Shown piece after piece: positions 1-64,000 of a stretch of DNA of 64,000 bases. How positions within the stretch are numbered: the stretch's first letter is position 1; each line of letters starts with the position of its first letter. Both the position numbers and the translations under genes were made by a program. Origin of the DNA: Flavobacterium gelatinilyticum (GTDB lineage: Bacteria > Bacteroidota > Bacteroidia > Flavobacteriales > Flavobacteriaceae); NCBI RefSeq assembly GCF_027111295.1, contig NZ_CP114287.1:1302001-1366000 (forward strand), in the 5' to 3' direction. Below the pieces are notes generated by a model. That model had not been told where the DNA came from, did not search any database, and saw nothing but the letters and a program-made list of their open reading frames with translations.

Positions 1-185
1 TGTACAGGATTTTTGGATAACGTAGATAAGGTAAGCGGGGTTACAAAATCCTTAGAAGCAGGTGTCATGACCACCTGGACATGTGCACCTGCCTTTATAA
101 AAAGTCGTACTAATGAGGCTGTTTTATAGGCTGCAATTCCACCGGAAACTCCCAGTAAAATTTTTTTCCCTTTTAAAACTGACAT
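1..185 (-). CDS. coaBC: Phosphopantothenoylcysteine decarboxylase / phosphopantothenate-cysteine ligase, N-terminal fragment
   Basis: The frame opens at an ATG at 183-185 and runs off the window edge, leaving about 61 residues. The fragment begins [20 protein letters not shown], the glycine-rich flavoprotein fold that opens CoaBC. The full bifunctional enzyme makes 4'-phosphopantetheine from 4'-phosphopantothenate in coenzyme A synthesis. It lies 16 bp downstream of the omega-like gene on the same strand and is probably the last visible gene of a bamD-rpoZ-coaBC transcript. Only the decarboxylase half begins here; whether the ligase half is fused cannot be seen. Confidence 0.88.
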
Positions 186-201
186 TATATACTATATTAA
201 A

Positions 202-519
202 TTATTTATTTGAATTTCTGTGGTATGTTTTACCATCTAACCATTCCTGAACAGCTAAAGCATGTGGTTTTGGTAATTTTTCGTAAAATTTAGAAACTTC
301 AATCTGCTCTTTATTTTCAAAAACTTCTTCAAGACTGTCATTATAAGTAGCAAACTCCTCTAATTTCTCAGTTAATTCTTTTTTAATTTCAGAATTAATT
401 TGATTTGCTCTTTTAGCCATAATGGTAATTGCCTCATACACATTTCCTGTTGGCTCTTCAATAACTGTTTTATTGTAAGTTATTGTGTTAACAGGAGCAT
501 TCGTCTTTTTTAAATCCAT
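202..519 (-). CDS. rpoZ: DNA-directed RNA polymerase omega subunit, Bacteroidota type
   Basis: The 105-residue protein matches my recollection of the divergent Bacteroidota omega subunit: a short N-terminal lead, then the conserved stretch NVYEAITIMAKRANQIN (about residues 26-42), which corresponds to the omega helix that clamps the beta-prime subunit. A charged helical segment and a C-terminal tail follow. Omega helps RNA polymerase assembly. The gene sits 9 bp downstream of bamD and 16 bp upstream of coaBC, an order common in flavobacteria. The family is divergent from the proteobacterial one, so the call rests on the motif and the gene order. Confidence 0.8.
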   Translation of the reverse strand: MDLKKTNAPVNTITYNKTVIEEPTGNVYEAITIMAKRANQINSEIKKELTEKLEEFATYNDSLEEVFENKEQIEVSKFYEKLPKPHALAVQEWLDGKTYHRNSNK

Positions 520-528
520 GACTTTATT

Positions 529-1323
529 TTATTTAGTAAATTTTTGTAAATCTGTTTCAACTCTGGCATTCATTTCTTCTGCCTGTTTTTTGTATTTCGT
601 ATCGCTTTTAAATTTCAGCAGGTTAGCATAAGCTGTCTGAGCAACATGTAAACGTTCTTCCATTTTTGCAGGAACGCTGTTTATGGCCAGCTTGTATGCT
701 GAATCGTATTTATAAAACAACGCATCTTCTTTGTATGGTGTTCCAGGAAAATCTGCAATAAAATTATCAAATGCCACTAAAGCCGATTTAAAATCAGAAA
801 TTGTATTGTAGCCTTTAGCATTCTCGTATGCTTTTTTCTCTAATTTTCCATTTAAGATTTTTACAGTCTCATTTGCCTGAGCCATGTATTCTGAGTTTGG
901 ATAATTATCAATAAAAGTCTGCAGTTTTTCTAAAGCTTTTACAGTATCTGACTGATCCAGACTGTAAACCGGAGCCAATTTTGAATAACTGTACGCACCT
1001 AAAAAGGCTGCTTCCTGAACTTTTTCGCTTCGAGGGTATCCTGAAACAAAGCTTTCAAACTGATAGCCTGCTAAATAATACTGATGTGTTTTGTAATAAG
1101 ACTGAGAAAACATGTAAAACAGCTTTTCTGCCTGAGGCTTACCTCTGTAAGAAGGAGCCAATTGTTCAAAAAGACGAATCGCTTTTGAGTATCTTCCTGC
1201 TTCATACATTTTTGTCGCCACTTCGAACTTCGCCGCAACATCTTCATTTTTTAATGCTTTTTGATACTCACTACAAGAACAAAAAAGGGCAACAATAATT
1301 AATAGAGATACTATTTTTTTCAT
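529..1323 (-). CDS. bamD: Outer membrane protein assembly factor BamD (lipoprotein)
   Basis: The 264-residue protein has a lipoprotein signal peptide (hydrophobic segment ending CSCS, acylated Cys at 15 or 17). Tetratricopeptide-like helices follow, including the BamD-typical MYEAGRYSKAIRLFEQLAP (about residues 40-58) and a later segment around the FIDNYPNSEY motif. BamD anchors the BAM complex that inserts beta-barrels in the outer membrane. Length and lipidation fit the family. A clear flavobacterial promoter lies 68-98 bp upstream (1391-1421), and rpoZ and coaBC follow closely, so this is probably the first gene of the transcript. Confidence 0.92.
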   Translation of the reverse strand: MKKIVSLLIIVALFCSCSEYQKALKNEDVAAKFEVATKMYEAGRYSKAIRLFEQLAPSYRGKPQAEKLFYMFSQSYYKTHQYYLAGYQFESFVSGYPRSEKVQEAAFLGAYSYSKLAPVYSLDQSDTVKALEKLQTFIDNYPNSEYMAQANETVKILNGKLEKKAYENAKGYNTISDFKSALVAFDNFIADFPGTPYKEDALFYKYDSAYKLAINSVPAKMEERLHVAQTAYANLLKFKSDTKYKKQAEEMNARVETDLQKFTK

Positions 1324-1390
1324 TTTCTTACTTTATATTTAAGATTTCTTAGACTTATACCAAAGAAAAATAGCCCCGAAGTTCCGGTGG

Positions 1391-1421
1391 CAAATTTAGG
1401 TATTAATTTAGCGACTGCAAA
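1391..1421 (-). promoter_or_regulatory. Flavobacterial promoter for bamD-rpoZ-coaBC
   Basis: Reading the minus strand, TTTG (1418-1421) is followed by 19 bases and then TAAATTTG (1391-1398). This is the Bacteroidota -33/-7 pattern TTTG-N19-TAnnTTTG. It lies about 68 bp upstream of the bamD ATG, leaving a moderate 5' leader. Confidence 0.7.
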
Positions 1422-1460
1422 ATAATTTTTTAGTATATTAAAATACTAACACTTTAACAA

Positions 1461-2342
1461 TTATTTAATGCTGTTTTTCACAAAGTCATTTAATCTTTCG
1501 GCCAAAGAATCGTCTACAGAAACTAACGGAAGTCGGACTGTGTTTTCAGCAATGTTCATTGCCTGAAAAACGTGCTTGATTCCCGCAGGATTTCCCTGTT
1601 CGAAAATCATATCAATACAGTCTGCTAAAAAGTAATGATTCTTAAATGCTTCTGCCGCTTTTTTATTAAGCCCTAAACGAATCATTTCTGAAAATTCTTT
1701 TGGGTAACCTTGTCCAATAACCGAGATTACTCCTGCCCCGCCAGCTAAAACAATTGGAAGTGCAATCATATCATCTCCTGAAATAACAAGGAAATCTTTT
1801 GGCGCATCTTTAATAAGTTTTAAAGCTTGTGCCATATCGCCTGCCGCTTCTTTAATTGCAACTACATTATCAAAATCATTTGCCAGACGAATTACTGTTG
1901 AAGGAAGCATGTTGCTTGAAGTTCTTCCCGGAACATTATATAGGATTACCGGTACTGGAGAAGCTTCTGCAATTGCTTTGAAGTGCTGGTAAATTCCTTC
2001 CTGTGTTGGTTTATTGTAATAAGGTGATACAGACAAAATAGCTTCAAATGCAGAAAAATCTCTTGTTTTTAATTCTTCAACAATCTGCATGGTATTATTT
2101 CCGCCAACTCCAAGAACAAGAGGAAGCCTTCCTTTATTTACATCTATTACTGTATTGATAACTAATTCTTTCTCTTCTTGTGTAAGGGTTGCATTTTCTG
2201 CTGTTGTTCCCATAACCACAAGATACTCTACTCCTCCATCAATTGAGAAATTAACGATGCGCTGTAAGGCTTCAATATCTACTGAAAAGTCTTTTTTAAA
2301 AGGAGTTACAAGCGCAACACCAGTTCCTATTAATGATTGCAT
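1461..2342 (-). CDS. dapA: 4-hydroxy-tetrahydrodipicolinate synthase
   Basis: The 293-residue protein condenses pyruvate with aspartate semialdehyde, the first committed step to diaminopimelate and lysine. It has the family features: GTTAEN near residue 45 (Thr47), Tyr109 in SPYYN, Tyr135 in ILYNVPGRT and the Schiff-base lysine Lys164 in VAIKEAAGD. Length is normal for DapA. It follows the DUF6913 gene by 16 bp on the same strand, so the two are probably cotranscribed. The gap to bamD downstream contains the bamD promoter. Confidence 0.96.
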
Positions 2343-2358
2343 ATTTTGAATTATAATA

Positions 2359-2871
2359 TTATTTTATACTTTTTAAATACCTAAACAATTCCGAAATGAA
2401 AAGTTTATATTCTGCCATAGATGTGTTTATCATCCATCGGTTTAATCTTTCATCAACAGATGAAAACCCAACTTTGAATTTCGCTTTTGATTTGCTGGTT
2501 ATCATCATTAAAATAGTGTTTTCAATGTTGTAATAACTAATCAAAAGATCAAATTCTGTATCTGCAAATTCATTTAAAAAAACTTCTGTAATCTGCCCTC
2601 TCCAGTTGATATGTCTTTTACTAAAAGTAGGTCTTGAATACGTTTTTTTCTTTTTGAATCTGCTTCTGTATGCAGCTATTTTAATATTCTCCTGAGAAAT
2701 TCCATTTAAAACAAGTTCCCGGATCAATTCCTTTGATTCGCGAAATTTGCTTTCGTCTATCAATAAACCAACAGTTTGCACATTACTTGTAAAAACTTCC
2801 TTTTTGAAAATACGCAAGTTATTTTTTAATGATTTTTTTACAAAAAACTCCTTTATATAATTCAAAAACAT
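2359..2871 (-). CDS. DUF6913 family protein
   Basis: A 170-residue basic protein without a signal peptide or membrane segment. It resembles a flavobacterial family I recall as DUF6913: an N-terminal [12 protein letters not shown] segment, a predicted alternating beta/alpha region with [10 protein letters not shown] (about residues 35-44), the motif FNKxHINWRG-like SKRHINWRG and a FDLLISYYN strand. Function is unknown. It lies 16 bp upstream of dapA on the same strand and diverges from the 5'-nucleotidase pair. The layout suggests cotranscription with dapA but does not show a role in lysine synthesis. Confidence 0.7.
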
Positions 2872-2917
2872 AGTACTTTTACAAATTACAAAATTAATTA
2901 TTTAAGCCGCATTTAAA

Positions 2918-3697
2918 ATGGTAAAACTAAAAAAGTATAACCGATTTTTAAAACTTTTTGTTATATTCTTAACAGTTATTTCAATCTCTTCCTGCAGCCC
3001 TAAGGCATACAATGTAACAAAAATAGAAGGAAAACAAATTCCGGTAACCGAAAAAAATACCGAAACTCCTGAAATAGAAAATTTTATCAAGCCTTATCGC
3101 GATCATATAAATAAAGATTTAGACAGTGTTCTGGCTTACTGCCCTGAAACGTTGGACAAAAGTACAGGTAAATGGCAGACTACAATAGGAAATCTAATGG
3201 CAGATATCATTATAAAGCGCGGTAATACTGTTTTTAAAGCTCGTGAAAATAAAGATATTGATATATGCTTTTTAAATCATGGCGGTATCAGGGCTATCCT
3301 GCCTAAAGGAAATGTTACAACACGATCTGCTTATGAAATCATGCCTTTTGAAAACAATCTTGTTGTTCTCGAATTAAAAGGTGAACAGATTAAAGAAATT
3401 ACAACTTATATTATTAAGGAGAAAAAACCGCATCCTTTAGCGGGAATGACTTTTATTATTGCAAAAGATAATACAGCCAAGAATATCCTTGTACAGGGAA
3501 AACCTCTGGACGTTAATAAAACCTATTACGTCGCCACAAATGATTATCTGGCAAACGGAGGCGACAGCATGACTTTTTTCGCAAAAAATACAAAGAAATT
3601 TGATTTGAATTATAAACTTCGAAATGTACTGATTGATTATTTTAAAGAAGTAGATACTATTCCGGTTCCGAGGGATATTAGAATTACAGAAGAATAA
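2918..3697 (+). CDS. 5'-nucleotidase C-terminal domain lipoprotein
   Basis: The 259-residue protein has a lipoprotein signal peptide (hydrophobic stretch 10-25, Cys26 in SISSCSP). The body matches the C-terminal substrate-binding domain of bacterial 5'-nucleotidase/UshA proteins: NHGGIRA (residues 120-126), a PFENNLVVLELKG strand and the YYVATNDYLANGGDSM loop that in this family stacks on the nucleobase. The metallophosphatase domain that normally precedes it is absent and is encoded by the next gene, 56 bp downstream. I infer that the two products form one periplasmic or surface nucleotidase in two chains. Catalysis cannot reside in this chain alone. Confidence 0.82.
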   Translation: MVKLKKYNRFLKLFVIFLTVISISSCSPKAYNVTKIEGKQIPVTEKNTETPEIENFIKPYRDHINKDLDSVLAYCPETLDKSTGKWQTTIGNLMADIIIKRGNTVFKARENKDIDICFLNHGGIRAILPKGNVTTRSAYEIMPFENNLVVLELKGEQIKEITTYIIKEKKPHPLAGMTFIIAKDNTAKNILVQGKPLDVNKTYYVATNDYLANGGDSMTFFAKNTKKFDLNYKLRNVLIDYFKEVDTIPVPRDIRITEE

Positions 3698-3753
3698 AAA
3701 AGACATTTCGAACAAAACAAAAACGAGAAGCGTTTACGCAAAAAATATAGAAA

Positions 3754-4654
3754 ATGAAAAGAAGAGAATTTATCGAGAAAACTGCTGCCAGTACTGCTTT
3801 ATTAAGCCTTGGATTATCTTTGAGCAGTTTTGAAACCAACGATATTAAACACTTAACTGTTCTTCATACAAACGATGTACACAGTCATATTGATCCTTTT
3901 CCTGCTGATGATCCCCGTAATCCAAATAAAGGAGGGATTTCGCGCCGTGCTGCTCTTATAGAAACAATTCGCCGCGAAAATCCTAATGTGCTTTTACTTG
4001 ATGCCGGTGATATTTTTCAGGGAACTCCTTATTTTAATTATTATGGCGGCGAGCTTGAATTTAAATTAATGAGCATGATGAAATATGATGCCTCTACAAT
4101 TGGAAACCATGATTTTGACAATGGTCTGGATGGATTGTATGCACAAATGCCTCATGCCACTTTTGAGTTTATTAACTCAAACTATAATTTTAAAAATACG
4201 GTTATGAACGGTCTCGTAAAACCGTATAAAATCTTCAATAAAAACGGCATTAAAGTGGGGGTTTTTGGTGTAGGAATTGAGCTTCAGGGTTTAGTTGACA
4301 AACAATTATACAAGGAAACAGTATATAATAATCCGGTCGAAATTGCGCAGGATATGACGCAGTTATTAAAAAATCAGGAGAAATGCGATTTGGTTATCTG
4401 TCTTTCGCACCTTGGTTACAAATATAAGGATGATGAAAACAAGATTTCTGACTTAAAATTTGCCGCACTTACACAAGATATTGATTTAATCATTGGCGGT
4501 CATACACATACTTTTCTTGACAAACCTACTGTTATAAAAAACAAAGCCGGTGTTGATGTACTGGTAAATCAGGTAGGGTGTTACGGAATCAATTTAGGCC
4601 GTATCGATTTTTATTTTGATAAAGATAAAGCACACACAAATCAGTCGAGATCTA

Positions 4655-4665
<11 letters not shown>
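3754..4665 (+). CDS. Metallophosphatase, catalytic half of a split 5'-nucleotidase
   Basis: The 303-residue protein starts MKRREFIEKTAASTALLSLG, a twin-arginine type signal (RRxFI plus hydrophobic run). The calcineurin-like metal site is complete: HTNDVHSH (Asp41, His43), LDAGD (Asp86), GNHD (Asn118-His119), SHLGYK and GGHTHTFL. Such enzymes hydrolyse nucleotides or sugar-linked nucleotides outside the cytoplasm. It ends after the phosphatase domain, and the matching nucleotidase C-terminal domain is encoded just upstream as a lipoprotein. The Tat signal would mean export folded with metals loaded, while the partner uses the Sec/lipoprotein route. Confidence 0.85.
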
Positions 4666-7373
<2,708 letters not shown>

Positions 7374-7384
7374 TTAACGAATCT

Positions 7385-7392
7385 CAAAAATA
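7385..7392 (-). promoter_or_regulatory. Candidate -7 element for ligA
   Basis: On the minus strand this reads TATTTTTG, matching the TAnnTTTG flavobacterial -7 box. It lies 45 bp upstream of the ligA start. I did not find a well-placed TTG -33 box, so the call is tentative. Confidence 0.4.
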
Positions 7393-7442
7393 GGCTATTT
7401 TTACTTAAAAAATAATACTGCTGCAAAGTTTTGTAAAAATCA

Positions 7443-7476
7443 AAAATCAGGCAGTAAAAGCATACTGCCTGATTTT
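7443..7476 (-). terminator. Rho-independent terminator of the adhesin-porP-ompA operon
   Basis: A 14-bp perfect inverted repeat (AAAATCAGGCAGTA / TACTGCCTGATTTT) with a six-base loop and flanking T runs on both strands. It lies 110 bp past the stop of the OmpA-family gene and 103 bp upstream of ligA. Confidence 0.8.
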
Positions 7477-7585
7477 CTCCTTGTCCATTATTCTTAAAAA
7501 GAATTTAAAAAAACCAACTTCCAAATGGTTTCTACGTTCTATATTTTCATGTTGATTATCAAAATCTTAACATGCAAATATAGTA

Positions 7586-9523
7586 CTATTTTTGAATAAT
7601 GATAAAGTCAGAGCGTCTGTTTAATAAATGTTCTTCTTCAGTACATTTCACTCCGTTTTTGCATTTATTGATTAAGCGGCTTTCACCGTAACCAATGGCA
7701 CTTTCGATTCTTGAAGCATCGATTCCTTGTGACACAATATAGTCTCTGGTTGATTTTGCTCTGTTATCAGAAAGTTTTAAGTTGTATGAATCTTTTCCGC
7801 GGGAATCTGTATGTGATTCTATTTTAATGCGAATGTTGGGAAACTTCTGCATAATGAAGACCACTTTTGTCAATTCTTCTACAGCCAGAGGTGTAATGTC
7901 GTATTTGTCGTAATCAAAGTAAATTGGTTTAACATCAACCATTTCTACGCCTTTCTTTTTCACCACTAAATCATCGTAATTGCTTAGTTCGAAATTTACA
8001 TTAGGAATTTCGCGTTCGTTTTCTTTTGTAGTTTCGACTGTTCTTTCGTCACTGCTGTAGTTTGGTTTGGCCGCAATCATATTGACCACTTTATTACACG
8101 GCACTGTAATGGCATATTTCCCTTCGTAATTAGTTTTGGTTTCGCCTAATACTTCTTTAAAAGAGTTGTAAGCCATAATAGTAACATCTGTTAAAGGCAG
8201 TTTGGTTTTTCTGTCAACAGCCATTCCTGATATGTTTTGGTTACAAACCGGTTTTCCTTTGGTAAAAGCGTAGATATCATCATCTCCTTTACCTCCTGCC
8301 CTGTTTGATGAAATGTAGCCGTAACTTTCTGTCTTGTCTACTATATAAGCAAAATCATCTTTGTTGCTGTTTATAGGAGCGCCTAAATTGCGTGGAACGG
8401 TAAAATTTCCATCCGGCAGAAATTTACTTTCGTAAACATCTAAATCACCAAGGCCGTAATGTCCGTCTGAAGAAAAATAAAGTATTCCGTTTCTAAAAAA
8501 TGGAAAAAGGTCATTACCAATTGTATTGATATTAGGTCCCAGATTTAAAGGAGAACTCATTGTACCATCATCTGAAATTTTCACAACATACAAATCGGTT
8601 TCACCAAAACCTCCCGGCATATCGGATGCAAAGAAAAGCCATTGTCCGTCATCGCTTAAGCAAGGATGTCCTACCGAATAATCTTCGCTGTTGAAGAAAA
8701 CGCCCTGCGGATTTTCGAGTTTGTTATCGACAAGTGATCCTTTGATAATCTGGAAATTGTTGATTTTATTTCCGTCTAAAACCAGTTTGTTTTTCTTTAC
8801 AATGTTCGTTGTATAATAGATCGTTTTTCCGCTTGCATCAAAAGTCGCTGTTGCTTCGTGGTATTTACTCATTACGTTGGGTAAAAATAACGTTTCGTTG
8901 AATAAACTCCCATCGGCAGGATTTCTTTCAGATAAATACAAATTCAGGAAAGGCTGGTTGTTCCATGTATACAGTTTTTCGCTGAATTTTGTTGTATCTC
9001 TCGCAGAAGTAAACACGATTTTTTCCTGAAAAAAGGCGGTTCCAAAATCAGATTTACTGGTATTGATATCCAGATTTTTAACCTGATACAAAGGTTTTGC
9101 TTTTGCCAGACTGTCCAGAATTTTTTTCTGGGCTACATAACGATTGATTTCTTTTTGGTCTCCTTTTTTATCGAGATATTCTTTTGTGATCTTATCTGCT
9201 TCATCATAATCCATGACTGCTTTCATAGTCTGAATATAACGCAGATAGTAAATGTCTGTTAAATTATTGCCTTGTACTTCGTAAAGTTTTCTATACCATT
9301 TTAATGCATTTCGTGCATCTGAAATAAAATAATACGAGTCGGCTGCATTTTTTAAAGTCTGTGCCGATGGATTCTTGATATTCTGCAGACATTCTTCGTA
9401 TGCTTTTGAAGCATCTGTATAAGAGAAGTTTCTGAACAAAGCATCGGCTTTCTTTAAATTAGTCTTTTGAGCAAAACTAAACGTAATGCTCAAGACTAAA
9501 CTCAGGATATATAATTTTTTCAT
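7586..9523 (-). CDS. OmpA-family protein with TPR, PD40 repeats and peptidoglycan-binding domain
   Basis: The 645-residue protein has a Sec signal peptide ending FSFAQ (cleavage near residue 19). TPR-like helices follow (about 25-135), then WD40-like PD40 beta-propeller segments (DGQWLFFASDMPGGFGETDLY, FFRNGILYFSSDG, YGYISSNRAGGKGDDDIYAF), a carboxypeptidase-regulatory-like beta domain starting NISGMAVDRKTK, and a C-terminal OmpA domain (about 530-645) with the peptidoglycan-binding motif SHTDSRG and LSDNRA. The same architecture accompanies T9SS PorP/SprF genes in many flavobacteria. It lies 11 bp after porP. I infer that it anchors or guides the adhesin or its outer-membrane partner to the peptidoglycan. 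Confidence 0.88.
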   Translation of the reverse strand: MKKLYILSLVLSITFSFAQKTNLKKADALFRNFSYTDASKAYEECLQNIKNPSAQTLKNAADSYYFISDARNALKWYRKLYEVQGNNLTDIYYLRYIQTMKAVMDYDEADKITKEYLDKKGDQKEINRYVAQKKILDSLAKAKPLYQVKNLDINTSKSDFGTAFFQEKIVFTSARDTTKFSEKLYTWNNQPFLNLYLSERNPADGSLFNETLFLPNVMSKYHEATATFDASGKTIYYTTNIVKKNKLVLDGNKINNFQIIKGSLVDNKLENPQGVFFNSEDYSVGHPCLSDDGQWLFFASDMPGGFGETDLYVVKISDDGTMSSPLNLGPNINTIGNDLFPFFRNGILYFSSDGHYGLGDLDVYESKFLPDGNFTVPRNLGAPINSNKDDFAYIVDKTESYGYISSNRAGGKGDDDIYAFTKGKPVCNQNISGMAVDRKTKLPLTDVTIMAYNSFKEVLGETKTNYEGKYAITVPCNKVVNMIAAKPNYSSDERTVETTKENEREIPNVNFELSNYDDLVVKKKGVEMVDVKPIYFDYDKYDITPLAVEELTKVVFIMQKFPNIRIKIESHTDSRGKDSYNLKLSDNRAKSTRDYIVSQGIDASRIESAIGYGESRLINKCKNGVKCTEEEHLLNRRSDFIIIQK

Positions 9524-9534
9524 ACTTACAATTT

Positions 9535-10467
9535 TTAGAAGAATCGAGGAGATTTGATTTTATTCTGACCTTTATTGAACGTGTAGCGTAAAATGAATTC
9601 ATGTGTACCATCATTATACTTGTTCAACTCGCTGATTGTGTAATCGAAAGCGTAGCCCAGATAAAAACTTGGTGATATTTGAAAACCTGCGAGTATACTT
9701 ACCGAATCATCTGTACGGTATGATCCTCCAATGACAAACTTTTCAGCTATCATAAAATTCGCCGATACATCAGCAGTGAGCGGCGCACCGCTTACTGCTT
9801 TTACTAAAAATGCTGGTTTGAACTTTAAATTCGGGTTCAAATCAAAAACATATCCTCCCATCAAAAAATAATGTAAACGATCATAGTCTATAGATTCCTG
9901 AACATCATCATAATAATCGCTTCTGATAAAACTTGGAACCGAAAGACCTAAATAGAATTTCTCCGTATAGTAGTAAATACCTGCTCCAACAGCCAGTTTC
10001 ATCTGGTTAGTAATATTCTGATTCAGCAGAACATCATTATTGTTGTAATATTTCCCTTTAGACCAGTCTATGTTTAACATTCTCGTTCCGGCTTTAAGAC
10101 CAAATGCTAATCTTTTTTCATAGCCAAGAGGTACAGAATAAGAAAAGTTTCCGTCAAGATACAGCTCGTTTGAAGGACCTATTTTATCATTGACAACACT
10201 TAATCCTAAACCAATATTCTCGTTAGTAAGAGGCGAATGAATAGAAAACGATTGTGTTTCCGGCGCTCCTGAAATTCCTACCCATTGCGAACGATGCAAA
10301 AGAGTGGCTTCTAAAGTGCCGGTTGATCCGGCATAAGCCGGATTAACCGCCATTGTGTTATACATATACTGAGTATATTGGGGATCTTGTTGTGCACTGG
10401 CACATATTGTAATAAAAGAACATATTAAAATGAAATACGTTTCTAATGGTTTTATATATAGTTTCAT
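9535..10467 (-). CDS. PorP/SprF family type IX secretion system membrane protein
   Basis: The 310-residue protein has a signal peptide ending ASAQQ. The mature start QDPQYTQYMYNTMAVNPAYA is diagnostic of the PorP/SprF family, an outer-membrane beta-barrel of about 300 residues. The barrel strands and the aromatic-rich end (FILRYTF) fit. In F. johnsoniae SprF is needed for export or attachment of SprB, which carries a type B C-terminal signal, and sprF-like genes are usually next to a type-B-signal adhesin. That is the case here: the giant adhesin precedes it by 46 bp. It is most likely the dedicated partner of that adhesin. Confidence 0.92.
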   Translation of the reverse strand: MKLYIKPLETYFILICSFITICASAQQDPQYTQYMYNTMAVNPAYAGSTGTLEATLLHRSQWVGISGAPETQSFSIHSPLTNENIGLGLSVVNDKIGPSNELYLDGNFSYSVPLGYEKRLAFGLKAGTRMLNIDWSKGKYYNNNDVLLNQNITNQMKLAVGAGIYYYTEKFYLGLSVPSFIRSDYYDDVQESIDYDRLHYFLMGGYVFDLNPNLKFKPAFLVKAVSGAPLTADVSANFMIAEKFVIGGSYRTDDSVSILAGFQISPSFYLGYAFDYTISELNKYNDGTHEFILRYTFNKGQNKIKSPRFF

Positions 10468-10513
10468 AACGATACTTATTTAATTTAATTAATTAGATGA
10501 TTAATAGAATGTT

Positions 10514-13500
10514 TTATCTCATGATAGATAACCATCCTTTTTTAACCGTTCCATCTCCAATGGTAATCACATAAAAATAAGTACCTGTTGGCAGCATGTC
10601 CCCTCTATTAACTACTCCGGATACATTTGCTGTTCCGTCCCAATCGTTTTCATAGTGTGCTTTGCTGTACACTAATGCACCATATCTATTAAAAACTTTT
10701 AATTCATTATTAGGATAAGATTCGATACAATCTATTCTGAATAAATCATTAGCTCCGTCATTGTTTGGCGTAAATTCGTTGTAAACTGTCAGACAAACCG
10801 GTTCAACAGATGCAGAAGCAGAATTGTTTGATTGATCTACATCTAACGGAGTTGAATTTTCGATTGTAACTACATTTAGATAGTTGCCGCTTGGCAGAAC
10901 CTCTGCTACTATTGTTAATGTAACGCTTTGTCCTGCAGCTAATGTTGGAATTGTCCAAAGTTGTGTTGACTGATCGTAAGTACCTGCAGATGTGCCTGCA
11001 CTTATTAACTGATAGCCGCTTGGCAGTAATTCGCTAACCAATACATCTTTGAAACCACCTTCGCCAACATTGTTTACTGTTATGGTAAAGGTCACATGAT
11101 CGCCAAAATTAGGAGCCGGATTATCAACTACGTTCGTGATTGTTAAATCTGAACATGCTGCCACTGTTACATTTAATGATTTGGTAGTGGTTTCATTACA
11201 GTTGTTTACGTATGTAACCTGTATTGTTCCGGCACCAATATCTGACCATGAAATGGTTGCAGTTCCGTCTGAAGTTCCTCCTCCTGAAACAATTGTTCCA
11301 TTAGTAACTGACCAAACATAATTTGATTTACCATTTGCTATTGAATAAGTCACTTCCTGGAAAACACAAGGAGTGTCGTCTGTAGTAGTAAGCTGCACTA
11401 AAGCATCATTTTCAAAAGCAATTGTAATACCCAGCCTTTCTGCACTTGCACAACCATTAGTTGTATTGTTAAGTGCACTTGCATAATAAGTTGTTGCTGT
11501 AAGCGGCGTATTTGCTGCTAACGGTGTTCCTCCTGTTGCTGCAGCATACCATACTACATTTGGTTCATTAACCAAAATATTGACAAGTGTTGGCAATGCT
11601 GACAAACAGAATGTCTGTGTTGTACTTGGTGCAGTTATAACACCCGGAGTATTTACACTTACTGCAACAGCCAGTCTAACCGGATTTTCACAATTAGTAT
11701 TGCTTGCTATAACACCATAATAAGTTCTGGTTGTTAAAGCTGTCGTCGGAGCAATTGGAGTTCCACCTGTTGCTGTACTGTACCAAATTACGTTTGCCTG
11801 GTTTACCTGAATATTCGCTACCGCTGGATTAGATGTAGAACAGAAATCCTGAGTAGTATCTGTAGTTGTTGGCGTTGGACTTGGATCTTCTACCGTAACA
11901 ATTACCTGTAAACGAGTTGTGCTTTCACATCCTGAAACAGGATCTACGATGTTTCCGTAGTAAGTTCCTGATGTTAATGCTGTAGTTGGCGCTATCGCAG
12001 TTCCGCCAGTTGCTGTTGCAAACCAAATCACATTAGCTTCGTTAACCTGAATACTGGCTATCGTTGGGTTACTGCCAGAGCAGAAACTTTGTGATGTATT
12101 GGCAGTTGTTGGATTCGTTGTATTTCCAACTGTTACTGCTACCAGTAATCTAACATTGCTTTCGCAGCCCGTTACCGGATTTTTGATTGCTCCATAATAA
12201 TTACCATTTACTAATGCTGTCGCTGCTGGAATCGCTGTTCCGCCTGTTGCAGCTGTATACCATACTACATTTGCTTCATTTACCTGAATGTTCGCAACTG
12301 TTGGATTAGTTCCTGAACAGAATGTTTGTGTAGCATCATTTGTAGTTGGCGTCGCAGGATTAGTTACTGTAACTGTAACTAACAATCTTGCATTACTTTC
12401 ACATCCTGCAGCATTTCTAATTGCTGCATAATAAGGACCGTTTGCTAATGCTGTTGTGGCTGGAATCGCTGTTCCGCCTGTAGCAGCTGCGTACCAAACG
12501 ATTGTGCCTGTCGCAGGTGTGTTTACCTGGATATCGGCAACTGTAGGCGAATCAACCAAACAGAAGTCTTGTGTCGCATCTGCTGTGGTTGGTGTGCCAG
12601 GATCGCTTACCGTTACGGCAACTTCTAATCTTACATTGCTTTCACAGTTTGTAATTGGATCTAAGATTGAGGCAAAATAACTTCCTGTAGCTAGTGCAGT
12701 TGTAGCTGGAACCGCTGTTCCGCCTGTGGCAGCTGCATACCAAACGATTGTGCCTGATGCAGGTGTGTTTACCTGAATGTCGGCAACTGTTGGTGCATCC
12801 ACTAAACAAAAGTCTTGCGTTGTATCTGCTGTGGTCGGTGTGCCAGGATCGCTTACCGTTACTTCAACTTGTAATCTAACTGAACTTTCACAGTTGGTTG
12901 CAGGATCTAAAATTGAAGCGAAGTAGTTTCCTGTAGCTAAAGCGGTTGTGGCTGGAATCGCTGTTCCGCCTGTCGCTGCTGTGTACCAAACTATTGAGCC
13001 TGTTGCAGGAGCATTCACCTGAATATTCGCAACTGTCGGAGCATCAACTAAACAGAATGCCTGAGTGGTATCTGCTGTTGTCGGAGTGCCCGGATCGCTT
13101 ACCGTTACTTCAACTTGTAATCTAACTGAACTTTCACAGTTGGTCGTTGTATTTAAAATTGACGCAAAGTATAAACCATTTGTTAATGCTGTTGTAGATG
13201 GAATCGCTGTTCCGCCTGTAGCTGCTGTGTACCAAACAATTGTGCCCGTTGCAGGAGCGTTTACCTGAATATCGGCAACTGTAGGCGAATCAACCAAACA
13301 GAAGTCTTGTGTCGCATCTGCTGTAGTTGGTGTGCCCGGATCGCTTACCGTTACGGCAACTTCTAATCTTACATTGCTTTCACAATTTGTGATTGGATCT
13401 AAGATTGATGCAAAATAACTTCCTGTGGCTAGTGCAGTTGTAGCTGGAATCGCTGTTCCGCCTGTAGCTGCTGCATACCAAACGATTGTGCCTGATGCAG

Positions 13501-16500
13501 GTGTGTTTACCTGAATGTCAGCAACTGTTGGTGCATCTACTAAACAGAAGTCTTGTGTTGTATCTGCTGTTGTCGGCGTGCCAGGATCGCTTACTGTTAC
13601 TTCAACCTGTAATCTTACATTGCTTTCGCAGTTGGTTGCAGGATCTAAAATTGAAGCAAAGTAGTTTCCTGTAGCTAAAGCTGTAGTCGGAGCAATCGCT
13701 GTTCCGCCTGTCGCTGTGCTGTACCAGACAATTGAACCAGTCGCTGGCGTATTTACCTGAATGTCGGCAACTGTCGGAGCATCAACTAAACAGAATGCCT
13801 GAGTGGTATCTGCTGTTGTAGGTGTGCCCGGATCGCTTACTGTTACTTCAACTTGTAATCTAACTGAACTTTCACAGTTGGTCGTTGTATTTAAAATCGA
13901 TCCAAAGTATAAACCGTTTGTTAATGTTGCTGTAGAAGCTAAAGGTGTTCCGCCTGTAGCAGCTGCATACCAAACGATTGTGCCTGTCGCAGGAGTGTTT
14001 ACCTGAATATCGGCAACTGTAGGCGAATCAACCAAACAGAAGTCTTGTGTAGCATCTGCTGTGGTTGGTGTGCCCGGATCGCTTACCGTTACCGCAACTT
14101 CTAATCTTACATTGCTTTCACAGTTTGTTACCGGATCTAAGATTGATGCAAAATAACTTCCTGTAGCTAGTGCAGTTGTCGCTGGAACCGCTGTTCCGCC
14201 TGTGGCTGCTGTGTACCAAACGATTGTGCCTGATGCAGGTGTGTTTACCTGAATGTCAGCAACTGTTGGTGCATCTACTAAACAGAAGTCTTGTGTTGTA
14301 TCTGCTGTTGTCGGCGTGCCAGGATCGCTTACTGTTACTTCAACCTGTAATCTTACATTGCTTTCGCAGTTGGTTGCAGGATCTAAAATTGAAGCAAAGT
14401 AGTTTCCTGTAGCTAAAGCTGTAGTCGGAGCAATCGCTGTTCCGCCTGTCGCTGTGCTGTACCAGACAATTGAACCAGTCGCTGGCGTATTTACCTGAAT
14501 GTCGGCAACTGTCGGAGCATCAACTAAACAGAATGCCTGAGTGGTATCTGCTGTTGTAGGTGTGCCCGGATCGCTTACTGTTACTTCAACTTGTAATCTA
14601 ACTGAACTTTCACAGTTGGTCGTTGTATTTAAAATCGATCCAAAGTATAAACCGTTTGTTAATGTTGCTGTAGAAGCTAAAGGTGTTCCGCCTGTAGCAG
14701 CTGCATACCAAACGATTGTGCCTGTCGCAGGAGTGTTTACCTGAATATCGGCAACTGTAGGCGAATCAACCAAACAGAAGTCTTGTGTAGCATCTGCTGT
14801 GGTTGGTGTGCCCGGATCGCTTACCGTTACCGCAACTTCTAATCTTACATTGCTTTCACAGTTTGTTACCGGATCTAAGATTGATGCAAAATAACTTCCT
14901 GTAGCTAGTGCAGTTGTCGCTGGAACCGCTGTTCCGCCTGTGGCTGCTGTGTACCAAACGATTGTGCCTGATGCAGGTGTGTTTACCTGAATGTCAGCAA
15001 CTGTTGGTGCATCTACTAAACAGAAGTCTTGTGTTGTATCTGCTGTTGTCGGCGTGCCAGGATCGCTTACCGTTACTTCAACTTGTAATCTGACATTGCT
15101 CTCGCAGTTGGTTGCAGGATCTAAAATTGAAGCAAAGTAGTTTCCTGTAGCTAGTGCAGTTGTAGCTGGAATCGCTGTGCCGCCTGTCGCTGCTGTGTAC
15201 CAAACTATTGAGCCTGTTGCAGGTGCATTCACCTGAATGTTCGCAACTGTCGGAGCATCAACTAAACAGAATGCCTGAGTGGTATCTGCTGTGGTCGGAG
15301 TTCCCGGATCGCTTACCGTTACTTCAACTTGTAATCTAACTGAACTTTCACAGTTTGTGGTTGTATTTAAAATCGATGCGAAGTATAAACCGTTTGTTAA
15401 TGCTGTTGTGGATGGAATCGCTGTTCCGCCTGTTGCAGCCGCATACCAAACGATTGTGCCTGTCGCAGGTGTGTTTACCTGAATATCGGCAACTGTAGGC
15501 GAATCAACCAAACAGAAGTCTTGTGTCGCATCTGCTGTAGTTGGTGTGCCCGGATCGCTTACCGTTACGGCAACTTCTAATCTTACATTGCTTTCACAAT
15601 TTGTGATTGGATCTAAGATTGATGCAAAATAACTTCCTGTGGCTAATGCAGTTGTAGCTGGAATTGCTGTTCCGCCTGTGGCTGCTGCATACCAAACGAT
15701 TGTGCCTGCCGCAGGAGTGTTTACCTGAATGTCAGCAACTGTTGGTGCATCCACTAAACAGAAGTCTTGCGTTGTATCTGCTGTGGTTGGTGTGCCAGGA
15801 TCGCTTACCGTTACTTCAACCTGTAATCTTACATTGCTTTCGCAGTTGGTTGCAGGATCTAAAATTGAAGCAAAGTAGTTTCCTGTAGCTAAAGCTGTAG
15901 TCGGAGCAATCGCTGTTCCGCCTGTCGCTGTGCTGTACCAGACAATTGAACCAGTCGCTGGCGTATTTACCTGAATGTCGGCAACTGTCGGTGCATCAAC
16001 TAAACAGAATGCCTGAGTGGTATCTGCTGTTGTAGGTGTGCCCGGATCGCTTACCGTTACTTCAACTTGTAATCTAACTGAACTTTCACAGTTGGTCGTT
16101 GTATTTAGAATTGAAGCGAAGTATAAACCATTTGTTAGTGCTGTTGTGGCTGGAATCGCTGTTCCGCCTGTTACAGCTGTGTACCAAACAATTGTGCCTG
16201 TCGCAGGAGTGTTTACCTGAATATCGGCAACTGTTGGTGCATTTACTAAACAGAAGTCTTGTGTCGCATCTGCTGTGGTTGGTGTGCCAGGATCGCTTAC
16301 CGTTACCGCAACTTCTAATCTTACATTGCTTTCACAATTTGTGATTGGATCTAAGATTGATGCAAAATAACTTCCTGTGGCTAGTGCAGTTGTAGCTGGA
16401 ACCGCTGTTCCGCCTGTAGCTGCTGCATACCAAACGATTGTGCCTGATGCAGGTGTGTTTACCTGAATGTCAGCAACTGTTGGTGCATCTACTAAACAGA

Positions 16501-19500
16501 AGTCTTGTGTTGTATCTGCTGTTGTCGGCGTGCCAGGATCGCTTACTGTTACTTCAACCTGTAATCTTACATTGCTTTCGCAGTTGGTTGCAGGATCTAA
16601 AATTGAAGCGAAGTAGTTTCCTGTAGCTAAAGCTGTAGTCGGAGCAATCGCTGTTCCGCCTGTCGCTGTGCTGTACCAGACAATTGAACCAGTCGCTGGC
16701 GTATTTACCTGAATGTCGGCAACTGTCGGTGCATCAACTAAACAGAATGCCTGAGTGGTATCTGCTGTTGTAGGTGTGCCCGGATCGCTTACTGTTACTT
16801 CAACCTGTAATCTAACTGAACTTTCACAGTTGGTCGTTGTATTTAAAATCGATGCAAAGTATAAACCGTTTGTTAATGCTGTTGTGGATGGAATCGCTGT
16901 TCCGCCTGTCGCAGCTGCGTACCAAACGATTGTGCCTGTCGCAGGGGTGTTTACCTGGATATCGGCAACTGTAGGCGAATCAACCAAACAGAAGTCTTGT
17001 GTCGCATCTGTAGTTGTTGGAGTTCCTGGATCAGTAATACTTATTGCTACTGCCAAACGAACACTGCTCTCACAGCCTGTAACACCATCTACAGCCGCAC
17101 CATAATAGGTACCATTTACTAAAGGTGTTGTGGAAGCTAAAGCTGTTCCGCCTGCTGACACCGTATACCAAACTACACCTGATTCGTTTACCTGAATACT
17201 TGCTACTGTCGGAGCATCAATTAAACAAAAATCTTGTGTCGTATCTGTTGTGGTTGGTGTATTTGGATCGCTGATCATAATTACAGCATCTTGTAATGTT
17301 CCTGCAAGATTTTCACAGGTAGTATCACTAGAAACTGCTACATAATACGTTATAGGGCTTTGTGCTTTTGTTAATCCTGTTGCGGTTAAAACTCCTGCAG
17401 CGTTTATTGTATAAGTTACTCCACTAATAACTGCTCCATTTGTAATTGGCTGTGTTCTGGCATCATCTAAATACCAGGTAAATACAGGATTAGTCAATGT
17501 TGGTGCAGTTGGTGTTAATGATGCAGGCACACTATGACAAAACGTTGCGTCATCAACCAAAATATCATTAATAGTGGAAGGTGGTAAAATAGTAAAGGTT
17601 ATTTGTTTTCTGTCGGCTTCTGCAGTTTCGCAAAGCTCATCAGAACTTACTCCAACATAATAGGTATAAGTACCCGGAAGTAATCCCGGCTGTACTAATT
17701 GAAATGTTGTCTCTCCTGCGATTAACTGAGGTGAAGCTCCGTTCAAACGGTACCAGTAGTAAACAGGATTGGTCAAAACTGAAGAACCGCTTAAACTTGT
17801 TGCAAGGGTTACATTTCCTGTAGGAGAACAAATTGAAGTATCTGTGGCTCCGTTTAATGTAATATCAGTCAGTGCTGCCAATGGAGCAGACGCTTTAACT
17901 TCAACCGTAACTTCTCCTCTGGCAAAAGTTTCACAACCGTAACGTACCGGCTGTACATAATATTTATAAGTTCCTGCTGTTAAATTTGCAGGCAGTGTAT
18001 AGGTAATACCTGTAGTTAAAGCATTTCCTCCTGTAACCGCATCGTACCATATATAAGTCGAACAGGCTTCTTCAGGAATCTGAAGGGTTATCGCCGCGCC
18101 TGGACAGACCGTAACTTTATTTTGCGGATCTGCTCCAATTACGGTCGTATTAGCTGTTCTTTCTACAGTATGAACTCTTAAGTTATCCAGAACTCCGGCA
18201 ACTCCTCCTAAACGGATTCTTACTCTGTCGTAAATCTCTGTTGGTGAAGACACAAGAGCCATTGCCATAGAATTTCCAGGTAATAATCTTAAACTCAATA
18301 GTGTGCTTGTATTTTGAATTGGGGCACCTACAGCAACATTACCTAAATAACGCTGAATACTGAAACCTCTCAGTAAGTTAACATCTAAAAGTGCTCCCGG
18401 TTTTGAAATCACAATTCGTAATGTATCACTTATAACTGATGGTGTTTTAAACTGAACAGTTAAATCGGCAGCGGCTAAAGCTCCTACACCACTGAACATA
18501 GTTGCATAAGTGGCAATATCGTTGTCTGCAACTAAAAAGGCGTCAGTAACACCAACGGTTGCTGTTGCAGCTCCAATACCTAAATCTGCTGCTCCGTAAA
18601 ACACATCCTGAATATCTCCCGGTACACAGGTTACAGAAGTAACCGGTGTATAGTAATAAGCATCAAATACTTTTGTATTTTGAGCTACACTTGCAAGTGA
18701 AGCGGACTGAATTCGAATTCCATCGTATTGCTGAGGCCCTGAGGCATCTGAAGGAACAAACGTGAATTCGTATGTATTATCTCCTGAAAGTAAATTCAAT
18801 AATGAACCGGATACCGATTGCATTGTTCCGATATCTACTCCTCCTATAGTACCTATTACAGTTAAATTTTGTCCAACAGCCAACAAGCTGGCTTCTGAAC
18901 CTAATTTAACCGTTACCGGAGTACCTTTTGTAATAGGTGCCGCCCAGCTTAATTGCTGCCATGTTGTTCCAACACCTAAAAGACCTATTCCTGTAGTAAT
19001 TGTTGAGAATGTCTGCGGATTTCCATCGACAGCACTCGCTCCATTAGTAACGGTTCCGGTTATTATTGTTCCGGAAGTTTGTGCTGTTGCATAAACTCTG
19101 TCTGTTAAAGATTGACAATTACTCAGGTCTATAACATTAATTACTTTTGTTGCAGTCGTAGAACAAATTCCGTCACTAGCTACTGCTGTATAGGTATAAA
19201 CTCCCGGTGTACTTAGTACTCCCGTTGTAAATGTTGGTCCTGTTAAAGGATTTCCCTGCGGATCAAACCAGGTTATTGTTCCTGTAGAAGTTGCTAATAA
19301 GGTTACATTTGTACCAATAGCTACAGATTCTGAAGGATTAGTAATAACCAGACTTGGATTTGCATTAATGGTCACCGCCACAGATTGTCGAACTGACGGA
19401 CAAGTATCTCCCGAAGCCTGAGCCATAATTGAATAAACACCGCTTACAGTAATATTTGCTGCAGCATCTGCGGTTATAACATTGTTTGAAGCATCATAGA

Positions 19501-22500
19501 ACGTATAAGTAGTGTTTCCTGATGAGTCAAAATTAGTGATCGCATTTCCTAAATTAGCACTGCCACAGGCCGCTAATGCAGCATTTACAGTTAAAGTTGT
19601 AGTTGAAGGGAAATCAACAATTACTTCTTTTAATGTCCCTGCTATATTTTCACAAGTCCCGCCGTTTACAACAGAAACATAATAAGTATATGGTGCACCT
19701 ATTGAAGTTAAACCTGAAATAGTAAGAGCTCCTGTTATTGGATCTTTAGCAAATACTGCTGTGCCTATTGTAGTTCCATCAACAATTTCACCTGTTTTAT
19801 TTGGAGCTGTGTAATATCTAAATTCAGCCCCTGCAATTGTAGATGATGGAGCGATTACTGCTCCTCCTGTACAAGTTGCTTCAATTGGAGTTGTAATCAA
19901 TACATCTGCCGCTGTTGGAATTGGTAATACCGTAACCGTAACAGCCTGACGTAAACTATTCTCACACCCCCCTCTTGTTCCTTGTAAATAATAGGTAGTT
20001 GAAGTTGTTAAAGGTCCTGTTCCTGTTGTACTTAGTTGTAAAACATTTCCTCCTGTCGGGGCATCATACCATGTAAAAATTTCCGGTCCTCCTGTTGAAA
20101 CAGCATTTAAAATCGTTGAACCTCCCACACAAATTGGGTCTGCCGCTCCTGTTATAACAGCATCAGGATATCTGTAAGCAGCCTGATAAATATACAGGTT
20201 GTCCAAAAGTGATGCCGTTCCTCCTAATCGTACTTCTACACGATCAAACGCTGCTCCGGCAGTAAAACTGGCTTTGAATTTATTTCCTGATAACAACTGA
20301 ATATTCAGTAAATTATTATTTATAGCTCTTCTGTCATTATTAAAAATACCTCCATTGTAAGTTGCTAAGGTAATATTAGATAAAACACCAATATCAAGAA
20401 CACCACCCGGAACTTCTAATTCAACATCAATAATATCTCCTGCCACACCCGGATTAGCAAAAATCAATTGCTGCTGCAGATAGGCTCCAACACCAAGCGT
20501 TACTGTTAACTGCGAATAACTATTGATATCACCATCAACAGCACGACCCGGATTAATAGGTGCACATAAAACGCATAAAACGCCATCGCCTGAGAAATTT
20601 TGATTATTTGCCTGTAAACAAGTACTGGCACTAGCTATAACCGTAACTGTAACAGCTCCTCTGGCAGGATTAGCACAATCAGTACTTATATTAGATGCCT
20701 CTACATAATAAGTTTGAGTACTTGTTAATATTGCTGTAGTAAAGGTTGGGGAATTTGGCTGTACAATATTCCCTCCAGTTGCCGCGTCATACCAATTGTA
20801 TCGAACTCCTGCAGTCGGATTTGAAACTGCCAGTGTTGCATTCTGACCAGATTGAATAATCACATTTGAAGATGCAAAAGTAGGAACAGCTGGTATCGGA
20901 CTTACGGTCAAACCTACGAGTGTACGTGTAGGCGATGGACAACTGCCAATTAAACCTTCTACATAATAATTTGTATTTGCAATCAAAGCCGGAGTTGTAA
21001 ATGATGTCCCAGTAAACAGCAAATTACCGCCTGTTGCGGCATCATACCAATTATAAGTAGTGCCTGCAACCGGTGCCTGAATTGTTATAGTCGTACTTTG
21101 CCCGCTGCATATTGTAGTTGGTGAAAAAGTAATTACTGGAGGCGCCAAAGGATTATCTATCGTTATCTGAACCGGAGTTCTCTCACTGTTAACGCAGCCG
21201 TTTCTTGTTATTTCAGCATAATAAGTTGTAGCTGTTGTTAAAGCCGGAGTAGTAAATGCGGCTGTTGACGCCAATGAAGGACCTCCTGCAGCTGCACTAT
21301 ACCAGTTTACCGTTTCTCCAACTGCAAGGGCTGCGGTTAGTGTAGTAGTCTGTCCGCTGCAAATAGCTGTATTTCCGGTAATAACCGCAGCTTTATATCT
21401 GTAAGTCGCCTGATAAATATCTAAGTTAGACAGAAGAGTGGCCAAACCTCCTAATCGTATTTCAACACGATCAAAATTAGCACCCGCAACAACGCTGGCT
21501 CTAAATCGGTTACCTGATAATACCTGTAAAGTCACTAACGGATTAGTAGCTAATATTCTGTCATTATTATAAGTTGCTCCGTTATAAGTAGCAAGACTCA
21601 CACCTCCTAATAAAGTAACATCTGCAATACCTCCCGGTAATTCTAAATCTACATCTACAATATCACCTGCTTTACCAGGATTTATAAATTGTAAAGTCTG
21701 CTGCACCCATCCGGTAAGCAAGCCTACAGGAACAGTAAGTCTGGCTGCTGTAGCAGGATTTCCATCAACTGAAAAATTTGGATTAGTAGAGCTGCACAAT
21801 AAACACAAACCATTCTGGCTAGTCTGCTGGCTGCTCGCTTCCAGACACCCGCCCAAAGCTGCCGGTTGTACGGTTACTGTAACAGGAACTCTTGCAGCGC
21901 TGACACAGCTTCCATTCGGGCTTTGTGCTTCTACATAATAGGTTTTAGTCGCCGTTAAAATAGGAGTAGTGAAATTTGGCGTATTAGTGGCAACGGGTGT
22001 ACCACCAGCCGCTGTATCATACCAGTTTAATTGAACACCCGGTTCAGTAGTTGTCGCACTTAAAGTAGCATTCTGACCTGACTGAATAGTAACACTCTGA
22101 GTCAAAACTGTTGGTGTTGCAGGAACTGCTGTAGAAACTACATTGATCTGAGTACGGGTTGGACTGATACAAGTTCCTATAGATGCTTCTACAAAAAAGC
22201 TGGTGGTTCCCAAAGGAACTGTAGGAGAATATGTTGTACCACTTGCTAATGATGCTCCGCCACTTGCTGTAGGATACCAGGAATAAGTGGTTCCCGGAAC
22301 AGGGTTTACAAGTGTTAATGTTGTCTGCTGTGTTGCTCCTGTAGAACAAACAGTTGTTCCAATATTACTATAAGCCGGTGCTACCGGATTAGAAACATTT
22401 AAAACAACCGGTACACGAAGGTTTCCTTCACATCCAGCCTGTCTTGTTATACCTATATAATAAGTAGTTGAAGCGGTTAGTGCAGGTGTTGTAAAAGTTG

Positions 22501-23194
22501 GACCTGTTGCTAATGCTGTTGTTGACGCTGCTGAACTATACCATGCCAGTGTGGTTCCTGGTGCTGCAGTCGCAGTTAGAGTCGTTTGAGTTCCGGCACA
22601 AACTGTCTGAGTTAGACCTCCGCTCACTGTTGGCTGTGCAAACTCTAAACGAACGTCATAAAGTCGTAAACTTACCAGAAGACTTACCAGTCCCCCAACC
22701 TGAACCTGAATTTGGTTCGTATCACCTGTTACAGTATATCTTGCAACTGCAACCGTATTACCATTTAACAAATTAAGGTTCAAAAGCGGACTACTTAAAG
22801 CCACACTCGAACCTACATTCGCACCTGATAATTTGCCCTGCAAGGATACATTAGATAATAATGTGAGATCCAGCAAACCGTTTCCGGTACCAAAATAAAT
22901 GGCTATCTGATCTCCTGCCCTGGCCGTCTGGTTTAAGGTCAGCGTTTCTTCAACGAAACAACCAACCCCAACTGCATTCGTCAGAGTCGCATAGGTCGTT
23001 AAGCCAGCACTATCATAAGCGTTGGCGGGACTATCAATATCTAATCCTAAACACACTAACCCTCCCTGACTATTAGTTTGAGACAAAGGTCTGCAAATAG
23101 TCTGAGAAAATGCATTGGTGCATAATAGGAATAAAAATAAAAGTCCGAATAATCTCTTTTTAGAGAGATCACAAAAAGTAAATTTTTTTTTCAT
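10514..23194 (-). CDS. Giant T9SS-secreted adhesin with Ig-like repeats and type B sorting domain
   Basis: The product is 4226 residues (about 12.7 kb) and opens with a signal peptide ending NAFSQ (about residue 31). Visible layout: five divergent copies of a ~150-residue domain (about 35-188, 449-600, 858-1011, 1358-1516, 1523-1678), each with a variant of DRVEIRLGG near its end; Ig-like domains between them with the WYDAATGG / TYYVEA signature of CHU_C-associated Ig domains; an array of 82-residue Ig-like units from about residue 1973 to 3900, with a perfect three-unit higher-order section at 2055-3530; a DUF11-like domain from about 4017 (ITNVVDNPAPNFGDHVTFTI); and a C-terminal CHU_C / gliding-motility-associated domain (about 4137-4226) with NEFTPNNDGANDLF, FNRYGALVY and GTYFYVI. 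That last domain is the type B T9SS sorting signal. PorP/SprF and OmpA genes follow. By analogy with SprB it is a cell-surface adhesin; its ligand is unknown. Confidence 0.93.
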   Translation of the reverse strand: MKKKFTFCDLSKKRLFGLLFLFLLCTNAFSQTICRPLSQTNSQGGLVCLGLDIDSPANAYDSAGLTTYATLTNAVGVGCFVEETLTLNQTARAGDQIAIYFGTGNGLLDLTLLSNVSLQGKLSGANVGSSVALSSPLLNLNLLNGNTVAVARYTVTGDTNQIQVQVGGLVSLLVSLRLYDVRLEFAQPTVSGGLTQTVCAGTQTTLTATAAPGTTLAWYSSAASTTALATGPTFTTPALTASTTYYIGITRQAGCEGNLRVPVVLNVSNPVAPAYSNIGTTVCSTGATQQTTLTLVNPVPGTTYSWYPTASGGASLASGTTYSPTVPLGTTSFFVEASIGTCISPTRTQINVVSTAVPATPTVLTQSVTIQSGQNATLSATTTEPGVQLNWYDTAAGGTPVATNTPNFTTPILTATKTYYVEAQSPNGSCVSAARVPVTVTVQPAALGGCLEASSQQTSQNGLCLLCSSTNPNFSVDGNPATAARLTVPVGLLTGWVQQTLQFINPGKAGDIVDVDLELPGGIADVTLLGGVSLATYNGATYNNDRILATNPLVTLQVLSGNRFRASVVAGANFDRVEIRLGGLATLLSNLDIYQATYRYKAAVITGNTAICSGQTTTLTAALAVGETVNWYSAAAGGPSLASTAAFTTPALTTATTYYAEITRNGCVNSERTPVQITIDNPLAPPVITFSPTTICSGQSTTITIQAPVAGTTYNWYDAATGGNLLFTGTSFTTPALIANTNYYVEGLIGSCPSPTRTLVGLTVSPIPAVPTFASSNVIIQSGQNATLAVSNPTAGVRYNWYDAATGGNIVQPNSPTFTTAILTSTQTYYVEASNISTDCANPARGAVTVTVIASASTCLQANNQNFSGDGVLCVLCAPINPGRAVDGDINSYSQLTVTLGVGAYLQQQLIFANPGVAGDIIDVELEVPGGVLDIGVLSNITLATYNGGIFNNDRRAINNNLLNIQLLSGNKFKASFTAGAAFDRVEVRLGGTASLLDNLYIYQAAYRYPDAVITGAADPICVGGSTILNAVSTGGPEIFTWYDAPTGGNVLQLSTTGTGPLTTSTTYYLQGTRGGCENSLRQAVTVTVLPIPTAADVLITTPIEATCTGGAVIAPSSTIAGAEFRYYTAPNKTGEIVDGTTIGTAVFAKDPITGALTISGLTSIGAPYTYYVSVVNGGTCENIAGTLKEVIVDFPSTTTLTVNAALAACGSANLGNAITNFDSSGNTTYTFYDASNNVITADAAANITVSGVYSIMAQASGDTCPSVRQSVAVTINANPSLVITNPSESVAIGTNVTLLATSTGTITWFDPQGNPLTGPTFTTGVLSTPGVYTYTAVASDGICSTTATKVINVIDLSNCQSLTDRVYATAQTSGTIITGTVTNGASAVDGNPQTFSTITTGIGLLGVGTTWQQLSWAAPITKGTPVTVKLGSEASLLAVGQNLTVIGTIGGVDIGTMQSVSGSLLNLLSGDNTYEFTFVPSDASGPQQYDGIRIQSASLASVAQNTKVFDAYYYTPVTSVTCVPGDIQDVFYGAADLGIGAATATVGVTDAFLVADNDIATYATMFSGVGALAAADLTVQFKTPSVISDTLRIVISKPGALLDVNLLRGFSIQRYLGNVAVGAPIQNTSTLLSLRLLPGNSMAMALVSSPTEIYDRVRIRLGGVAGVLDNLRVHTVERTANTTVIGADPQNKVTVCPGAAITLQIPEEACSTYIWYDAVTGGNALTTGITYTLPANLTAGTYKYYVQPVRYGCETFARGEVTVEVKASAPLAALTDITLNGATDTSICSPTGNVTLATSLSGSSVLTNPVYYWYRLNGASPQLIAGETTFQLVQPGLLPGTYTYYVGVSSDELCETAEADRKQITFTILPPSTINDILVDDATFCHSVPASLTPTAPTLTNPVFTWYLDDARTQPITNGAVISGVTYTINAAGVLTATGLTKAQSPITYYVAVSSDTTCENLAGTLQDAVIMISDPNTPTTTDTTQDFCLIDAPTVASIQVNESGVVWYTVSAGGTALASTTPLVNGTYYGAAVDGVTGCESSVRLAVAISITDPGTPTTTDATQDFCLVDSPTVADIQVNTPATGTIVWYAAATGGTAIPSTTALTNGLYFASILNTTTNCESSVRLQVEVTVSDPGTPTTADTTQAFCLVDAPTVADIQVNTPATGSIVWYSTATGGTAIAPTTALATGNYFASILDPATNCESNVRLQVEVTVSDPGTPTTADTTQDFCLVDAPTVADIQVNTPASGTIVWYAAATGGTAVPATTALATGSYFASILDPITNCESNVRLEVAVTVSDPGTPTTADATQDFCLVNAPTVADIQVNTPATGTIVWYTAVTGGTAIPATTALTNGLYFASILNTTTNCESSVRLQVEVTVSDPGTPTTADTTQAFCLVDAPTVADIQVNTPATGSIVWYSTATGGTAIAPTTALATGNYFASILDPATNCESNVRLQVEVTVSDPGTPTTADTTQDFCLVDAPTVADIQVNTPAAGTIVWYAAATGGTAIPATTALATGSYFASILDPITNCESNVRLEVAVTVSDPGTPTTADATQDFCLVDSPTVADIQVNTPATGTIVWYAAATGGTAIPSTTALTNGLYFASILNTTTNCESSVRLQVEVTVSDPGTPTTADTTQAFCLVDAPTVANIQVNAPATGSIVWYTAATGGTAIPATTALATGNYFASILDPATNCESNVRLQVEVTVSDPGTPTTADTTQDFCLVDAPTVADIQVNTPASGTIVWYTAATGGTAVPATTALATGSYFASILDPVTNCESNVRLEVAVTVSDPGTPTTADATQDFCLVDSPTVADIQVNTPATGTIVWYAAATGGTPLASTATLTNGLYFGSILNTTTNCESSVRLQVEVTVSDPGTPTTADTTQAFCLVDAPTVADIQVNTPATGSIVWYSTATGGTAIAPTTALATGNYFASILDPATNCESNVRLQVEVTVSDPGTPTTADTTQDFCLVDAPTVADIQVNTPASGTIVWYTAATGGTAVPATTALATGSYFASILDPVTNCESNVRLEVAVTVSDPGTPTTADATQDFCLVDSPTVADIQVNTPATGTIVWYAAATGGTPLASTATLTNGLYFGSILNTTTNCESSVRLQVEVTVSDPGTPTTADTTQAFCLVDAPTVADIQVNTPATGSIVWYSTATGGTAIAPTTALATGNYFASILDPATNCESNVRLQVEVTVSDPGTPTTADTTQDFCLVDAPTVADIQVNTPASGTIVWYAAATGGTAIPATTALATGSYFASILDPITNCESNVRLEVAVTVSDPGTPTTADATQDFCLVDSPTVADIQVNAPATGTIVWYTAATGGTAIPSTTALTNGLYFASILNTTTNCESSVRLQVEVTVSDPGTPTTADTTQAFCLVDAPTVANIQVNAPATGSIVWYTAATGGTAIPATTALATGNYFASILDPATNCESSVRLQVEVTVSDPGTPTTADTTQDFCLVDAPTVADIQVNTPASGTIVWYAAATGGTAVPATTALATGSYFASILDPITNCESNVRLEVAVTVSDPGTPTTADATQDFCLVDSPTVADIQVNTPATGTIVWYAAATGGTAIPATTALANGPYYAAIRNAAGCESNARLLVTVTVTNPATPTTNDATQTFCSGTNPTVANIQVNEANVVWYTAATGGTAIPAATALVNGNYYGAIKNPVTGCESNVRLLVAVTVGNTTNPTTANTSQSFCSGSNPTIASIQVNEANVIWFATATGGTAIAPTTALTSGTYYGNIVDPVSGCESTTRLQVIVTVEDPSPTPTTTDTTQDFCSTSNPAVANIQVNQANVIWYSTATGGTPIAPTTALTTRTYYGVIASNTNCENPVRLAVAVSVNTPGVITAPSTTQTFCLSALPTLVNILVNEPNVVWYAAATGGTPLAANTPLTATTYYASALNNTTNGCASAERLGITIAFENDALVQLTTTDDTPCVFQEVTYSIANGKSNYVWSVTNGTIVSGGGTSDGTATISWSDIGAGTIQVTYVNNCNETTTKSLNVTVAACSDLTITNVVDNPAPNFGDHVTFTITVNNVGEGGFKDVLVSELLPSGYQLISAGTSAGTYDQSTQLWTIPTLAAGQSVTLTIVAEVLPSGNYLNVVTIENSTPLDVDQSNNSASASVEPVCLTVYNEFTPNNDGANDLFRIDCIESYPNNELKVFNRYGALVYSKAHYENDWDGTANVSGVVNRGDMLPTGTYFYVITIGDGTVKKGWLSIMR
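12605..17032 (-). repeat. Higher-order tandem array, 6 x 738 bp, each three 246-bp units
   Basis: Inside the adhesin gene the 82-residue Ig-like unit (246 bp) recurs in a fixed order of three subtypes (B-C-A, N to C). B has ATQDFCLVDSP and TNGLYFASILN. C has TTQAFCLVDAP and ATGNYFASILD. A has TTQDFCLVDAP and ATGSYFASILD. The triplet repeats six times with an exact 738-bp period: the first DPGTPTT aspartate codon is at 17032 and the one that follows the sixth triplet is at 12604. One more B-like unit follows, then four divergent units; one divergent unit precedes. Each unit has two cysteines (in DFCLV and TNCES). The array covers residues 2055-3530. Confidence 0.95.
13478..15070 (-). repeat. 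Near-identical tandem duplication within the 738-bp array
   Basis: By eye, 13478-14332 and 14216-15070 are identical at a 738-bp offset (about 855 bp compared in 60-base blocks without a difference). Just outside, the copies differ at several positions, for example in the stretch just before 13478 and at 15071. The rest of the array shows many silent and some coding differences between triplets, so this is the youngest duplication or a conversion tract. Confidence 0.85.
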
Positions 23195-24405
23195 AATTTG
23201 GAAGATTAGAAAATGGACAATAAAAAACCTGTTGCAATAAGCATAAATGCCTACACAATTAAAAAAACACTTAAATTCAAATAGTTACATATTAAAACAA
23301 AATCCCTAAAATTCCGGAGAATTTATTTTAATTAAAAAAACACACGGCTATGTAGTATCTAATTCGACACAGCCTGATAATGAGATTTTTTCATTTTCAG
23401 AAAATGAAAAACAACTCAACTGTTTTAAGGAATATTGATCTGAACCAATTTTCCTAAAGGAGTGATTTGTTATAGAATTAATTTTCATAAAAGAAAATTT
23501 AAAGTTGGGAGTATTTCACGACATCTTATACATTTAAGCTCACCCATTTAAGAAAGTTGATTACTCTTTCTTCACTTCATTCTTTTCAGCTGTATCCAAA
23601 AAGCAAATGAATTAAACAGTACAAGACAAAGCCAGTTTAAAATTAAACCAACCAACACGTCAACAATATCGTTGACCCGACTTTAAAAAATGAAAATGAT
23701 AATATGAAAATTTTTGAATAAAATATTTCATTATTGAAGTGAAATCAAAAGAAAGAAGAAATTTGTTTTCCTTCAGAGGAATAAAAAATAAAGCTGTAAT
23801 AATATGAAGACCTATTGCAAACTTGATAAAAAAAGTAACTGTCAGTTCCATAAGCAGGCGTTTTAAGTTCTTATTTAGTTCTAATGCGTTTAAAAGTATT
23901 TGTTTTTATTTTTCAAGTATTACATAATGTCAAACAATTCAATAGGGGAATAAAAATTTTGTTTAACTTTTGTATTCTAAAATTAAGAAAAAGCAAAAAA
24001 CAAAACAAGTGTAATTTTCCTATGTTTTTAAATTACTGGTATCACACAGAGAATAAAAAACGAATAGAATATAAGAAAAACGGGACATTTGAAGAGAAAA
24101 GGCACTTCAAAAAATTTTACATTTATTTTAAGATTTTTATGTTAAAATTAATAAATGAAAGTAAATTACTACATAAAATAATCTACAACGATTGATTTTT
24201 AACAATTTAACCCCATTCTATTATAAATATGACCCTAATCGCCTTTAAATCTTAATTTTTTAAATATTATAAAAAAAACACGTAAAAATACGGGCAGTAA
24301 AAAAAAGAAAAGTATAAACAAGAGTTAAAATCATAAAAAAAAGATAAACAATTAACTATTAATTATTTACCTTTTCATTGTATTATTAAAGCTGCAATTT
24401 AAGCG
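23195..24405. other. 1.2-kb AT-rich region without a convincing gene
   Basis: This gap separates the start of the giant adhesin gene from the end of the DUF6495-like gene. Open frames of 63 and 103 residues exist (23660-23851 minus, 23884-24195 plus). Their products are biased toward Lys, Ile, Phe and Asn, as expected by chance in very AT-rich DNA, and match nothing I know. It holds a perfect palindrome at 23386-23411 and an imperfect hairpin at about 23346-23374. I found no exact TAnnTTTG box near the adhesin start; the nearest lookalike is TAACTATTTG about 90 bp upstream on the minus strand. It may carry a long leader or regulatory sites for the adhesin. Confidence 0.5.
23386..23411. repeat. 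Perfect 12-bp inverted repeat upstream of the adhesin gene
   Basis: TTTTTCATTTTC is followed by about one base and then GAAAATGAAAAA. The centre is too tight for an RNA hairpin loop, so a protein-binding palindrome is more plausible than a terminator. It lies about 190 bp upstream of the adhesin ATG. Confidence 0.5.
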
Positions 24406-24879
24406 CTAAGATTCAAGGATTGTATTTATTTGAGTAAACAACTGTCCATCACTTAAAAAAGCACCTTGTTTAATTAACTCAAATATTGAAGAATTTCGTT
24501 CTTCTGTAAACACCTTCTTACCAACTTTCATTTCTATATTATCAGTAAACATATTATCGCTCAACCACTGAAGACCATCTTTAGTTAAAAAATCAACAGA
24601 AGCGTCTTGTGATTTCAAAATTATTGACTGCACGTAAGTATCAAAACAATGAAATAAGAATATGTGATTTTTTGAAAAATGTTCCAAAAACTCAGCTCTG
24701 GATAAAACCCCTTCCCAAATCAAATCAGAGAAAACATCCAATTCCTGCTCTGCAACTTCAGGTTTGTTAATTTTCAAGGAATCCCATTCTGTCTTATCAA
24801 TTGCCTGGGCAGCTAAAAAACTGGCAAATTCAGCATGCAGCTCGTCAAATTGTTCTTTTGTTAATCTTGCGTATTTCAT
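24406..24879 (-). CDS. DUF6495 family protein
   Basis: The 157-residue acidic soluble protein starts MKYARLTKEQFDELHAEFA and contains KPEVAEQELDVFSDLIWEGV (about residues 39-58), which I recall as typical of the flavobacterial DUF6495 family often found beside ribosomal-protein genes. No signal peptide, membrane segment or catalytic motif is evident; it looks mostly alpha-helical. It lies downstream of rplI, separated by a strong terminator (24964-24989), so it is probably transcribed separately. Function unknown. Confidence 0.65.
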   Translation of the reverse strand: MKYARLTKEQFDELHAEFASFLAAQAIDKTEWDSLKINKPEVAEQELDVFSDLIWEGVLSRAEFLEHFSKNHIFLFHCFDTYVQSIILKSQDASVDFLTKDGLQWLSDNMFTDNIEMKVGKKVFTEERNSSIFELIKQGAFLSDGQLFTQINTILES

Positions 24880-24963
24880 ATCATTTCAGGAACGAAGTAA
24901 TCTCGTTCTTATTTTATTAAAATTTAAAAGATGAAATTGCTTCGTACGCAATCACATCAAAAA

Positions 24964-24989
24964 AAAATCCCGATTTGCATCGGGATTTT
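24964..24989 (-). terminator. Terminator of the rpsF-rpsR-rplI operon
   Basis: An 11-bp perfect stem (AAAATCCCGAT / ATCGGGATTTT) with a TTGC loop, starting about 20 bp past the rplI stop. T runs follow on the minus strand. Confidence 0.85.
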
Positions 24990-25008
24990 AATATAGGTTT
25001 TAAAACTA

Positions 25009-25449
25009 TTACTTTTCAGCAACAATTTCGTATGGTAATTCAACGATTACATCTCTGTGTAAACGAACTGTAGCATTGTATTTACCTAAACGTTTTACAA
25101 CACCGCTAGTGATGAATTTTCTATCGATAGCGTTACCAGATTTCTCTAAAGCTTCAGCGATATCGATGTTAGTGATAGAACCAAAAAGTTTCTCTCCACC
25201 AGCTTTTGCAGTAAGTTTAATTTCAAGAGCTTTTAATGTTTCAGCTAATGCTTTAGCATCAGCAACAATTTTAGCTTCTTTGTGTGCTCTTTGTTTTAGG
25301 TTTTCAGCTAAAACTTTTTTAGCAGAAGGAGTTGCTAATGCAGCAAAACCTTGAGGAATTAAAAAGTTACGACCGTAACCAGGTTTTACAGATACTACAT
25401 CATCTTTAAATCCTAAGTTTTGCACGTCTTGTTTTAAAATAAGTTCCAT
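25009..25449 (-). CDS. rplI: 50S ribosomal protein L9
   Basis: The 146-residue protein starts MELILKQDVQNLGFKDDVVSVK, the conserved L9 N-terminal domain, followed by the GYGRNFLIPQGFA motif (about residues 24-36), the long connecting helix and the C-terminal rRNA-binding domain with KLFGSITNIDIA. Length is normal. L9 binds 23S rRNA at the base of the L1 stalk. It is the third gene of the usual rpsF-rpsR-rplI set and is followed by a strong terminator. Confidence 0.98.
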   Translation of the reverse strand: MELILKQDVQNLGFKDDVVSVKPGYGRNFLIPQGFAALATPSAKKVLAENLKQRAHKEAKIVADAKALAETLKALEIKLTAKAGGEKLFGSITNIDIAEALEKSGNAIDRKFITSGVVKRLGKYNATVRLHRDVIVELPYEIVAEK

Positions 25450-25515
25450 GTTGTTGTCCTTATATTTTAGAAGTTAGGTTCTGATAAAACAGAAACCAGC
25501 GACTAGAGTTTTTAA

Positions 25516-25812
25516 TTATTTTAATAAATCGGCCACGTATGGCATTAAAGCTAAGTGACGAGCTCTTTTTACAGCTACAGAAACTTTTCTTTGGTATTTT
25601 AATGAAGTTCCAGTTAAACGACGAGGAAGAATTTTTCCTTGCTCATTAACGAATTTCAATAAGAAATCAGCATCTTTATAATCGATATATTTGATTCCAG
25701 ATTTTTTGAAACGGCAATACTTTTTAGTTTTGTTAGTTTCAATGTTTAAAGGCGTTAAATATCTGATATCTCCGTCTTTTTTTCCCTTTGCAGATTGCTC
25801 AATTGTAGACAT
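25516..25812 (-). CDS. rpsR: 30S ribosomal protein S18
   Basis: The 98-residue protein has the S18 core: [27 protein letters not shown] with the conserved ILPRR-TG motif, then [21 protein letters not shown]. The cysteine at KYCRFKK fits the N-terminal variable region of bacteroidotal S18. S18 pairs with S6 on the platform of the small subunit. It lies 5 bp after rpsF. Confidence 0.98.
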
Positions 25813-25817
25813 AATAA

Positions 25818-26159
25818 TTACGCTTTAGTAGATTTTAATTTAGCTCTTCTTCTTTCCGCCCATGAAATAGCATGTTTGTCTAAACTTACAGTTAAGAAAC
25901 GCATAACTCTTTCGTCACGTCTAAATTCAGTTTCAAAAGCAAGTAGAACTTCTCCAGCTACTTTGAACTCAAATAAGTGATAAAAACCACTTTTTTTGTT
26001 TTGGATTTCGTAAGCCATTTTTTTAAGACCCCAATCCTCTTTTGATACCATTTCAGCTCCTCTACTAGTAAGAAATTCTTCAAATTTCGTTACTGTTTCC
26101 TTCACCTGAACCTCAGATAAAACGGGATTTAAAATGAAAACAGTTTCATAATGATTCAT
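25818..26159 (-). CDS. rpsF: 30S ribosomal protein S6
   Basis: The 113-residue protein starts [20 protein letters not shown], the S6 N-terminal strand, and contains the [22 protein letters not shown] core typical of S6. It binds S18 and 16S rRNA. It is the first gene of rpsF-rpsR-rplI, with a canonical promoter 32-62 bp upstream at 26191-26221. Confidence 0.98.
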
Positions 26160-26190
26160 AAATAAAAAATTTATTTGTTAAAATTGGGTG

Positions 26191-26221
26191 CAAAAGTAAG
26201 CATTAAATTTATATATCCAAC
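26191..26221 (-). promoter_or_regulatory. Flavobacterial promoter for rpsF operon
   Basis: On the minus strand, TTGG (about 26217-26220) is followed by 18 bases and TACTTTTG (26191-26198), the TTG-N18/19-TAnnTTTG pattern. The -7 box lies about 32 bp before the rpsF ATG. Confidence 0.7.
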
Positions 26222-26336
26222 TTTTTTTTCCTTTTATTCGTTGTACAACAAAAAATAATCGATGATTTTAGTTTTTTTTGCAAAAAAATAATACATTTAC
26301 TATTGCTATCCTGAATTTATATAAATTTTAAATGTT

Positions 26337-27035
26337 ATGAAACTAAACTGTGTTGTTGTGGATGATAGTTCTATACAGAGGACAATTATTGCAAAATTAG
26401 TTAATAATCACCCAGGTTTGCACTTAATCGGGGACTTTTCTAATGCAATAGAAGCAAAAAGTTGTATATCATTAAATAATATCGATTTAATATTTCTTGA
26501 TATAGAAATGCCAGTTATTAACGGTTTTGATTTTCTGGACGGATTAAAATCTAAACCGCAAATCATATTTATTACTTCTAAAGCCGAATATGCTTTAAAA
26601 GCCTTTGATTATGATGCTACTGATTACCTGCAAAAGCCAATCGCTGTAGATCGTTTCAATGCCTCTGTAAAAAGGGCTATTGACATGCATATGCTTAAGA
26701 AAGAAGTTAAAGAAGAAGAAGGTGAACATATCTTTATCAAAAGTAACCTTAAAAAGCTTAAAATTTTCACCGCAAAAATCAAATGGATTGAAGCTTTTGG
26801 TGATTATGTAAGAGTTGTTACCGAAGACGACAGCAACTTAGTATTGTCCACAATGAAATCTTTTGAAAATGACTTATCAAAAGATAAATTTATTCGTGTA
26901 CATAAGTCCTATATCATTAATATTGATAAAGTAGAACGCTTTAACAGTAAATTTGCCGAAATCGGAATTACTAAAATTCCGCTCAGCCGAAATAAAAAAG
27001 AAGATTTAGTAAAAGCATTGTCAACGTCTAGTTAA
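26337..27035 (+). CDS. LytTR-family response regulator
   Basis: The 232-residue protein has an N-terminal receiver domain (1-120) with acidic pair Asp9-Asp10, phospho-acceptor Asp55 in LIFLDIEMP, switch Thr80 and conserved Lys100 in DYLQKP. A C-terminal LytTR DNA-binding domain (about 130-230) follows, with IKWIEAFGDYVRVVTEDD and FIRVHKSYIIN. Such regulators usually act with a LytS-type membrane histidine kinase, but no kinase is adjacent. Its stop codon overlaps the convergent priA stop (27032-27035). Targets are unknown. Confidence 0.93.
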   Translation: MKLNCVVVDDSSIQRTIIAKLVNNHPGLHLIGDFSNAIEAKSCISLNNIDLIFLDIEMPVINGFDFLDGLKSKPQIIFITSKAEYALKAFDYDATDYLQKPIAVDRFNASVKRAIDMHMLKKEVKEEEGEHIFIKSNLKKLKIFTAKIKWIEAFGDYVRVVTEDDSNLVLSTMKSFENDLSKDKFIRVHKSYIINIDKVERFNSKFAEIGITKIPLSRNKKEDLVKALSTSS

Positions 27036-29479
27036 TAAAAATCGACGTTTACAACAACTTTAATCGCTCTGTATTGAGCAACCGCTTCAAAACTATTCAG
27101 CATTTTCTGAATAGTTTTTTTTGTATTTCCTAAATGCAGGTTTTGTGGTATCTTTATTAATATTGTTCTAATATATTCATTTCGTATTCTGCTTATTCCA
27201 GGCTCTTCCGGGCCTAAAACCGGCATACCCAGATTTTGGCTCAAAACCTGATACAACCACATTGAACCTTCTTTTAATTTATCGTAATCCTTATGCTTTA
27301 AAGTGAGTTTTATGATACGGAAATAAGGAGGATATTTATAAATCTGCCTGTCATACAATTGCTCCTTATACATACCTATATAATTATGGTTGGTAACTTG
27401 CTGAATTGTATTATGATTTGGATTATAAGTTTGAATAACAACTTTTCCCTGTTTTTCAGATCTTCCTGCCCTTCCTGCAACCTGCGTCATCATCTGAAAA
27501 CTACGTTCAAAAGCTCTAAAGTCAGGATGATGGAGCATATTATCGGCATTCATGATTCCAACCAGACTTACATTATCAAAATCTAAGCCTTTGGCCAGCA
27601 TTTGGGTTCCTACTAAAATATCAATCTCCCTGTTTTTGAAATTATCTATAAGTTTCTCAAAACCAAATTTACCACGTGTAGTATCCTGATCCATACGAGC
27701 GGTTTTCGCTTTTGGAAACAAAGAAACCAGCTCTTGCTCAATTTGCTCTGTACCAAAACCCTTAGTCGACAAATCGATACTTGAACAACTATGGCAATTT
27801 GTTGGTTTAGCAATAGAGTACCCACAATAATGACAACGAAGCTGATTTTTAAATTTATGATACGTCAAACTCACATCACATTGTTGGCAATGAGGCACGT
27901 GTCCGCAAGTCAGACATTCAATTATAGGAGAATATCCTCGCCTGTTTTGAAACAAAATAATTTGTTCGCCCAAAGACAAAGCTTCTGCCATTTCTTCTAT
28001 TAAAAGATCACTAAAATGGCCTGTCATTCTTTTTCGGAAATGCTTGTCTTTCAAATCAACCAAAACAACTTCTGGCATACGAACGTTTTTATATCGTTCT
28101 GTAAGCGTAACTAATCCGTACTTATCGTTTTGAGTATTAAAATAAGTTTCTATACTTGGTGTTGCAGAACCTAAAAGTACTTTGGCTTTATAAAAATTAG
28201 CCAAAACAATTGCAGAATCTCTTGCATGATATCTTGGTGCAGGATCTGTTTGTTTAAAAGTCTGTTCGTGTTCTTCATCAACAATCAATAAACCAAGATC
28301 GTTAAAAGGTAAAAACAAAGCCGACCTCGCTCCTATTACAATTTGTGCTTTTTCTGAATTTTCGAGTGTTTGCCTCCAAACCTCAACTCTTTCATTATTG
28401 CTATATTTAGAATGAAAAACAGCAACTTTATCTCCAAAATGAAGTCGAAGACGAGAAACCAATTGTGTAGTTAATGCAATTTCAGGAAGCAGATACAAAA
28501 CCTGTTTTCCTGTATGCAGATACTCTTCAATTAATTTAATATAAATTTCTGTTTTTCCGCTTGAGGTCACACCATGAAGCAGGCAAACTTCTTTTTCTAA
28601 AAAACTGTTTTTTATTGCTGTAAAAGCTTTTTCCTGTGCCTCACTTAATTGAAGTTCTTTTTCTGATTTTTCTCCTGTAAACGAAACCCTATCTTGCTGT
28701 AAAAGATATTCTTCCAGAATTTCATTTTTAACCAAAGTTTTAATTACTGCCGAAGTTGAACCAGAAACCTCAACTAATTTCTTAACCGTTACCGGCTTTT
28801 TCTCTGAAGCACTTATTTGAAAATAAGCCAAAACAATTTCTCTTTGTTTATCATTTTTCAGAATACCCAGCAAATCAGACAAACCTTGATCTGTTTCGTA
28901 TTTCGAATGCAGTTTTACAAACTTAACCAGTTTGGGCTTATAACTTTCCTTTATTTCTTCTTCTAAAAAAATAACATCTTTTGCAATTAATTTTTGAAGT
29001 GTCGGAAGGATATTCTTTTTATTTAAAATCGAAACTATATCCTGAATTTTTAGAGAACTTTGATGATGTAAAGCTTCATAAATCAGGAATTCATCATCAG
29101 AAAGTTCACTATCATTTACCACGACATCAGGTTTGTACGAAACAATTGTTTCACTTTCCAACAACAATCCTGTTGGAAAAGCGCCTCTGTAAACATCACC
29201 AATACCGCACATATAATAATTAGCCACCCAAAGCCAGTGTTTTATCTGAATTTCGGTTGCAATAGGTTTTTCATCTAAAATCTGATGAATTTCTTTGGCT
29301 TCATATAAAGTTGGAGCATTTTCGTGTATATCTAATACAAGTGCAGTATAAATTTTACTTTTACCAAAAGGTACCGCCACGCGCATTCCTTTTTTTATAA
29401 AATGGAATTCGGCCTCAGAAACACGATATGTAAAGGTTTTTGCTAAGGAAAGCGGTAAAATAACTTCGATAAAAAACAT
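27032..29479 (-). CDS. priA: Primosomal protein N' (replication restart helicase PriA)
   Basis: The 815-residue protein has an N-terminal 3'-DNA-binding domain starting FIEVILPLSLAKTFTYRV. The helicase core carries Walker A GVTSSGKTE, the DEEH box LLIVDEEHEQTFKQTDPAPR, motif III GSATPS and the motif VI region QVAGRAGRSEKQG. A zinc-binding insertion contains paired cysteines (CLTCGHVPHCQQC, CHYCGYS, CHSC). PriA reloads the replisome at stalled forks. Length is normal for Bacteroidota. Its stop overlaps the LytTR regulator stop on the opposite strand. Confidence 0.97.
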   Translation of the reverse strand: MFFIEVILPLSLAKTFTYRVSEAEFHFIKKGMRVAVPFGKSKIYTALVLDIHENAPTLYEAKEIHQILDEKPIATEIQIKHWLWVANYYMCGIGDVYRGAFPTGLLLESETIVSYKPDVVVNDSELSDDEFLIYEALHHQSSLKIQDIVSILNKKNILPTLQKLIAKDVIFLEEEIKESYKPKLVKFVKLHSKYETDQGLSDLLGILKNDKQREIVLAYFQISASEKKPVTVKKLVEVSGSTSAVIKTLVKNEILEEYLLQQDRVSFTGEKSEKELQLSEAQEKAFTAIKNSFLEKEVCLLHGVTSSGKTEIYIKLIEEYLHTGKQVLYLLPEIALTTQLVSRLRLHFGDKVAVFHSKYSNNERVEVWRQTLENSEKAQIVIGARSALFLPFNDLGLLIVDEEHEQTFKQTDPAPRYHARDSAIVLANFYKAKVLLGSATPSIETYFNTQNDKYGLVTLTERYKNVRMPEVVLVDLKDKHFRKRMTGHFSDLLIEEMAEALSLGEQIILFQNRRGYSPIIECLTCGHVPHCQQCDVSLTYHKFKNQLRCHYCGYSIAKPTNCHSCSSIDLSTKGFGTEQIEQELVSLFPKAKTARMDQDTTRGKFGFEKLIDNFKNREIDILVGTQMLAKGLDFDNVSLVGIMNADNMLHHPDFRAFERSFQMMTQVAGRAGRSEKQGKVVIQTYNPNHNTIQQVTNHNYIGMYKEQLYDRQIYKYPPYFRIIKLTLKHKDYDKLKEGSMWLYQVLSQNLGMPVLGPEEPGISRIRNEYIRTILIKIPQNLHLGNTKKTIQKMLNSFEAVAQYRAIKVVVNVDFY

Positions 29480-29524
29480 CCGAAAAATTATAAGAAAAAC
29501 AAAAGATAAAGATTAGCAGATTTC

Positions 29525-29728
29525 TTAGCGTTTAATTTCAGAAACGATATCTTCGGCATTTTTTTCTGAAGCAAATGCACCGAAGGATTTGTAAAAATTA
29601 CTTTCTTTAGCTTTATTACTTTTTATTGATTTAGTCAGCCTTTCTATAAGTTCAATTTTGTTAGAAAAACTAAGTCCTTCAAATAAATTTGAATAAGATT
29701 CAAGTATATGTTTATCCGTTACAGTCAT
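29525..29728 (-). CDS. Orphan, probably shortened antitoxin-like protein
   Basis: The 67-residue protein resembles a Bacteroidota antitoxin family I recall as the first gene of PIN-domain toxin pairs: a helical N-terminus (SYSNLFEGLSFSNKIELIERL) and the signature FYKSFGAFASEKNAEDIVSE. In the homologues I recall the chain runs about ten residues further, with an SRKF-like segment. Here it stops after EIKR, where the DNA CGCTAAGAAATC would read R-x-R-N if two bases had been lost. Only 45 bp separate it from the priA start, so no toxin gene fits. I read it as a relic; regulation of a distant toxin is an alternative. Confidence 0.55.
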   Translation of the reverse strand: MTVTDKHILESYSNLFEGLSFSNKIELIERLTKSIKSNKAKESNFYKSFGAFASEKNAEDIVSEIKR

Positions 29729-29769
29729 TTTATCACTCTTTATATTGTTTCAAATATACGCAAAATAAA

Positions 29770-30516
29770 CTATTTTTTTTCAGAAGATTTTTGAGCCAGA
29801 TACTCATCTACCAATTTTAAAGTATGATTTAAAGACTCTGTATTAGTCCAGTCTTCGTGCCCCGGAATAATATAAATTGGATTCTTAAATTTTGTTTTTA
29901 CCCTGCCAATAGATTTTTTCCATTCTTTCACATCAGAATCACCCAAATAACCTAAATCTTTTGCATCGGCACTTTTTACAAAGCAGCCTCCGTAAAGTAC
30001 TTTTTCTTTATCAAACCAAACTATTACATTATCAGACGCGTGTCCTTTTCCAGGATAATAAACCTCAAAAGTATGATTCCCGACTGTAAAAGTTTTATCA
30101 TTCGGAATTATGAATTCAGCTCTTGGTTTATTCTCTTTTTTTAGAATATCATCTGTTAACTTAATCGAATATGTTTTAATTCCTTTTTTTCTGTAAAAAT
30201 CAAAACCTCCGGCACGATCATCGTGAGAATGTGTTGCAAAAAGCATAATAACTTTTTTATTATGTTTTGCTTTTATGCTGTCTAACAAAGGTTGAAACTG
30301 AGTTTCGTCCCAAGGTGCATCAAATAACACAACTCCTTTATCAGTAACTAGATAAAGTGCATTTGCAGAAATCAGCGTTCCTTTATAATCATGAAAGGTT
30401 TTATAAACATAAAAGTCACCTGTTAGATGACTTATTGGTAATGGCGAATTTTTAGATTGACCAAAACTATTTATAGCTATGGTTAATAATAAAATTATCG
30501 AAGCTAATTTTCGCAT
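29770..30516 (-). CDS. bla: Subclass B1 metallo-beta-lactamase
   Basis: The 248-residue protein has a signal peptide ending NSFGQ (about residue 20). All six zinc ligands of subclass B1 are present: His96, His98 and Asp100 in THSHDDRAGG, His159 in PGKGHASDN, Cys178 in YGGCFVKS and His220 in IPGHEDW. The conserved lysine after the cysteine (Lys181) that binds the beta-lactam carboxylate in B1 enzymes is also present. Chromosomal B1 enzymes are known in flavobacteria (JOHN-1, IND and BlaB types) and usually hydrolyse carbapenems; activity of this one is inferred. It lies 10 bp after the DUF2147 gene in a tight three-gene unit with no mobile element nearby, so it looks intrinsic. Confidence 0.9.
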   Translation of the reverse strand: MRKLASIILLLTIAINSFGQSKNSPLPISHLTGDFYVYKTFHDYKGTLISANALYLVTDKGVVLFDAPWDETQFQPLLDSIKAKHNKKVIMLFATHSHDDRAGGFDFYRKKGIKTYSIKLTDDILKKENKPRAEFIIPNDKTFTVGNHTFEVYYPGKGHASDNVIVWFDKEKVLYGGCFVKSADAKDLGYLGDSDVKEWKKSIGRVKTKFKNPIYIIPGHEDWTNTESLNHTLKLVDEYLAQKSSEKK

Positions 30517-30526
30517 TTATATTTTA

Positions 30527-30955
30527 TTAATTTTTAACTCTAGTCCAATATTGTGTTCTTCCCATAAGAGAAACTCCCACATATCCACGAAGTTTTAGTT
30601 TGTCAGGAGATTCTAAAGTAATATAACATTTGTATTTTTTACCACTTGTAGGATCTAAAATTGTTCCTCCATTATATTCTGAACCGTCTTTTTTAAGACC
30701 ATTCATAATTACCATTCCTAAAATTGGTTTGTTTTTTTCAGCTCCGTCACACTTTACACAAACGTCTTTTTTATGACTGTCACGAAGAATATCTACAACT
30801 TTACCGTAAACTTTTCCTGATTTCTCGTAAATCTCTACAATTGATTTTGCTTCGCCTGTTTCATCATCAATGGTTTTCCATTTTCCAATTACACCTTGGC
30901 TTTGCATGGTCAGGGCAAAGAAGAACACTCCGATAGTTAGCATCAAATTTTTCAT
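30527..30955 (-). CDS. DUF2147 domain secreted protein
   Basis: The 142-residue protein has a signal peptide ending TMQSQG. The body shows the DUF2147 pattern: VIGKWKTIDDETGEAKSIVE (about residues 22-41), a central YGKVVD strand, a CVKC pair, the MVIMNGLKKDGSEYNGGTIL core and a final RGYVGVSLMGRTQYWTR motif. The fold is a small lipocalin-like barrel and the function is unknown. It starts 1 bp after the BrkB-family gene and ends 10 bp before the beta-lactamase gene, so the three are almost certainly cotranscribed. Confidence 0.85.
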   Translation of the reverse strand: MKNLMLTIGVFFFALTMQSQGVIGKWKTIDDETGEAKSIVEIYEKSGKVYGKVVDILRDSHKKDVCVKCDGAEKNKPILGMVIMNGLKKDGSEYNGGTILDPTSGKKYKCYITLESPDKLKLRGYVGVSLMGRTQYWTRVKN

Positions 30956-30956
30956 A

Positions 30957-31880
30957 TTATTTTTCTTTTTTTTGTTTTAATTTTCTGATAGAAGCATTCA
31001 ATTCGAACCCTAAAAGCAGAATCATACAGTTTATCCAAATATAAAACATTAGAATTAATAAAGTCCCAATAGAACCATAAAGTTCGTTATATTTTGAAAA
31101 TTTTATAACCCAAATCCCAAAAAAGAACGAAGATATAACAAATAAGACCGTTGTAAAAACAGATCCTATACTTATAAAAGGTACTTTGTTGTATTGTTTT
31201 GTACCGTATCGCAATAACAATGAAGATGTTATCAAAATCATCAAAACTACAAACAAATATCGGCCCAAAATAATCAGCGGAATTCGATCACTCAATACAT
31301 CCTGAATAATTGTTTTTTGAATAAATACCTCAAAAACGACAATGGTTGCCACGGTAACAAACAATATAAGTGTCATTGTTAAAGAAATCGCCAATGCCAC
31401 CAAATATTGCCTAAAGAAACCTCTCTTATCAAAAACATGTTTAGAGGACTCAAAACCACTCAAAATTCCGTTAACTCCATTTGCCATTAAAAATATAGAA
31501 AGCAAAAATCCAGATGATAATAAGCCCGAATGACTATTATTCAAAATATCACTAATAATTTTACTTATAGCATCAAAAGTGTTTGGCGGGACATTTTGCT
31601 GTACAAACTGAAGAAAATCTTCCTGAAAATTATCGATCGGGATATAAGGAATCAAGTTTAATATAAACAGTGCAAACGGAAATAAAGCCATAAAAAAGCT
31701 AAAAGAAACCGCACTCGCATGATACGAAAATGCTCCTTCAAGAATTCCTAAAGTGTACATTTCGAGTAAATCATACAAAGAAAATCCCTCTAACCAAGGG
31801 AGTTTAATTCTTTTAAAAAGTCGGGCCAGATTGCGTATTATTGGCAATTTTTCAATCCGGTCTTCTATTTCTTTTGACAT
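30957..31880 (-). CDS. YihY/BrkB family inner-membrane protein
   Basis: The 307-residue protein has the YihY/BrkB topology of about six membrane helices and the family segments YHASAVSFSFFMALFPFALF (about residues 54-73), LLSSGFLLSIFLMANGVNGI and the closing GTLLILMFYIWINCMILLLGFELNA. The family was once misannotated as ribonuclease BN and its true role is unsettled. It is the first gene of the BrkB-DUF2147-beta-lactamase unit. Upstream lies word-repeat DNA (31895-31980) without a recognisable promoter box. Confidence 0.9.
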   Translation of the reverse strand: MSKEIEDRIEKLPIIRNLARLFKRIKLPWLEGFSLYDLLEMYTLGILEGAFSYHASAVSFSFFMALFPFALFILNLIPYIPIDNFQEDFLQFVQQNVPPNTFDAISKIISDILNNSHSGLLSSGFLLSIFLMANGVNGILSGFESSKHVFDKRGFFRQYLVALAISLTMTLILFVTVATIVVFEVFIQKTIIQDVLSDRIPLIILGRYLFVVLMILITSSLLLRYGTKQYNKVPFISIGSVFTTVLFVISSFFFGIWVIKFSKYNELYGSIGTLLILMFYIWINCMILLLGFELNASIRKLKQKKEK

Positions 31881-31894
31881 ATTTATTTGAAATT

Positions 31895-31982
31895 TTAGAT
31901 TTTAGAGTTAAGATTTTAGATTATATAAGCTGAATAATCTTCAAACCTAACTCATAACTTATAATTCAAAACTCATAATTCA
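31895..31982. repeat. Intergenic word repeats (TTTTAGA and TCATAA types)
   Basis: The gap between nadC and the BrkB-family gene is made of iterated short words: TTTTAGATTTTAGAG...GATTTTAGATT on one side and ACTCATAACTTATAATTCAAAACTCATAATTCAT on the other. There is no open frame or hairpin. Similar simple-word blocks occur in other gaps of this window with different words. Confidence 0.6.
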
Positions 31983-32840
31983 TTAAAAAGCTTTTAAGCT
32001 CAAATCCATATTATAAACAGAATGTGTTAACGCTCCAGATGAAATATAATTTACACCACACAAAGCATATTCTCGAATGGTTTTTTCGTTAATATTTCCA
32101 GAAGATTCTGTCTGGCATTTAGTCCCAATCAATTTTACGGCCGTTTTTGTGTCTTCGTAATTAAAATTATCGATCAGGATTCTGTAAACACCATCGCTTT
32201 GCAGAATCTCTCTGATTTCGTCTAAATTTCTGGCTTCGACAATGATTTTCAAATCAAGATTATTTGCTTTCAAATATTCTTTTGTTTTAGAAATAGCACG
32301 TGTAATTCCACCCGCAAAATCAATATGATTGTCTTTCAGCATTACCATATCATAAAGCGCAAAACGATGATTTACGCCACCGCCTATTTTTACCGCCCAT
32401 TTTTCGGCCACTCTAAAATTTGGGGTTGTTTTTCGGGTATCTAATATCTTGGTACCAGTTCCTTCTAAAAGCTGAACATATTGGTTGGTTTTTGTCGCAA
32501 TTGCCGACATTCTTTGCATGGTATTCAAAACCACTCTTTCGGCTTTTAAAATAGATTGTGAACTTCCTGAAACTTCAAAAACAACTTCGCCGTATTCTAC
32601 ATGCGTTCCATCTTCGATATAAGTTTTCACTTTTAATTTCGGATCTACATGTTCAAATATCATTTTAGCAAGCTCAACACCAGCTATTATCCCTTGGTCT
32701 TTTACCAATAATTTCGCCTGACCATGAGCTGTATCAGGAATGCAGGCAAGCGAACTATAATCGCCTGTACCAACATCTTCTCTTATGGCATTGCTTACTA
32801 AAAGTTGTAATTCTGCTTGAAACTGGGCTTCGCTTATCAT
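31983..32840 (-). CDS. nadC: Nicotinate-nucleotide diphosphorylase (carboxylating)
   Basis: The 285-residue protein makes nicotinate mononucleotide from quinolinate and PRPP in NAD synthesis. Family motifs are present: ERVVLNTMQRMSAIAT (about residues 101-116), LDTRKTTPNFRVAEKWAVKIGGG with the substrate-binding arginines, and HRFALYDMVMLKDNHI. The C-terminal part holds VEARNLDEI and ESSGNINEKTI. Length is standard for QAPRTase. The other de novo genes nadA and nadB are not in the window. Confidence 0.97.
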   Translation of the reverse strand: MISEAQFQAELQLLVSNAIREDVGTGDYSSLACIPDTAHGQAKLLVKDQGIIAGVELAKMIFEHVDPKLKVKTYIEDGTHVEYGEVVFEVSGSSQSILKAERVVLNTMQRMSAIATKTNQYVQLLEGTGTKILDTRKTTPNFRVAEKWAVKIGGGVNHRFALYDMVMLKDNHIDFAGGITRAISKTKEYLKANNLDLKIIVEARNLDEIREILQSDGVYRILIDNFNYEDTKTAVKLIGTKCQTESSGNINEKTIREYALCGVNYISSGALTHSVYNMDLSLKAF

Positions 32841-32934
32841 TTTTCTGTTTTTAATAATAATGCTAAATTAGGACTTATTTTATGGAATTAAAAGTTTCCT
32901 TTCTGCGAAAAGTAATTTAAAACATTAAAATTTT

Positions 32935-33092
32935 CTTTTTTTAACCATTAAGACATTAAGAAAATTAAGTTCAAACTTCTTAATGCGACATTAACTAAAC
33001 AATGAGCTCTAAAAATTCTTTTAAGTAATCTATTGATTAAGAAAAATTAAGCTCAAAATCTTAATAAACTTAATACCTTAATGGTAAAAAAA
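32935..33092. repeat. 158-bp intergenic element with long imperfect terminal inverted repeats
   Basis: The left end reads TTTTTTAACCATTAAGACAT followed by TAAGAAAATTAAG. The reverse complement of the right end reads TTTTTTACCATTAAGGTATT followed by AAGTTTATTAAG. The arms match over about 32 bases with a few mismatches and one gap. Inside, the word CTTAAT/ATTAAG recurs. There is no coding potential. The element sits between divergent nadC and the alkylation-repair gene and ends just before the -7 box of the latter. Confidence 0.65.
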
Positions 33093-33107
33093 TAGACAAA
33101 CATTAAA

Positions 33108-33115
33108 TATCTTTG
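33108..33115 (+). promoter_or_regulatory. -7 element for the DNA alkylation repair gene
   Basis: TATCTTTG matches TAnnTTTG and lies 21 bp before the ATG at 33137. A TTG at 33113 that could extend the open frame upstream is part of this box, which argues for the ATG as the true start. Confidence 0.6.
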
Positions 33116-33136
33116 AGGTTCAATCAAGCAAAATTT

Positions 33137-34237
33137 ATGGGATTAATTAAAGATATTTACTCGGTTTCTTTTTACGAAAAATTTGGTCAGGCTGTCGCCG
33201 AAGTACATCCGGCATTTGATAAACAGAAATTTATTGAGGCAATCTATGAAGGTGATTTTGCCCAAAAAGAATGGAAAGAACGAATGAAACATACCACTGC
33301 TGTTCTTCACCAATTTATGCCTCAAGATTTCGCAGAAGCAACTGCTTTAATCGATAAAATCATCAAAAACTTAAAGAAAAATAGTTTTACTGAGGGCAAT
33401 CTGGCTTTTATATTTTTTGCCGATTATATCGAAATGTACGGTTTAGATGATTTTAAAACTTCGACGAAAGCCTTTGTTTCTATAACTCAGTTTATAAGCT
33501 GTGAATTTGCCGTTCGTCCTTTTATTTTAAAATTTAAAGAAAAAATGATTGACGAAATGACAAGATGGTCTTTACACGAAAATCATCATGTTCGAAGATT
33601 AGCAAGTGAAGGCTCAAGACCAAGATTGCCGTGGGCAATGGCGATTCCGTTTCTCAAAAAAGATCCTTCTTCTATTCTACCGATTTTAGAAAATCTAAAA
33701 AATGATCCGTCAGAATATGTCCGAAGAAGTGTAGCTAATAACCTGAATGATATTGTAAAAGATAATCCTCAGATTGTTCTTGAAATTGCTTCAAGATGGA
33801 AAAGTCACTCCAAAGAAACAGACGGAATTATCAAACATGGTTGCCGAACTTTACTGAAACAAGGTCATCCAGAAATTTTAAATCATTATGGTTTAGCCAG
33901 CACGAATATTGAACTTTCATCTTTCGAAATCAAAACACCTAAAGTAAAAATTGGAGATTATCTTCAGTTTCATTTTCATTTAAATAATAAAAACGAAGAA
34001 CCAAAAACCGTTCGTTTAGAATATGCTGTTCATTACAAAAAAGCAAAAGGACATTTGGCGAAAAAAGTTTTTAAAATCAGCGAAAAAATCTATCATCCAA
34101 ATCAATTAACGAAGATTGAAAGAAACCAGTCTTTCAAATTGATTACGACACGTGTTTTTCATACCGGAATTCATCAGTTGTCGATTATCATTAATGGGAC
34201 GGAGAGTGAGGTTTTGGAGTTTGAGTTGATTGATTAA
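33137..34237 (+). CDS. DNA alkylation repair protein (AlkD-like HEAT-repeat glycosylase)
   Basis: The 366-residue product from the ATG starts MGLIKDIYSVSFYEKFGQAV. It has the HEAT-like helical repeats of the AlkC/AlkD superfamily, with the ENHHVRRLASEGSRPRLPWA segment typical of the AlkD-like family and LKNDPSEYVRRSVANNLND in the next repeat. The C-terminal 100 residues (from about 275, KTPKVKIGDYLQFHFHLNN) form an extra beta-rich domain. Members excise N3- and N7-alkylpurines. I chose the ATG over an upstream in-frame TTG because the latter overlaps the -7 box. An AlkC-type member is an alternative. Confidence 0.85.
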   Translation: MGLIKDIYSVSFYEKFGQAVAEVHPAFDKQKFIEAIYEGDFAQKEWKERMKHTTAVLHQFMPQDFAEATALIDKIIKNLKKNSFTEGNLAFIFFADYIEMYGLDDFKTSTKAFVSITQFISCEFAVRPFILKFKEKMIDEMTRWSLHENHHVRRLASEGSRPRLPWAMAIPFLKKDPSSILPILENLKNDPSEYVRRSVANNLNDIVKDNPQIVLEIASRWKSHSKETDGIIKHGCRTLLKQGHPEILNHYGLASTNIELSSFEIKTPKVKIGDYLQFHFHLNNKNEEPKTVRLEYAVHYKKAKGHLAKKVFKISEKIYHPNQLTKIERNQSFKLITTRVFHTGIHQLSIIINGTESEVLEFELID

Positions 34238-34256
34238 TCTTTCAAAAAAGTCAGCA

Positions 34257-34532
34257 TTATTCTTTTACGCCAATTTCATCAATTGATTTAGTATCTAGTT
34301 TTTTCTCTCTAATTAATTTTAAACTTAATTTAATTAAAAAGAATGAAACAAGAAGATAAAGTAATAGACAAGTAACAAATCCAATTGCATATCCTGGCGC
34401 ACCTACAACGCCGTTTTCAAATTTTTTCTTGCAATTTTCAAATTGTATTGGAAATGCATAAAAAGCAGGAAAACAAAGTAAAATTGTAAATAGTAATATT
34501 ATAGTGCCCGTTATTTTTTTTATTATTTTCAT
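34257..34532 (-). CDS. Small membrane protein of unknown function
   Basis: The 91-residue protein has two hydrophobic segments (about residues 7-28 and 48-72) separated by a short loop with FENCKKKFENGVV, and a charged tail ending ESID-rich KSIDEIGVKE. The first segment could be a signal or a membrane anchor. It lies alone, convergent with the alkylation-repair gene. I do not recognise a family; codon use and a hydrophobicity pattern expected of a membrane protein suggest a real gene. Confidence 0.55.
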   Translation of the reverse strand: MKIIKKITGTIILLFTILLCFPAFYAFPIQFENCKKKFENGVVGAPGYAIGFVTCLLLYLLVSFFLIKLSLKLIREKKLDTKSIDEIGVKE

Positions 34533-34718
34533 CTATATTTTGAGTTCAAAATTGAAATAGATATTTATTTTTTCAAATATATCTTTTTCTTTTTTAAATG
34601 CATTCAAATTTAATCTTAACAACAAAACAACTTCGTAAGTTTTCCTTATTTTTATAACACAAAAACAAAAAACAACTTTTCTTAATCTAAATTAAGTTAC
34701 AGACAAGCATTACAACTG

Positions 34719-34726
34719 TAATTTTG
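34719..34726 (+). promoter_or_regulatory. Candidate -7 element for pirin-osmC-GNAT
   Basis: TAATTTTG matches TAnnTTTG and lies 23 bp before the pirin ATG. No strong TTG -33 box was seen at the expected distance. Confidence 0.45.
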
Positions 34727-34749
34727 TTTTTAAATCAAAACAATACCAC

Positions 34750-35631
34750 ATGTCAAATATCAGTTTAATTATCGAAGAACGCGCTGCCAATATTGGCAAT
34801 TTTATGGTTGGGCGATTATTGCCTTTCCGCGAAAAAAGAGCCGTTGGCCCATTTGTATTTATCGACCATATGGGACCGGCACATTTAAGTGACCATGAAA
34901 ATATGGATGTTCCTCCACATCCTCATATCGGACTTTCTACACTTACTTTTTTGTTTGAGGGAAGTATAATGCATCGCGACAGTTTAGGAACAGAATTAGA
35001 AATAAAGCCTGGCGCAGTGAACTGGATGACAGCCGGAAAAGGAATCGTACATTCTGAAAGAACTCCAGAATATTTAAGACATTCAGATAAAATGCTTCAC
35101 GGATTACAGATTTGGGTAGCACTCCCGAAAGAATTGGAACAAATGGATCCGAATTTTACACATGTTGAAGCGCAAGATATTCCGGCTTGGGAAGAAAATG
35201 GTGTTTCATACAAATTGATTGCCGGCGAAGCTTTCGGAAAAAAATCTCCGGTTCCTGTTTATAGTCCGTTGTATTTTATTGAAATTAAAAGCACTGAAGC
35301 TTCGAAAATCAATATTGGAAAAGATTTATTTGGCGAAAGCGGTTTGTATATTTTAGAAGGAAGCATCAAAAGCGGAGAACACGTTTATGATCCGAAACAA
35401 ATTCTAATTACAAACGACAGCACACTTTGCGAATTTGAGATTGCAGAAAATTCTACCGTTTATATTTTTGGCGGACAACCGTTCCCAGAAGAACATTTTA
35501 TTTTTTGGAACTTTGTTTCATCTGATAAAAACCTCATCGAAAAAGCCAAACAAGACTGGACAGCACAGACTTTTCCAAAAGTTCCAGGCGAAACAGAATT
35601 TGTACCCTTACCAGAACCAAGAATGAAATAA
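34750..35631 (+). CDS. Pirin family protein
   Basis: The 293-residue protein has the pirin bicupin layout. The N-terminal cupin contains the metal ligands in PHPHIGLSTLTFLFEGSI (His57, His59 by my count, then HRDS) and GKGIVHSERTPE (His near 103, Glu near 105). The C-terminal half holds YSPLYFIEI and the final FWNFVSSDK typical of pirins. Bacterial pirins are metal-binding proteins; some have quercetinase activity. It is followed 2 bp later by an osmC-like gene and then a GNAT gene, suggesting a small stress-related operon. Confidence 0.93.
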   Translation: MSNISLIIEERAANIGNFMVGRLLPFREKRAVGPFVFIDHMGPAHLSDHENMDVPPHPHIGLSTLTFLFEGSIMHRDSLGTELEIKPGAVNWMTAGKGIVHSERTPEYLRHSDKMLHGLQIWVALPKELEQMDPNFTHVEAQDIPAWEENGVSYKLIAGEAFGKKSPVPVYSPLYFIEIKSTEASKINIGKDLFGESGLYILEGSIKSGEHVYDPKQILITNDSTLCEFEIAENSTVYIFGGQPFPEEHFIFWNFVSSDKNLIEKAKQDWTAQTFPKVPGETEFVPLPEPRMK

Positions 35632-35633
35632 TT

Positions 35634-36029
35634 ATGGATACAGTTAAAGCTACAATCGATACAAGAAAATATCGTACAGAAATAACATCTAAAACGGGAA
35701 ATATCCTTATTTCGGATGAACCGCAGGAAATAGGCGGGAAAAATTTAGGTTTTAGTCCGTTTGAACTTTTGGCTTCTTCCCTCGCCTCGTGTACTTTAAT
35801 TACATTACGAATGTATATTGACCGCAAAGCCTGGGACGTGTCTGAACTTAGTATCTGGGTCGATTTTGAAAAAAATGAAGAACATGCCGTTTCTTTGTTT
35901 TCAACAAAAATTCTAATTACCGGAAATGTAGACGCGACACAAAAAGAACGCATTTTGAAAATTGCCAACAGCTGTCCTGTTCATAAAACACTTAAAAACA
36001 CTATTAAAATCGAAACTTCATTAGTATAA
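35634..36029 (+). CDS. OsmC family protein
   Basis: The 131-residue protein has the OsmC fold markers: GGKNLGFSPFELLASSLASCTLITLRMY with the first redox cysteine (Cys62 by count) and NSCPVHKTLK with the second (about Cys121), preceded by the acidic residue of the family. OsmC/Ohr proteins reduce peroxides with these two cysteines, and organic hydroperoxides are the usual substrates. It starts 2 bp after pirin and ends 6 bp before the GNAT gene. Confidence 0.92.
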   Translation: MDTVKATIDTRKYRTEITSKTGNILISDEPQEIGGKNLGFSPFELLASSLASCTLITLRMYIDRKAWDVSELSIWVDFEKNEEHAVSLFSTKILITGNVDATQKERILKIANSCPVHKTLKNTIKIETSLV

Positions 36030-36035
36030 ATAATT

Positions 36036-36320
36036 ATGGAAATTCAACAAACAAACGATACAAAAAGAGGCTCTTTTGATGCCATAGAAGACGGAAAAGA
36101 AGCTGGAAAAATGACCTATACTTGGGCTGGAGATTCGAAATTCATCATCGATCATACCGAAGTAAATCCAGATTTTAACGGAAAAGGTGTTGGTAAAAAA
36201 CTGGTTTTAGCCTCCGTAGAGTATGCAAGAGCCAATAATGTAAAAATTATTCCGCTTTGTCCTTTCGCGAAAAGCGTTTTTGATAAGGTTGAAGAAATTC
36301 ATGATGTACTTTCTTCTTAA
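36036..36320 (+). CDS. Small GNAT-like N-acetyltransferase (YjdJ type)
   Basis: The 94-residue protein is a short GNAT of the YjdJ/GTT1-like class: GSFDAIEDGKEAGKMTY, the strand IIDHTEVNPDFNGKGVGKKL with the acetyl-CoA pyrophosphate loop (NGKGVGKKL), and NVKIIPLCPFAKSVF with the family's C-P pair. Substrate unknown. It is the third gene of pirin-osmC-GNAT, and a terminator (36342-36361) follows 22 bp after its stop. Confidence 0.9.
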   Translation: MEIQQTNDTKRGSFDAIEDGKEAGKMTYTWAGDSKFIIDHTEVNPDFNGKGVGKKLVLASVEYARANNVKIIPLCPFAKSVFDKVEEIHDVLSS

Positions 36321-36341
36321 GGGACAAAGGTTTATTTGTAG

Positions 36342-36361
36342 AGACGCACTGCTGTGCGTCT
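36342..36361 (+). terminator. Terminator after the GNAT gene
   Basis: An 8-bp stem AGACGCAC / GTGCGTCT with loop TGCT, followed by a T run. I recall GTAGAGACGCAC-type hairpins recurring in flavobacterial genomes, so this may also be a dispersed repeat. Confidence 0.75.
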
Positions 36362-36421
36362 TTTTTATTTAATTGCTATTAATCATTTATTCTAAACTTT
36401 GCTCCTTTGTTACTTTGCAAC

Positions 36422-36451
36422 TTTGAACCTCAAAAAAAAATCTTACATTTG
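36422..36451 (+). promoter_or_regulatory. Flavobacterial promoter for the adenosine deaminase gene
   Basis: TTTG (36422-36425), 18 bases, then TACATTTG (36444-36451), 21 bp before the ATG. The TTTG box is embedded in a short word repeat (CTTTGCTCCTTTGTTACTTTGCAACTTTG at about 36398-36426). Confidence 0.7.
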
Positions 36452-36472
36452 CATGTAATTTAAACTTAGAGT

Positions 36473-37888
36473 ATGACAAGGATAATTACGCTTTTCTGTA
36501 TTTTTATAACACAAATCGGCTTTTCTCAATCGGCTGAAAGTTATTTAGAAAAAAACAGAAATAATGAAGCTCTCTTAACAGCTTTTTTTCAACAAATGCC
36601 TAAAGGAGGCGATTTACACCATCATTTTTCAGGATCACTTTATGCAGAACCACTTTTAGAAAGAGCCATTGCAGAAGATTTTTATTTGAATATGGAAACT
36701 ATGGCAGTTTCGAAAACAAAACCTGAAAAAGGAAATTGGGAAAACTTTTCATCTCTTAAAAACAAAGGAAAATTAGAATATTACCAACAGCAAGTTATGC
36801 AGACCTGGTCTATAAAAGATTATAATGGCTCTGTTCCGTCTGATGATCAATTCTTTGATTCTTTCATGAAATTTGAACCTACTATTGCAGGTCATTTTGC
36901 AGAAGGAATGCTGGAGCTTAAAAAGCGTGCAATTGCCGAAAATGTTTCTTATATCGAAACACAATTATCGACAATTCCGTGCGATATGAATGTTTCCGAT
37001 TTAAGTGATTTCAATACAAAATTACGTCAATTGGCAGAGCAAAAAGATGAAAAAGCAGTTTTGAAACTTTTAGACGAATTGTATAAATCACTTCAGAAAA
37101 AAGAGGCTAAAAAATATGCCAATGATTTTAATACTAATTTCTTAGCGAAACTTCACAAAGACTTAAAAATAGATGACGAAAAATTCACTATGCGTTATCA
37201 AAACTTTGTGTTACGTTTTATGGAACCGGTTGATTTATTCAAAAATCTCGTTATTGCTTTTATTTCGTCTAGCGAAAGTAAACTGACTGCCGGCGTAAAC
37301 ATCGTTTCTCCTGAACATGGAGAGAATTCTATGAAAGATTACTGGCTTCATATGTTGATGTTTAAATACTGCCATTCTAAATTTCCAGAAGTAAAATATA
37401 CACTTCATGCAGGCGAATTAACTTTAGGATTGGTACAGCCGGAGGAATTAACCTGGCATATTAATGACGCTATTTATGTGGCAGGTGCTAACAGAATTGG
37501 TCATGGCGTTGATATTGCGTACGAAGCAAATTCGTATGATTTATTACGCTATATGTCTAAAAATAATATTCCGATTGAGATCAATTTAACGAGTAATGAA
37601 TTCATTTTGAAAGTAAAAGAAAACAGACATCCGTTTACGCTTTATAAAGAATTTAATGTGCCAATTGTAATCAGCACAGACGATGCGGGAATTTTGAGAA
37701 GCAATATGACCGAGCAATATGTCTTATTGGCCAAAAGATATCCTGATGTGAATTACGAGACGATCAAAAAGTATGTTTACAACAGCATCAATTACAGTTT
37801 TATTCAGGATGAATCTGTTAAGAAACAATTGATTAAAGATCTTGATAGTCGTTTTAAAACTTTTGAAGCTAAGTTTTCTAAAAATTAA
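36473..37888 (+). CDS. Secreted adenosine deaminase family protein
   Basis: The 471-residue protein has a signal peptide ending GFSQS (about residue 19). The adenosine/AMP deaminase metal site is complete: LHHHFSGS (His49, His51) near the N-terminus, LHAGE in the middle, GHGVDIA and STDDAG toward the end. It therefore resembles secreted ADGF/ADA2-type deaminases, converting adenosine to inosine outside the cytoplasm. The split 5'-nucleotidase near the window start could supply adenosine, although the loci are far apart. It has its own promoter and a palindromic terminator downstream. Confidence 0.9.
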   Translation: MTRIITLFCIFITQIGFSQSAESYLEKNRNNEALLTAFFQQMPKGGDLHHHFSGSLYAEPLLERAIAEDFYLNMETMAVSKTKPEKGNWENFSSLKNKGKLEYYQQQVMQTWSIKDYNGSVPSDDQFFDSFMKFEPTIAGHFAEGMLELKKRAIAENVSYIETQLSTIPCDMNVSDLSDFNTKLRQLAEQKDEKAVLKLLDELYKSLQKKEAKKYANDFNTNFLAKLHKDLKIDDEKFTMRYQNFVLRFMEPVDLFKNLVIAFISSSESKLTAGVNIVSPEHGENSMKDYWLHMLMFKYCHSKFPEVKYTLHAGELTLGLVQPEELTWHINDAIYVAGANRIGHGVDIAYEANSYDLLRYMSKNNIPIEINLTSNEFILKVKENRHPFTLYKEFNVPIVISTDDAGILRSNMTEQYVLLAKRYPDVNYETIKKYVYNSINYSFIQDESVKKQLIKDLDSRFKTFEAKFSKN

Positions 37889-37899
37889 TCTCCCAAATA

Positions 37900-37932
37900 A
37901 GACCTAACAGGTTTTAAAAACCTGTTAGGTCT
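37900..37932. terminator. Perfect 16-bp palindrome, terminator or dispersed repeat
   Basis: AGACCTAACAGGTTTT and AAAACCTGTTAGGTCT are exact reverse complements around one A. It lies 12 bp after the adenosine deaminase stop. I recall this AACAGGTTTT palindrome as recurrent in Flavobacterium intergenic DNA. The virtually loopless centre would need to open by a few pairs to work as an RNA hairpin. Confidence 0.65.
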
Positions 37933-37947
37933 AAAAATACATCAAAC

Positions 37948-38250
37948 ATGATTCTAGAAGCAGTGTTTCTTTATGTAAAACCAGAATTAGCTCCTCAATT
38001 TGAAGCTGATTTTGCAAAAGCAAGTCAATATATTTCTTCTATTGAAGGATATCTGGGACATCGATTAGAGAAATGTCTTGAAATTGAAAACAAATATCTT
38101 TTGTTGGTTGATTGGAATACTTTAGAAGATCATACTGTTGGTTTTAGAACTTCTGAAGCCTATTTGGAATGGAAAAAGATTTTACATCATTATTATGAAC
38201 CATTCCCAATTGTAGAACATTTTGAAACTGTTTTTGAAAATAAAAAATAG
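37948..38250 (+). CDS. Antibiotic biosynthesis monooxygenase (ABM) domain protein
   Basis: The 100-residue protein has the ABM dimeric ferredoxin-like pattern: MILEAVFLYVKPELAPQFEA, a central GYLGHRLEKCLEIENKYLLLVDW strand pair and HTVGFRTSEAYLEWKKIL. Related small enzymes cleave heme or oxidise quinone-like compounds, but many members have no known reaction. It sits alone between two repeat elements. Confidence 0.85.
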   Translation: MILEAVFLYVKPELAPQFEADFAKASQYISSIEGYLGHRLEKCLEIENKYLLLVDWNTLEDHTVGFRTSEAYLEWKKILHHYYEPFPIVEHFETVFENKK

Positions 38251-38261
38251 CCTGAGAATTG

Positions 38262-38400
38262 CACGCAGATTTTTTACAGATTTTAGCAGATCAGCACAGA
38301 TTATTATTGCAAAATATTAAAAAAAATCTGCCAAATCTGCCAAATCTGCGAGAGTAAAATTTTCCCGCAGATTTGGCAGATCAAGCAGATAAAATTATTG
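38262..38400. repeat. Iterated AGATTT-GCAGAT word block with a 16-bp hairpin
   Basis: The gap after the ABM gene is built from GCAGATT/AATCTGC words. It includes a perfect 16-bp inverted repeat, ATCTGCCAAATCTGCG (38335-38350) and CGCAGATTTGGCAGAT (38366-38381), with a 15-base AT-rich loop. The flanks (CACGCAGATTTTTTACAGAT at about 38263-38282 and AAGCAGATAAAAT after the hairpin) carry more copies. No coding potential. Confidence 0.7.
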
Positions 38401-38470
38401 ATAATATGACTTTAAGGACTGCACAATAATTTAAAAATATTTTTAATTTAATTCGTGGCAAAAGAAAACT

Positions 38471-38944
38471 ATGAACATCAAACTAATCGCAATAGGCAAA
38501 ACAGATAATAAATCGCTTCAAACTTTGATTGACGATTATACGAAACGTTTGTCTTTTTATATCAAATTTGATTTGGAAATTATTCCAGATATAAAAAACG
38601 TAAAAAACTTATCTGAAAGCCAGCAGAAAGAAAAAGAAGGTGAATTAATTCTTGCTAAACTTTCGCCAACCGATCAGTTGATTTTATTGGATGAAAACGG
38701 AAAAAACTTTTCGAGCGTTGGTTTTTCTGAAGAATTACAAAAGAAAATGAATTCTGGTGTAAAAACATTAGTTTTTGTTATTGGCGGACCTTATGGTTTT
38801 TCTGAAACCGTTTATAAAAAAGCACAGGGAAAAGTTTCGCTTTCGCTGATGACATTTTCCCATCAAATGGTGCGTTTATTTTTTATTGAACAATTGTATC
38901 GCGGATTTACGATTTTAAGGAATGAACCTTATCATCATCAGTAA
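38471..38944 (+). CDS. rlmH: 23S rRNA (pseudouridine1915-N3)-methyltransferase RlmH
   Basis: The 157-residue protein starts MNIKLIAIGKTDNKSLQTLI and has the SPOUT trefoil-knot motifs of RlmH: LILLDENGKNFSS, VFVIGGPYGFSE (SAM-binding loop) and LSLMTFSHQMVRLFFIEQLYRGFTI, ending in the typical PYHHQ. It methylates pseudouridine 1915 in helix 69 of 23S rRNA. Length and C-terminus are exactly as expected. Confidence 0.97.
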   Translation: MNIKLIAIGKTDNKSLQTLIDDYTKRLSFYIKFDLEIIPDIKNVKNLSESQQKEKEGELILAKLSPTDQLILLDENGKNFSSVGFSEELQKKMNSGVKTLVFVIGGPYGFSETVYKKAQGKVSLSLMTFSHQMVRLFFIEQLYRGFTILRNEPYHHQ

Positions 38945-38986
38945 TTTTTTTGTTCGTTTTGTTTCTGGTTATCCTGAATACTTATT

Positions 38987-39634
38987 TTAGAAAACAAACT
39001 CTTCTTCTTCATTGATAAAAACAAACGGAATCTTTTTATCTATAATGGTTTTCAAAAGGATTTTACATTGCATATAATCTCCGTAACTCATGTTTTTATC
39101 GTATGAAAATGTAATCTGTGCTTTTGGATTTATAACTAAACTATCTAAAAACGGTTTTAAATTACTTTTAGGAAAATCGTATGTTTTTTTTCCGCTGTAT
39201 TTTATCATTCCATTCTTTTTAAAATACAACTGACTTCTATTATTAGCAATTTCCATTTTATAAAACACTTTTGTGAAAGGCAGAAAAGCTAAATTCTTTC
39301 CAATAGAATCTGCATAAGAATAATAGTTTTCAGATTCTTCATTTTGATGCATTTTTTCATTTCGTTTTTTATCCTGCATTTTTATGACTTGCGGAATAAC
39401 CAATTTCAATGGCAGACGTTTATCAATATTGAAAATCCAATTGGTCGAAATGATGGCACTTTTTCTGTTTAAATCGGCAATTGTATCTTTTCCTTCAACT
39501 TTAAAAAAGATATAAATCGGCGAATGATCCTGTACATCTTTTACAATTGAAATATCTGATTTTGGAAGTAGAACATCTTCTTTTTTTCCGCAAGAAACCA
39601 GAAGAAGTGTGATAAATAAAGTAATGTATTTCAT
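38987..39634 (-). CDS. Lipoprotein of unknown function
   Basis: From the ATG at 39634 the product is 215 residues and begins MKYITLFITLLLVSCGKKED, a clear lipoprotein signal (LLVSC). Two upstream in-frame ATGs would add 5 or 8 residues but push into the end of the preceding gene and spoil the signal peptide. The rest has no motif I recognise. The C-terminal part (LDSLVINPKAQITFSYDKNM...MQCKILLKTI) loosely resembles the periplasmic domain of ExbD-like proteins, which is only an impression. It pairs with the gene upstream (7 bp gap). Confidence 0.6.
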   Translation of the reverse strand: MKYITLFITLLLVSCGKKEDVLLPKSDISIVKDVQDHSPIYIFFKVEGKDTIADLNRKSAIISTNWIFNIDKRLPLKLVIPQVIKMQDKKRNEKMHQNEESENYYSYADSIGKNLAFLPFTKVFYKMEIANNRSQLYFKKNGMIKYSGKKTYDFPKSNLKPFLDSLVINPKAQITFSYDKNMSYGDYMQCKILLKTIIDKKIPFVFINEEEEFVF

Positions 39635-39641
39635 AGTAGTA

Positions 39642-40304
39642 TTATTCATTTTTATCATACAAAAATTCGGTAAATAAATCTATTCTAACCCCATTACAAC
39701 TGTCATCAAAAGCTAAATCCGTTAATCGATTTATTTCTTCTTTTGTTAAAGCATCAAAATCTTTATATGCTCTTTTTGAATGAAGTGCTTGCTCCAAACG
39801 TTTTTCAATTTTATTTCTCATCTCTGATTTTATTTCTTCCCGAAAACTATCGAGTTGAATTCTTTTCTTTTTATATAATGAATAATATCTTTTTTCTAAA
39901 TTTTTATAATCATTTCTCCAGTCTTGCGCTGTTTTTTCAACATTATACTTTTTACAATTTAGAATCAAAATTTTATCATCCAGATCATCAAAATAATTCC
40001 ACTGTTCCTCATACTCTGTTATTTCTCCACGCCATAAGCTTATAGAATTATTTTCAACTGTTATAAAGGATCTTTCTCCTACATACCTGCGAATTTTCCA
40101 ATATAAATCAACTTTATCTGAATATTCCAAATCGAAATTTATTTCTACAACTTCATAATGATCTACAAATTCTCCAATATTGTATGAAAAATCATTTTGA
40201 TCCCAATTAGGAATATTTCCAAAATATAGTAAAACCGTTGAGTTTTCACCCATTTCAACTTTTTTAAGAATATTCAGAGCATTCAAAATGTTTGGCTTTT
40301 CCAT
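39642..40304 (-). CDS. Hypothetical protein, C-terminal coiled-coil region
   Basis: The 220-residue cytoplasmic-looking protein has an N-terminal alpha/beta part with STVLLYFGNIPNWDQNDFSY (about residues 22-41) and aromatic-rich strands (ISLWRGEITEYEEQWNYFDD). A long charged helical part follows (about 130-185: KNLEKRYYSLYKKKRIQLDS). I recognise no family. It lies 25 bp after folP on the same strand and 7 bp before the lipoprotein gene, so it may be transcribed from folP, but a linked function is not shown. Confidence 0.6.
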   Translation of the reverse strand: MEKPNILNALNILKKVEMGENSTVLLYFGNIPNWDQNDFSYNIGEFVDHYEVVEINFDLEYSDKVDLYWKIRRYVGERSFITVENNSISLWRGEITEYEEQWNYFDDLDDKILILNCKKYNVEKTAQDWRNDYKNLEKRYYSLYKKKRIQLDSFREEIKSEMRNKIEKRLEQALHSKRAYKDFDALTKEEINRLTDLAFDDSCNGVRIDLFTEFLYDKNE

Positions 40305-40329
40305 AAATCTATCAACAATAAAACAAATT

Positions 40330-41154
40330 CTATTTATTCAGCTTACCAAACAAAGCTACACATTCCACAGCTTCTTTCACATCATGAACACGAAGAATCT
40401 TTGCTCCTTTTGTCAAAGCAATTGTATTGAGAAAAGTAGTTCCGTTTAAAGCTTCTTGCGGTGTTATATTAAGTGTTTTATAAATCATTGATTTTCTTGA
40501 AATTCCTGCTAAAACGGGCAATTCTAAAAGATTAAAAAGTTCCATTTTCTGCATCACTTCGTAATTCTGATCGGTTGTTTTGGCAAAACCAAAGCCCGGA
40601 TCTAAAATCAAATCGTTGATTCCGAGGCTTCTTGCTTTTTTTACTTTTTCAGAAAAATAAAAAAGCATTTCTTTTATAATATCATCGTATTGCGTTAAAC
40701 TCTGCATCGTCTGCGGATTACCGCGCATGTGCATCATAATGTACGGAACGTTATATTGCGCAATAACCTCAAACATTTTATCATCTAATTCTCCCGCCGT
40801 AATATCATTTATAATCGCTGCACCGCTTTCTATACTCGCTTTTGCAACCTCAGCTCTAAAAGTATCAATCGACAATAATGCGTTAGGAAAATGTTTTAAA
40901 ATCAATTCTATAGCAGGAACAATTCGGTCGATTTCTTCTTGTTCCGAAACGAATTCGGCACTTGGTTTACTGGAATATGCACCAATATCGATGAAGGATG
41001 CGCCTTCTAAAAGCATTTTATCTACTTGCGAAATAATTTCGTCTTCGTTTTTATATTTCCCTCCGTCAAAGAAAGAATTTGGCGTAACATTCAAAATCCC
41101 CATTACTTTAGGAATCGATAAATCTATAAGTTCGCCTTTGCAGTTAATTGTCAT
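40330..41154 (-). CDS. folP: Dihydropteroate synthase
   Basis: The 274-residue protein has the DHPS landmarks: PKVMGILNVTPNSFFDGGKY (about residues 14-33, pterin/loop region), SIDTFRAEVA, INDITAG, PYIMMHMRG, LILDPGFGFAKT and VLAGISRKSMI near the sulfonamide-binding site. It joins dihydropterin pyrophosphate to p-aminobenzoate in folate synthesis. Length is standard. It diverges from the DUF1599 gene across a 208-bp gap made of word repeats. Confidence 0.97.
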   Translation of the reverse strand: MTINCKGELIDLSIPKVMGILNVTPNSFFDGGKYKNEDEIISQVDKMLLEGASFIDIGAYSSKPSAEFVSEQEEIDRIVPAIELILKHFPNALLSIDTFRAEVAKASIESGAAIINDITAGELDDKMFEVIAQYNVPYIMMHMRGNPQTMQSLTQYDDIIKEMLFYFSEKVKKARSLGINDLILDPGFGFAKTTDQNYEVMQKMELFNLLELPVLAGISRKSMIYKTLNITPQEALNGTTFLNTIALTKGAKILRVHDVKEAVECVALFGKLNK

Positions 41155-41171
41155 GATTTTTTGTTTGTTTT

Positions 41172-41311
41172 GTTTCAGGTTTCAAGTTTCAAGTTCTTGA
41201 ACAAGGCAATCTGATCAACTTGAAACGTTAAACCTGAAACTTGAAAGTTTTTGTATTCCAGTTCCATTAACATTTTGTTTAGAAAAACTTGAAACCTGAA
41301 ACTTGAAACTC
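41172..41311. repeat. Iterated TTTCAAG/TTTCAGG word block with inverted arms
   Basis: The left arm (41172-41195) reads GTTTCAGGTTTCAAGTTTCA then AGTT. The right arm (41286-41309) reads AACTTGAAACCTGAAACTTG then AAAC. A middle copy runs through 41218-41247. The arms are near reverse complements, but the two words (AAG and AGG versions) are in a different order, so it is a word-level rather than a perfect inverted repeat. It fills the divergent gap between folP and the DUF1599 gene. Confidence 0.65.
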
Positions 41312-41362
41312 TTTAATTTTTCCTTATTTTTGAAGAAATTTTAGCAAATATACAGCATATAA

Positions 41363-41902
41363 ATGAAGAATACTTCCCTTGAATTTGATAATGTTATTAC
41401 CATCTGCCGCACTTTGTTTATCAATAAAATGAAAGATTACGGCAGTGCATGGCGAATTTTAAGACTGCCGTCGCTGACGGATCAGATTTTCATAAAAGCA
41501 CAGCGAATCAGAAGTTTACAGGAAAATGATGTTCGTAAGGTTGACGAAGATGAAAAAGGAGAATTCATCGGGATCATCAATTATTCGATTATGGCTTTGA
41601 TACAGTTAGAATTAGGCGTTGTTGACCAGCCGGATCTTGACGTTGAAAAAGCAACTGAATTATACGATGCTAAAGTAAAATTGACAAAAGACTTAATGGA
41701 AGCTAAAAACCACGATTACGGTGAGGCGTGGCGTGATATGCGTGTGAGCTCTCTGACAGATTTGATTCTGCAGAAGTTATTACGCGTAAAACAAATTGAA
41801 GACAACAAAGGCCTGACTTTAGTTTCTGAAGGTATAGATGCCAATTATCAGGATATGATTAATTATTCTGTTTTTGCTTTAATCTTAAATCCTATTAAAT
41901 AA
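41363..41902 (+). CDS. DUF1599 protein with two copies of the domain
   Basis: The 179-residue protein holds the same motif twice: KDYGSAWRILRLPSLTDQIF (about residues 27-46) and HDYGEAWRDMRVSSLTDLIL (about 118-137), each followed by a basic helix (KAQRIRSLQEN, KLLRVKQIEDN) and a later INYS motif. This is the DUF1599 family, which I recall as also named nucleotide-modification-associated domain 1. Biochemistry is unknown to me. It is divergent from folP and followed 94 bp later by the DoxX-like gene, an order often seen in flavobacteria. Confidence 0.85.
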   Translation: MKNTSLEFDNVITICRTLFINKMKDYGSAWRILRLPSLTDQIFIKAQRIRSLQENDVRKVDEDEKGEFIGIINYSIMALIQLELGVVDQPDLDVEKATELYDAKVKLTKDLMEAKNHDYGEAWRDMRVSSLTDLILQKLLRVKQIEDNKGLTLVSEGIDANYQDMINYSVFALILNPIK

Positions 41903-41996
41903 ATAGAAATTCCAAAAATAAAATTTCAAATTTCAACGCTAAAAATCCGGAATCTGGAATTAAAAAAATTGGAATTTAACCCAAATTCCTTATACC
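41903..41996. repeat. Intergenic GGAATT/AATTCC word block
   Basis: The gap upstream of the DoxX-like gene contains AAATTCCAAAAATAAAATTT, CGGAATCTGGAATTAAAAAAATT, GGAATTT and AAATTCC words. A similar TTGGAATTTGGAATTTTTAAATTG block occurs before prmA at about 45580-45610. No coding potential. Confidence 0.5.
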
Positions 41997-43118
41997 ATGA
42001 AAAACATCATTACCCAATTCTCCCGATTATTTGTCGGTGTCTTATTTATCATCTCCGGATTAATAAAACTGAACGATCCTGTTGGATTCTCTTATAAACT
42101 GGCTGAATATTTCAGCGAGCCTGTTTTCAATATGCCATTTTTAGAGCCATTTGCTTTAAGTTTAGCTATTTTTTTAGTAATCCTGGAAGTAGTTTTGGGT
42201 GTCATGCTATTAGTAGGTTATAAAGCCTCCCAGACTATTTGGGCTTTATTAATCCTGATTGTTTTATTTACGTTTCTTACCTTCTACTCTGCTTATTTTG
42301 ATGTGGTAAAAGACTGCGGTTGTTTTGGAGATGCACTGCATTTAACACCTTGGAATTCATTTACAAAAGATATCGTTTTATTATTCTTTATCCTGATTTT
42401 ATTCTTCAATCAAAAATTAGTAAAACCTTTATTCTCAACTTCTGTAACTAATATAGCGGTTTATTTAAGCGTTGCTTTATCAGCTTTTATGGCCTACTGG
42501 GTTTTAAACCACAATCCTATAAAAGATTTCCGTCCGTATAAGGTTGGAAACAATATCGAAAAAGGAATGGAAATTCCGGAAGGCGCTCCAAAATCTGTAG
42601 TAGAAATGATTTTTATTTACAAAGTAAACGGAGTCGATAAAGAATTTACAGAAAAAGATTTGATGAATATTCCTGAAGGCGCTGTATTTGTTGATCGTAA
42701 AGACAAAATTATTACAGAAGGCTACGTACCGCCAATTCACGATTTTACGATGACAAAAGACGATTCTGATTACAAAGAAGAATTATTGAAAGAACCAAAA
42801 TTATTAGTTTTTGTAACTTACGATCTAGCTAAATCTAATCCTGAGGGAATGAAAAAACTGGCGAAGGTTACGGCAGATGCAAAAGCAAAAGGTTATAAAG
42901 TTATTGCTATGACAGCTTCTGGAACTGATGAAATTGCAAAAGCTAAAAAAGATTATAAACTGGATGTTGATTTCTATTTCTGCGATGCAACAACTTTAAA
43001 AACTATCGAAAGAGCAAATCCAAGTATTGTAGTAATTCAAAAAGGAACTATCGTTCAGAAATTACACTACAATGATCTTGATAAACTGCAATTATCTGAT
43101 GTTGCTTACGGAATTTAA
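41997..43118 (+). CDS. BT_3928-type protein: DoxX/MauE-like membrane domain plus periplasmic C-terminal domain
   Basis: The 373-residue protein has about four membrane helices in its first 150 residues, starting FSRLFVGVLFIISGLIKLND, the DoxX/MauE signature, with a conserved DCGCFGDAL motif after the third helix. The remaining 220 residues form a soluble domain with a thioredoxin-like part (PKLLVFVTYDLAKSNPEGM and later PSIVVIQKGTIVQK). It matches the Bacteroidota family annotated as BT_3928. A role in thiol/disulfide chemistry is suggested by the MauE-like cysteines but not proved. A terminator follows at 43136-43171. Confidence 0.85.
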   Translation: MKNIITQFSRLFVGVLFIISGLIKLNDPVGFSYKLAEYFSEPVFNMPFLEPFALSLAIFLVILEVVLGVMLLVGYKASQTIWALLILIVLFTFLTFYSAYFDVVKDCGCFGDALHLTPWNSFTKDIVLLFFILILFFNQKLVKPLFSTSVTNIAVYLSVALSAFMAYWVLNHNPIKDFRPYKVGNNIEKGMEIPEGAPKSVVEMIFIYKVNGVDKEFTEKDLMNIPEGAVFVDRKDKIITEGYVPPIHDFTMTKDDSDYKEELLKEPKLLVFVTYDLAKSNPEGMKKLAKVTADAKAKGYKVIAMTASGTDEIAKAKKDYKLDVDFYFCDATTLKTIERANPSIVVIQKGTIVQKLHYNDLDKLQLSDVAYGI

Positions 43119-43135
43119 ATCCTGAAAAACAATAT

Positions 43136-43171
43136 AAAACGCCAATACTTTTTTAGAGTCATTGGCGTTTT
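43136..43171 (+). terminator. Terminator after the BT_3928-type gene
   Basis: An 11-bp perfect stem AAAACGCCAAT / ATTGGCGTTTT with a 14-base loop, followed by more T. It starts 17 bp past the stop. Confidence 0.85.
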
Positions 43172-43202
43172 TTTTAGAACAAAAACTTTAAACATCCTAT
43201 CA

Positions 43203-43859
43203 ATGAAGAAAACTTTTAATTCTTTTGTTTTTTCCCTTATTCTACTTGGCAGTATTTTCAGTTTCAGCCAGACAAACAAAGACCAGCGTTATATCTTTTT
43301 CCTTCACAATAAATTTGTAGAAGAAAACGATTTGAATGTACCTCATCCCGAATATGGTAAAGCCGAATACAATGAAATTTTAGCATCTTTCAGAAAGGAT
43401 AACTTTATAGTTTACAGCGAAAAAAGAAATAAAAACACGAATGCGGTAAAATATGCAAAAAAGATCGTAAAGCAAGTTCAGGGTTTACTAAAAAAAGGAA
43501 TTTCACCAGAGAAAATTACGGTAATAGGAACTTCTAAAGGCGGTTATATTGCTCAATATGTCTCGACTTATTTAGCAGATCCAAATGTGAATTTTGTTTT
43601 CATCGGTTGTTTTAGAGATATTGATATTGAAGAAATTCCGGATATAAATTTCTGTGGCAACATCCTGACCATTTATGAAAAATCAGATATTTACGGCGTT
43701 TCGGCAGTCAGAAGGAAAGAAACTTCTAAACTGAAAGTAAATCATTTTAAAGAAATTGAATTAAATACGAATCTAAAACACGGTTTTCTCTATAAAGCTT
43801 TGGACAGCTGGATTGTTCTCTGCAAAAAATGGGCTGAAGGCAATTATGATTTAAAATAA
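43203..43859 (+). CDS. Secreted alpha/beta-hydrolase-like protein
   Basis: The 218-residue protein has a signal peptide ending FSFSQT (about residue 23). The nucleophile elbow reads GTSKGGYIAQYVS, matching GxSxGG, with the preceding strand ITVIG. Later segments (NILTIYEKSDIYG and a His in LKHGFLYK) could supply acid and histidine of a catalytic triad. Substrate unknown. It stands between two terminators, so it is probably a single-gene transcript. Confidence 0.78.
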   Translation: MKKTFNSFVFSLILLGSIFSFSQTNKDQRYIFFLHNKFVEENDLNVPHPEYGKAEYNEILASFRKDNFIVYSEKRNKNTNAVKYAKKIVKQVQGLLKKGISPEKITVIGTSKGGYIAQYVSTYLADPNVNFVFIGCFRDIDIEEIPDINFCGNILTIYEKSDIYGVSAVRRKETSKLKVNHFKEIELNTNLKHGFLYKALDSWIVLCKKWAEGNYDLK

Positions 43860-43882
43860 CTTTTTCAATCAAAGAAGCATTC

Positions 43883-43921
43883 AAAATGCCTTCAGTAATT
43901 CCATTTTTTTGAAGGCATTTT
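43883..43921 (+). terminator. Terminator after the secreted hydrolase gene
   Basis: A 12-bp stem AAAATGCCTTCA / TGAAGGCATTTT with a 15-base loop and trailing T, 24 bp after the stop. Confidence 0.85.
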
Positions 43922-44142
43922 TCTATTAATCCTGACGTTTTTTTTCCTCAAAAAAACAGAAAACAGAAAAAAAATTTATCATTTTTGAGTCTAACCAAAA
44001 AAGGATTCCAAAAATCAGGGGATTTTTACACCTACTATTACGATTTCAGTCCGCTTTTTTCAACCAAAAACTCATGTTTTGTTACAAAACAAAGGACTCT
44101 TCAATTTTTGTTAATCTGTATTTCGCTTTCAATTTGTTTGTT
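43922..44142. other. AT-rich gap before the thioredoxin gene
   Basis: Together with the flanking terminator and promoter this makes a 309-bp gap. I see poly-A/T-rich DNA (a run near 43955-43975) but no open frame of note and no further hairpin. Confidence 0.4.
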
Positions 44143-44150
44143 TAACTTTG
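44143..44150 (+). promoter_or_regulatory. -7 element for the thioredoxin lipoprotein gene
   Basis: TAACTTTG matches TAnnTTTG and lies 18 bp before the ATG at 44169. It overlaps the upstream ATG at 44148 that would add seven residues, which supports the later start. Confidence 0.5.
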
Positions 44151-44168
44151 TTCAAAACGATTAATTAT

Positions 44169-44663
44169 ATGAAACAAATTGCTTTAATCTTAATAGCATT
44201 TATTACTTTTTCATGTTCACAGGCTCAGAAAACAAGTTTTTCTAAAGAAGCTTTATCTGAAAAATTATTAGGAACTGACGATAGTCAGACTGCTTTTAAA
44301 AACATCTTAAAAAAATACAAAGGAAAAACACTGGTAATCGAAGTCTGGGCTTCATGGTGTGGTGACTGCGTTAAAGCAATGCCTAAATTAAAGGAATTGC
44401 AGGCAAATAATCCTGATGTGTCTTACTTATTTATTTCGGCTGATAAAACAGCTGAAAAATGGAAAGCAGGAATCGAAAAACACGAATTAAAAGGCGATCA
44501 TTATATGATGAACGACGGAATGAAAGGTCTTTTTGGAAAAGCAATCGACTTAGACTGGATTCCGCGTTACATTATTGTTGACAAAACCGGAAAAATCGTT
44601 TTATACCGTGCTATCGAAACTGATTTCGACAAAATAAACTCCACTTTACAATCATTGAAATAA
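44169..44663 (+). CDS. TlpA-like thioredoxin lipoprotein
   Basis: The product from the ATG at 44169 is 164 residues and starts MKQIALILIAFITFSCSQAQ, with a lipoprotein or Sec signal around FSC. The thioredoxin fold carries the redox motif WASWCGDCVKAMPKLKEL, then VSYLFISADKT and the cis-proline strand WIPRYIIVD. TlpA/ResA-type proteins reduce disulfides of exported proteins. An upstream in-frame ATG lies beside the -7 box and would add a polar lead, so it was not used. Confidence 0.9.
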   Translation: MKQIALILIAFITFSCSQAQKTSFSKEALSEKLLGTDDSQTAFKNILKKYKGKTLVIEVWASWCGDCVKAMPKLKELQANNPDVSYLFISADKTAEKWKAGIEKHELKGDHYMMNDGMKGLFGKAIDLDWIPRYIIVDKTGKIVLYRAIETDFDKINSTLQSLK

Positions 44664-44755
44664 TTTTTCAATGCCAATTGCAATGTCAAAATTCAATATC
44701 AATTTTGAACTTTGCCTTTACATTTCAAACAAAAAAATAATATAAAACTACCAAA

Positions 44756-45508
44756 ATGAGAAAATCGATTGTTGCAGGAAACTGGAAAATGCATAAAAAT
44801 GCAGCTCAGACTGAAGAATTATTAAATGAGTTAATTGCTAAAATTCCAGCAAAAACAAATGCACAAGTTATTGTAGCGCCAACTTTTGTAAACTTACAAG
44901 CGGCGGCTGCGAAATTAAAAAATACAACTATCGGCGTTTCTGCTCAAAACGTTCACCAGGCCGAAGGCGGTGCTTTTACAGGAGAAATTTCTGCTGATAT
45001 GTTAACAAGCATTGGTGTAAATACCGTAATCTTAGGCCACTCTGAGCGCAGAGCTATTTTTAACGAAACTGATGCTTTAATCGCTAATAAAGTTGACGTT
45101 GCTTTGCATCATGACATGACTGTAATTTTCTGCTTTGGTGAAGAATTAAAAGACCGTCAGTCTGGAAATCACTTCAACATTGTTGAAAACCAATTACGCG
45201 ATGGAGTTTTCCATATTGCAAAAGAATCATGGTCTAAAATTGTTTTAGCTTATGAGCCGGTTTGGGCTATTGGAACAGGAGAAACTGCGTCGCCAGAGCA
45301 GGCTCAGGAAATGCACGAATTTATTAGAGAAACTATCCGTAAAACTTTTGGAGCTGAAATCGCTGACGAAGTTTCTATTTTATACGGTGGTTCTGTAAAA
45401 CCGGAAAACGCAAAAGAAATCTTCTCTAAACCAGACGTAGACGGTGGTTTAATTGGAGGTGCTGCTTTAAAAGCTGACGATTTCTTAGCTATTGTTACCG
45501 CTATCTAA
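44756..45508 (+). CDS. tpiA: Triosephosphate isomerase
   Basis: The 250-residue protein interconverts dihydroxyacetone phosphate and glyceraldehyde 3-phosphate. It has GNWKMHKN (Asn9, Lys11), the catalytic histidine in ILGHSERR, the catalytic glutamate in AYEPVWAIGTG and the phosphate loops ILYGGSVKPEN and GGLIGGAAL. Length is standard. A strong terminator follows, so it is separate from prmA. Confidence 0.98.
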   Translation: MRKSIVAGNWKMHKNAAQTEELLNELIAKIPAKTNAQVIVAPTFVNLQAAAAKLKNTTIGVSAQNVHQAEGGAFTGEISADMLTSIGVNTVILGHSERRAIFNETDALIANKVDVALHHDMTVIFCFGEELKDRQSGNHFNIVENQLRDGVFHIAKESWSKIVLAYEPVWAIGTGETASPEQAQEMHEFIRETIRKTFGAEIADEVSILYGGSVKPENAKEIFSKPDVDGGLIGGAALKADDFLAIVTAI

Positions 45509-45541
45509 TTTTTTAGATTTTAGATTTAAAAATTCTTCCAT

Positions 45542-45573
45542 AAAAAAGCGTTCGCACAAGCGAACGCTTTTTT
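45542..45573 (+). terminator. Terminator after tpiA
   Basis: A 14-bp perfect stem AAAAAAGCGTTCGC / GCGAACGCTTTTTT with loop ACAA, 33 bp after the stop. Confidence 0.92.
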
Positions 45574-45599
45574 TCGTATTGGAATTTGGAATTTTTAAA

Positions 45600-45629
45600 T
45601 TGAAATTTATAATTTAAGAATTACCTTTG
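45600..45629 (+). promoter_or_regulatory. Flavobacterial promoter for prmA
   Basis: TTG (45600-45602), 19 bases, then TACCTTTG (45622-45629), 14 bp before the prmA ATG. This implies a very short 5' leader. Confidence 0.7.
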
Positions 45630-45643
45630 CAAAAATTTTTTTT

Positions 45644-46477
45644 ATGTCAAATATATATTTAGGATATCACTTTACGATTGAGCCAAAAGAACTTGGATCA
45701 GAAATTTTAGTTGCTGAACTGGGCGAAAAGGCGTTCGAAAGTTTTACAGAAACAGAAAACGGAATCTCAGCTTTTGTGAAGAAGGATTTATGGGATGAAA
45801 ATATCCTGGATGATATTTATATTTTACAATCGGAAGAGTTTAAAATTGAATATACAATTGAAGAGATCGATCAGGTAAACTGGAACGAAGAATGGGAAAA
45901 AAACTTTGAACCAATTGATGTAGACGGAAAATGCCACGTTCGTGCTCCTTTTCACGAAAAAACCGATGCTGAATTTGACATTGTAATCGAACCTAAAATG
46001 AGTTTTGGAACCGGACATCATGAAACCACTCACATGATGATTCAGCATTTACTCGAAATGGATGTAAAAGGTTTAAAAACCCTTGATATGGGATGCGGAA
46101 CGGCAATTTTGGCAATTTTAGCCGAAATGAAAGGCGCTGAGCCAATCGACGCAATTGATATTGATAACTGGTGCTACCTTAACTCTATCGAAAATGCCGA
46201 ACGCAATAATTGTAAACATATCAGCGTTTATGAGGGCGATGCTGCTTTGCTGGCAGGCAAAAAATACGATTTGATTATTGCCAATATCAACAGAAATATT
46301 TTGTTGAATGATATGCAGGCGTATGTTGACAGTTTAAACCCAAAAGGAATTATACTGTTCAGCGGATTCTATGAAGAAGACATTCCTTTTATCGATGCTT
46401 CGTGTACTGAAAAAGGATTAACGTATGTTAAAAAGTTACAAAGAAACAACTGGGTTTCATTAAAATACGTAAATTAG
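45644..46477 (+). CDS. prmA: Ribosomal protein L11 methyltransferase
   Basis: The 277-residue protein has the PrmA N-terminal substrate-recognition domain (YHFTIEPKELGSEILVAEL) and a class I SAM methyltransferase domain: MSFGTGHHETTHMM (conserved PrmA motif), LDMGCGTAILAILAEMKGA, DIDNWCYLNSIENAERN and LIIANINRNILL with the NPPY-type position. It methylates ribosomal protein L11. clpS follows after 35 bp. Confidence 0.96.
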   Translation: MSNIYLGYHFTIEPKELGSEILVAELGEKAFESFTETENGISAFVKKDLWDENILDDIYILQSEEFKIEYTIEEIDQVNWNEEWEKNFEPIDVDGKCHVRAPFHEKTDAEFDIVIEPKMSFGTGHHETTHMMIQHLLEMDVKGLKTLDMGCGTAILAILAEMKGAEPIDAIDIDNWCYLNSIENAERNNCKHISVYEGDAALLAGKKYDLIIANINRNILLNDMQAYVDSLNPKGIILFSGFYEEDIPFIDASCTEKGLTYVKKLQRNNWVSLKYVN

Positions 46478-46512
46478 ATATAGTAATTACAAAGTACAAA
46501 AACTAAAAAAAG

Positions 46513-46788
46513 ATGAGTACTAAAGAGAAAATTAGAGAAAAAGTCCGCGAGAAAGAAGCGGCTGTATTCAATAACGAAATCATTATGTATAACGACGATG
46601 TAAATACATTTGACCATGTTATTGATACGCTGATGCGCGTTTGCGACCATACAGCCGAACAAGCTGAACAATGTTCCTTAATTGTACATTACAACGGAAA
46701 ATGCACTGTAAAAACGGGGCCGCTCGACAAATTAAAACCTCAATGTACACAACTTCTGGAAGCTGGTCTAAGCGCGGAAATTGTTTAA
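46513..46788 (+). CDS. clpS: ATP-dependent Clp protease adaptor ClpS
   Basis: The 91-residue protein has the ClpS core MYNDDVNTFDHVIDTLMRVC (about residues 25-44), with the N-degron-binding Asn-Asp-Asp and Met region, then the AEQCSLIVHYNGKCTVKTG segment with the conserved His. ClpS delivers N-end-rule substrates to ClpAP/ClpCP. It follows prmA by 35 bp, and a strong terminator ends the pair. Confidence 0.96.
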   Translation: MSTKEKIREKVREKEAAVFNNEIIMYNDDVNTFDHVIDTLMRVCDHTAEQAEQCSLIVHYNGKCTVKTGPLDKLKPQCTQLLEAGLSAEIV

Positions 46789-46802
46789 TTTATTAATAAT
46801 TT

Positions 46803-46853
46803 AAAAACGCATTCTGTTTTGTTCTATACTAGAATCAAACAGAATGCGTTTTT
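46803..46853 (+). terminator. Terminator after prmA-clpS
   Basis: A 17-bp perfect stem AAAAACGCATTCTGTTT (46803-46819) / AAACAGAATGCGTTTTT (46837-46853). It overlaps the extended frame of the next gene, which argues for that gene's downstream ATG. Confidence 0.9.
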
Positions 46854-46873
46854 ATTTGAGTAAATTTAAAATT

Positions 46874-48391
46874 ATGAGAAATATCTTATTTTTTGTTTTG
46901 TTGTTTTTATCTTTTAATTTAAAAGGCCAGACTAAATTTGAACCTCTCCGAAAACAGTTAATCGAAAATAAAACCTATGAATATGTTTATAAGTTTGAAA
47001 ACAATCATGCGGTTTTTAGAACCTTTAAAGGAAAAATGGGATTAATTGATTCTGTTGGAAATGTGATTATTAAACCCACTTACGAGTATATAGATAATAA
47101 AAGAGATCTTAAAAACATTTTTGAAGCTGGCATCATAATAAACAAAAAACATAAAAGAGGATTTATTGATTTACAAGGCAAAGTAAAAATTCCTTTTGAG
47201 TACGAAGATGTTTTTTATATGGGAAATAATCTTGTTCATATTTCAAATAGCAGTAAAAGCGGGGTTGTAGATACCGAAAACAAAACCATTCTGCCTGCTA
47301 AGTATGATCATATTATGAATGATGATGGCATTTTATTTGTACAAACCGGAAATTCTCTTGATTTGTATGATTCGTCAGGCAAACAAATCACGAATTTTAA
47401 AGCCGCAGATATAGATTATTTTAAATTTAAAAAATCTATTGTCAAGCTTCAAAACAAAAACACTTTTATAATTGATCCTCTGGGAAATATCGTTTTAAAT
47501 TCAGTTAAAGACCATCAGTTCGAAAGAGTAATTGCACCGGATACTTATATCATTATCAATACCATTACAAAGAAAAAAGGAATTATAAATTCTTCCGGAC
47601 AATACGAAATCGAATGTAAATACGATGACATCTCGCCTTCTAATTCAATTTATATTGTCAAAAATAATGAAAAATACGGTTTTGCAGATAAAAAGGATTC
47701 AGTTCTGAAACCCTTAATTTATGATGGCCTATACAGAGCTTTTCATAAAAGAGACAGTATTTCATTTAGAAACCAATATAATGTCTCTAAGGGAGATCTG
47801 AGAGGTATTATAAATCCATTTTTGGAGAAGGATGTAATTCCGGTTTCGTACAAACACGTCGAACAGTTTTCGAATTATTACATTACTACAAACTCAGAAA
47901 ATAAAAACGGATTGTTTGCTACAGAAGGTCAGGTTATAATTCCGGAAGAGTATGACTTTTACAATGCTGCCCAAAATAAAATTTTCGCGGTAAAAGATTC
48001 AAAGAATTACCTTCTTACTGTCGAGAATAAAAGCTTTAGTGAAATAGAAATTCCAACCGGCCAATTTGTTTTAAAGAAAACATTCTCTTTCGGTGGTTTT
48101 TCAAAAAGTAATTATCAAATTTTTAAGGACAAAAATAAATTTGGCATTTTTAGTAATCAAAACAAAATTGTGATTCCAGCAGAATACGATGCAATCACAG
48201 AAATTTATGGTACAGGAGAATTTATTGTAAAGAAAAACAATAAGTACGGCGTTGTAAATTCAGACAATAAGATACTGCTGGAATTAAAATACGATTCATT
48301 TCAAATCATAAAAGAATCCGTGCGATTTAAAATAAAAAACCAGAAAATACCAAAGCATTATCCTGTAAAATTGCCATTTTTACCGGAATAA
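46874..48391 (+). CDS. Secreted WG-repeat protein
   Basis: From the ATG at 46874 the product is 505 residues with a signal peptide (MRNILFFVLLFLSFNLKGQ). An upstream in-frame ATG at 46844 lies inside the clpS terminator and was rejected. The body is a string of WG-type repeats of about 45-50 residues: GLIDSVGNVIIKPTYEYI, GFIDLQGKVKIPFEYEDV, GVVDTENKTILPAKYDHI, GIINSSGQYEIECKYDDI, GLFATEGQVIIPEEYDFY, GIFSNQNKIVIPAEYDAI and GVVNSDNKILLELKYDSF. Such repeats form beta-rich binding surfaces; partner unknown. Confidence 0.88.
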   Translation: MRNILFFVLLFLSFNLKGQTKFEPLRKQLIENKTYEYVYKFENNHAVFRTFKGKMGLIDSVGNVIIKPTYEYIDNKRDLKNIFEAGIIINKKHKRGFIDLQGKVKIPFEYEDVFYMGNNLVHISNSSKSGVVDTENKTILPAKYDHIMNDDGILFVQTGNSLDLYDSSGKQITNFKAADIDYFKFKKSIVKLQNKNTFIIDPLGNIVLNSVKDHQFERVIAPDTYIIINTITKKKGIINSSGQYEIECKYDDISPSNSIYIVKNNEKYGFADKKDSVLKPLIYDGLYRAFHKRDSISFRNQYNVSKGDLRGIINPFLEKDVIPVSYKHVEQFSNYYITTNSENKNGLFATEGQVIIPEEYDFYNAAQNKIFAVKDSKNYLLTVENKSFSEIEIPTGQFVLKKTFSFGGFSKSNYQIFKDKNKFGIFSNQNKIVIPAEYDAITEIYGTGEFIVKKNNKYGVVNSDNKILLELKYDSFQIIKESVRFKIKNQKIPKHYPVKLPFLPE

Positions 48392-48471
48392 AAACATTTT
48401 TACTTTCAATCTAAATAACACATTTAAAACTGTTTAATTGCAAATAATTCAAAATGCATTCTATTTTATTA

Positions 48472-48479
48472 TATATTTG
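48472..48479 (+). promoter_or_regulatory. -7 element for the sterol-desaturase / YhhN pair
   Basis: TATATTTG matches TAnnTTTG and lies 22 bp before the ATG at 48502. The -33 region is not clear. Confidence 0.5.
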
Positions 48480-48501
48480 AACGAAATAGAAGGTGTTTTT
48501 T

Positions 48502-49785
48502 ATGGAAGAGTACGGAAAGATATTAATTATCGCTATGCCGGTTTTTTTAGCGTTAATTATCTTCGAAAAGATTTACGGCATTTATAAAAAGAACGACACT
48601 GCTCCGTTAATCGACAGTGTATCGAGCATCAGCTCCGGAATTACCAATTCGGTCAAAGATGTTTTAGGGCTAAGTGTTACTTTTCTTTCTTACGAATGGC
48701 TGGTTTCAAAAATTGCTTTGCAGCATCTTGAGCCGAGCATTCTCTCCTACTTTATTGCTTTCTTTGTCATCGATTTTTATGGGTACTGGAGCCATCGATT
48801 TGCCCATCAAATCAATTTTTTCTGGAACAAACACGCTATTCATCACAGCAGCGAAGAATTTAATCTTGCCTGTGCACTGCGCCAGCCCATCGCAAGTCTG
48901 ATTAATTTGTTCACGTTTCTGCTGATTCCGGCAGCTTTGCTTGGTGTTCCGGCTTCGGTAATTGCGATTACCTTACCGCTTCATTTGTTTTTGCAGTTTT
49001 GGTATCATACCAAACACATCAAAAAAATGGGGTTTCTTGAACACATTATTGTAACGCCTTCGCATCATCGTGTGCATCATGCTGTTAATCCCGAATATTT
49101 AGATAAAAACCATTCGCAGATATTCATTTTCTGGGACAAGCTTTTTGGAACTTTTCAGGAAGAATTAGACGATGTTCCTCCTGTTTTTGGCATTACAAGA
49201 CCAGCCGGCACCTGGAACCCTATAAAGATTAATTTTCAGCATTTGTCTTTACTTATAAAAGATGCCTGGCGTGCCGAAAAATGGAAAGACAAACTGACAA
49301 TTTGGTTTAAACCAACGGGATGGCGTCCTGAAAATTTTGAAGAAAAATATCCGGTTCATAAAATAGAAAATGTCTATGAATTTGATAAATACGGCACTCA
49401 AAACTCTCAAAAACTTATTTATTGGTCGGTTACACAAATGCTGATTACGCTTTTATTTGTGAGTTATCTTTTTGACCATATTGCCGCAATTGGACTTCCG
49501 AATATCTTTGTTTATGGATTTTTTATTTTTATTACTATTTACAGCAGCGCCGAATTAATGGATAAAAGCAGATTTGCCGTTATGTGGGAAGGTTTCAGGT
49601 TTTTGACTGCTGTAAGCATTATAGCTTTTTATGGCGATTGGTTTGGTTTAAGTACAGTTTTCTCTTTCAGTAATTATATACTAGTAAGCTATTTGGTTTT
49701 ATCCTTTTCAGCTTCGATTTATTTTGTAACTGTGGATTTTAAAACCAACCTAACCCCCTCCATAAAATCACCAATTGTACAATGA
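48502..49785 (+). CDS. Sterol desaturase / fatty acid hydroxylase family protein, alkylglycerol-monooxygenase-like
   Basis: From the ATG the product is 427 residues; an in-frame GTG nine bases upstream is less likely. The membrane-bound di-iron histidine boxes are complete: HRFAH (HxxxH), HAIHHSS (HxxHH) and HRVHHAV (HxxHH), placed between membrane helices. The segment NPEYLDKNHSQIFIFWDKLF and the extra C-terminal helices (about residues 310-415) resemble alkylglycerol monooxygenase (AGMO/TMEM195), which cleaves glyceryl ether bonds with tetrahydropterin. Its stop overlaps the start of a lysoplasmalogenase-family gene by 4 bp. That supports an ether-lipid role, but substrate is inferred. Confidence 0.85.
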   Translation: MEEYGKILIIAMPVFLALIIFEKIYGIYKKNDTAPLIDSVSSISSGITNSVKDVLGLSVTFLSYEWLVSKIALQHLEPSILSYFIAFFVIDFYGYWSHRFAHQINFFWNKHAIHHSSEEFNLACALRQPIASLINLFTFLLIPAALLGVPASVIAITLPLHLFLQFWYHTKHIKKMGFLEHIIVTPSHHRVHHAVNPEYLDKNHSQIFIFWDKLFGTFQEELDDVPPVFGITRPAGTWNPIKINFQHLSLLIKDAWRAEKWKDKLTIWFKPTGWRPENFEEKYPVHKIENVYEFDKYGTQNSQKLIYWSVTQMLITLLFVSYLFDHIAAIGLPNIFVYGFFIFITIYSSAELMDKSRFAVMWEGFRFLTAVSIIAFYGDWFGLSTVFSFSNYILVSYLVLSFSASIYFVTVDFKTNLTPSIKSPIVQ

Positions 49786-50456
49786 AAAATTCAACATTTT
49801 TTAAAATTTACCTTGCGTTCAGTGCTCTGTATCTTATTTTTTTATTTTTAGGATATGAAAGTTTAGACTGCTATTTAAAACCCGTTTTAATTCCTTTATT
49901 AAGTTTAGGCGTATATTTTAATAAAAAATTCGCAACCCGAAAACTTCTTTTAACCGCTTTGTTGTTTGCCTGGATTGGCGACGTAATTCTTATTTTCTCA
50001 GACATAGCCGAAATTTATTTTATTTTAGGACTTGTCTCTTTTTTAATCTCACACATCATCTATTGCATACTTTTTAACCGGCAGATTAAAGAAAAAATCA
50101 AACAAAAACTTTCCTTTCTTATCATCGGAAGTATTTTAATCGCCTGCTACCTCATCGCAATGCTTTCAGTATTACTGCCTGTTTTAGGCGATTTACGAAT
50201 TCCGGTAATGGTTTATGCCTGTGTTATATCGGTTATGCTTTTATTTGCTTACAACGGACTTTTAATCTGGTCTAAGCCGGCAAACCAGCTGGTGTTTTTT
50301 GGTGCACTTGTTTTTGTAATTTCAGACAGCATTCTGGCTGTCAACAAGTTTTATTCACCCATTGCGAAAAGTTCCTTTTTTATAATGCTGACTTATCTTG
50401 TGGCACAATATCTGATTGTTTCCGGTATTGTAAAACTGAATCTGAAAAAAGAATAA
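49782..50456 (+). CDS. YhhN/TMEM86 family membrane protein, lysoplasmalogenase-like
   Basis: The 224-residue protein has about eight membrane helices and the YhhN family features: an early LKPVLIPLLSLGV segment, LLFAWIGDVILIF with the conserved Gly-Asp, LGLVSFLISHIIYCILF, and ALVFVISDSILAVNKF with the conserved D-S near the end. Mammalian TMEM86B of this family hydrolyses the vinyl ether bond of lysoplasmalogens. It overlaps the upstream desaturase-family gene by 4 bp (ATGA), so translation is probably coupled. Confidence 0.88.
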   Translation: MKNSTFFKIYLAFSALYLIFLFLGYESLDCYLKPVLIPLLSLGVYFNKKFATRKLLLTALLFAWIGDVILIFSDIAEIYFILGLVSFLISHIIYCILFNRQIKEKIKQKLSFLIIGSILIACYLIAMLSVLLPVLGDLRIPVMVYACVISVMLLFAYNGLLIWSKPANQLVFFGALVFVISDSILAVNKFYSPIAKSSFFIMLTYLVAQYLIVSGIVKLNLKKE

Positions 50457-50465
50457 AAAACAGAT

Positions 50466-50544
50466 TCTTTTTTTTCACAGATTACAAAATGACGTAAAAT
50501 TTCCTTAAAAATCTTTTCGGCCTGCGGTAATCTGTGATAAAAAA
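50466..50544. repeat. Inverted-repeat element with CACAGATTAC arms
   Basis: The left arm TTTTTTTCACAGATTAC ends at 50485. The right arm starts GTAATCTGTGATAAAAAA at 50527, and its reverse complement differs from the left arm by one inserted base. The arms lie 41 bp apart. The right arm runs into the -7 box region of the next gene. Confidence 0.6.
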
Positions 50545-50549
50545 CCTTT

Positions 50550-50557
50550 TACATTTG
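50550..50557 (+). promoter_or_regulatory. -7 element for the lipoprotein gene upstream of kdsA
   Basis: TACATTTG matches TAnnTTTG, 24 bp before the ATG at 50582. The -33 position falls within the right arm of the repeat element. Confidence 0.5.
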
Positions 50558-50581
50558 TAAGACCAAACCAATCAATAAACC

Positions 50582-51031
50582 ATGAAAAAATTACTCTTTT
50601 TCGTTATTTTAATACTTATCGCAACATCTTGTATCAGCACAAAATCTACCTTAAAAAATGTTGACGATAATGCTCCGGATTTAGTTCTGGGCAAAAACAA
50701 CACCTTTGTTATTTCGTTATTCAGCAAAGACAAAAAATACGGTTACGATCCTGATTATCCGGTAAATATATTTTTTAGAAACACAAGAGATGAAGCATCA
50801 AATGAAGTTCGTTTTCTAAATGCTTTAGCGGGACCAAATGGTGAAAAAATCACTTATAAACGTTTGGAGACCTGCTGCCCTTTTCCAACCAAAAGAAGCG
50901 ATATGGGAGCCGGATTTTTAAATGTTTACGAATTAACCTGGGAAGGGCAGAAAAAGCCTGTTACACTCTATCTCAATATTTATGAAAAAGGAATTTTAAT
51001 GGTTCCGATGGGACTGACATTACAGAAATAA
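50582..51031 (+). CDS. Lipoprotein of unknown function beside kdsA
   Basis: The 149-residue protein starts MKKLLFFVILILIATSCIST, a lipoprotein signal with Cys17. The mature part contains NIFFRNTRDEASNEVRFLNA, GPNGEKITYKRLETCCPFPT with a Cys-Cys pair and a beta-rich end (VTLYLNIYEKGILM). I recall similar short flavobacterial proteins labelled 2-dehydro-3-deoxyphosphooctonate aldolase only because they lie next to kdsA; the sequence has nothing of that enzyme. It has its own promoter and a strong terminator, so it is not in the kdsA transcript. Confidence 0.75.
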   Translation: MKKLLFFVILILIATSCISTKSTLKNVDDNAPDLVLGKNNTFVISLFSKDKKYGYDPDYPVNIFFRNTRDEASNEVRFLNALAGPNGEKITYKRLETCCPFPTKRSDMGAGFLNVYELTWEGQKKPVTLYLNIYEKGILMVPMGLTLQK

Positions 51032-51060
51032 ATCAATTTTATAAGATTTGATTAAAAACC

Positions 51061-51119
51061 AGCAAATCCTCTTTTTTCTTAATCCTAAATTAAAATAGGC
51101 AGAAAAAAGAGGATTTGCT
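51061..51119 (+). terminator. Terminator before kdsA
   Basis: An 18-bp perfect stem AGCAAATCCTCTTTTTTC (51061-51078) / GAAAAAAGAGGATTTGCT (51102-51119) with a 23-base loop and following T run, 30 bp after the lipoprotein stop. Confidence 0.88.
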
Positions 51120-51258
51120 CTTTTATTTAATACGATATTATTTATAATTTAAAAAACCGAAGCGTTTAAAAATTTAAAATAAGAAAAATACTTCAATTTT
51201 AACATTTTCTGCTCTTAAAATAATCTTAAATCTTCATCTGCTATTCATAAATCATAAC

Positions 51259-51266
51259 TACCTTTG
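51259..51266 (+). promoter_or_regulatory. -7 element for kdsA
   Basis: TACCTTTG matches TAnnTTTG exactly, 20 bp before the ATG at 51287. The in-frame TTG at 51269 lies three bases past this box and would be at the transcript start, so the ATG is preferred. Confidence 0.65.
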
Positions 51267-51286
51267 CATTGCAAAAAAATAATTTT

Positions 51287-52105
51287 ATGAACTTACAGCA
51301 TATTCCACAAATCAAGCATACTGAGAGCGGGAATTTCTTTTTATTGGCGGGTCCCTGCGCTATTGAAGGAGAAGAAATGGCTCTTAGAATTGCTGAGAAA
51401 TTAGTTGGTATTACCAACGATCTTCAAATCCCTTATGTATTTAAAGGATCTTTTAAAAAAGCAAACCGTTCGAGAATTGACAGTTTCTCTGGAATTGGAG
51501 ACGAAAAAGCTTTAAAAATTTTAAGAAAAGTTTCTGAAACTTTCCATGTGCCAACAGTTACGGATATTCACACAAACGAGGATGCTGAAAAAGCAGCTCA
51601 ATATGTTGATGTTTTACAAATTCCTGCATTTTTAGTTCGTCAGACTGATTTAGTTGTGGCAGCTGCTAATACCGGAAAAACAGTTAACCTGAAAAAAGGA
51701 CAATTTATGAGCCCTGAAAGCATGAAACATGCTGTACAGAAAGTCTTAGACTGTAACAATGAGAATGTTATGGTTACAGACCGTGGTACTATGTTTGGTT
51801 ATCAGGACATGATTGTCGATTTTAGAGGAATCCCTACTATGCAGCAATATGCTTCTACGGTTCTGGATGTTACGCATTCGCTGCAGCAGCCAAACCAGAC
51901 AGCAGGAGTTACAGGAGGAAGACCGGATATGATCGAAACGGTAGCCAAAGCTGGTATTGCAGTTGGTGTAGACGGTATATTTATTGAAACGCATTTCGAT
52001 CCTGCAAATGCAAAAAGTGATGGCGCTAACATGCTTCATTTAGATTACTTCGAAGGTTTAATGAAGAAATTAGTAGCTATTAGAAAAACAGTTAACTCAT
52101 TCTAA
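51287..52105 (+). CDS. kdsA: 3-deoxy-8-phosphooctulonate synthase (KDO-8-P synthase)
   Basis: The 272-residue protein condenses arabinose 5-phosphate with phosphoenolpyruvate to KDO-8-phosphate for lipopolysaccharide core. Motifs: LAGPCAIEGEEMALRIAEKL, FKGSFKKANRSRIDSFSGIG (about residues 53-72), TDIHTNEDA, LQIPAFLVRQTDLVVAAA, NLKKGQFMSPESMK, TDRGTMFGYQDMIVDFRG and ETHFDPANAKSDGANML. The start is set at the ATG rather than an upstream TTG because of the -7 box. An outer-membrane protein gene follows after 21 bp. Confidence 0.97.
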   Translation: MNLQHIPQIKHTESGNFFLLAGPCAIEGEEMALRIAEKLVGITNDLQIPYVFKGSFKKANRSRIDSFSGIGDEKALKILRKVSETFHVPTVTDIHTNEDAEKAAQYVDVLQIPAFLVRQTDLVVAAANTGKTVNLKKGQFMSPESMKHAVQKVLDCNNENVMVTDRGTMFGYQDMIVDFRGIPTMQQYASTVLDVTHSLQQPNQTAGVTGGRPDMIETVAKAGIAVGVDGIFIETHFDPANAKSDGANMLHLDYFEGLMKKLVAIRKTVNSF

Positions 52106-52126
52106 TAATTATAATACTCAAGTTCT

Positions 52127-52984
52127 TTGAAAACAAAATTTTTATTTTTCTTTCTGGCTTGTGTTTCTTTAAACACATTTGCCCAGGAGGAAATCGAAGT
52201 ACAAAAATACACTGCGCATAATAAAGGAAAATTCTTTGTTTCGTGGGGTGGTAACAGAGAAAGTTATTCAAAATCTGATGTAACTTTTAAAGGGAAAGAT
52301 TACAACTTTACAGTTGAAAACATGAGAGCTCATGATAAACCAAAAGGATGGCACATAGATTACATCAATCCGGTTAACATGACTATTCCACAGACAAATT
52401 TAAAGATTGGTTATTTTGTGAGCGATCATTACAGTGTTGCCATTGGTGTTGACCACATGAAATATGTGATGACGCAGAACCAGACAGCGAATGTTACCGG
52501 AAGAATTAATTTACCGGAAGGTGCGCCTGGAGCGGTTTACAACGGAGAGAATTACAACAAAACACCTGTTAACTTTACTGATGAAACATTCCTGACATAT
52601 GAGCACACAGATGGTTTGAACTATATTAATACTGAAATTGCAAGACATGACGATATTTCAAAACTGTTCAGACTGCCTAATACAGATAAATTTCAGATTA
52701 ATTTAGTTGAAGGTATCGGAGGCGGTGTTTTATATCCTAAAACCAATACAAAACTTTTAGGAAAAGAGCGTCATGATGATTTTCACATTTCCGGTTATGG
52801 TTTGTCTGCAAAAGCAGCTCTTAACTTAACTTTCTTTAAATATTTTTATATTCAGGGTGAATTAAAAGGAGGTTACATTGATATGCAGGATATTAAAACT
52901 ACTGTAAGCAATGAAGATAAGGCTTCTCAGCACTTTTTCTTTCTGCAGAGAATTCTTACTGTAGGAGGTATATTTAGAATATAA
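52127..52984 (+). CDS. Outer membrane beta-barrel protein, TTG start
   Basis: The 285-residue product is read from TTG because no in-frame ATG can supply the signal peptide MKTKFLFFFLACVSLNTFAQ, which is clear and ends in the usual FAQ. The mature part alternates in short amphipathic strands (KFFVSWGGNRESYSKSDVTF, LKIGYFVSDHYSVAIGVDHM) and ends in an aromatic/Arg strand (VGGIFRI), as expected of a small barrel. I do not know the family. It follows kdsA by 21 bp and probably shares its transcript, ending at the hairpin at 53006-53040. Confidence 0.75.
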   Translation: MKTKFLFFFLACVSLNTFAQEEIEVQKYTAHNKGKFFVSWGGNRESYSKSDVTFKGKDYNFTVENMRAHDKPKGWHIDYINPVNMTIPQTNLKIGYFVSDHYSVAIGVDHMKYVMTQNQTANVTGRINLPEGAPGAVYNGENYNKTPVNFTDETFLTYEHTDGLNYINTEIARHDDISKLFRLPNTDKFQINLVEGIGGGVLYPKTNTKLLGKERHDDFHISGYGLSAKAALNLTFFKYFYIQGELKGGYIDMQDIKTTVSNEDKASQHFFFLQRILTVGGIFRI

Positions 52985-53005
52985 TGTATTGAAAAATATA
53001 TTTAC

Positions 53006-53040
53006 AAAAATAGCTGTCATTTTATTTGGCAGCTATTTTT
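53006..53040 (+). terminator. Terminator after kdsA and the barrel protein gene
   Basis: An 11-bp stem AAAAATAGCTG / CAGCTATTTTT with a 13-base interior, then a T run, 22 bp after the stop. It lies inside the extended open frame of the next gene, which argues for that gene's ATG at 53085. Confidence 0.8.
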
Positions 53041-53084
53041 TTTATTATTTACTTTGCAACTCAAAGTACTTTAATATATGCTTT

Positions 53085-53759
53085 ATGAAAACTAAAAAAT
53101 ACCTGTTTCCGCTTATCACTTTCATCCTTAGTTTTGGATGTGCTTTATTTGTGGCTGTAAAAGTTTTTCCAAATAATCCGTTTACAGGAAATAAGCAGGA
53201 AAAGACTGCTGCAAGTAAGTTTAAAGATGGTGACATTATTTTTCAAACCTCAGAATCAAAACAATGTGAAGCAGTTCGTATTGCTACGAATTCCAAATTT
53301 TCGCATTGCGGCATTATTTACGATATAAACGGGAAATGGTTTGTTTTTGAAGCGGTACAGCCTGTTAAACTAACGCCTGTTGAAGACTGGATCAAACACG
53401 GAAAAGGAAGTAAATATGTGGTGAAAAGATTAAAAAATGACAGCGTTTTAAATCCGGAAGTTTTACAGAAGATGAAAAACTACAGCCAGCAGTTTGACGG
53501 TAAAGAATATGATGCGTATTTTGAATGGACAGACAACAGAATCTATTGTTCTGAATTAGTATGGAAGATTTATAAAAATGCCGCAGGAATCGAACTTTCG
53601 AAATTGCGTGAAATGAAAGAATTTAATTTAAATGATCCGAGAGTTCAGAAAATACTAAAAGAGCGTTACGGAAATAACATTCCGTTAGATGAAAAAGTCG
53701 TTGCTCCTTCTGATCTTGCCGATTCTAATTTACTTAAAACTATATCTGACAATTATTAA
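53085..53759 (+). CDS. YiiX/YebB-like N1pC/P60-superfamily cysteine hydrolase
   Basis: From the ATG the product is 224 residues with an N-terminal membrane anchor or signal (about 6-28). The catalytic layout is the circularly permuted papain fold of YiiX: GDIIFQTSESKQCEAVRIAT, then NSKFSHCGIIYDI with the catalytic His, and later DNRIYCSELVWKIYKNA with the catalytic Cys. Members act on lipids or peptidoglycan-linked amides; YiiX substrate is not settled. A TTG-started extension would run through a terminator and was rejected. Confidence 0.87.
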   Translation: MKTKKYLFPLITFILSFGCALFVAVKVFPNNPFTGNKQEKTAASKFKDGDIIFQTSESKQCEAVRIATNSKFSHCGIIYDINGKWFVFEAVQPVKLTPVEDWIKHGKGSKYVVKRLKNDSVLNPEVLQKMKNYSQQFDGKEYDAYFEWTDNRIYCSELVWKIYKNAAGIELSKLREMKEFNLNDPRVQKILKERYGNNIPLDEKVVAPSDLADSNLLKTISDNY

Positions 53760-53769
53760 TTTAATGAAA

Positions 53770-53798
53770 TGCCGGTTCATTCTTATTGCCGGCTTTTT
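53770..53798 (+). terminator. Weak terminator after the YiiX-like gene
   Basis: A 5-bp GC-rich stem GCCGG / CCGGC with a 13-base loop, followed by TTTTTAT. Confidence 0.55.
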
Positions 53799-53847
53799 AT
53801 TTACTTTTTTACTTTGAATTTCAAAGAACTTTTTTAAAAAGCATTTT

Positions 53848-54300
53848 ATGAGAGATTTTTTAATTGAGAAATTGTATGAATGTTCTAAACAGCCGTATCA
53901 AAAATACTTCAAAAAGAATACACCCTGGAATATTGATAAAACGGCTTTGATGAATTATCCTGAAGAAAGCTTGGGATACGGTTTAGGAAATTTTCTATTT
54001 AAAAATCATTTTGACATTCAGGAAAAACTGGAGGATCATGACATCATTCATGTATTGACCAATACCGGAATTACAGTTTATGAAGAAATCGGGATGCAGT
54101 ATTATCTGCTTGGAAACGGAAAGAAAAGCCTGTATCTGTTTATGGTTATTTTATCCGGAACCCTGTTTTACCCTAAAAGAATTAACTATTTCATTGAGCA
54201 GTACAAAAGAGGAAAACAGGCGCATTCTTTTCATTATCTGGATTTCTCTAAAATGCTTTTTATATCTGTCAGTACTATTCAACAATCTTTTAATATTTAA
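53848..54300 (+). CDS. COQ4-like protein
   Basis: The 150-residue protein carries the COQ4 metal-binding signature HDxxH-x11-E exactly: HDIIH followed by VLTNTGITVYE and a glutamate (about residues 61-77). The flanks fit the family too: LGNFLFKN before it, EIGMQYYLLGNGKKSLYLFM after it. COQ4 acts in ubiquinone ring modification in eukaryotes and some bacteria. Flavobacteria use menaquinone as far as is known, so the role here must differ or is unknown. A small membrane-protein gene follows 5 bp later. The protein is shorter than eukaryotic COQ4 but covers the helical core. Confidence 0.78.
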   Translation: MRDFLIEKLYECSKQPYQKYFKKNTPWNIDKTALMNYPEESLGYGLGNFLFKNHFDIQEKLEDHDIIHVLTNTGITVYEEIGMQYYLLGNGKKSLYLFMVILSGTLFYPKRINYFIEQYKRGKQAHSFHYLDFSKMLFISVSTIQQSFNI

Positions 54301-54305
54301 AAATC

Positions 54306-54608
54306 ATGAAAACGATTCACAAATCTTTTGAAGAAAAACAATCTCTTGAATTAGCAGCGGGCACATTTATCATCAGTACCCTTTTGTTTGCATTTTATAT
54401 TATTTCTAATGAAAGTCCGACTGTTTTAATCATTGCGTGGCCTTTTGCTCTGTCTGCAATAATTGTAAATTCTATAATGTTATTTCATCTGACAGAACGA
54501 TTTATTCATCTGCCTCAACAACGAAAAGATATTGGTTTTAAGATTCTAATGCTCATTTCGAATATTCCGGTTACGCTTTTGTATTATCTGGTTGTAATGA
54601 AGCTTTAA
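54306..54608 (+). CDS. Small membrane protein paired with the COQ4-like gene
   Basis: The 100-residue protein has three hydrophobic segments (about residues 17-34, 39-58 and 78-97) with basic and His-rich loops (FHLTERFIHLPQQRKDIG). It starts 5 bp after the COQ4-like gene and shares its direction, so the two are probably cotranscribed. I do not recognise a family. A hairpin at 54648-54679 ends the transcript. Confidence 0.7.
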   Translation: MKTIHKSFEEKQSLELAAGTFIISTLLFAFYIISNESPTVLIIAWPFALSAIIVNSIMLFHLTERFIHLPQQRKDIGFKILMLISNIPVTLLYYLVVMKL

Positions 54609-54647
54609 TTCTTCTTTTACACATTGTATTTAGATAACTTTTAGAAC

Positions 54648-54679
54648 AAAAAAAGCTGCAAGTAAACCTGCAGCTTTTT
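54648..54679. terminator. Bidirectional terminator between convergent genes
   Basis: A stem AAAAAGCTGCA / TGCAGCTTTTT with loop AGTAAACC. It lies between the small membrane-protein gene and the convergent M28 peptidase gene, with A and T runs suiting both directions. Confidence 0.85.
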
Positions 54680-54702
54680 AGAATATTTTGTATTTTAAAA
54701 TT

Positions 54703-56094
54703 TTAATTTGAAGTTGGAAGCGTAATTCCGTTTTGATCAATTAAATACATTAACGTAGTCATTGTAGCCGCTCCCAATTCAAGCTCTCTTTTGTTGATAG
54801 CATCAAATTTATCGTTTGCTGCGTGGTGGTAATCAAAATAACGCTGTGAATCTGGTTTTAAACCTGCTTTAACAATCGCTTGTGAGGTTAAATGACTGAT
54901 ATCTGAACCTGCATGTCCAATTGTAAAACTGTGTACTAAGTAAGGTTCAAAAAGATCCTTATATCCTTGTATTTTTTTCAGGTTTGCATCATCAGCTTCA
55001 ATAGAGAATCCTCTGGGAGAAAATCCTCCTGAATCACTTTCCAGAGCAAAAATGTGGTTCTCTTTATTTTGTTTTGAAACTTCTTCGTATTTGGCACCGC
55101 CTTTTCCTCCGTTTTCTTCATTCATAAATAATACAACGCGAATTGTATTTTTAGGTTTGTAGTTCAGGTTTTTAAGAATACGAAGTACTTCCATACTCTG
55201 CACCACTCCTGCTCCATCATCATGCGAACCATCTGCTAAATCCCAAGAATCTAAGTGTCCGCCCACAACCATAATGTTTTGAGGAGTTACCGTTCCGGTT
55301 AATTCACCAATTACGTTGTATGATAATGCATCTGGCAGAGTCTGGCAGGATTGTTTGAAATAAAATTTTAAAGCCGGATTTACTTTTAAAGATTTGCTTA
55401 ATAATTCAGCCCCGTTTGTACTGATCGCTGCGGTTGGAATGTACTCTTCTTTTGGCAGATCGCCATAACTCTGTGCTCCTGTATGAGGAAAATCATCTAA
55501 GCGTAAATTCATTGAGCGAACAATTGTTCCTACAGCGCCCAGTTTTGCCGCTTCTTTTGCTCCTGCATATCTTTGGTCAACACAAGCACCATACGATGTA
55601 AATGTTTCTATATTTTCAGGATTCATTGGTCTGTTGTAAAACACAATTTTACCTTTTACTTTATCAGCTCCTAATTCGGCTAATTCTTTAATTCCCTGAA
55701 CTTCTATTACCTCAGCAGTCAGACCTGTTTTTGGCGTAGCAACAGAACCTCCTAATGCACAGATTGGCACATTGGTTTTTACTTTTCCGTCTAATAGATA
55801 AGCCGTTTCTTTTTCGCCGCGAACCCAGTGAGGAACCATAACTTCCTGAAGATATACTTTATCTAAACCAAGATTTTCTAATTGTCTTTTAGTGTATTCT
55901 ACAGCTTCTGCAGCACCTTTAGATCCAGATAATCGGCTTCCGATATCGTTAGATAAATACTCCAGCCAGGAATAACATTTGGCTTCGGTTAAGGCTTTTT
56001 TGTAAAATAATTTAATGTTTTTTTCATCATTTGACTGAGCAAAAGATGTCAATCCGTTTAAAACCAGAGCAGTTAAAAGAATCGTTTTTTTCAT
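54703..56094 (-). CDS. M28-family zinc aminopeptidase/carboxypeptidase, secreted
   Basis: The 463-residue protein has a signal peptide ending SFAQS (about residue 20). A PA-like insertion (about 110-260) precedes the M28 catalytic domain: MVVGGHLDSWDLADGSHDDG with the first zinc His and the bridging Asp, NEENGGKGG with the catalytic Glu pair, ESDSGGFSPRG, and a late His in YHHAANDKFD. Carboxypeptidase-Q-like M28B enzymes share this layout. It cleaves N- or C-terminal residues of peptides outside the cytoplasm. It follows a terminated GH43 gene and has its own end hairpin. Confidence 0.9.
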   Translation of the reverse strand: MKKTILLTALVLNGLTSFAQSNDEKNIKLFYKKALTEAKCYSWLEYLSNDIGSRLSGSKGAAEAVEYTKRQLENLGLDKVYLQEVMVPHWVRGEKETAYLLDGKVKTNVPICALGGSVATPKTGLTAEVIEVQGIKELAELGADKVKGKIVFYNRPMNPENIETFTSYGACVDQRYAGAKEAAKLGAVGTIVRSMNLRLDDFPHTGAQSYGDLPKEEYIPTAAISTNGAELLSKSLKVNPALKFYFKQSCQTLPDALSYNVIGELTGTVTPQNIMVVGGHLDSWDLADGSHDDGAGVVQSMEVLRILKNLNYKPKNTIRVVLFMNEENGGKGGAKYEEVSKQNKENHIFALESDSGGFSPRGFSIEADDANLKKIQGYKDLFEPYLVHSFTIGHAGSDISHLTSQAIVKAGLKPDSQRYFDYHHAANDKFDAINKRELELGAATMTTLMYLIDQNGITLPTSN

Positions 56095-56165
56095 AGTTTT
56101 TATAACATTTTGGGTTATGTTCCGCTTTTTGGGTTACCTCACAAAGAAACAAAATTTCTTACGAA

Positions 56166-56185
56166 CTGTCGAAGTTTTTCGACAG
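56166..56185. repeat. Short perfect hairpin in the leader of the M28 gene
   Basis: CTGTCGAA / TTCGACAG, 8 bp with loop GTTT, about 72 bp upstream of the M28 start codon and next to the GH43 terminator. It has no adjacent T run, so it is not an obvious terminator. Confidence 0.45.
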
Positions 56186-56197
56186 CCATTTCACAAA

Positions 56198-56241
56198 AAA
56201 AGCTCTAATTGCAGATTCTTCAATTTGCAATTAGAGCTTTT
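56198..56241 (-). terminator. Terminator after the GH43 gene
   Basis: A 16-bp perfect stem AAAAGCTCTAATTGCA (56198-56213) / TGCAATTAGAGCTTTT (56226-56241), 20 bp past the GH43 stop, with a following T run on the minus strand. Confidence 0.88.
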
Positions 56242-56261
56242 ATACATTTATCAAATAAAAT

Positions 56262-58184
56262 TTATTTTACTTCGATAATCTTATTTTTAACGCCAATTCC
56301 GTTTTCGTTAAAGGCTTCGATCGTAAAATAATATTTTGTGCCTTTGTCAAGACCTCTAAAATCATACGTATTGTCTCCATACACCATAATGCTGTTGTAC
56401 AACTTATCAGGCGTAATTCCGTAATAAATATTATATCCTACAGCATCATTTTGTTTCTTCCATGAAATCATAGCATTTCTAGAATCGGTTTTGTTTCTGT
56501 CTACTTTAAATGCCGAAACTGCTTTTGGTTTTTCGGATAATCCATTTCCAAAAACCCTGAAATCTGAAATTGCAAACAATCCTGATGCATTATGAATGTT
56601 TTCCATCTTGATATAACGTGCTTTGATTGATTTTGTAAGTTCTACATAATCGTGCGGTGCATCTTTATCGTTTCTAGATTTGTCTACAACCAATGTCCAG
56701 TTTACAGCATCATCAGACATGAATATTTTGTATTGGTAATAAATATCCATTGCTTTATTAAACTGCGTGGCTTTATGATCGGCGTAATTGATTTGAAGTG
56801 CATTGATTTCCATTTGTCTTCCTAAATCCATCTGAAGCCATTCGCCGGGATTGCTTGTTTTTGCAGACCAGTAGGTTTGAATGTTTTCATCGGTTAAATT
56901 CTCAGGTCCGTAACAGAATTTTTCATAGACTTTTTTCCCTCCGTTATCCATTCGGTGCGTTTCTACTTCCATGCATTCTTCAGAAGAAGAAACGGTTACA
57001 GGTTTTTTATATGAAAGTAACATCCATCCAGATGAAGCTCCTTTTGTCTGATCGCGCTGGCTTGTTGGTAATACAATTGGAAAATCACCGTAAGCTGTAA
57101 TAGAATACATTACATCATCTTTATCAAATCCGGCAGGAAACATATCGATACGACGCTCAAAACGGTCTTTAATCGAAATTTTACACGTTCCTGTATTCCA
57201 GTAATTTCCGTAATTATCTGCAAAGGTATTTCCGTGTCCGGCTCCAATTACGAATCCGCCCGGTTTGTATGACATCGGGTTGTGTTTTTGATAGGTAAAT
57301 GGCCCTAACGGATTATCGCCAACATGAACACCATTTGCATATCCTTTAAATTCAGTTGCCGGTGCACCGTACTGCATATAATATTTTCCGTTGTGTTTGG
57401 TCATCCAGGCGCCTTCAATAAAATTGCCCCACGGTGCAGGTTCCATGTCATTGTTTGGACCAAAACGTTCCCATCCGTGTGCAGAAGGATCAAGAATCGC
57501 TACTTCTTTAATTTGTCCATAAGGTTTTTGAATATCTTCTACCTCTGTAGCTTTGTACAATGCTGCATAATCAGCCTGATTTCCTTTTGGAAGCCATGTA
57601 TTGTAGTCAACCTCAACTCCCACTAAGGGTAATTTTCCGCTGGAACCGTAATACATGTAGACTTTTTTGTCATCATCCTGAAAAATAGCAGGATCCCAGG
57701 TTGGCAGCATAGCTTTGTCTACATGACGTGTCCATCTTCCTGATTTTGGATCGGCTGTTTTCCAGATTGGATGATCTCTTTTCCAGGTTGAACCTACGTA
57801 AAACAAAGTATCATTTACCACCCACGCTGCAGGAGCACACTGATCATCGTCTCCCGGTTCTCTCTGGAAACTTCCGTAAACAAAATTCCAGTCAGACATG
57901 TCTTTACTCCAAAAGAAACCTGCCTGATTGGTTGCAAATAAATAATATTCATTCTTGTAGGTAATAATCACAGGATCTGCACTTGAACGGCGGGATTCCG
58001 GAATTCTGTTGTGATTATGGGTTGTATAATTATACCCAATATTAATTGGATTACAGTAGGTTGCTGCAGGTTTTGCAGGATCGAACCATTCGGTTTTTCC
58101 AATGGTTTTCTGTGCCAAAAGATTGTTAGCGGAAAGCACCAGCAATAAAATGGGAAGTGTAAGTTGTTTATATATTTTTTTCAT
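56262..58184 (-). CDS. Family 43 glycoside hydrolase with discoidin-like and fibronectin III domains
   Basis: The 640-residue protein has a signal peptide ending NLLAQ (about residue 24). The five-bladed GH43 propeller shows its three catalytic carboxylates: SADPVIITYKNEYYLF, WDPAIFQDDDKKVYMYYG and NFIEGAWMTKHNGKYYMQYG. An F5/8-type discoidin (CBM32-like) domain follows (about 400-545, GEWLQMDLGRQMEINALQIN), then a fibronectin III domain (about 550-640, YFTIEAFNENG). GH43 enzymes cut arabinose, xylose or galactose linkages; substrate here is not determinable. It is 28 bp after the phosphodiesterase gene. Confidence 0.9.
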   Translation of the reverse strand: MKKIYKQLTLPILLLVLSANNLLAQKTIGKTEWFDPAKPAATYCNPINIGYNYTTHNHNRIPESRRSSADPVIITYKNEYYLFATNQAGFFWSKDMSDWNFVYGSFQREPGDDDQCAPAAWVVNDTLFYVGSTWKRDHPIWKTADPKSGRWTRHVDKAMLPTWDPAIFQDDDKKVYMYYGSSGKLPLVGVEVDYNTWLPKGNQADYAALYKATEVEDIQKPYGQIKEVAILDPSAHGWERFGPNNDMEPAPWGNFIEGAWMTKHNGKYYMQYGAPATEFKGYANGVHVGDNPLGPFTYQKHNPMSYKPGGFVIGAGHGNTFADNYGNYWNTGTCKISIKDRFERRIDMFPAGFDKDDVMYSITAYGDFPIVLPTSQRDQTKGASSGWMLLSYKKPVTVSSSEECMEVETHRMDNGGKKVYEKFCYGPENLTDENIQTYWSAKTSNPGEWLQMDLGRQMEINALQINYADHKATQFNKAMDIYYQYKIFMSDDAVNWTLVVDKSRNDKDAPHDYVELTKSIKARYIKMENIHNASGLFAISDFRVFGNGLSEKPKAVSAFKVDRNKTDSRNAMISWKKQNDAVGYNIYYGITPDKLYNSIMVYGDNTYDFRGLDKGTKYYFTIEAFNENGIGVKNKIIEVK

Positions 58185-58212
58185 GGTAAGATTTTTTGTA
58201 AAGTCTGAAAGT

Positions 58213-58992
58213 CTATTTTTTCACTTTTAATCTTTCTTGTAAAAGTTCCGGTTCGTTTGTGGTAATGTAATTGAATTTGTGATCTATAAGCCAATCCATA
58301 TCTGAAGCTTCATTTACAGTCCAGGCGTTCAGGATAATTTTGTTGTCTTTGGCTTCTTTTATCCATTCCGGATGTTTTTTAAAAACCGAATAATGATAAT
58401 CAACGCCGTTAATTTTATCTGATTTTACTTCCTTTGGGGATTTATTTCCTTCTAAATACTGCAGAGAAGTTTTAGAATCTATCGATCTGATTTTTTTTAG
58501 GATATCATAATCAAAACTGATGTAGCAGGTATTTTTATCGGCTTTTAATTTTTTAATGGTTTCGACTGCTGCTACACCCGTTTTTTGTCCTCTTTCTTTA
58601 CTAATTTCCGAAGGTTTTATTTCGCAGACTAAAAGTGTGTGCTTGTTGTTTCGCTTCCCTTCTGAAATGTACTCATAAAGCGTTGGCAGTTTTTCTCCGT
58701 TTGAAAGTTTAAATTTTATCAAATCGGCATAATTGTTTTCTTCTATCAACAATTTGTTATAGTGTGCATCATGATTAATTACAAGCGAATCATCAGCCGT
58801 TCTCCAGACATCAAATTCTGAGCCCGGTAATTTTAAATCAATCGCGTGTCGTAAAGCTGCGATCGAATTTTCCGGAAGGTTATTTTTTTTCCATGCACCG
58901 CGATGGGCTACAATGGCGTTCTTTTGTGCATTACAGACAGAACAAATTATAAAAAACACAAAAACGGAACTAAATATTTTTAAAGTATTCAT
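58213..58992 (-). CDS. Secreted glycerophosphodiester phosphodiesterase family protein
   Basis: From the ATG at 58992 the product is 259 residues with a signal peptide (MNTLKIFSSVFVFFIICSVC). An upstream in-frame start would add 20 residues through the GH3 terminator zone and was rejected. The GDPD TIM-barrel motifs are AHRGAWKKNNLPENS (His and Arg), SEFDVWRTADDSLVINHDAH (catalytic acidic residues and His), LLVCEIKP and the final NAWTVNEASDMDWLI. Such enzymes split glycerophosphodiesters; some act on related sugar phosphodiesters. It probably forms a two-gene unit with the GH43 gene. Confidence 0.88.
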   Translation of the reverse strand: MNTLKIFSSVFVFFIICSVCNAQKNAIVAHRGAWKKNNLPENSIAALRHAIDLKLPGSEFDVWRTADDSLVINHDAHYNKLLIEENNYADLIKFKLSNGEKLPTLYEYISEGKRNNKHTLLVCEIKPSEISKERGQKTGVAAVETIKKLKADKNTCYISFDYDILKKIRSIDSKTSLQYLEGNKSPKEVKSDKINGVDYHYSVFKKHPEWIKEAKDNKIILNAWTVNEASDMDWLIDHKFNYITTNEPELLQERLKVKK

Positions 58993-59039
58993 ATTAATCG
59001 TAGTTAAAAAATTACAAAAAAGGCTCTTTATTTTAGAAA

Positions 59040-59065
59040 AAAAGCCCTCCAAACGAAGGGCTTTT
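59040..59065 (-). terminator. Terminator after the GH3 gene
   Basis: A 9-bp stem AAAAGCCCT / AGGGCTTTT with an 8-base loop, 18 bp past the GH3 stop, with flanking A and T runs. It splits the region into a LamG-glucoamylase-hydrolase-GH3 part and a GDPD-GH43 part. Confidence 0.8.
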
Positions 59066-59083
59066 CACTAATCAATAAACCAA

Positions 59084-61384
59084 CTATTTAGTTAACTCAA
59101 AACTAACTTTCTTGTCGGCAGCCGAATTTCCTCCAATGAAGATATCAAACTGTCCAGGCTCTGCTACAAACTTTAAATCAGAGTTATAAAATTTTAAATC
59201 TTCAACAGTAATGTCAAAACTTACTGTTTGTTTTTCACCTTTTTTAAGTGCTATTTTTTGGAAACCTTTCAATTCTCTAACTGGTCTTGTTACTGAACCA
59301 ACTAAATCTCTAATGTATAACTGAACTGTTTCTTTTCCATCAAAATTTCCGGTATTGGTTACATCAACTGTTACTTTCAATTTGCCGCTGAAATTCATTT
59401 TATCAGAAGAAATTTTAAGGTTTGAATAATCAAAAGTGGTGTAGCTTAATCCAAATCCGAATGGGTATAATGGTTCGTTTCTTTCGTCAATATAATTTGA
59501 TCTAAATTTTTCGAATTTCCCTTCTGTGTTAGAAAGCGGTCTTCCTGTGTTTTTACTTGCATAGTAAATTGGCAATTGGCCTACGCTTCTTGGGAAAGTA
59601 GAAGTTAGTTTTCCTGAAGGGTTAACATCTCCAAATAAAACATCAGCAATCGCATAACCTGCTTCTGTACCGGCAAACCAAACATTTAAAATTGCAGGAA
59701 CTGTTTTACTTTCGTCAGTAATAACTAACGGACGTCCATCAAATAAAACTAAAACAACCGGTTTTCCAGTTTTTAATAATGCGTTTAATAAATCTTTTTG
59801 AGATTGCGGGATTTCTAAGTTTGTACGGCTGCTTGATTCTCCACTCATTTCTGCAGATTCTCCTAAAGCGGCTACAATTACATCTGACTGCTCGGCTACT
59901 TTTAAAGCTTCTGCTAATAATTCTTCTTTTGAACGTGAATCACGGTGTAATGTTTTTCCAAACATGGTTGCGTTGGTTTCAAAAGTTTCATCGTAATCTA
60001 AGTTGCTTCCTTTTGCATATAATACTTTTGTTCCTGCTCCGGCTACTTCTTTAATACCTCTTAATAACGAAACGGCATTTTCCATTTTTGTAGCTACACT
60101 CCAGGTTCCCGGCATGTTTTCTTTTGCATCTGCCAAAGGTCCGATTAAACCAATTGTTCCTGATTTTTTAAGCGGTAATACCTGATTTTGGTTTTTTAAT
60201 AATACCAAAGACTGTGCTGCAATGTCACGTGCCTCTTTTCTGCTGTCTGCTGTAAAGATTTCTGTTTTTGCTCTTTTCTCGTCACAGTATTTGTAAGGAT
60301 CCTGGAATAATCCTAAATCGTATTTTGCTTCTAAAATAAGTTTTACAGCATTGTCGATTGTTTCGATTTTTACTTTTCCTTCATCCAACGATTTTTTTAA
60401 AGTTCCTAAGAAACCTTCTCCAACCATATCCATTTCAACTCCAGCGTTTAATGCTAAAGCCGAAACTTGCTGTAAATCGCCCATTCCGTGTTCGATCATT
60501 TCAGGAATTCCTGTGTAATCTGTAACTACGAAACCTTTAAAGCCCCATTGTTTTCTTAAAATATCCGTCATTAACCACTTGCTTCCTGTTGCAGGGATTC
60601 CGTCAACTTCGTTAAAAGAAGCCATTACAGAACCTACACCGGCATCAACAGCCGCTTTGTAAGGAGGAAAATAATCATTAAACATTCTTATATGGCTCAT
60701 GTCTACTGTATTATAATCACGTCCTCCCTCAGGAGCTCCGTATAATGCAAAGTGCTTAACACAGGCTAAAATTGAATTGTTTTTAGAAAGATCGTGCTGC
60801 TGGTAACCGTTTACCATTGCTTTTGCAATCTGGCTTCCTAGGTACGGATCTTCTCCTGAACCTTCAGAAACTCTTCCCCATCTTGGATCGCGTGAAACGT
60901 CAACCATTGGAGAGAATGTCCAGTTGATTCCGTCTGCACTGGCTTCTTTAGCAGCGATTTGGGCACTTCTTTCTATTAATCCCATATCCCATGTACAAGA
61001 CAATCCTAACGGAATTGGGAATGTAGTTTCGTAACCGTGAATTACATCCATACCAAAAAGCAGCGGAATTTTTAAACGGCTTTTTTCAACCGCAATTTTC
61101 TGTACTTCTTTAATTTTTTGTACTGATTTTATGTTGAACAAACCGCCCACTTTTCCTTCAGCAATATTTTTTGCAACATTCGAGCTATTGCCCTGTCCTG
61201 TTGTAATATCTCCGGATGTTGGTAAATTTAACTGCCCTAATTTTTCATCTAATGTCATTTTTGACATTAATTCTGCTACAAACTCCGACTTAGGTTTAAT
61301 TTTCACTGTACTTTTTGTGCTCTTTTTTTGAGCGTAACCCAAAACAGCACATCCTAAAAAAAGTAAGACTAATTTGTTTTTCAT
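59084..61384 (-). CDS. bglX: GH3 beta-glucosidase, secreted
   Basis: From the ATG at 61384 the product is 766 residues with signal peptide MKNKLVLLFLGCAVLGYAQ. A longer in-frame start at 61492 would overlap the upstream hydrolase gene by about 100 bp and lacks a signal. GH3 features: LLFGMDVIHGYETTFPIPLG, SRDPRWGRVSEGSGEDPYLG, CVKHFALYGAPEGGRDYNTV, the nucleophile Asp in GFVVTDYTGI, the (alpha/beta) sandwich domain with ALGESAEMSGESSSR, and a C-terminal fibronectin III-like domain with PLYPFGFGLSYTTFDYS. It should release glucose from beta-linked glucans, as E. coli BglX does in the periplasm. Confidence 0.95.
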   Translation of the reverse strand: MKNKLVLLFLGCAVLGYAQKKSTKSTVKIKPKSEFVAELMSKMTLDEKLGQLNLPTSGDITTGQGNSSNVAKNIAEGKVGGLFNIKSVQKIKEVQKIAVEKSRLKIPLLFGMDVIHGYETTFPIPLGLSCTWDMGLIERSAQIAAKEASADGINWTFSPMVDVSRDPRWGRVSEGSGEDPYLGSQIAKAMVNGYQQHDLSKNNSILACVKHFALYGAPEGGRDYNTVDMSHIRMFNDYFPPYKAAVDAGVGSVMASFNEVDGIPATGSKWLMTDILRKQWGFKGFVVTDYTGIPEMIEHGMGDLQQVSALALNAGVEMDMVGEGFLGTLKKSLDEGKVKIETIDNAVKLILEAKYDLGLFQDPYKYCDEKRAKTEIFTADSRKEARDIAAQSLVLLKNQNQVLPLKKSGTIGLIGPLADAKENMPGTWSVATKMENAVSLLRGIKEVAGAGTKVLYAKGSNLDYDETFETNATMFGKTLHRDSRSKEELLAEALKVAEQSDVIVAALGESAEMSGESSSRTNLEIPQSQKDLLNALLKTGKPVVLVLFDGRPLVITDESKTVPAILNVWFAGTEAGYAIADVLFGDVNPSGKLTSTFPRSVGQLPIYYASKNTGRPLSNTEGKFEKFRSNYIDERNEPLYPFGFGLSYTTFDYSNLKISSDKMNFSGKLKVTVDVTNTGNFDGKETVQLYIRDLVGSVTRPVRELKGFQKIALKKGEKQTVSFDITVEDLKFYNSDLKFVAEPGQFDIFIGGNSAADKKVSFELTK

Positions 61385-61394
61385 TCTATTTAAT

Positions 61395-62108
61395 TTATTT
61401 GTTCGTATTTGATTTGATCTGTTTAAGCATCCAGTCGTAAATTTCAGGATTATCGTAAACCCTTGTCCAGCTGTCATGTCCGGCATCATCAAAAATGGTC
61501 AGCTTTACATCTTTAGCATTGCATTTTTTTAATTCATTATAAATTGTGATCGCATAATTCACATTTACCACATTATCTTGCAATCCGTGGAAAATTCTGG
61601 TTGGAATATTGGCTATTTCACATGCTTTTTCTAACTGAATTAAATCTACAAAACCAGCGACAGGTACGTTTGCTGCAAATAGATCAGGATGTGCAAAAGC
61701 CAAATTCCATGATGCCCAGCCTCCTGAGCTCAAACCAGTAACATATATTCTATCTGAATCAATTTTGTTTTCTTTCTGAATTTTCAAAATCAGCTGATAA
61801 ATTGATTCTGTATCCCAATTTTCATCTTCTTTACATTGCGGAGCCAAAACGTAAGCATCCAGCTTATGGGCTTTTAAATATTTGAACGGACCGTGAATTT
61901 TAACCTTTTCAATATCTGTCCCCTTTTCTCCATCACCGGAAATAAAAACGATTAATGGCTTTTTCTCTTTTGTATTAACCGGACGATGCAAAGCATATCC
62001 CAGCTCATACTTTGCCATTACGACTGTATTAATTTTTCCGGTTGTTTCGCTCTGGCCAAAGCCAAAAACTGAAAACAACAAGAATATAAAGCCTAATTTG
62101 TATTTCAT
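61395..62108 (-). CDS. Secreted alpha/beta hydrolase (feruloyl/carboxyl-esterase or PHB-depolymerase-like)
   Basis: The 237-residue protein has a signal peptide ending GFGQS (about residue 18). It shows KKPLIVFISGDGEKGTDIEK with an oxyanion-loop region, the nucleophile elbow YVTGLSSGGWASWNLAFAHP (GLSSGG), FHGLQDNVVNVNYA with the acid and DDAGHDSWTRVYDNPEIYDW with the catalytic His. This layout matches the small secreted esterases that often accompany glycoside hydrolases. It lies 10 bp before GH3 and 6 bp after the glucoamylase-family gene. Substrate is inferred, not shown. Confidence 0.85.
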   Translation of the reverse strand: MKYKLGFIFLLFSVFGFGQSETTGKINTVVMAKYELGYALHRPVNTKEKKPLIVFISGDGEKGTDIEKVKIHGPFKYLKAHKLDAYVLAPQCKEDENWDTESIYQLILKIQKENKIDSDRIYVTGLSSGGWASWNLAFAHPDLFAANVPVAGFVDLIQLEKACEIANIPTRIFHGLQDNVVNVNYAITIYNELKKCNAKDVKLTIFDDAGHDSWTRVYDNPEIYDWMLKQIKSNTNK

Positions 62109-62114
62109 TATCCG

Positions 62115-63506
62115 TTATTGAATTCCGTATTTACCTGATGTAAATCCAAGTTTTTTTAATCCTTGTTTTGTATCTGAGGCATTCATAAACAGTTTCCATA
62201 ACAGACCGCTGCGATAATTTTCTATCATTGGTGCAATAGTTCCCTGGTCAATAGCCAGATAACGAGGTGTTACCCAATCGTATTGAGGAGAAAATGCATC
62301 ATATGGCCCAGCAATTCCAACATATTTCGATCTATTTTCATCATATAAATAATGTAAAAACTTCATCGATTCTACTGGTGTATATGGAAATGAAGACAAT
62401 GCAGCAGTTGGCGTAATTACACCTACATCGTTATTTGGCTGATGTGCTGTATACCCTGTTGTCCCATCTGTATTACGAGTATAACTTGCCGTAAGTCCCC
62501 AGCATTTATCTGAATAGTCTTTCCATTTCCCTGGATTTGCTATACTATATTGAACCATAATTTTGGCATGATTCTGTGTTAACTGCCAATAATCAGCATA
62601 TTTATCTTTTAAAGTATTTGGATCCAGACCTAAATAAGAATACTGCGACCAAAACATTGGTCCAACACTTCCTACTGCACCATTGTAACTTAAAACAACA
62701 GGAATACCATATTGAGAACCAGAATGTACAATAGCTCCATTTCTAGCCCATGCCTGATGATAAGCTTCTGCAGAAATTGGATGCGTTGGAGATGAAGCTG
62801 CCATTACATACGTAATCAGACATTCATTATATCCTTCAAGCTTAAAATTCATTTCCCAGCCATAATTAGGTGACCAGTGCCAGTATAAAGCATTTTCACC
62901 TTTTGTATACCAGTCCCATTCAACTCCTTTCCAAAGTTCATCAGCTTTTAAAGCTAATTCTTTTTCAGCAGCACTTCCATTTTTAAAATATTCTCTAACA
63001 GTAATTAAAGCCTGACATACAAAAGAAGTTTCTACTAAATCTCCTCCATTATCTTTTGTTCCAAAAGGAATAACTTTACCTGTTTTGTTGTCCATCCAGT
63101 GAGACCATGCTCCATGAAATCTATCTGCTTTTTCAAGGAAATTTAATGCTGTTGCAAGCCTAGAAACAGCTTCAGCTCTTGGCAAAAAACCTCTTTCTAC
63201 TCCTACAATTATTGACATTAATCCAAATGCAGAACCACCTGTAGTTATAATATTTGCTTCAAAGTTAGGATCTTCCGTAAGATATCTTTCTCTGGCTAAT
63301 TTCGAATTAGAATCAGCGTAATCCCAAAAATATTTAATTGCATCTTTTTGAACCTGATCCATTGCTTCTGTATCTGTCAAAGGTTTGGTTGGTGTTACCG
63401 GATTTGTTGGTAATGGGGTTCCGCCTCCACCTGTTCCCTCTGGTGAAGATGATGAACATGAATTAAAGAAGCTTAAAAAAACAACTATGTATATTGAAAT
63501 TTTCAT
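62115..63506 (-). CDS. Glucoamylase-family lipoprotein (COG5368 type)
   Basis: The 463-residue protein has a lipoprotein signal (FLSFFNSCSSSSPEG, Cys near 17) and a Gly/Pro/Thr-rich linker. An alpha/alpha-toroid domain follows: DAIKYFWDYADSNSKLARER (about residues 56-75), TGGSAFGLMSIIVGVERGFL, HWSPNYGWEMNFKLEGYNEC and WGLTASYTRNTDGTTGYTAH, ending with IAPMIENYRSGLLWKLFMNA. This is the Bacteroidota glucoamylase-like family (Pfam Glycoamylase), often next to GH3 in beta-glucan loci. It lies in one dense transcript with the hydrolase and GH3 genes. Confidence 0.92.
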   Translation of the reverse strand: MKISIYIVVFLSFFNSCSSSSPEGTGGGGTPLPTNPVTPTKPLTDTEAMDQVQKDAIKYFWDYADSNSKLARERYLTEDPNFEANIITTGGSAFGLMSIIVGVERGFLPRAEAVSRLATALNFLEKADRFHGAWSHWMDNKTGKVIPFGTKDNGGDLVETSFVCQALITVREYFKNGSAAEKELALKADELWKGVEWDWYTKGENALYWHWSPNYGWEMNFKLEGYNECLITYVMAASSPTHPISAEAYHQAWARNGAIVHSGSQYGIPVVLSYNGAVGSVGPMFWSQYSYLGLDPNTLKDKYADYWQLTQNHAKIMVQYSIANPGKWKDYSDKCWGLTASYTRNTDGTTGYTAHQPNNDVGVITPTAALSSFPYTPVESMKFLHYLYDENRSKYVGIAGPYDAFSPQYDWVTPRYLAIDQGTIAPMIENYRSGLLWKLFMNASDTKQGLKKLGFTSGKYGIQ

Positions 63507-63530
63507 TTTATTTTAAATTATGTTAATAAT

Positions 63531-63565
63531 TAATACACCCGAAGACTTCATCTCCAGGTGTATTA
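63531..63565 (-). terminator. Hairpin between the LamG and glucoamylase genes
   Basis: A 9-bp stem TAATACACC / GGTGTATTA with a 17-base interior, just after the LamG stop. It has no strong T run and may act as a partial terminator or an mRNA processing/stability hairpin. Confidence 0.5.
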
Positions 63566-63574
63566 GAATAATAC

Positions 63575-64000
63575 TTATCTCTTATCTTTTTCTAGTTTGT
63601 ATAATGCAGTAACTTCATTATCAGTTAGTGCAGCATCATAAATTCTGAATTCATCCATTAAACCTGTGTAATGAAGCATCCATCCGTCAGGATTACTCCA
63701 AGGAGCACCTAAATGCTGCTGATAACCGCCAATAATAAATTTTGATACTTCAGAACTAGCTAATTCTCCAAAAGGATTACCTCCTGTTAATGGATCACTT
63801 GCATATCTTTTTGCTATTGAAGCTGGTATCGCAGCTTTCTGTCCGTCAATGTAAAGACTATAAGTAGAACTTACCCCATTGTATGTCCAAACTAAATGTT
63901 TCCATGCTCCAAACATATTAGGTAGAACATTTGTCCCTCCATGTTCTATAAATTGTCCTGCCCATGGAATACTTGGTGTAACATCTCTTTGAATATGATT
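63575..64000 (-). CDS. LamG / concanavalin-like domain protein, C-terminal fragment
   Basis: The frame is open from the stop at 63575 to the window edge (about 141 residues), so the N-terminus lies beyond 64000. The visible part is a LamG-type jelly roll: FGAWKHLVWTYNGVSSTYSL, then YIDGQKAA, a loop region with KFIIGGYQQHLG, and the closing strand LMDEFRIYDAALTDNEVTAL, the classic end of LamG domains. Such lipoproteins or surface proteins bind glycans in Bacteroidota polysaccharide loci. It is the first visible gene of the LamG-glucoamylase-hydrolase-GH3 run. Confidence 0.88.
   Translation of the reverse strand, partial: NHIQRDVTPSIPWAGQFIEHGGTNVLPNMFGAWKHLVWTYNGVSSTYSLYIDGQKAAIPASIAKRYASDPLTGGNPFGELASSEVSKFIIGGYQQHLGAPWSNPDGWMLHYTGLMDEFRIYDAALTDNEVTALYKLEKDKR

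Follow-up and report, generated by a model that had tools for sequence, protein, structure and literature searches.

Length of an Ig-like stalk in a Flavobacterium T9SS type B adhesin-like protein probably changes in steps of three domains

A surface-protein gene of Flavobacterium gelatinilyticum encodes an array of Ig-like domains built from repeated triplets of three subtypes, and a step of three domains is found again in many relatives whose subtypes differ. We consider it likely that this array forms a stalk of variable length in an adhesin-like type B protein of the type IX secretion system (T9SS) and is changed in triplets by homologous exchange between direct repeats. The gene lies on the minus strand at 10514..23194 of the window, the 64,000-nt stretch of DNA that was analyzed, and is a single open reading frame (ORF) for 4226 amino acids. 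Ig_7 (PF19081) matched 32 stretches of the protein with 972.4 bits, above the Pfam cut-off. A DUF11 domain (Pfam) is encoded at 10805..11149, and the C-terminus, encoded at 10523..10789 (both on the minus strand), matched CHU_C (PF13585; 95.2 bits against a cut-off of 27) and the TIGR04131 T9SS type B sorting domain (61.1 bits against 35). From these matches the product is assigned as a T9SS type B surface protein, and its architecture suggests a role as an adhesin. Among solved structures the only match to the protein was 4q51, which was not significant (E-value of 0.015). The next gene on the same strand (9535..10467) encodes a PorP/SprF-family outer-membrane protein (PF11751 and TIGR03519) and is followed by a minus-strand gene at 7586..9523 for a PorE-like OmpA-family protein with PD40, carboxypeptidase-regulatory, and OmpA domains; the NCBIfam CHU_0125 and PorE models cover nearly its full length with scores below their cut-offs. 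Both genes were found in this order downstream of the adhesin-like gene in 56 of 56 orthologous loci. The F. johnsoniae genes Fjoh_3952-3951-3950 form a set of the same make-up, the product of which has been reported to be statically anchored (PMC12618676). This set and SprB-SprF resemble the present locus in the sorting domain, the adjoining PorP/SprF gene, and the PorE-like gene that follows, and the accessible text of these accounts concerns secretion and anchoring, not repeat arrays (PMC12618676, PMC9143113). The gene studied here is likened to Fjoh_3952 by make-up alone, not as an established ortholog. Based on the operon and these reports, the PorP/SprF and PorE-like partners may keep the stalk protein anchored at the outer membrane.

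The gene carries 24 Ig-like units, all on the minus strand: unit 1 (17039..17275, 79 amino acids), six triplets of subtypes in the order B-C-A, a seventh B unit (unit 20), and units 21-24. The triplets comprise units 2-19, which are Ig_7 units of 18 x 246 bp without an indel (12611..17038), running from triplet 1 at 16301-17038 to triplet 6 at 12611-13348. The first-pass annotation had placed the array correctly but for a shift of 6 bp, and the nested periods that it described, 246 and 738 bp without a slip over six blocks, were recovered over units 2-19. Unit 20 (12368..12610, 81 amino acids) is 91-96% identical to the B units over its first 165 nt and differs at its end. The outermost units are boundary units. 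Unit 1 had unit 1 as its best match in 12 of 23 compared arrays, and units 21-24, which with a linker occupy 11381..12367, have a constant position across species when counted from the C-terminal end: their best match was the unit with the same count from that end in 20, 21, 17, and 23 of the 23 arrays, respectively. An antisense ORF on the plus strand (16755-17105) was regarded as a shadow of the Ig-like array.

Pairwise DNA likeness among the units ranges from 74 to 100%, and their fold is assigned by family match. Mean nucleotide identity is 78.6% at a lag of one unit, 78.3% at lag 2, 93.3% at lag 3, 91.7% at lag 6, and 94.1% at lag 9. The lag to the best partner is divisible by three for all 19 core units (2-20), against a permutation mean of 6.0 of 19 (z of 11.6). 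In a tree of units 2-19, units at the same position of different triplets cluster, as predicted if whole triplets had been exchanged: the A units form a clade with support of 0.98, the C units one with support of 0.96, and A and C together are separated from all B units with support of 1.0. The pair of cysteines claimed for every unit is also there; 48 aligned seven-unit stretches show no variation in any of the 14 Cys columns. The subtypes are indeed distinct, but the claim that they differ in two short stretches did not hold; fixed or nearly fixed amino-acid differences occur at codons 12, 15, 21, 34, 36, 56, 57, 59, 66-68, 74, 78, and 80, with single exceptions at each of codons 21, 34, and 74. 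To these is added silent divergence, which is much higher per site (dS of 0.81-1.06 between subtypes versus dN of 0.08-0.13).

Traces of block exchange are present within the array. An uninterrupted run of 611 nucleotides is identical between triplets 4 and 5, and triplets 3 and 4 have one entire 246-bp A unit in common. Such tracts are expected from block exchange after the subtypes had diverged and, together with the tree, support the growth by whole-triplet exchange that had been proposed from the first reading of the array. Exact 30-mers shared by different units (n = 3720) were found at lags that are multiples of three in 96% of cases and at lag 1 in 30 cases, a distribution that favors steps of 738 bp. 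We infer that direct repeats in the stalk undergo homologous exchange, which lengthens and shortens it. After divergence of three neighboring units, exact homology would be nearly confined to every third unit, with the result that exchange in this register would add or remove whole triplets. The same exchange would homogenize each subtype along the array and keep the subtypes apart, which is the pattern observed.

The number of units was then compared among relatives. A genome was categorized as closed if it consisted of a single contig with a length of roughly 4 to 6.7 Mb; this set was chosen by hand from tables, the longest contig listed for the 90% cluster was used for proteins, and one member (L113) is from a two-contig genome. 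P0096 and P0110, which lack the C-terminal part, were removed from the 120 listed homologues, and L107, L119, L139, and L143, in which a post-array domain was not found, from the 60 fetched stretches; L142, in which no unit matches over a stretch of 579 aa, entered the counts with an estimate of 19 units. Among close-clade arrays from closed genomes, 25 of 31 have a multiple of three units, six have 3k+1, and none has 3k+2. Across all close-clade arrays, the unit number is a multiple of three in 100 of 136 and 3k+2 in six, four of which are on contigs shorter than 45 kb and two on contigs of 214 kb (P0114) and 1.56 Mb (P0120). The first-pass annotation had proposed to look for length changes in steps of 738 bp, and across species close relatives differ most often by three units (about 740 bp). 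When 57 close pairs were aligned, 41 length differences emerged, of which 20 are exactly three units and 26 are multiples of three; one-unit differences occurred in three cases and two-unit differences in four. The pairs nearest to a strain comparison, with flanking domains identical or nearly so, include three with identical flanking domains, partly on short contigs, that have 9 versus 12 units (P0085/P0056 and P0059/P0042) and 6 versus 24 units (P0013/P0001).

Steps of three could also appear if short-read assemblers collapsed triplet repeats, and some very short or odd arrays do lie on short contigs (P0013, 10 kb; P0102, 44 kb; P0108, 32 kb). However, closed genomes follow the rule at least as well as the full set, 8 of 10 independent closed pairs that differ do so by multiples of three, the unit number read directly from single-contig or near-complete close-clade genomes is a multiple of three in 12 of 15, and the studied array is within a single 5.83-Mb contig. 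A pure assembly artefact was rejected on the evidence of the closed genomes, and we regard such collapse as very improbable.

Periodicity was assessed in 41 arrays at the DNA level; arrays with fewer than seven core units, L142, and L144 (two 113-aa units) were excluded from these period tests, L142 also from the indel alignment, and both entered the best-partner permutation test, L142 with 13 units. Best partners were at lag 3 for 189 units (66 expected), lag 1 for 91 (89), lag 2 for 47 (77), and lag 4 for 27 (57). The best period with z > 3 was three in 12 arrays, two in one, and five in one. Counting against exchange in a triplet register, 27 of the 41 have no period with z > 3, and some relatives have a period of two (L129, P0026, P0029, and P0070) or five (L125). 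Two controls speak against period three as a general property of such giants. A second Ig_7 giant in the same genome (one gene) has no period of three and instead a block repeat about 1491 bp apart. For 117 other giant repeat proteins, taken from a search with that second giant, best-partner offsets of one to six domain lengths accounted for 12, 17, 13, 11, 6, and 9% of windows, with no peak at three, which was the commonest offset in 16 of 117; this count is crude, with a unit of 80 residues for all and whole proteins covered. The same count for 120 family members gave 20% at lag 1, 13% at lag 2, 22% at lag 3, and 27% at lag 5, with offset three commonest in 43 of 120, and the peak at lag 5 is consistent with a block in the N-terminal part that repeats at a spacing of about 410 residues.

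Ordinary inheritance, in which an ancestral three-unit block was duplicated and its register kept by descendants with three not favored now, is in our view unlikely. The flanking units are conserved by position, and repeat proteins commonly undergo multi-domain duplication (PMC1553488), as this account would have it. Ancestral classes, however, predict that same-phase units are the most alike between species, and no conservation of subtype phases across species was found, the three phase means differing by at most 2.2 points in 23 of 23 comparisons. In a tree with five relatives, moreover, the 19 core units of this array form one clade (support of 0.95), although conversion between classes could blur such a signal. 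As the subtypes are not common to different species, the triplets probably arose repeatedly in separate lineages, and no particular three-step surface pattern of the kind once suggested is conserved.

Some data favor another account, which we hold only tentatively, in which three domains are a structural or selected module (for example, a stalk turn, or a spacing that keeps like domains apart) and selection spares mostly whole triplets, independently of the DNA register. Triplets are built from different lineage-specific subtypes in this array, L114, and L138, and in the period-2 array L129 all 13 of 13 best partners are at lags that are multiples of three, with lag 6 strongest. Among 29 closed arrays with a period value, z3 is below 2 in 19, and 15 of these still have a multiple of three units. 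In pairs without triplet periodicity, among which pairs without a period value were placed, 9 of 23 indels are exactly three units and 12 of 23 are multiples of three; three units account for 9 of the 14 indels of one to three units (one-sided binomial p of 0.017, with pairs taken as independent and a null of 1/3). This lean is not predicted by homology register alone and so counts against our preferred explanation, as does the difference between P0022 and P0048, where P0022 has three more units and these sit in a run of four protein-identical units. Total unit number points in the opposite direction, with multiples of three in 7 of 17 pairs with z3 <= 2 in both members, which shows no preference for three, and in 5 of 10 with z3 <= 1. 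The subtype differences mostly at silent sites and the six 3k+2 arrays, including the two on the longer contigs, also argue against a module, and an AlphaFold model of seven units with a 48-row alignment (mean pLDDT of 51, pTM of 0.26) was too poor for geometry. It is equally doubtful, if conceivable, that three Ig domains are the true construction unit, such that the stalk works, or mutates, only in whole triplets, period three arises anew in different lineages from new subtypes, and the variable core, flanked by fixed boundary units, stays at 3k+1.

The stalk array resembles several other repeat systems in part. In alpha-satellite higher-order repeats, diverged monomers are amplified as a block and homogenized between blocks, as in the stalk array, but these repeats are non-coding and far larger. 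In described cases of multi-domain duplication, too, domains in a fixed number are copied as one block, frequently mid-array, which shows as peaks in self-similarity; nebulin expands in steps of seven domains (Bjorklund et al. 2006, PMC1553488). Nebulin is a eukaryotic muscle protein, whereas here the protein is a bacterial surface protein, the unit is three, and the subtypes vary by species while the number three stays. Titin super-repeats likewise place Ig-type domains in a complex repeat pattern, in a eukaryotic protein with mixed domain types and a known filament partner (PMC7427331). The periscope proteins SasG, Sgo_0707, and Rib are surface proteins with tandem near-identical folded domains whose repeat number varies between relatives, with DNA identity thought to drive recombination (PMC8201768, PMC9704523). 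The name of the SasG repeats, E-G5, denotes a two-domain repeat, and steps of several like domains are not described in the accessible text of these accounts (PMC8201768, PMC9704523). The step here, by contrast, consists of three subtypes of one domain, and the length variation was observed between close pairs.

Discussions of bacterial stalk length usually treat the number of repeats as free to vary; here a three-domain step is common across the genus. The number three outlives the sequences that carry it and so offers a natural experiment on whether recombination register or protein mechanics sets the size of a duplication block. The question is testable, as the tractable relative F. johnsoniae has a protein under its name (P0019) with 18 units.

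The array lies in a gene for a 4226-aa protein (10514-23194, minus strand) within a single 5.83-Mb contig. The protein contains many Ig_7 domains, one DUF11 and a T9SS type B sorting domain, and its named close relatives come from Flavobacterium almost throughout. The next two genes code for a PorP/SprF protein and then a PorE-like OmpA-family protein, an order conserved at all 56 orthologous loci examined. In make-up these genes resemble F. johnsoniae Fjoh_3952-3951-3950, for which PMC12618676 reports a statically anchored product; the likeness does not imply orthology. In the N-terminal part (17276-23194, residues 1-1973), a block of approximately 410 residues is repeated, with residues 289-698 recurring further on at 50% identity; the commonest offset within the family is five domain lengths.

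Units 2-19 of the array number 18, each exactly 246 bp long. The six B-C-A triplets described in the first-pass annotation were borne out, as units three apart share 93.3% identity, compared with 78.6% at lag 1 and 78.3% at lag 2, and a unit tree recovered the A units and the C units as clades, with A plus C split from all B units (support 1.0). Between subtypes, dS was 0.81-1.06 and dN 0.08-0.13, while dS within subtypes was 0.18-0.31, so the subtypes reflect mainly old silent divergence, with younger copies inside each one. A run of 611 consecutive identical nucleotides is common to triplets 4 and 5, and triplets 3 and 4 share one whole identical 246-bp unit. Triplets 3 and 6 have C units that are 93% identical to each other and 87% identical to the remaining four C units, suggesting that exchange extended past adjacent triplets. 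If exact 30-bp matches between different units mark places where homologous exchange could occur, the window array holds 3720 such places, 96% of them at a lag divisible by three and 30 at lag 1. As far as DNA homology goes, this array is locked to steps of 738 bp; that exchange took place is our inference. The earlier proposal that whole triplets were exchanged after the subtypes had diverged is thus supported, and it extends to a genus-wide tendency.

Relatives were collected as proteins (120 listed of 562 homologues found; 118 of the 120 gave arrays) and as genome stretches (107 of the genus's 398 genomes had a match, and of 60 stretches fetched 56 carried both the pre-array and post-array domain). 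These 174 arrays were reduced to 147 once duplicates were removed. Unit number modulo three was 0 in 102 arrays, 1 in 38 and 2 in 7. The corresponding counts were 100, 30 and 6 among the 136 arrays of the close clade (post-array identity of at least 65%), and 25, 6 and 0 among its 31 closed genomes. The 11 arrays outside this clade split 2, 8 and 1, so a remainder of 0 is not the rule there. Judged by eye from unit lengths, several 3k+1 arrays have no distinct first unit and six units, not four, past the variable core, such that the core would be of the form 3k+1 in both the 3k and 3k+1 groups. Two distant orthologs (L149 and L108) have 22 or 23 units, with core units on average 97-99% alike and no period three. 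A further ortholog, L107 from a single-contig genome, stops approximately 600 residues past the pre-array domain; a post-array domain was not found in this reading frame, and the gene is possibly truncated or frameshifted.

Parsimony on a flanking-domain tree required 84 changes in unit number and 26 in its value modulo three, compared with 50 for modulo two and 70 for modulo four; the skewed modulo-three make-up in itself lowers the modulo-three count. Among 73 independent pairs, 55 differed in unit number: 24 by three, 7 by one and 3 by two, with multiples of three in 31 of the 55. Unit-by-unit alignment of 57 independent pairs (distance <=0.15) yielded 41 indels, of one (3), two (4), three (20), four (1), five (2), six (3), seven (1), eight (2), nine (1), ten (1), eleven (1) and eighteen (2) units. 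Three-unit indels thus account for 20 of the 27 that span one to three units (one-sided binomial p 2e-5 against one third). In each of the protein pairs P0059/P0042 and P0085/P0056, the flanking domains are identical and unit number differs by three; two proteins with nearly identical flanks (P0020 and P0064) are five apart. P0013, whose flanking domains are identical to those of the window's protein, differs from it by eighteen units; it lies on a 10-kb contig and its array may be a collapsed assembly.

Period three was present in 17 of 49 DNA-level arrays (permutation p<0.05), the window array being the strongest case. In the 41 close-clade arrays among these DNA-level data, lag 3 gave the best partner for 189 units against 66 expected; the best period at z>3 was three in 12, two in 1, five in 1 and none in 27. 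At the protein level, the same threshold left 26 of the 121 arrays tested with three as their best period, 4 with two and 1 with four. In one lineage (L129, P0026, P0029 and P0070) two old unit types alternate, yet the arrays have 18 or 12 units.

Indels were multiples of three in 14 of 18 cases where either member of the pair has triplet periodicity and in 12 of 23 (nine exactly three) in the remaining pairs, a contrast that is not significant (Fisher p 0.11). Total unit number differed by multiples of three in 17 of 23 pairs with periodicity, 7 of 17 with z3<=2 in both members and 5 of 10 with z3<=1. On these splits, homology register explains part of the three-step preference, perhaps most, and a remainder with another cause is possible. 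Such a cause beyond triplet homology is favored by P0022, which equals P0048 plus three units sited in a run of four units with identical protein sequence, a clear case in which any step size is open to recombination. It is also favored by the period-two array L129, whose two unit types are approximately 60% alike in DNA and in which all 13 best partners lie at multiples of three, mostly lag six, the closest copies being six units apart. Against it, the L125 ortholog has its homology at lag five (953 of 1582 shared 30-mers), a five-unit periodicity in an array of 18 units.

A match of the window's classes to same-phase classes was sought in 23 other arrays and not found, the phase means being at most 2.2 points apart. 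A tree of 99 units, drawn from six species, placed the window's 19 core units in one clade (0.95) containing the three subtypes, each a clade, and the ten core units of the L138 locus in a separate one (0.95). Each triplet of L114 combines two classes of 79-aa units with one of 82-aa units, and these classes fall in different parts of this tree. Either triplets therefore arose on several occasions, or gene conversion among the classes has erased their common descent.

Period three was looked for and absent in L154, one gene of the same genome (C1:673336-681282) that encodes another Ig_7 giant. There, a block is repeated approximately 1491 bp apart, three Ig_7 units being approximately 99% alike and a fourth 92%; from one unit to the next within each block copy the step is 762 bp. 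The L154 search also yielded 117 other giant repeat proteins, whose best-partner offsets ranged from one to six domain lengths with no peak at three; an offset of three domain lengths gave the best partner in 13%, versus 22% in the family. Multi-domain duplication is thus common, and the preference for three is, as far as these controls go, particular to the family of the window gene. No triplet rule in a bacterial surface protein was found in titles or abstracts of open-licence PubMed Central papers. The closest known systems are nebulin, which duplicates seven domains at once (PMC1553488), and Periscope proteins (PMC8201768, PMC9704523). Block duplication is a known kind of event; its bias towards three within a bacterial surface protein, with the subtypes replaced, is a new form of it.
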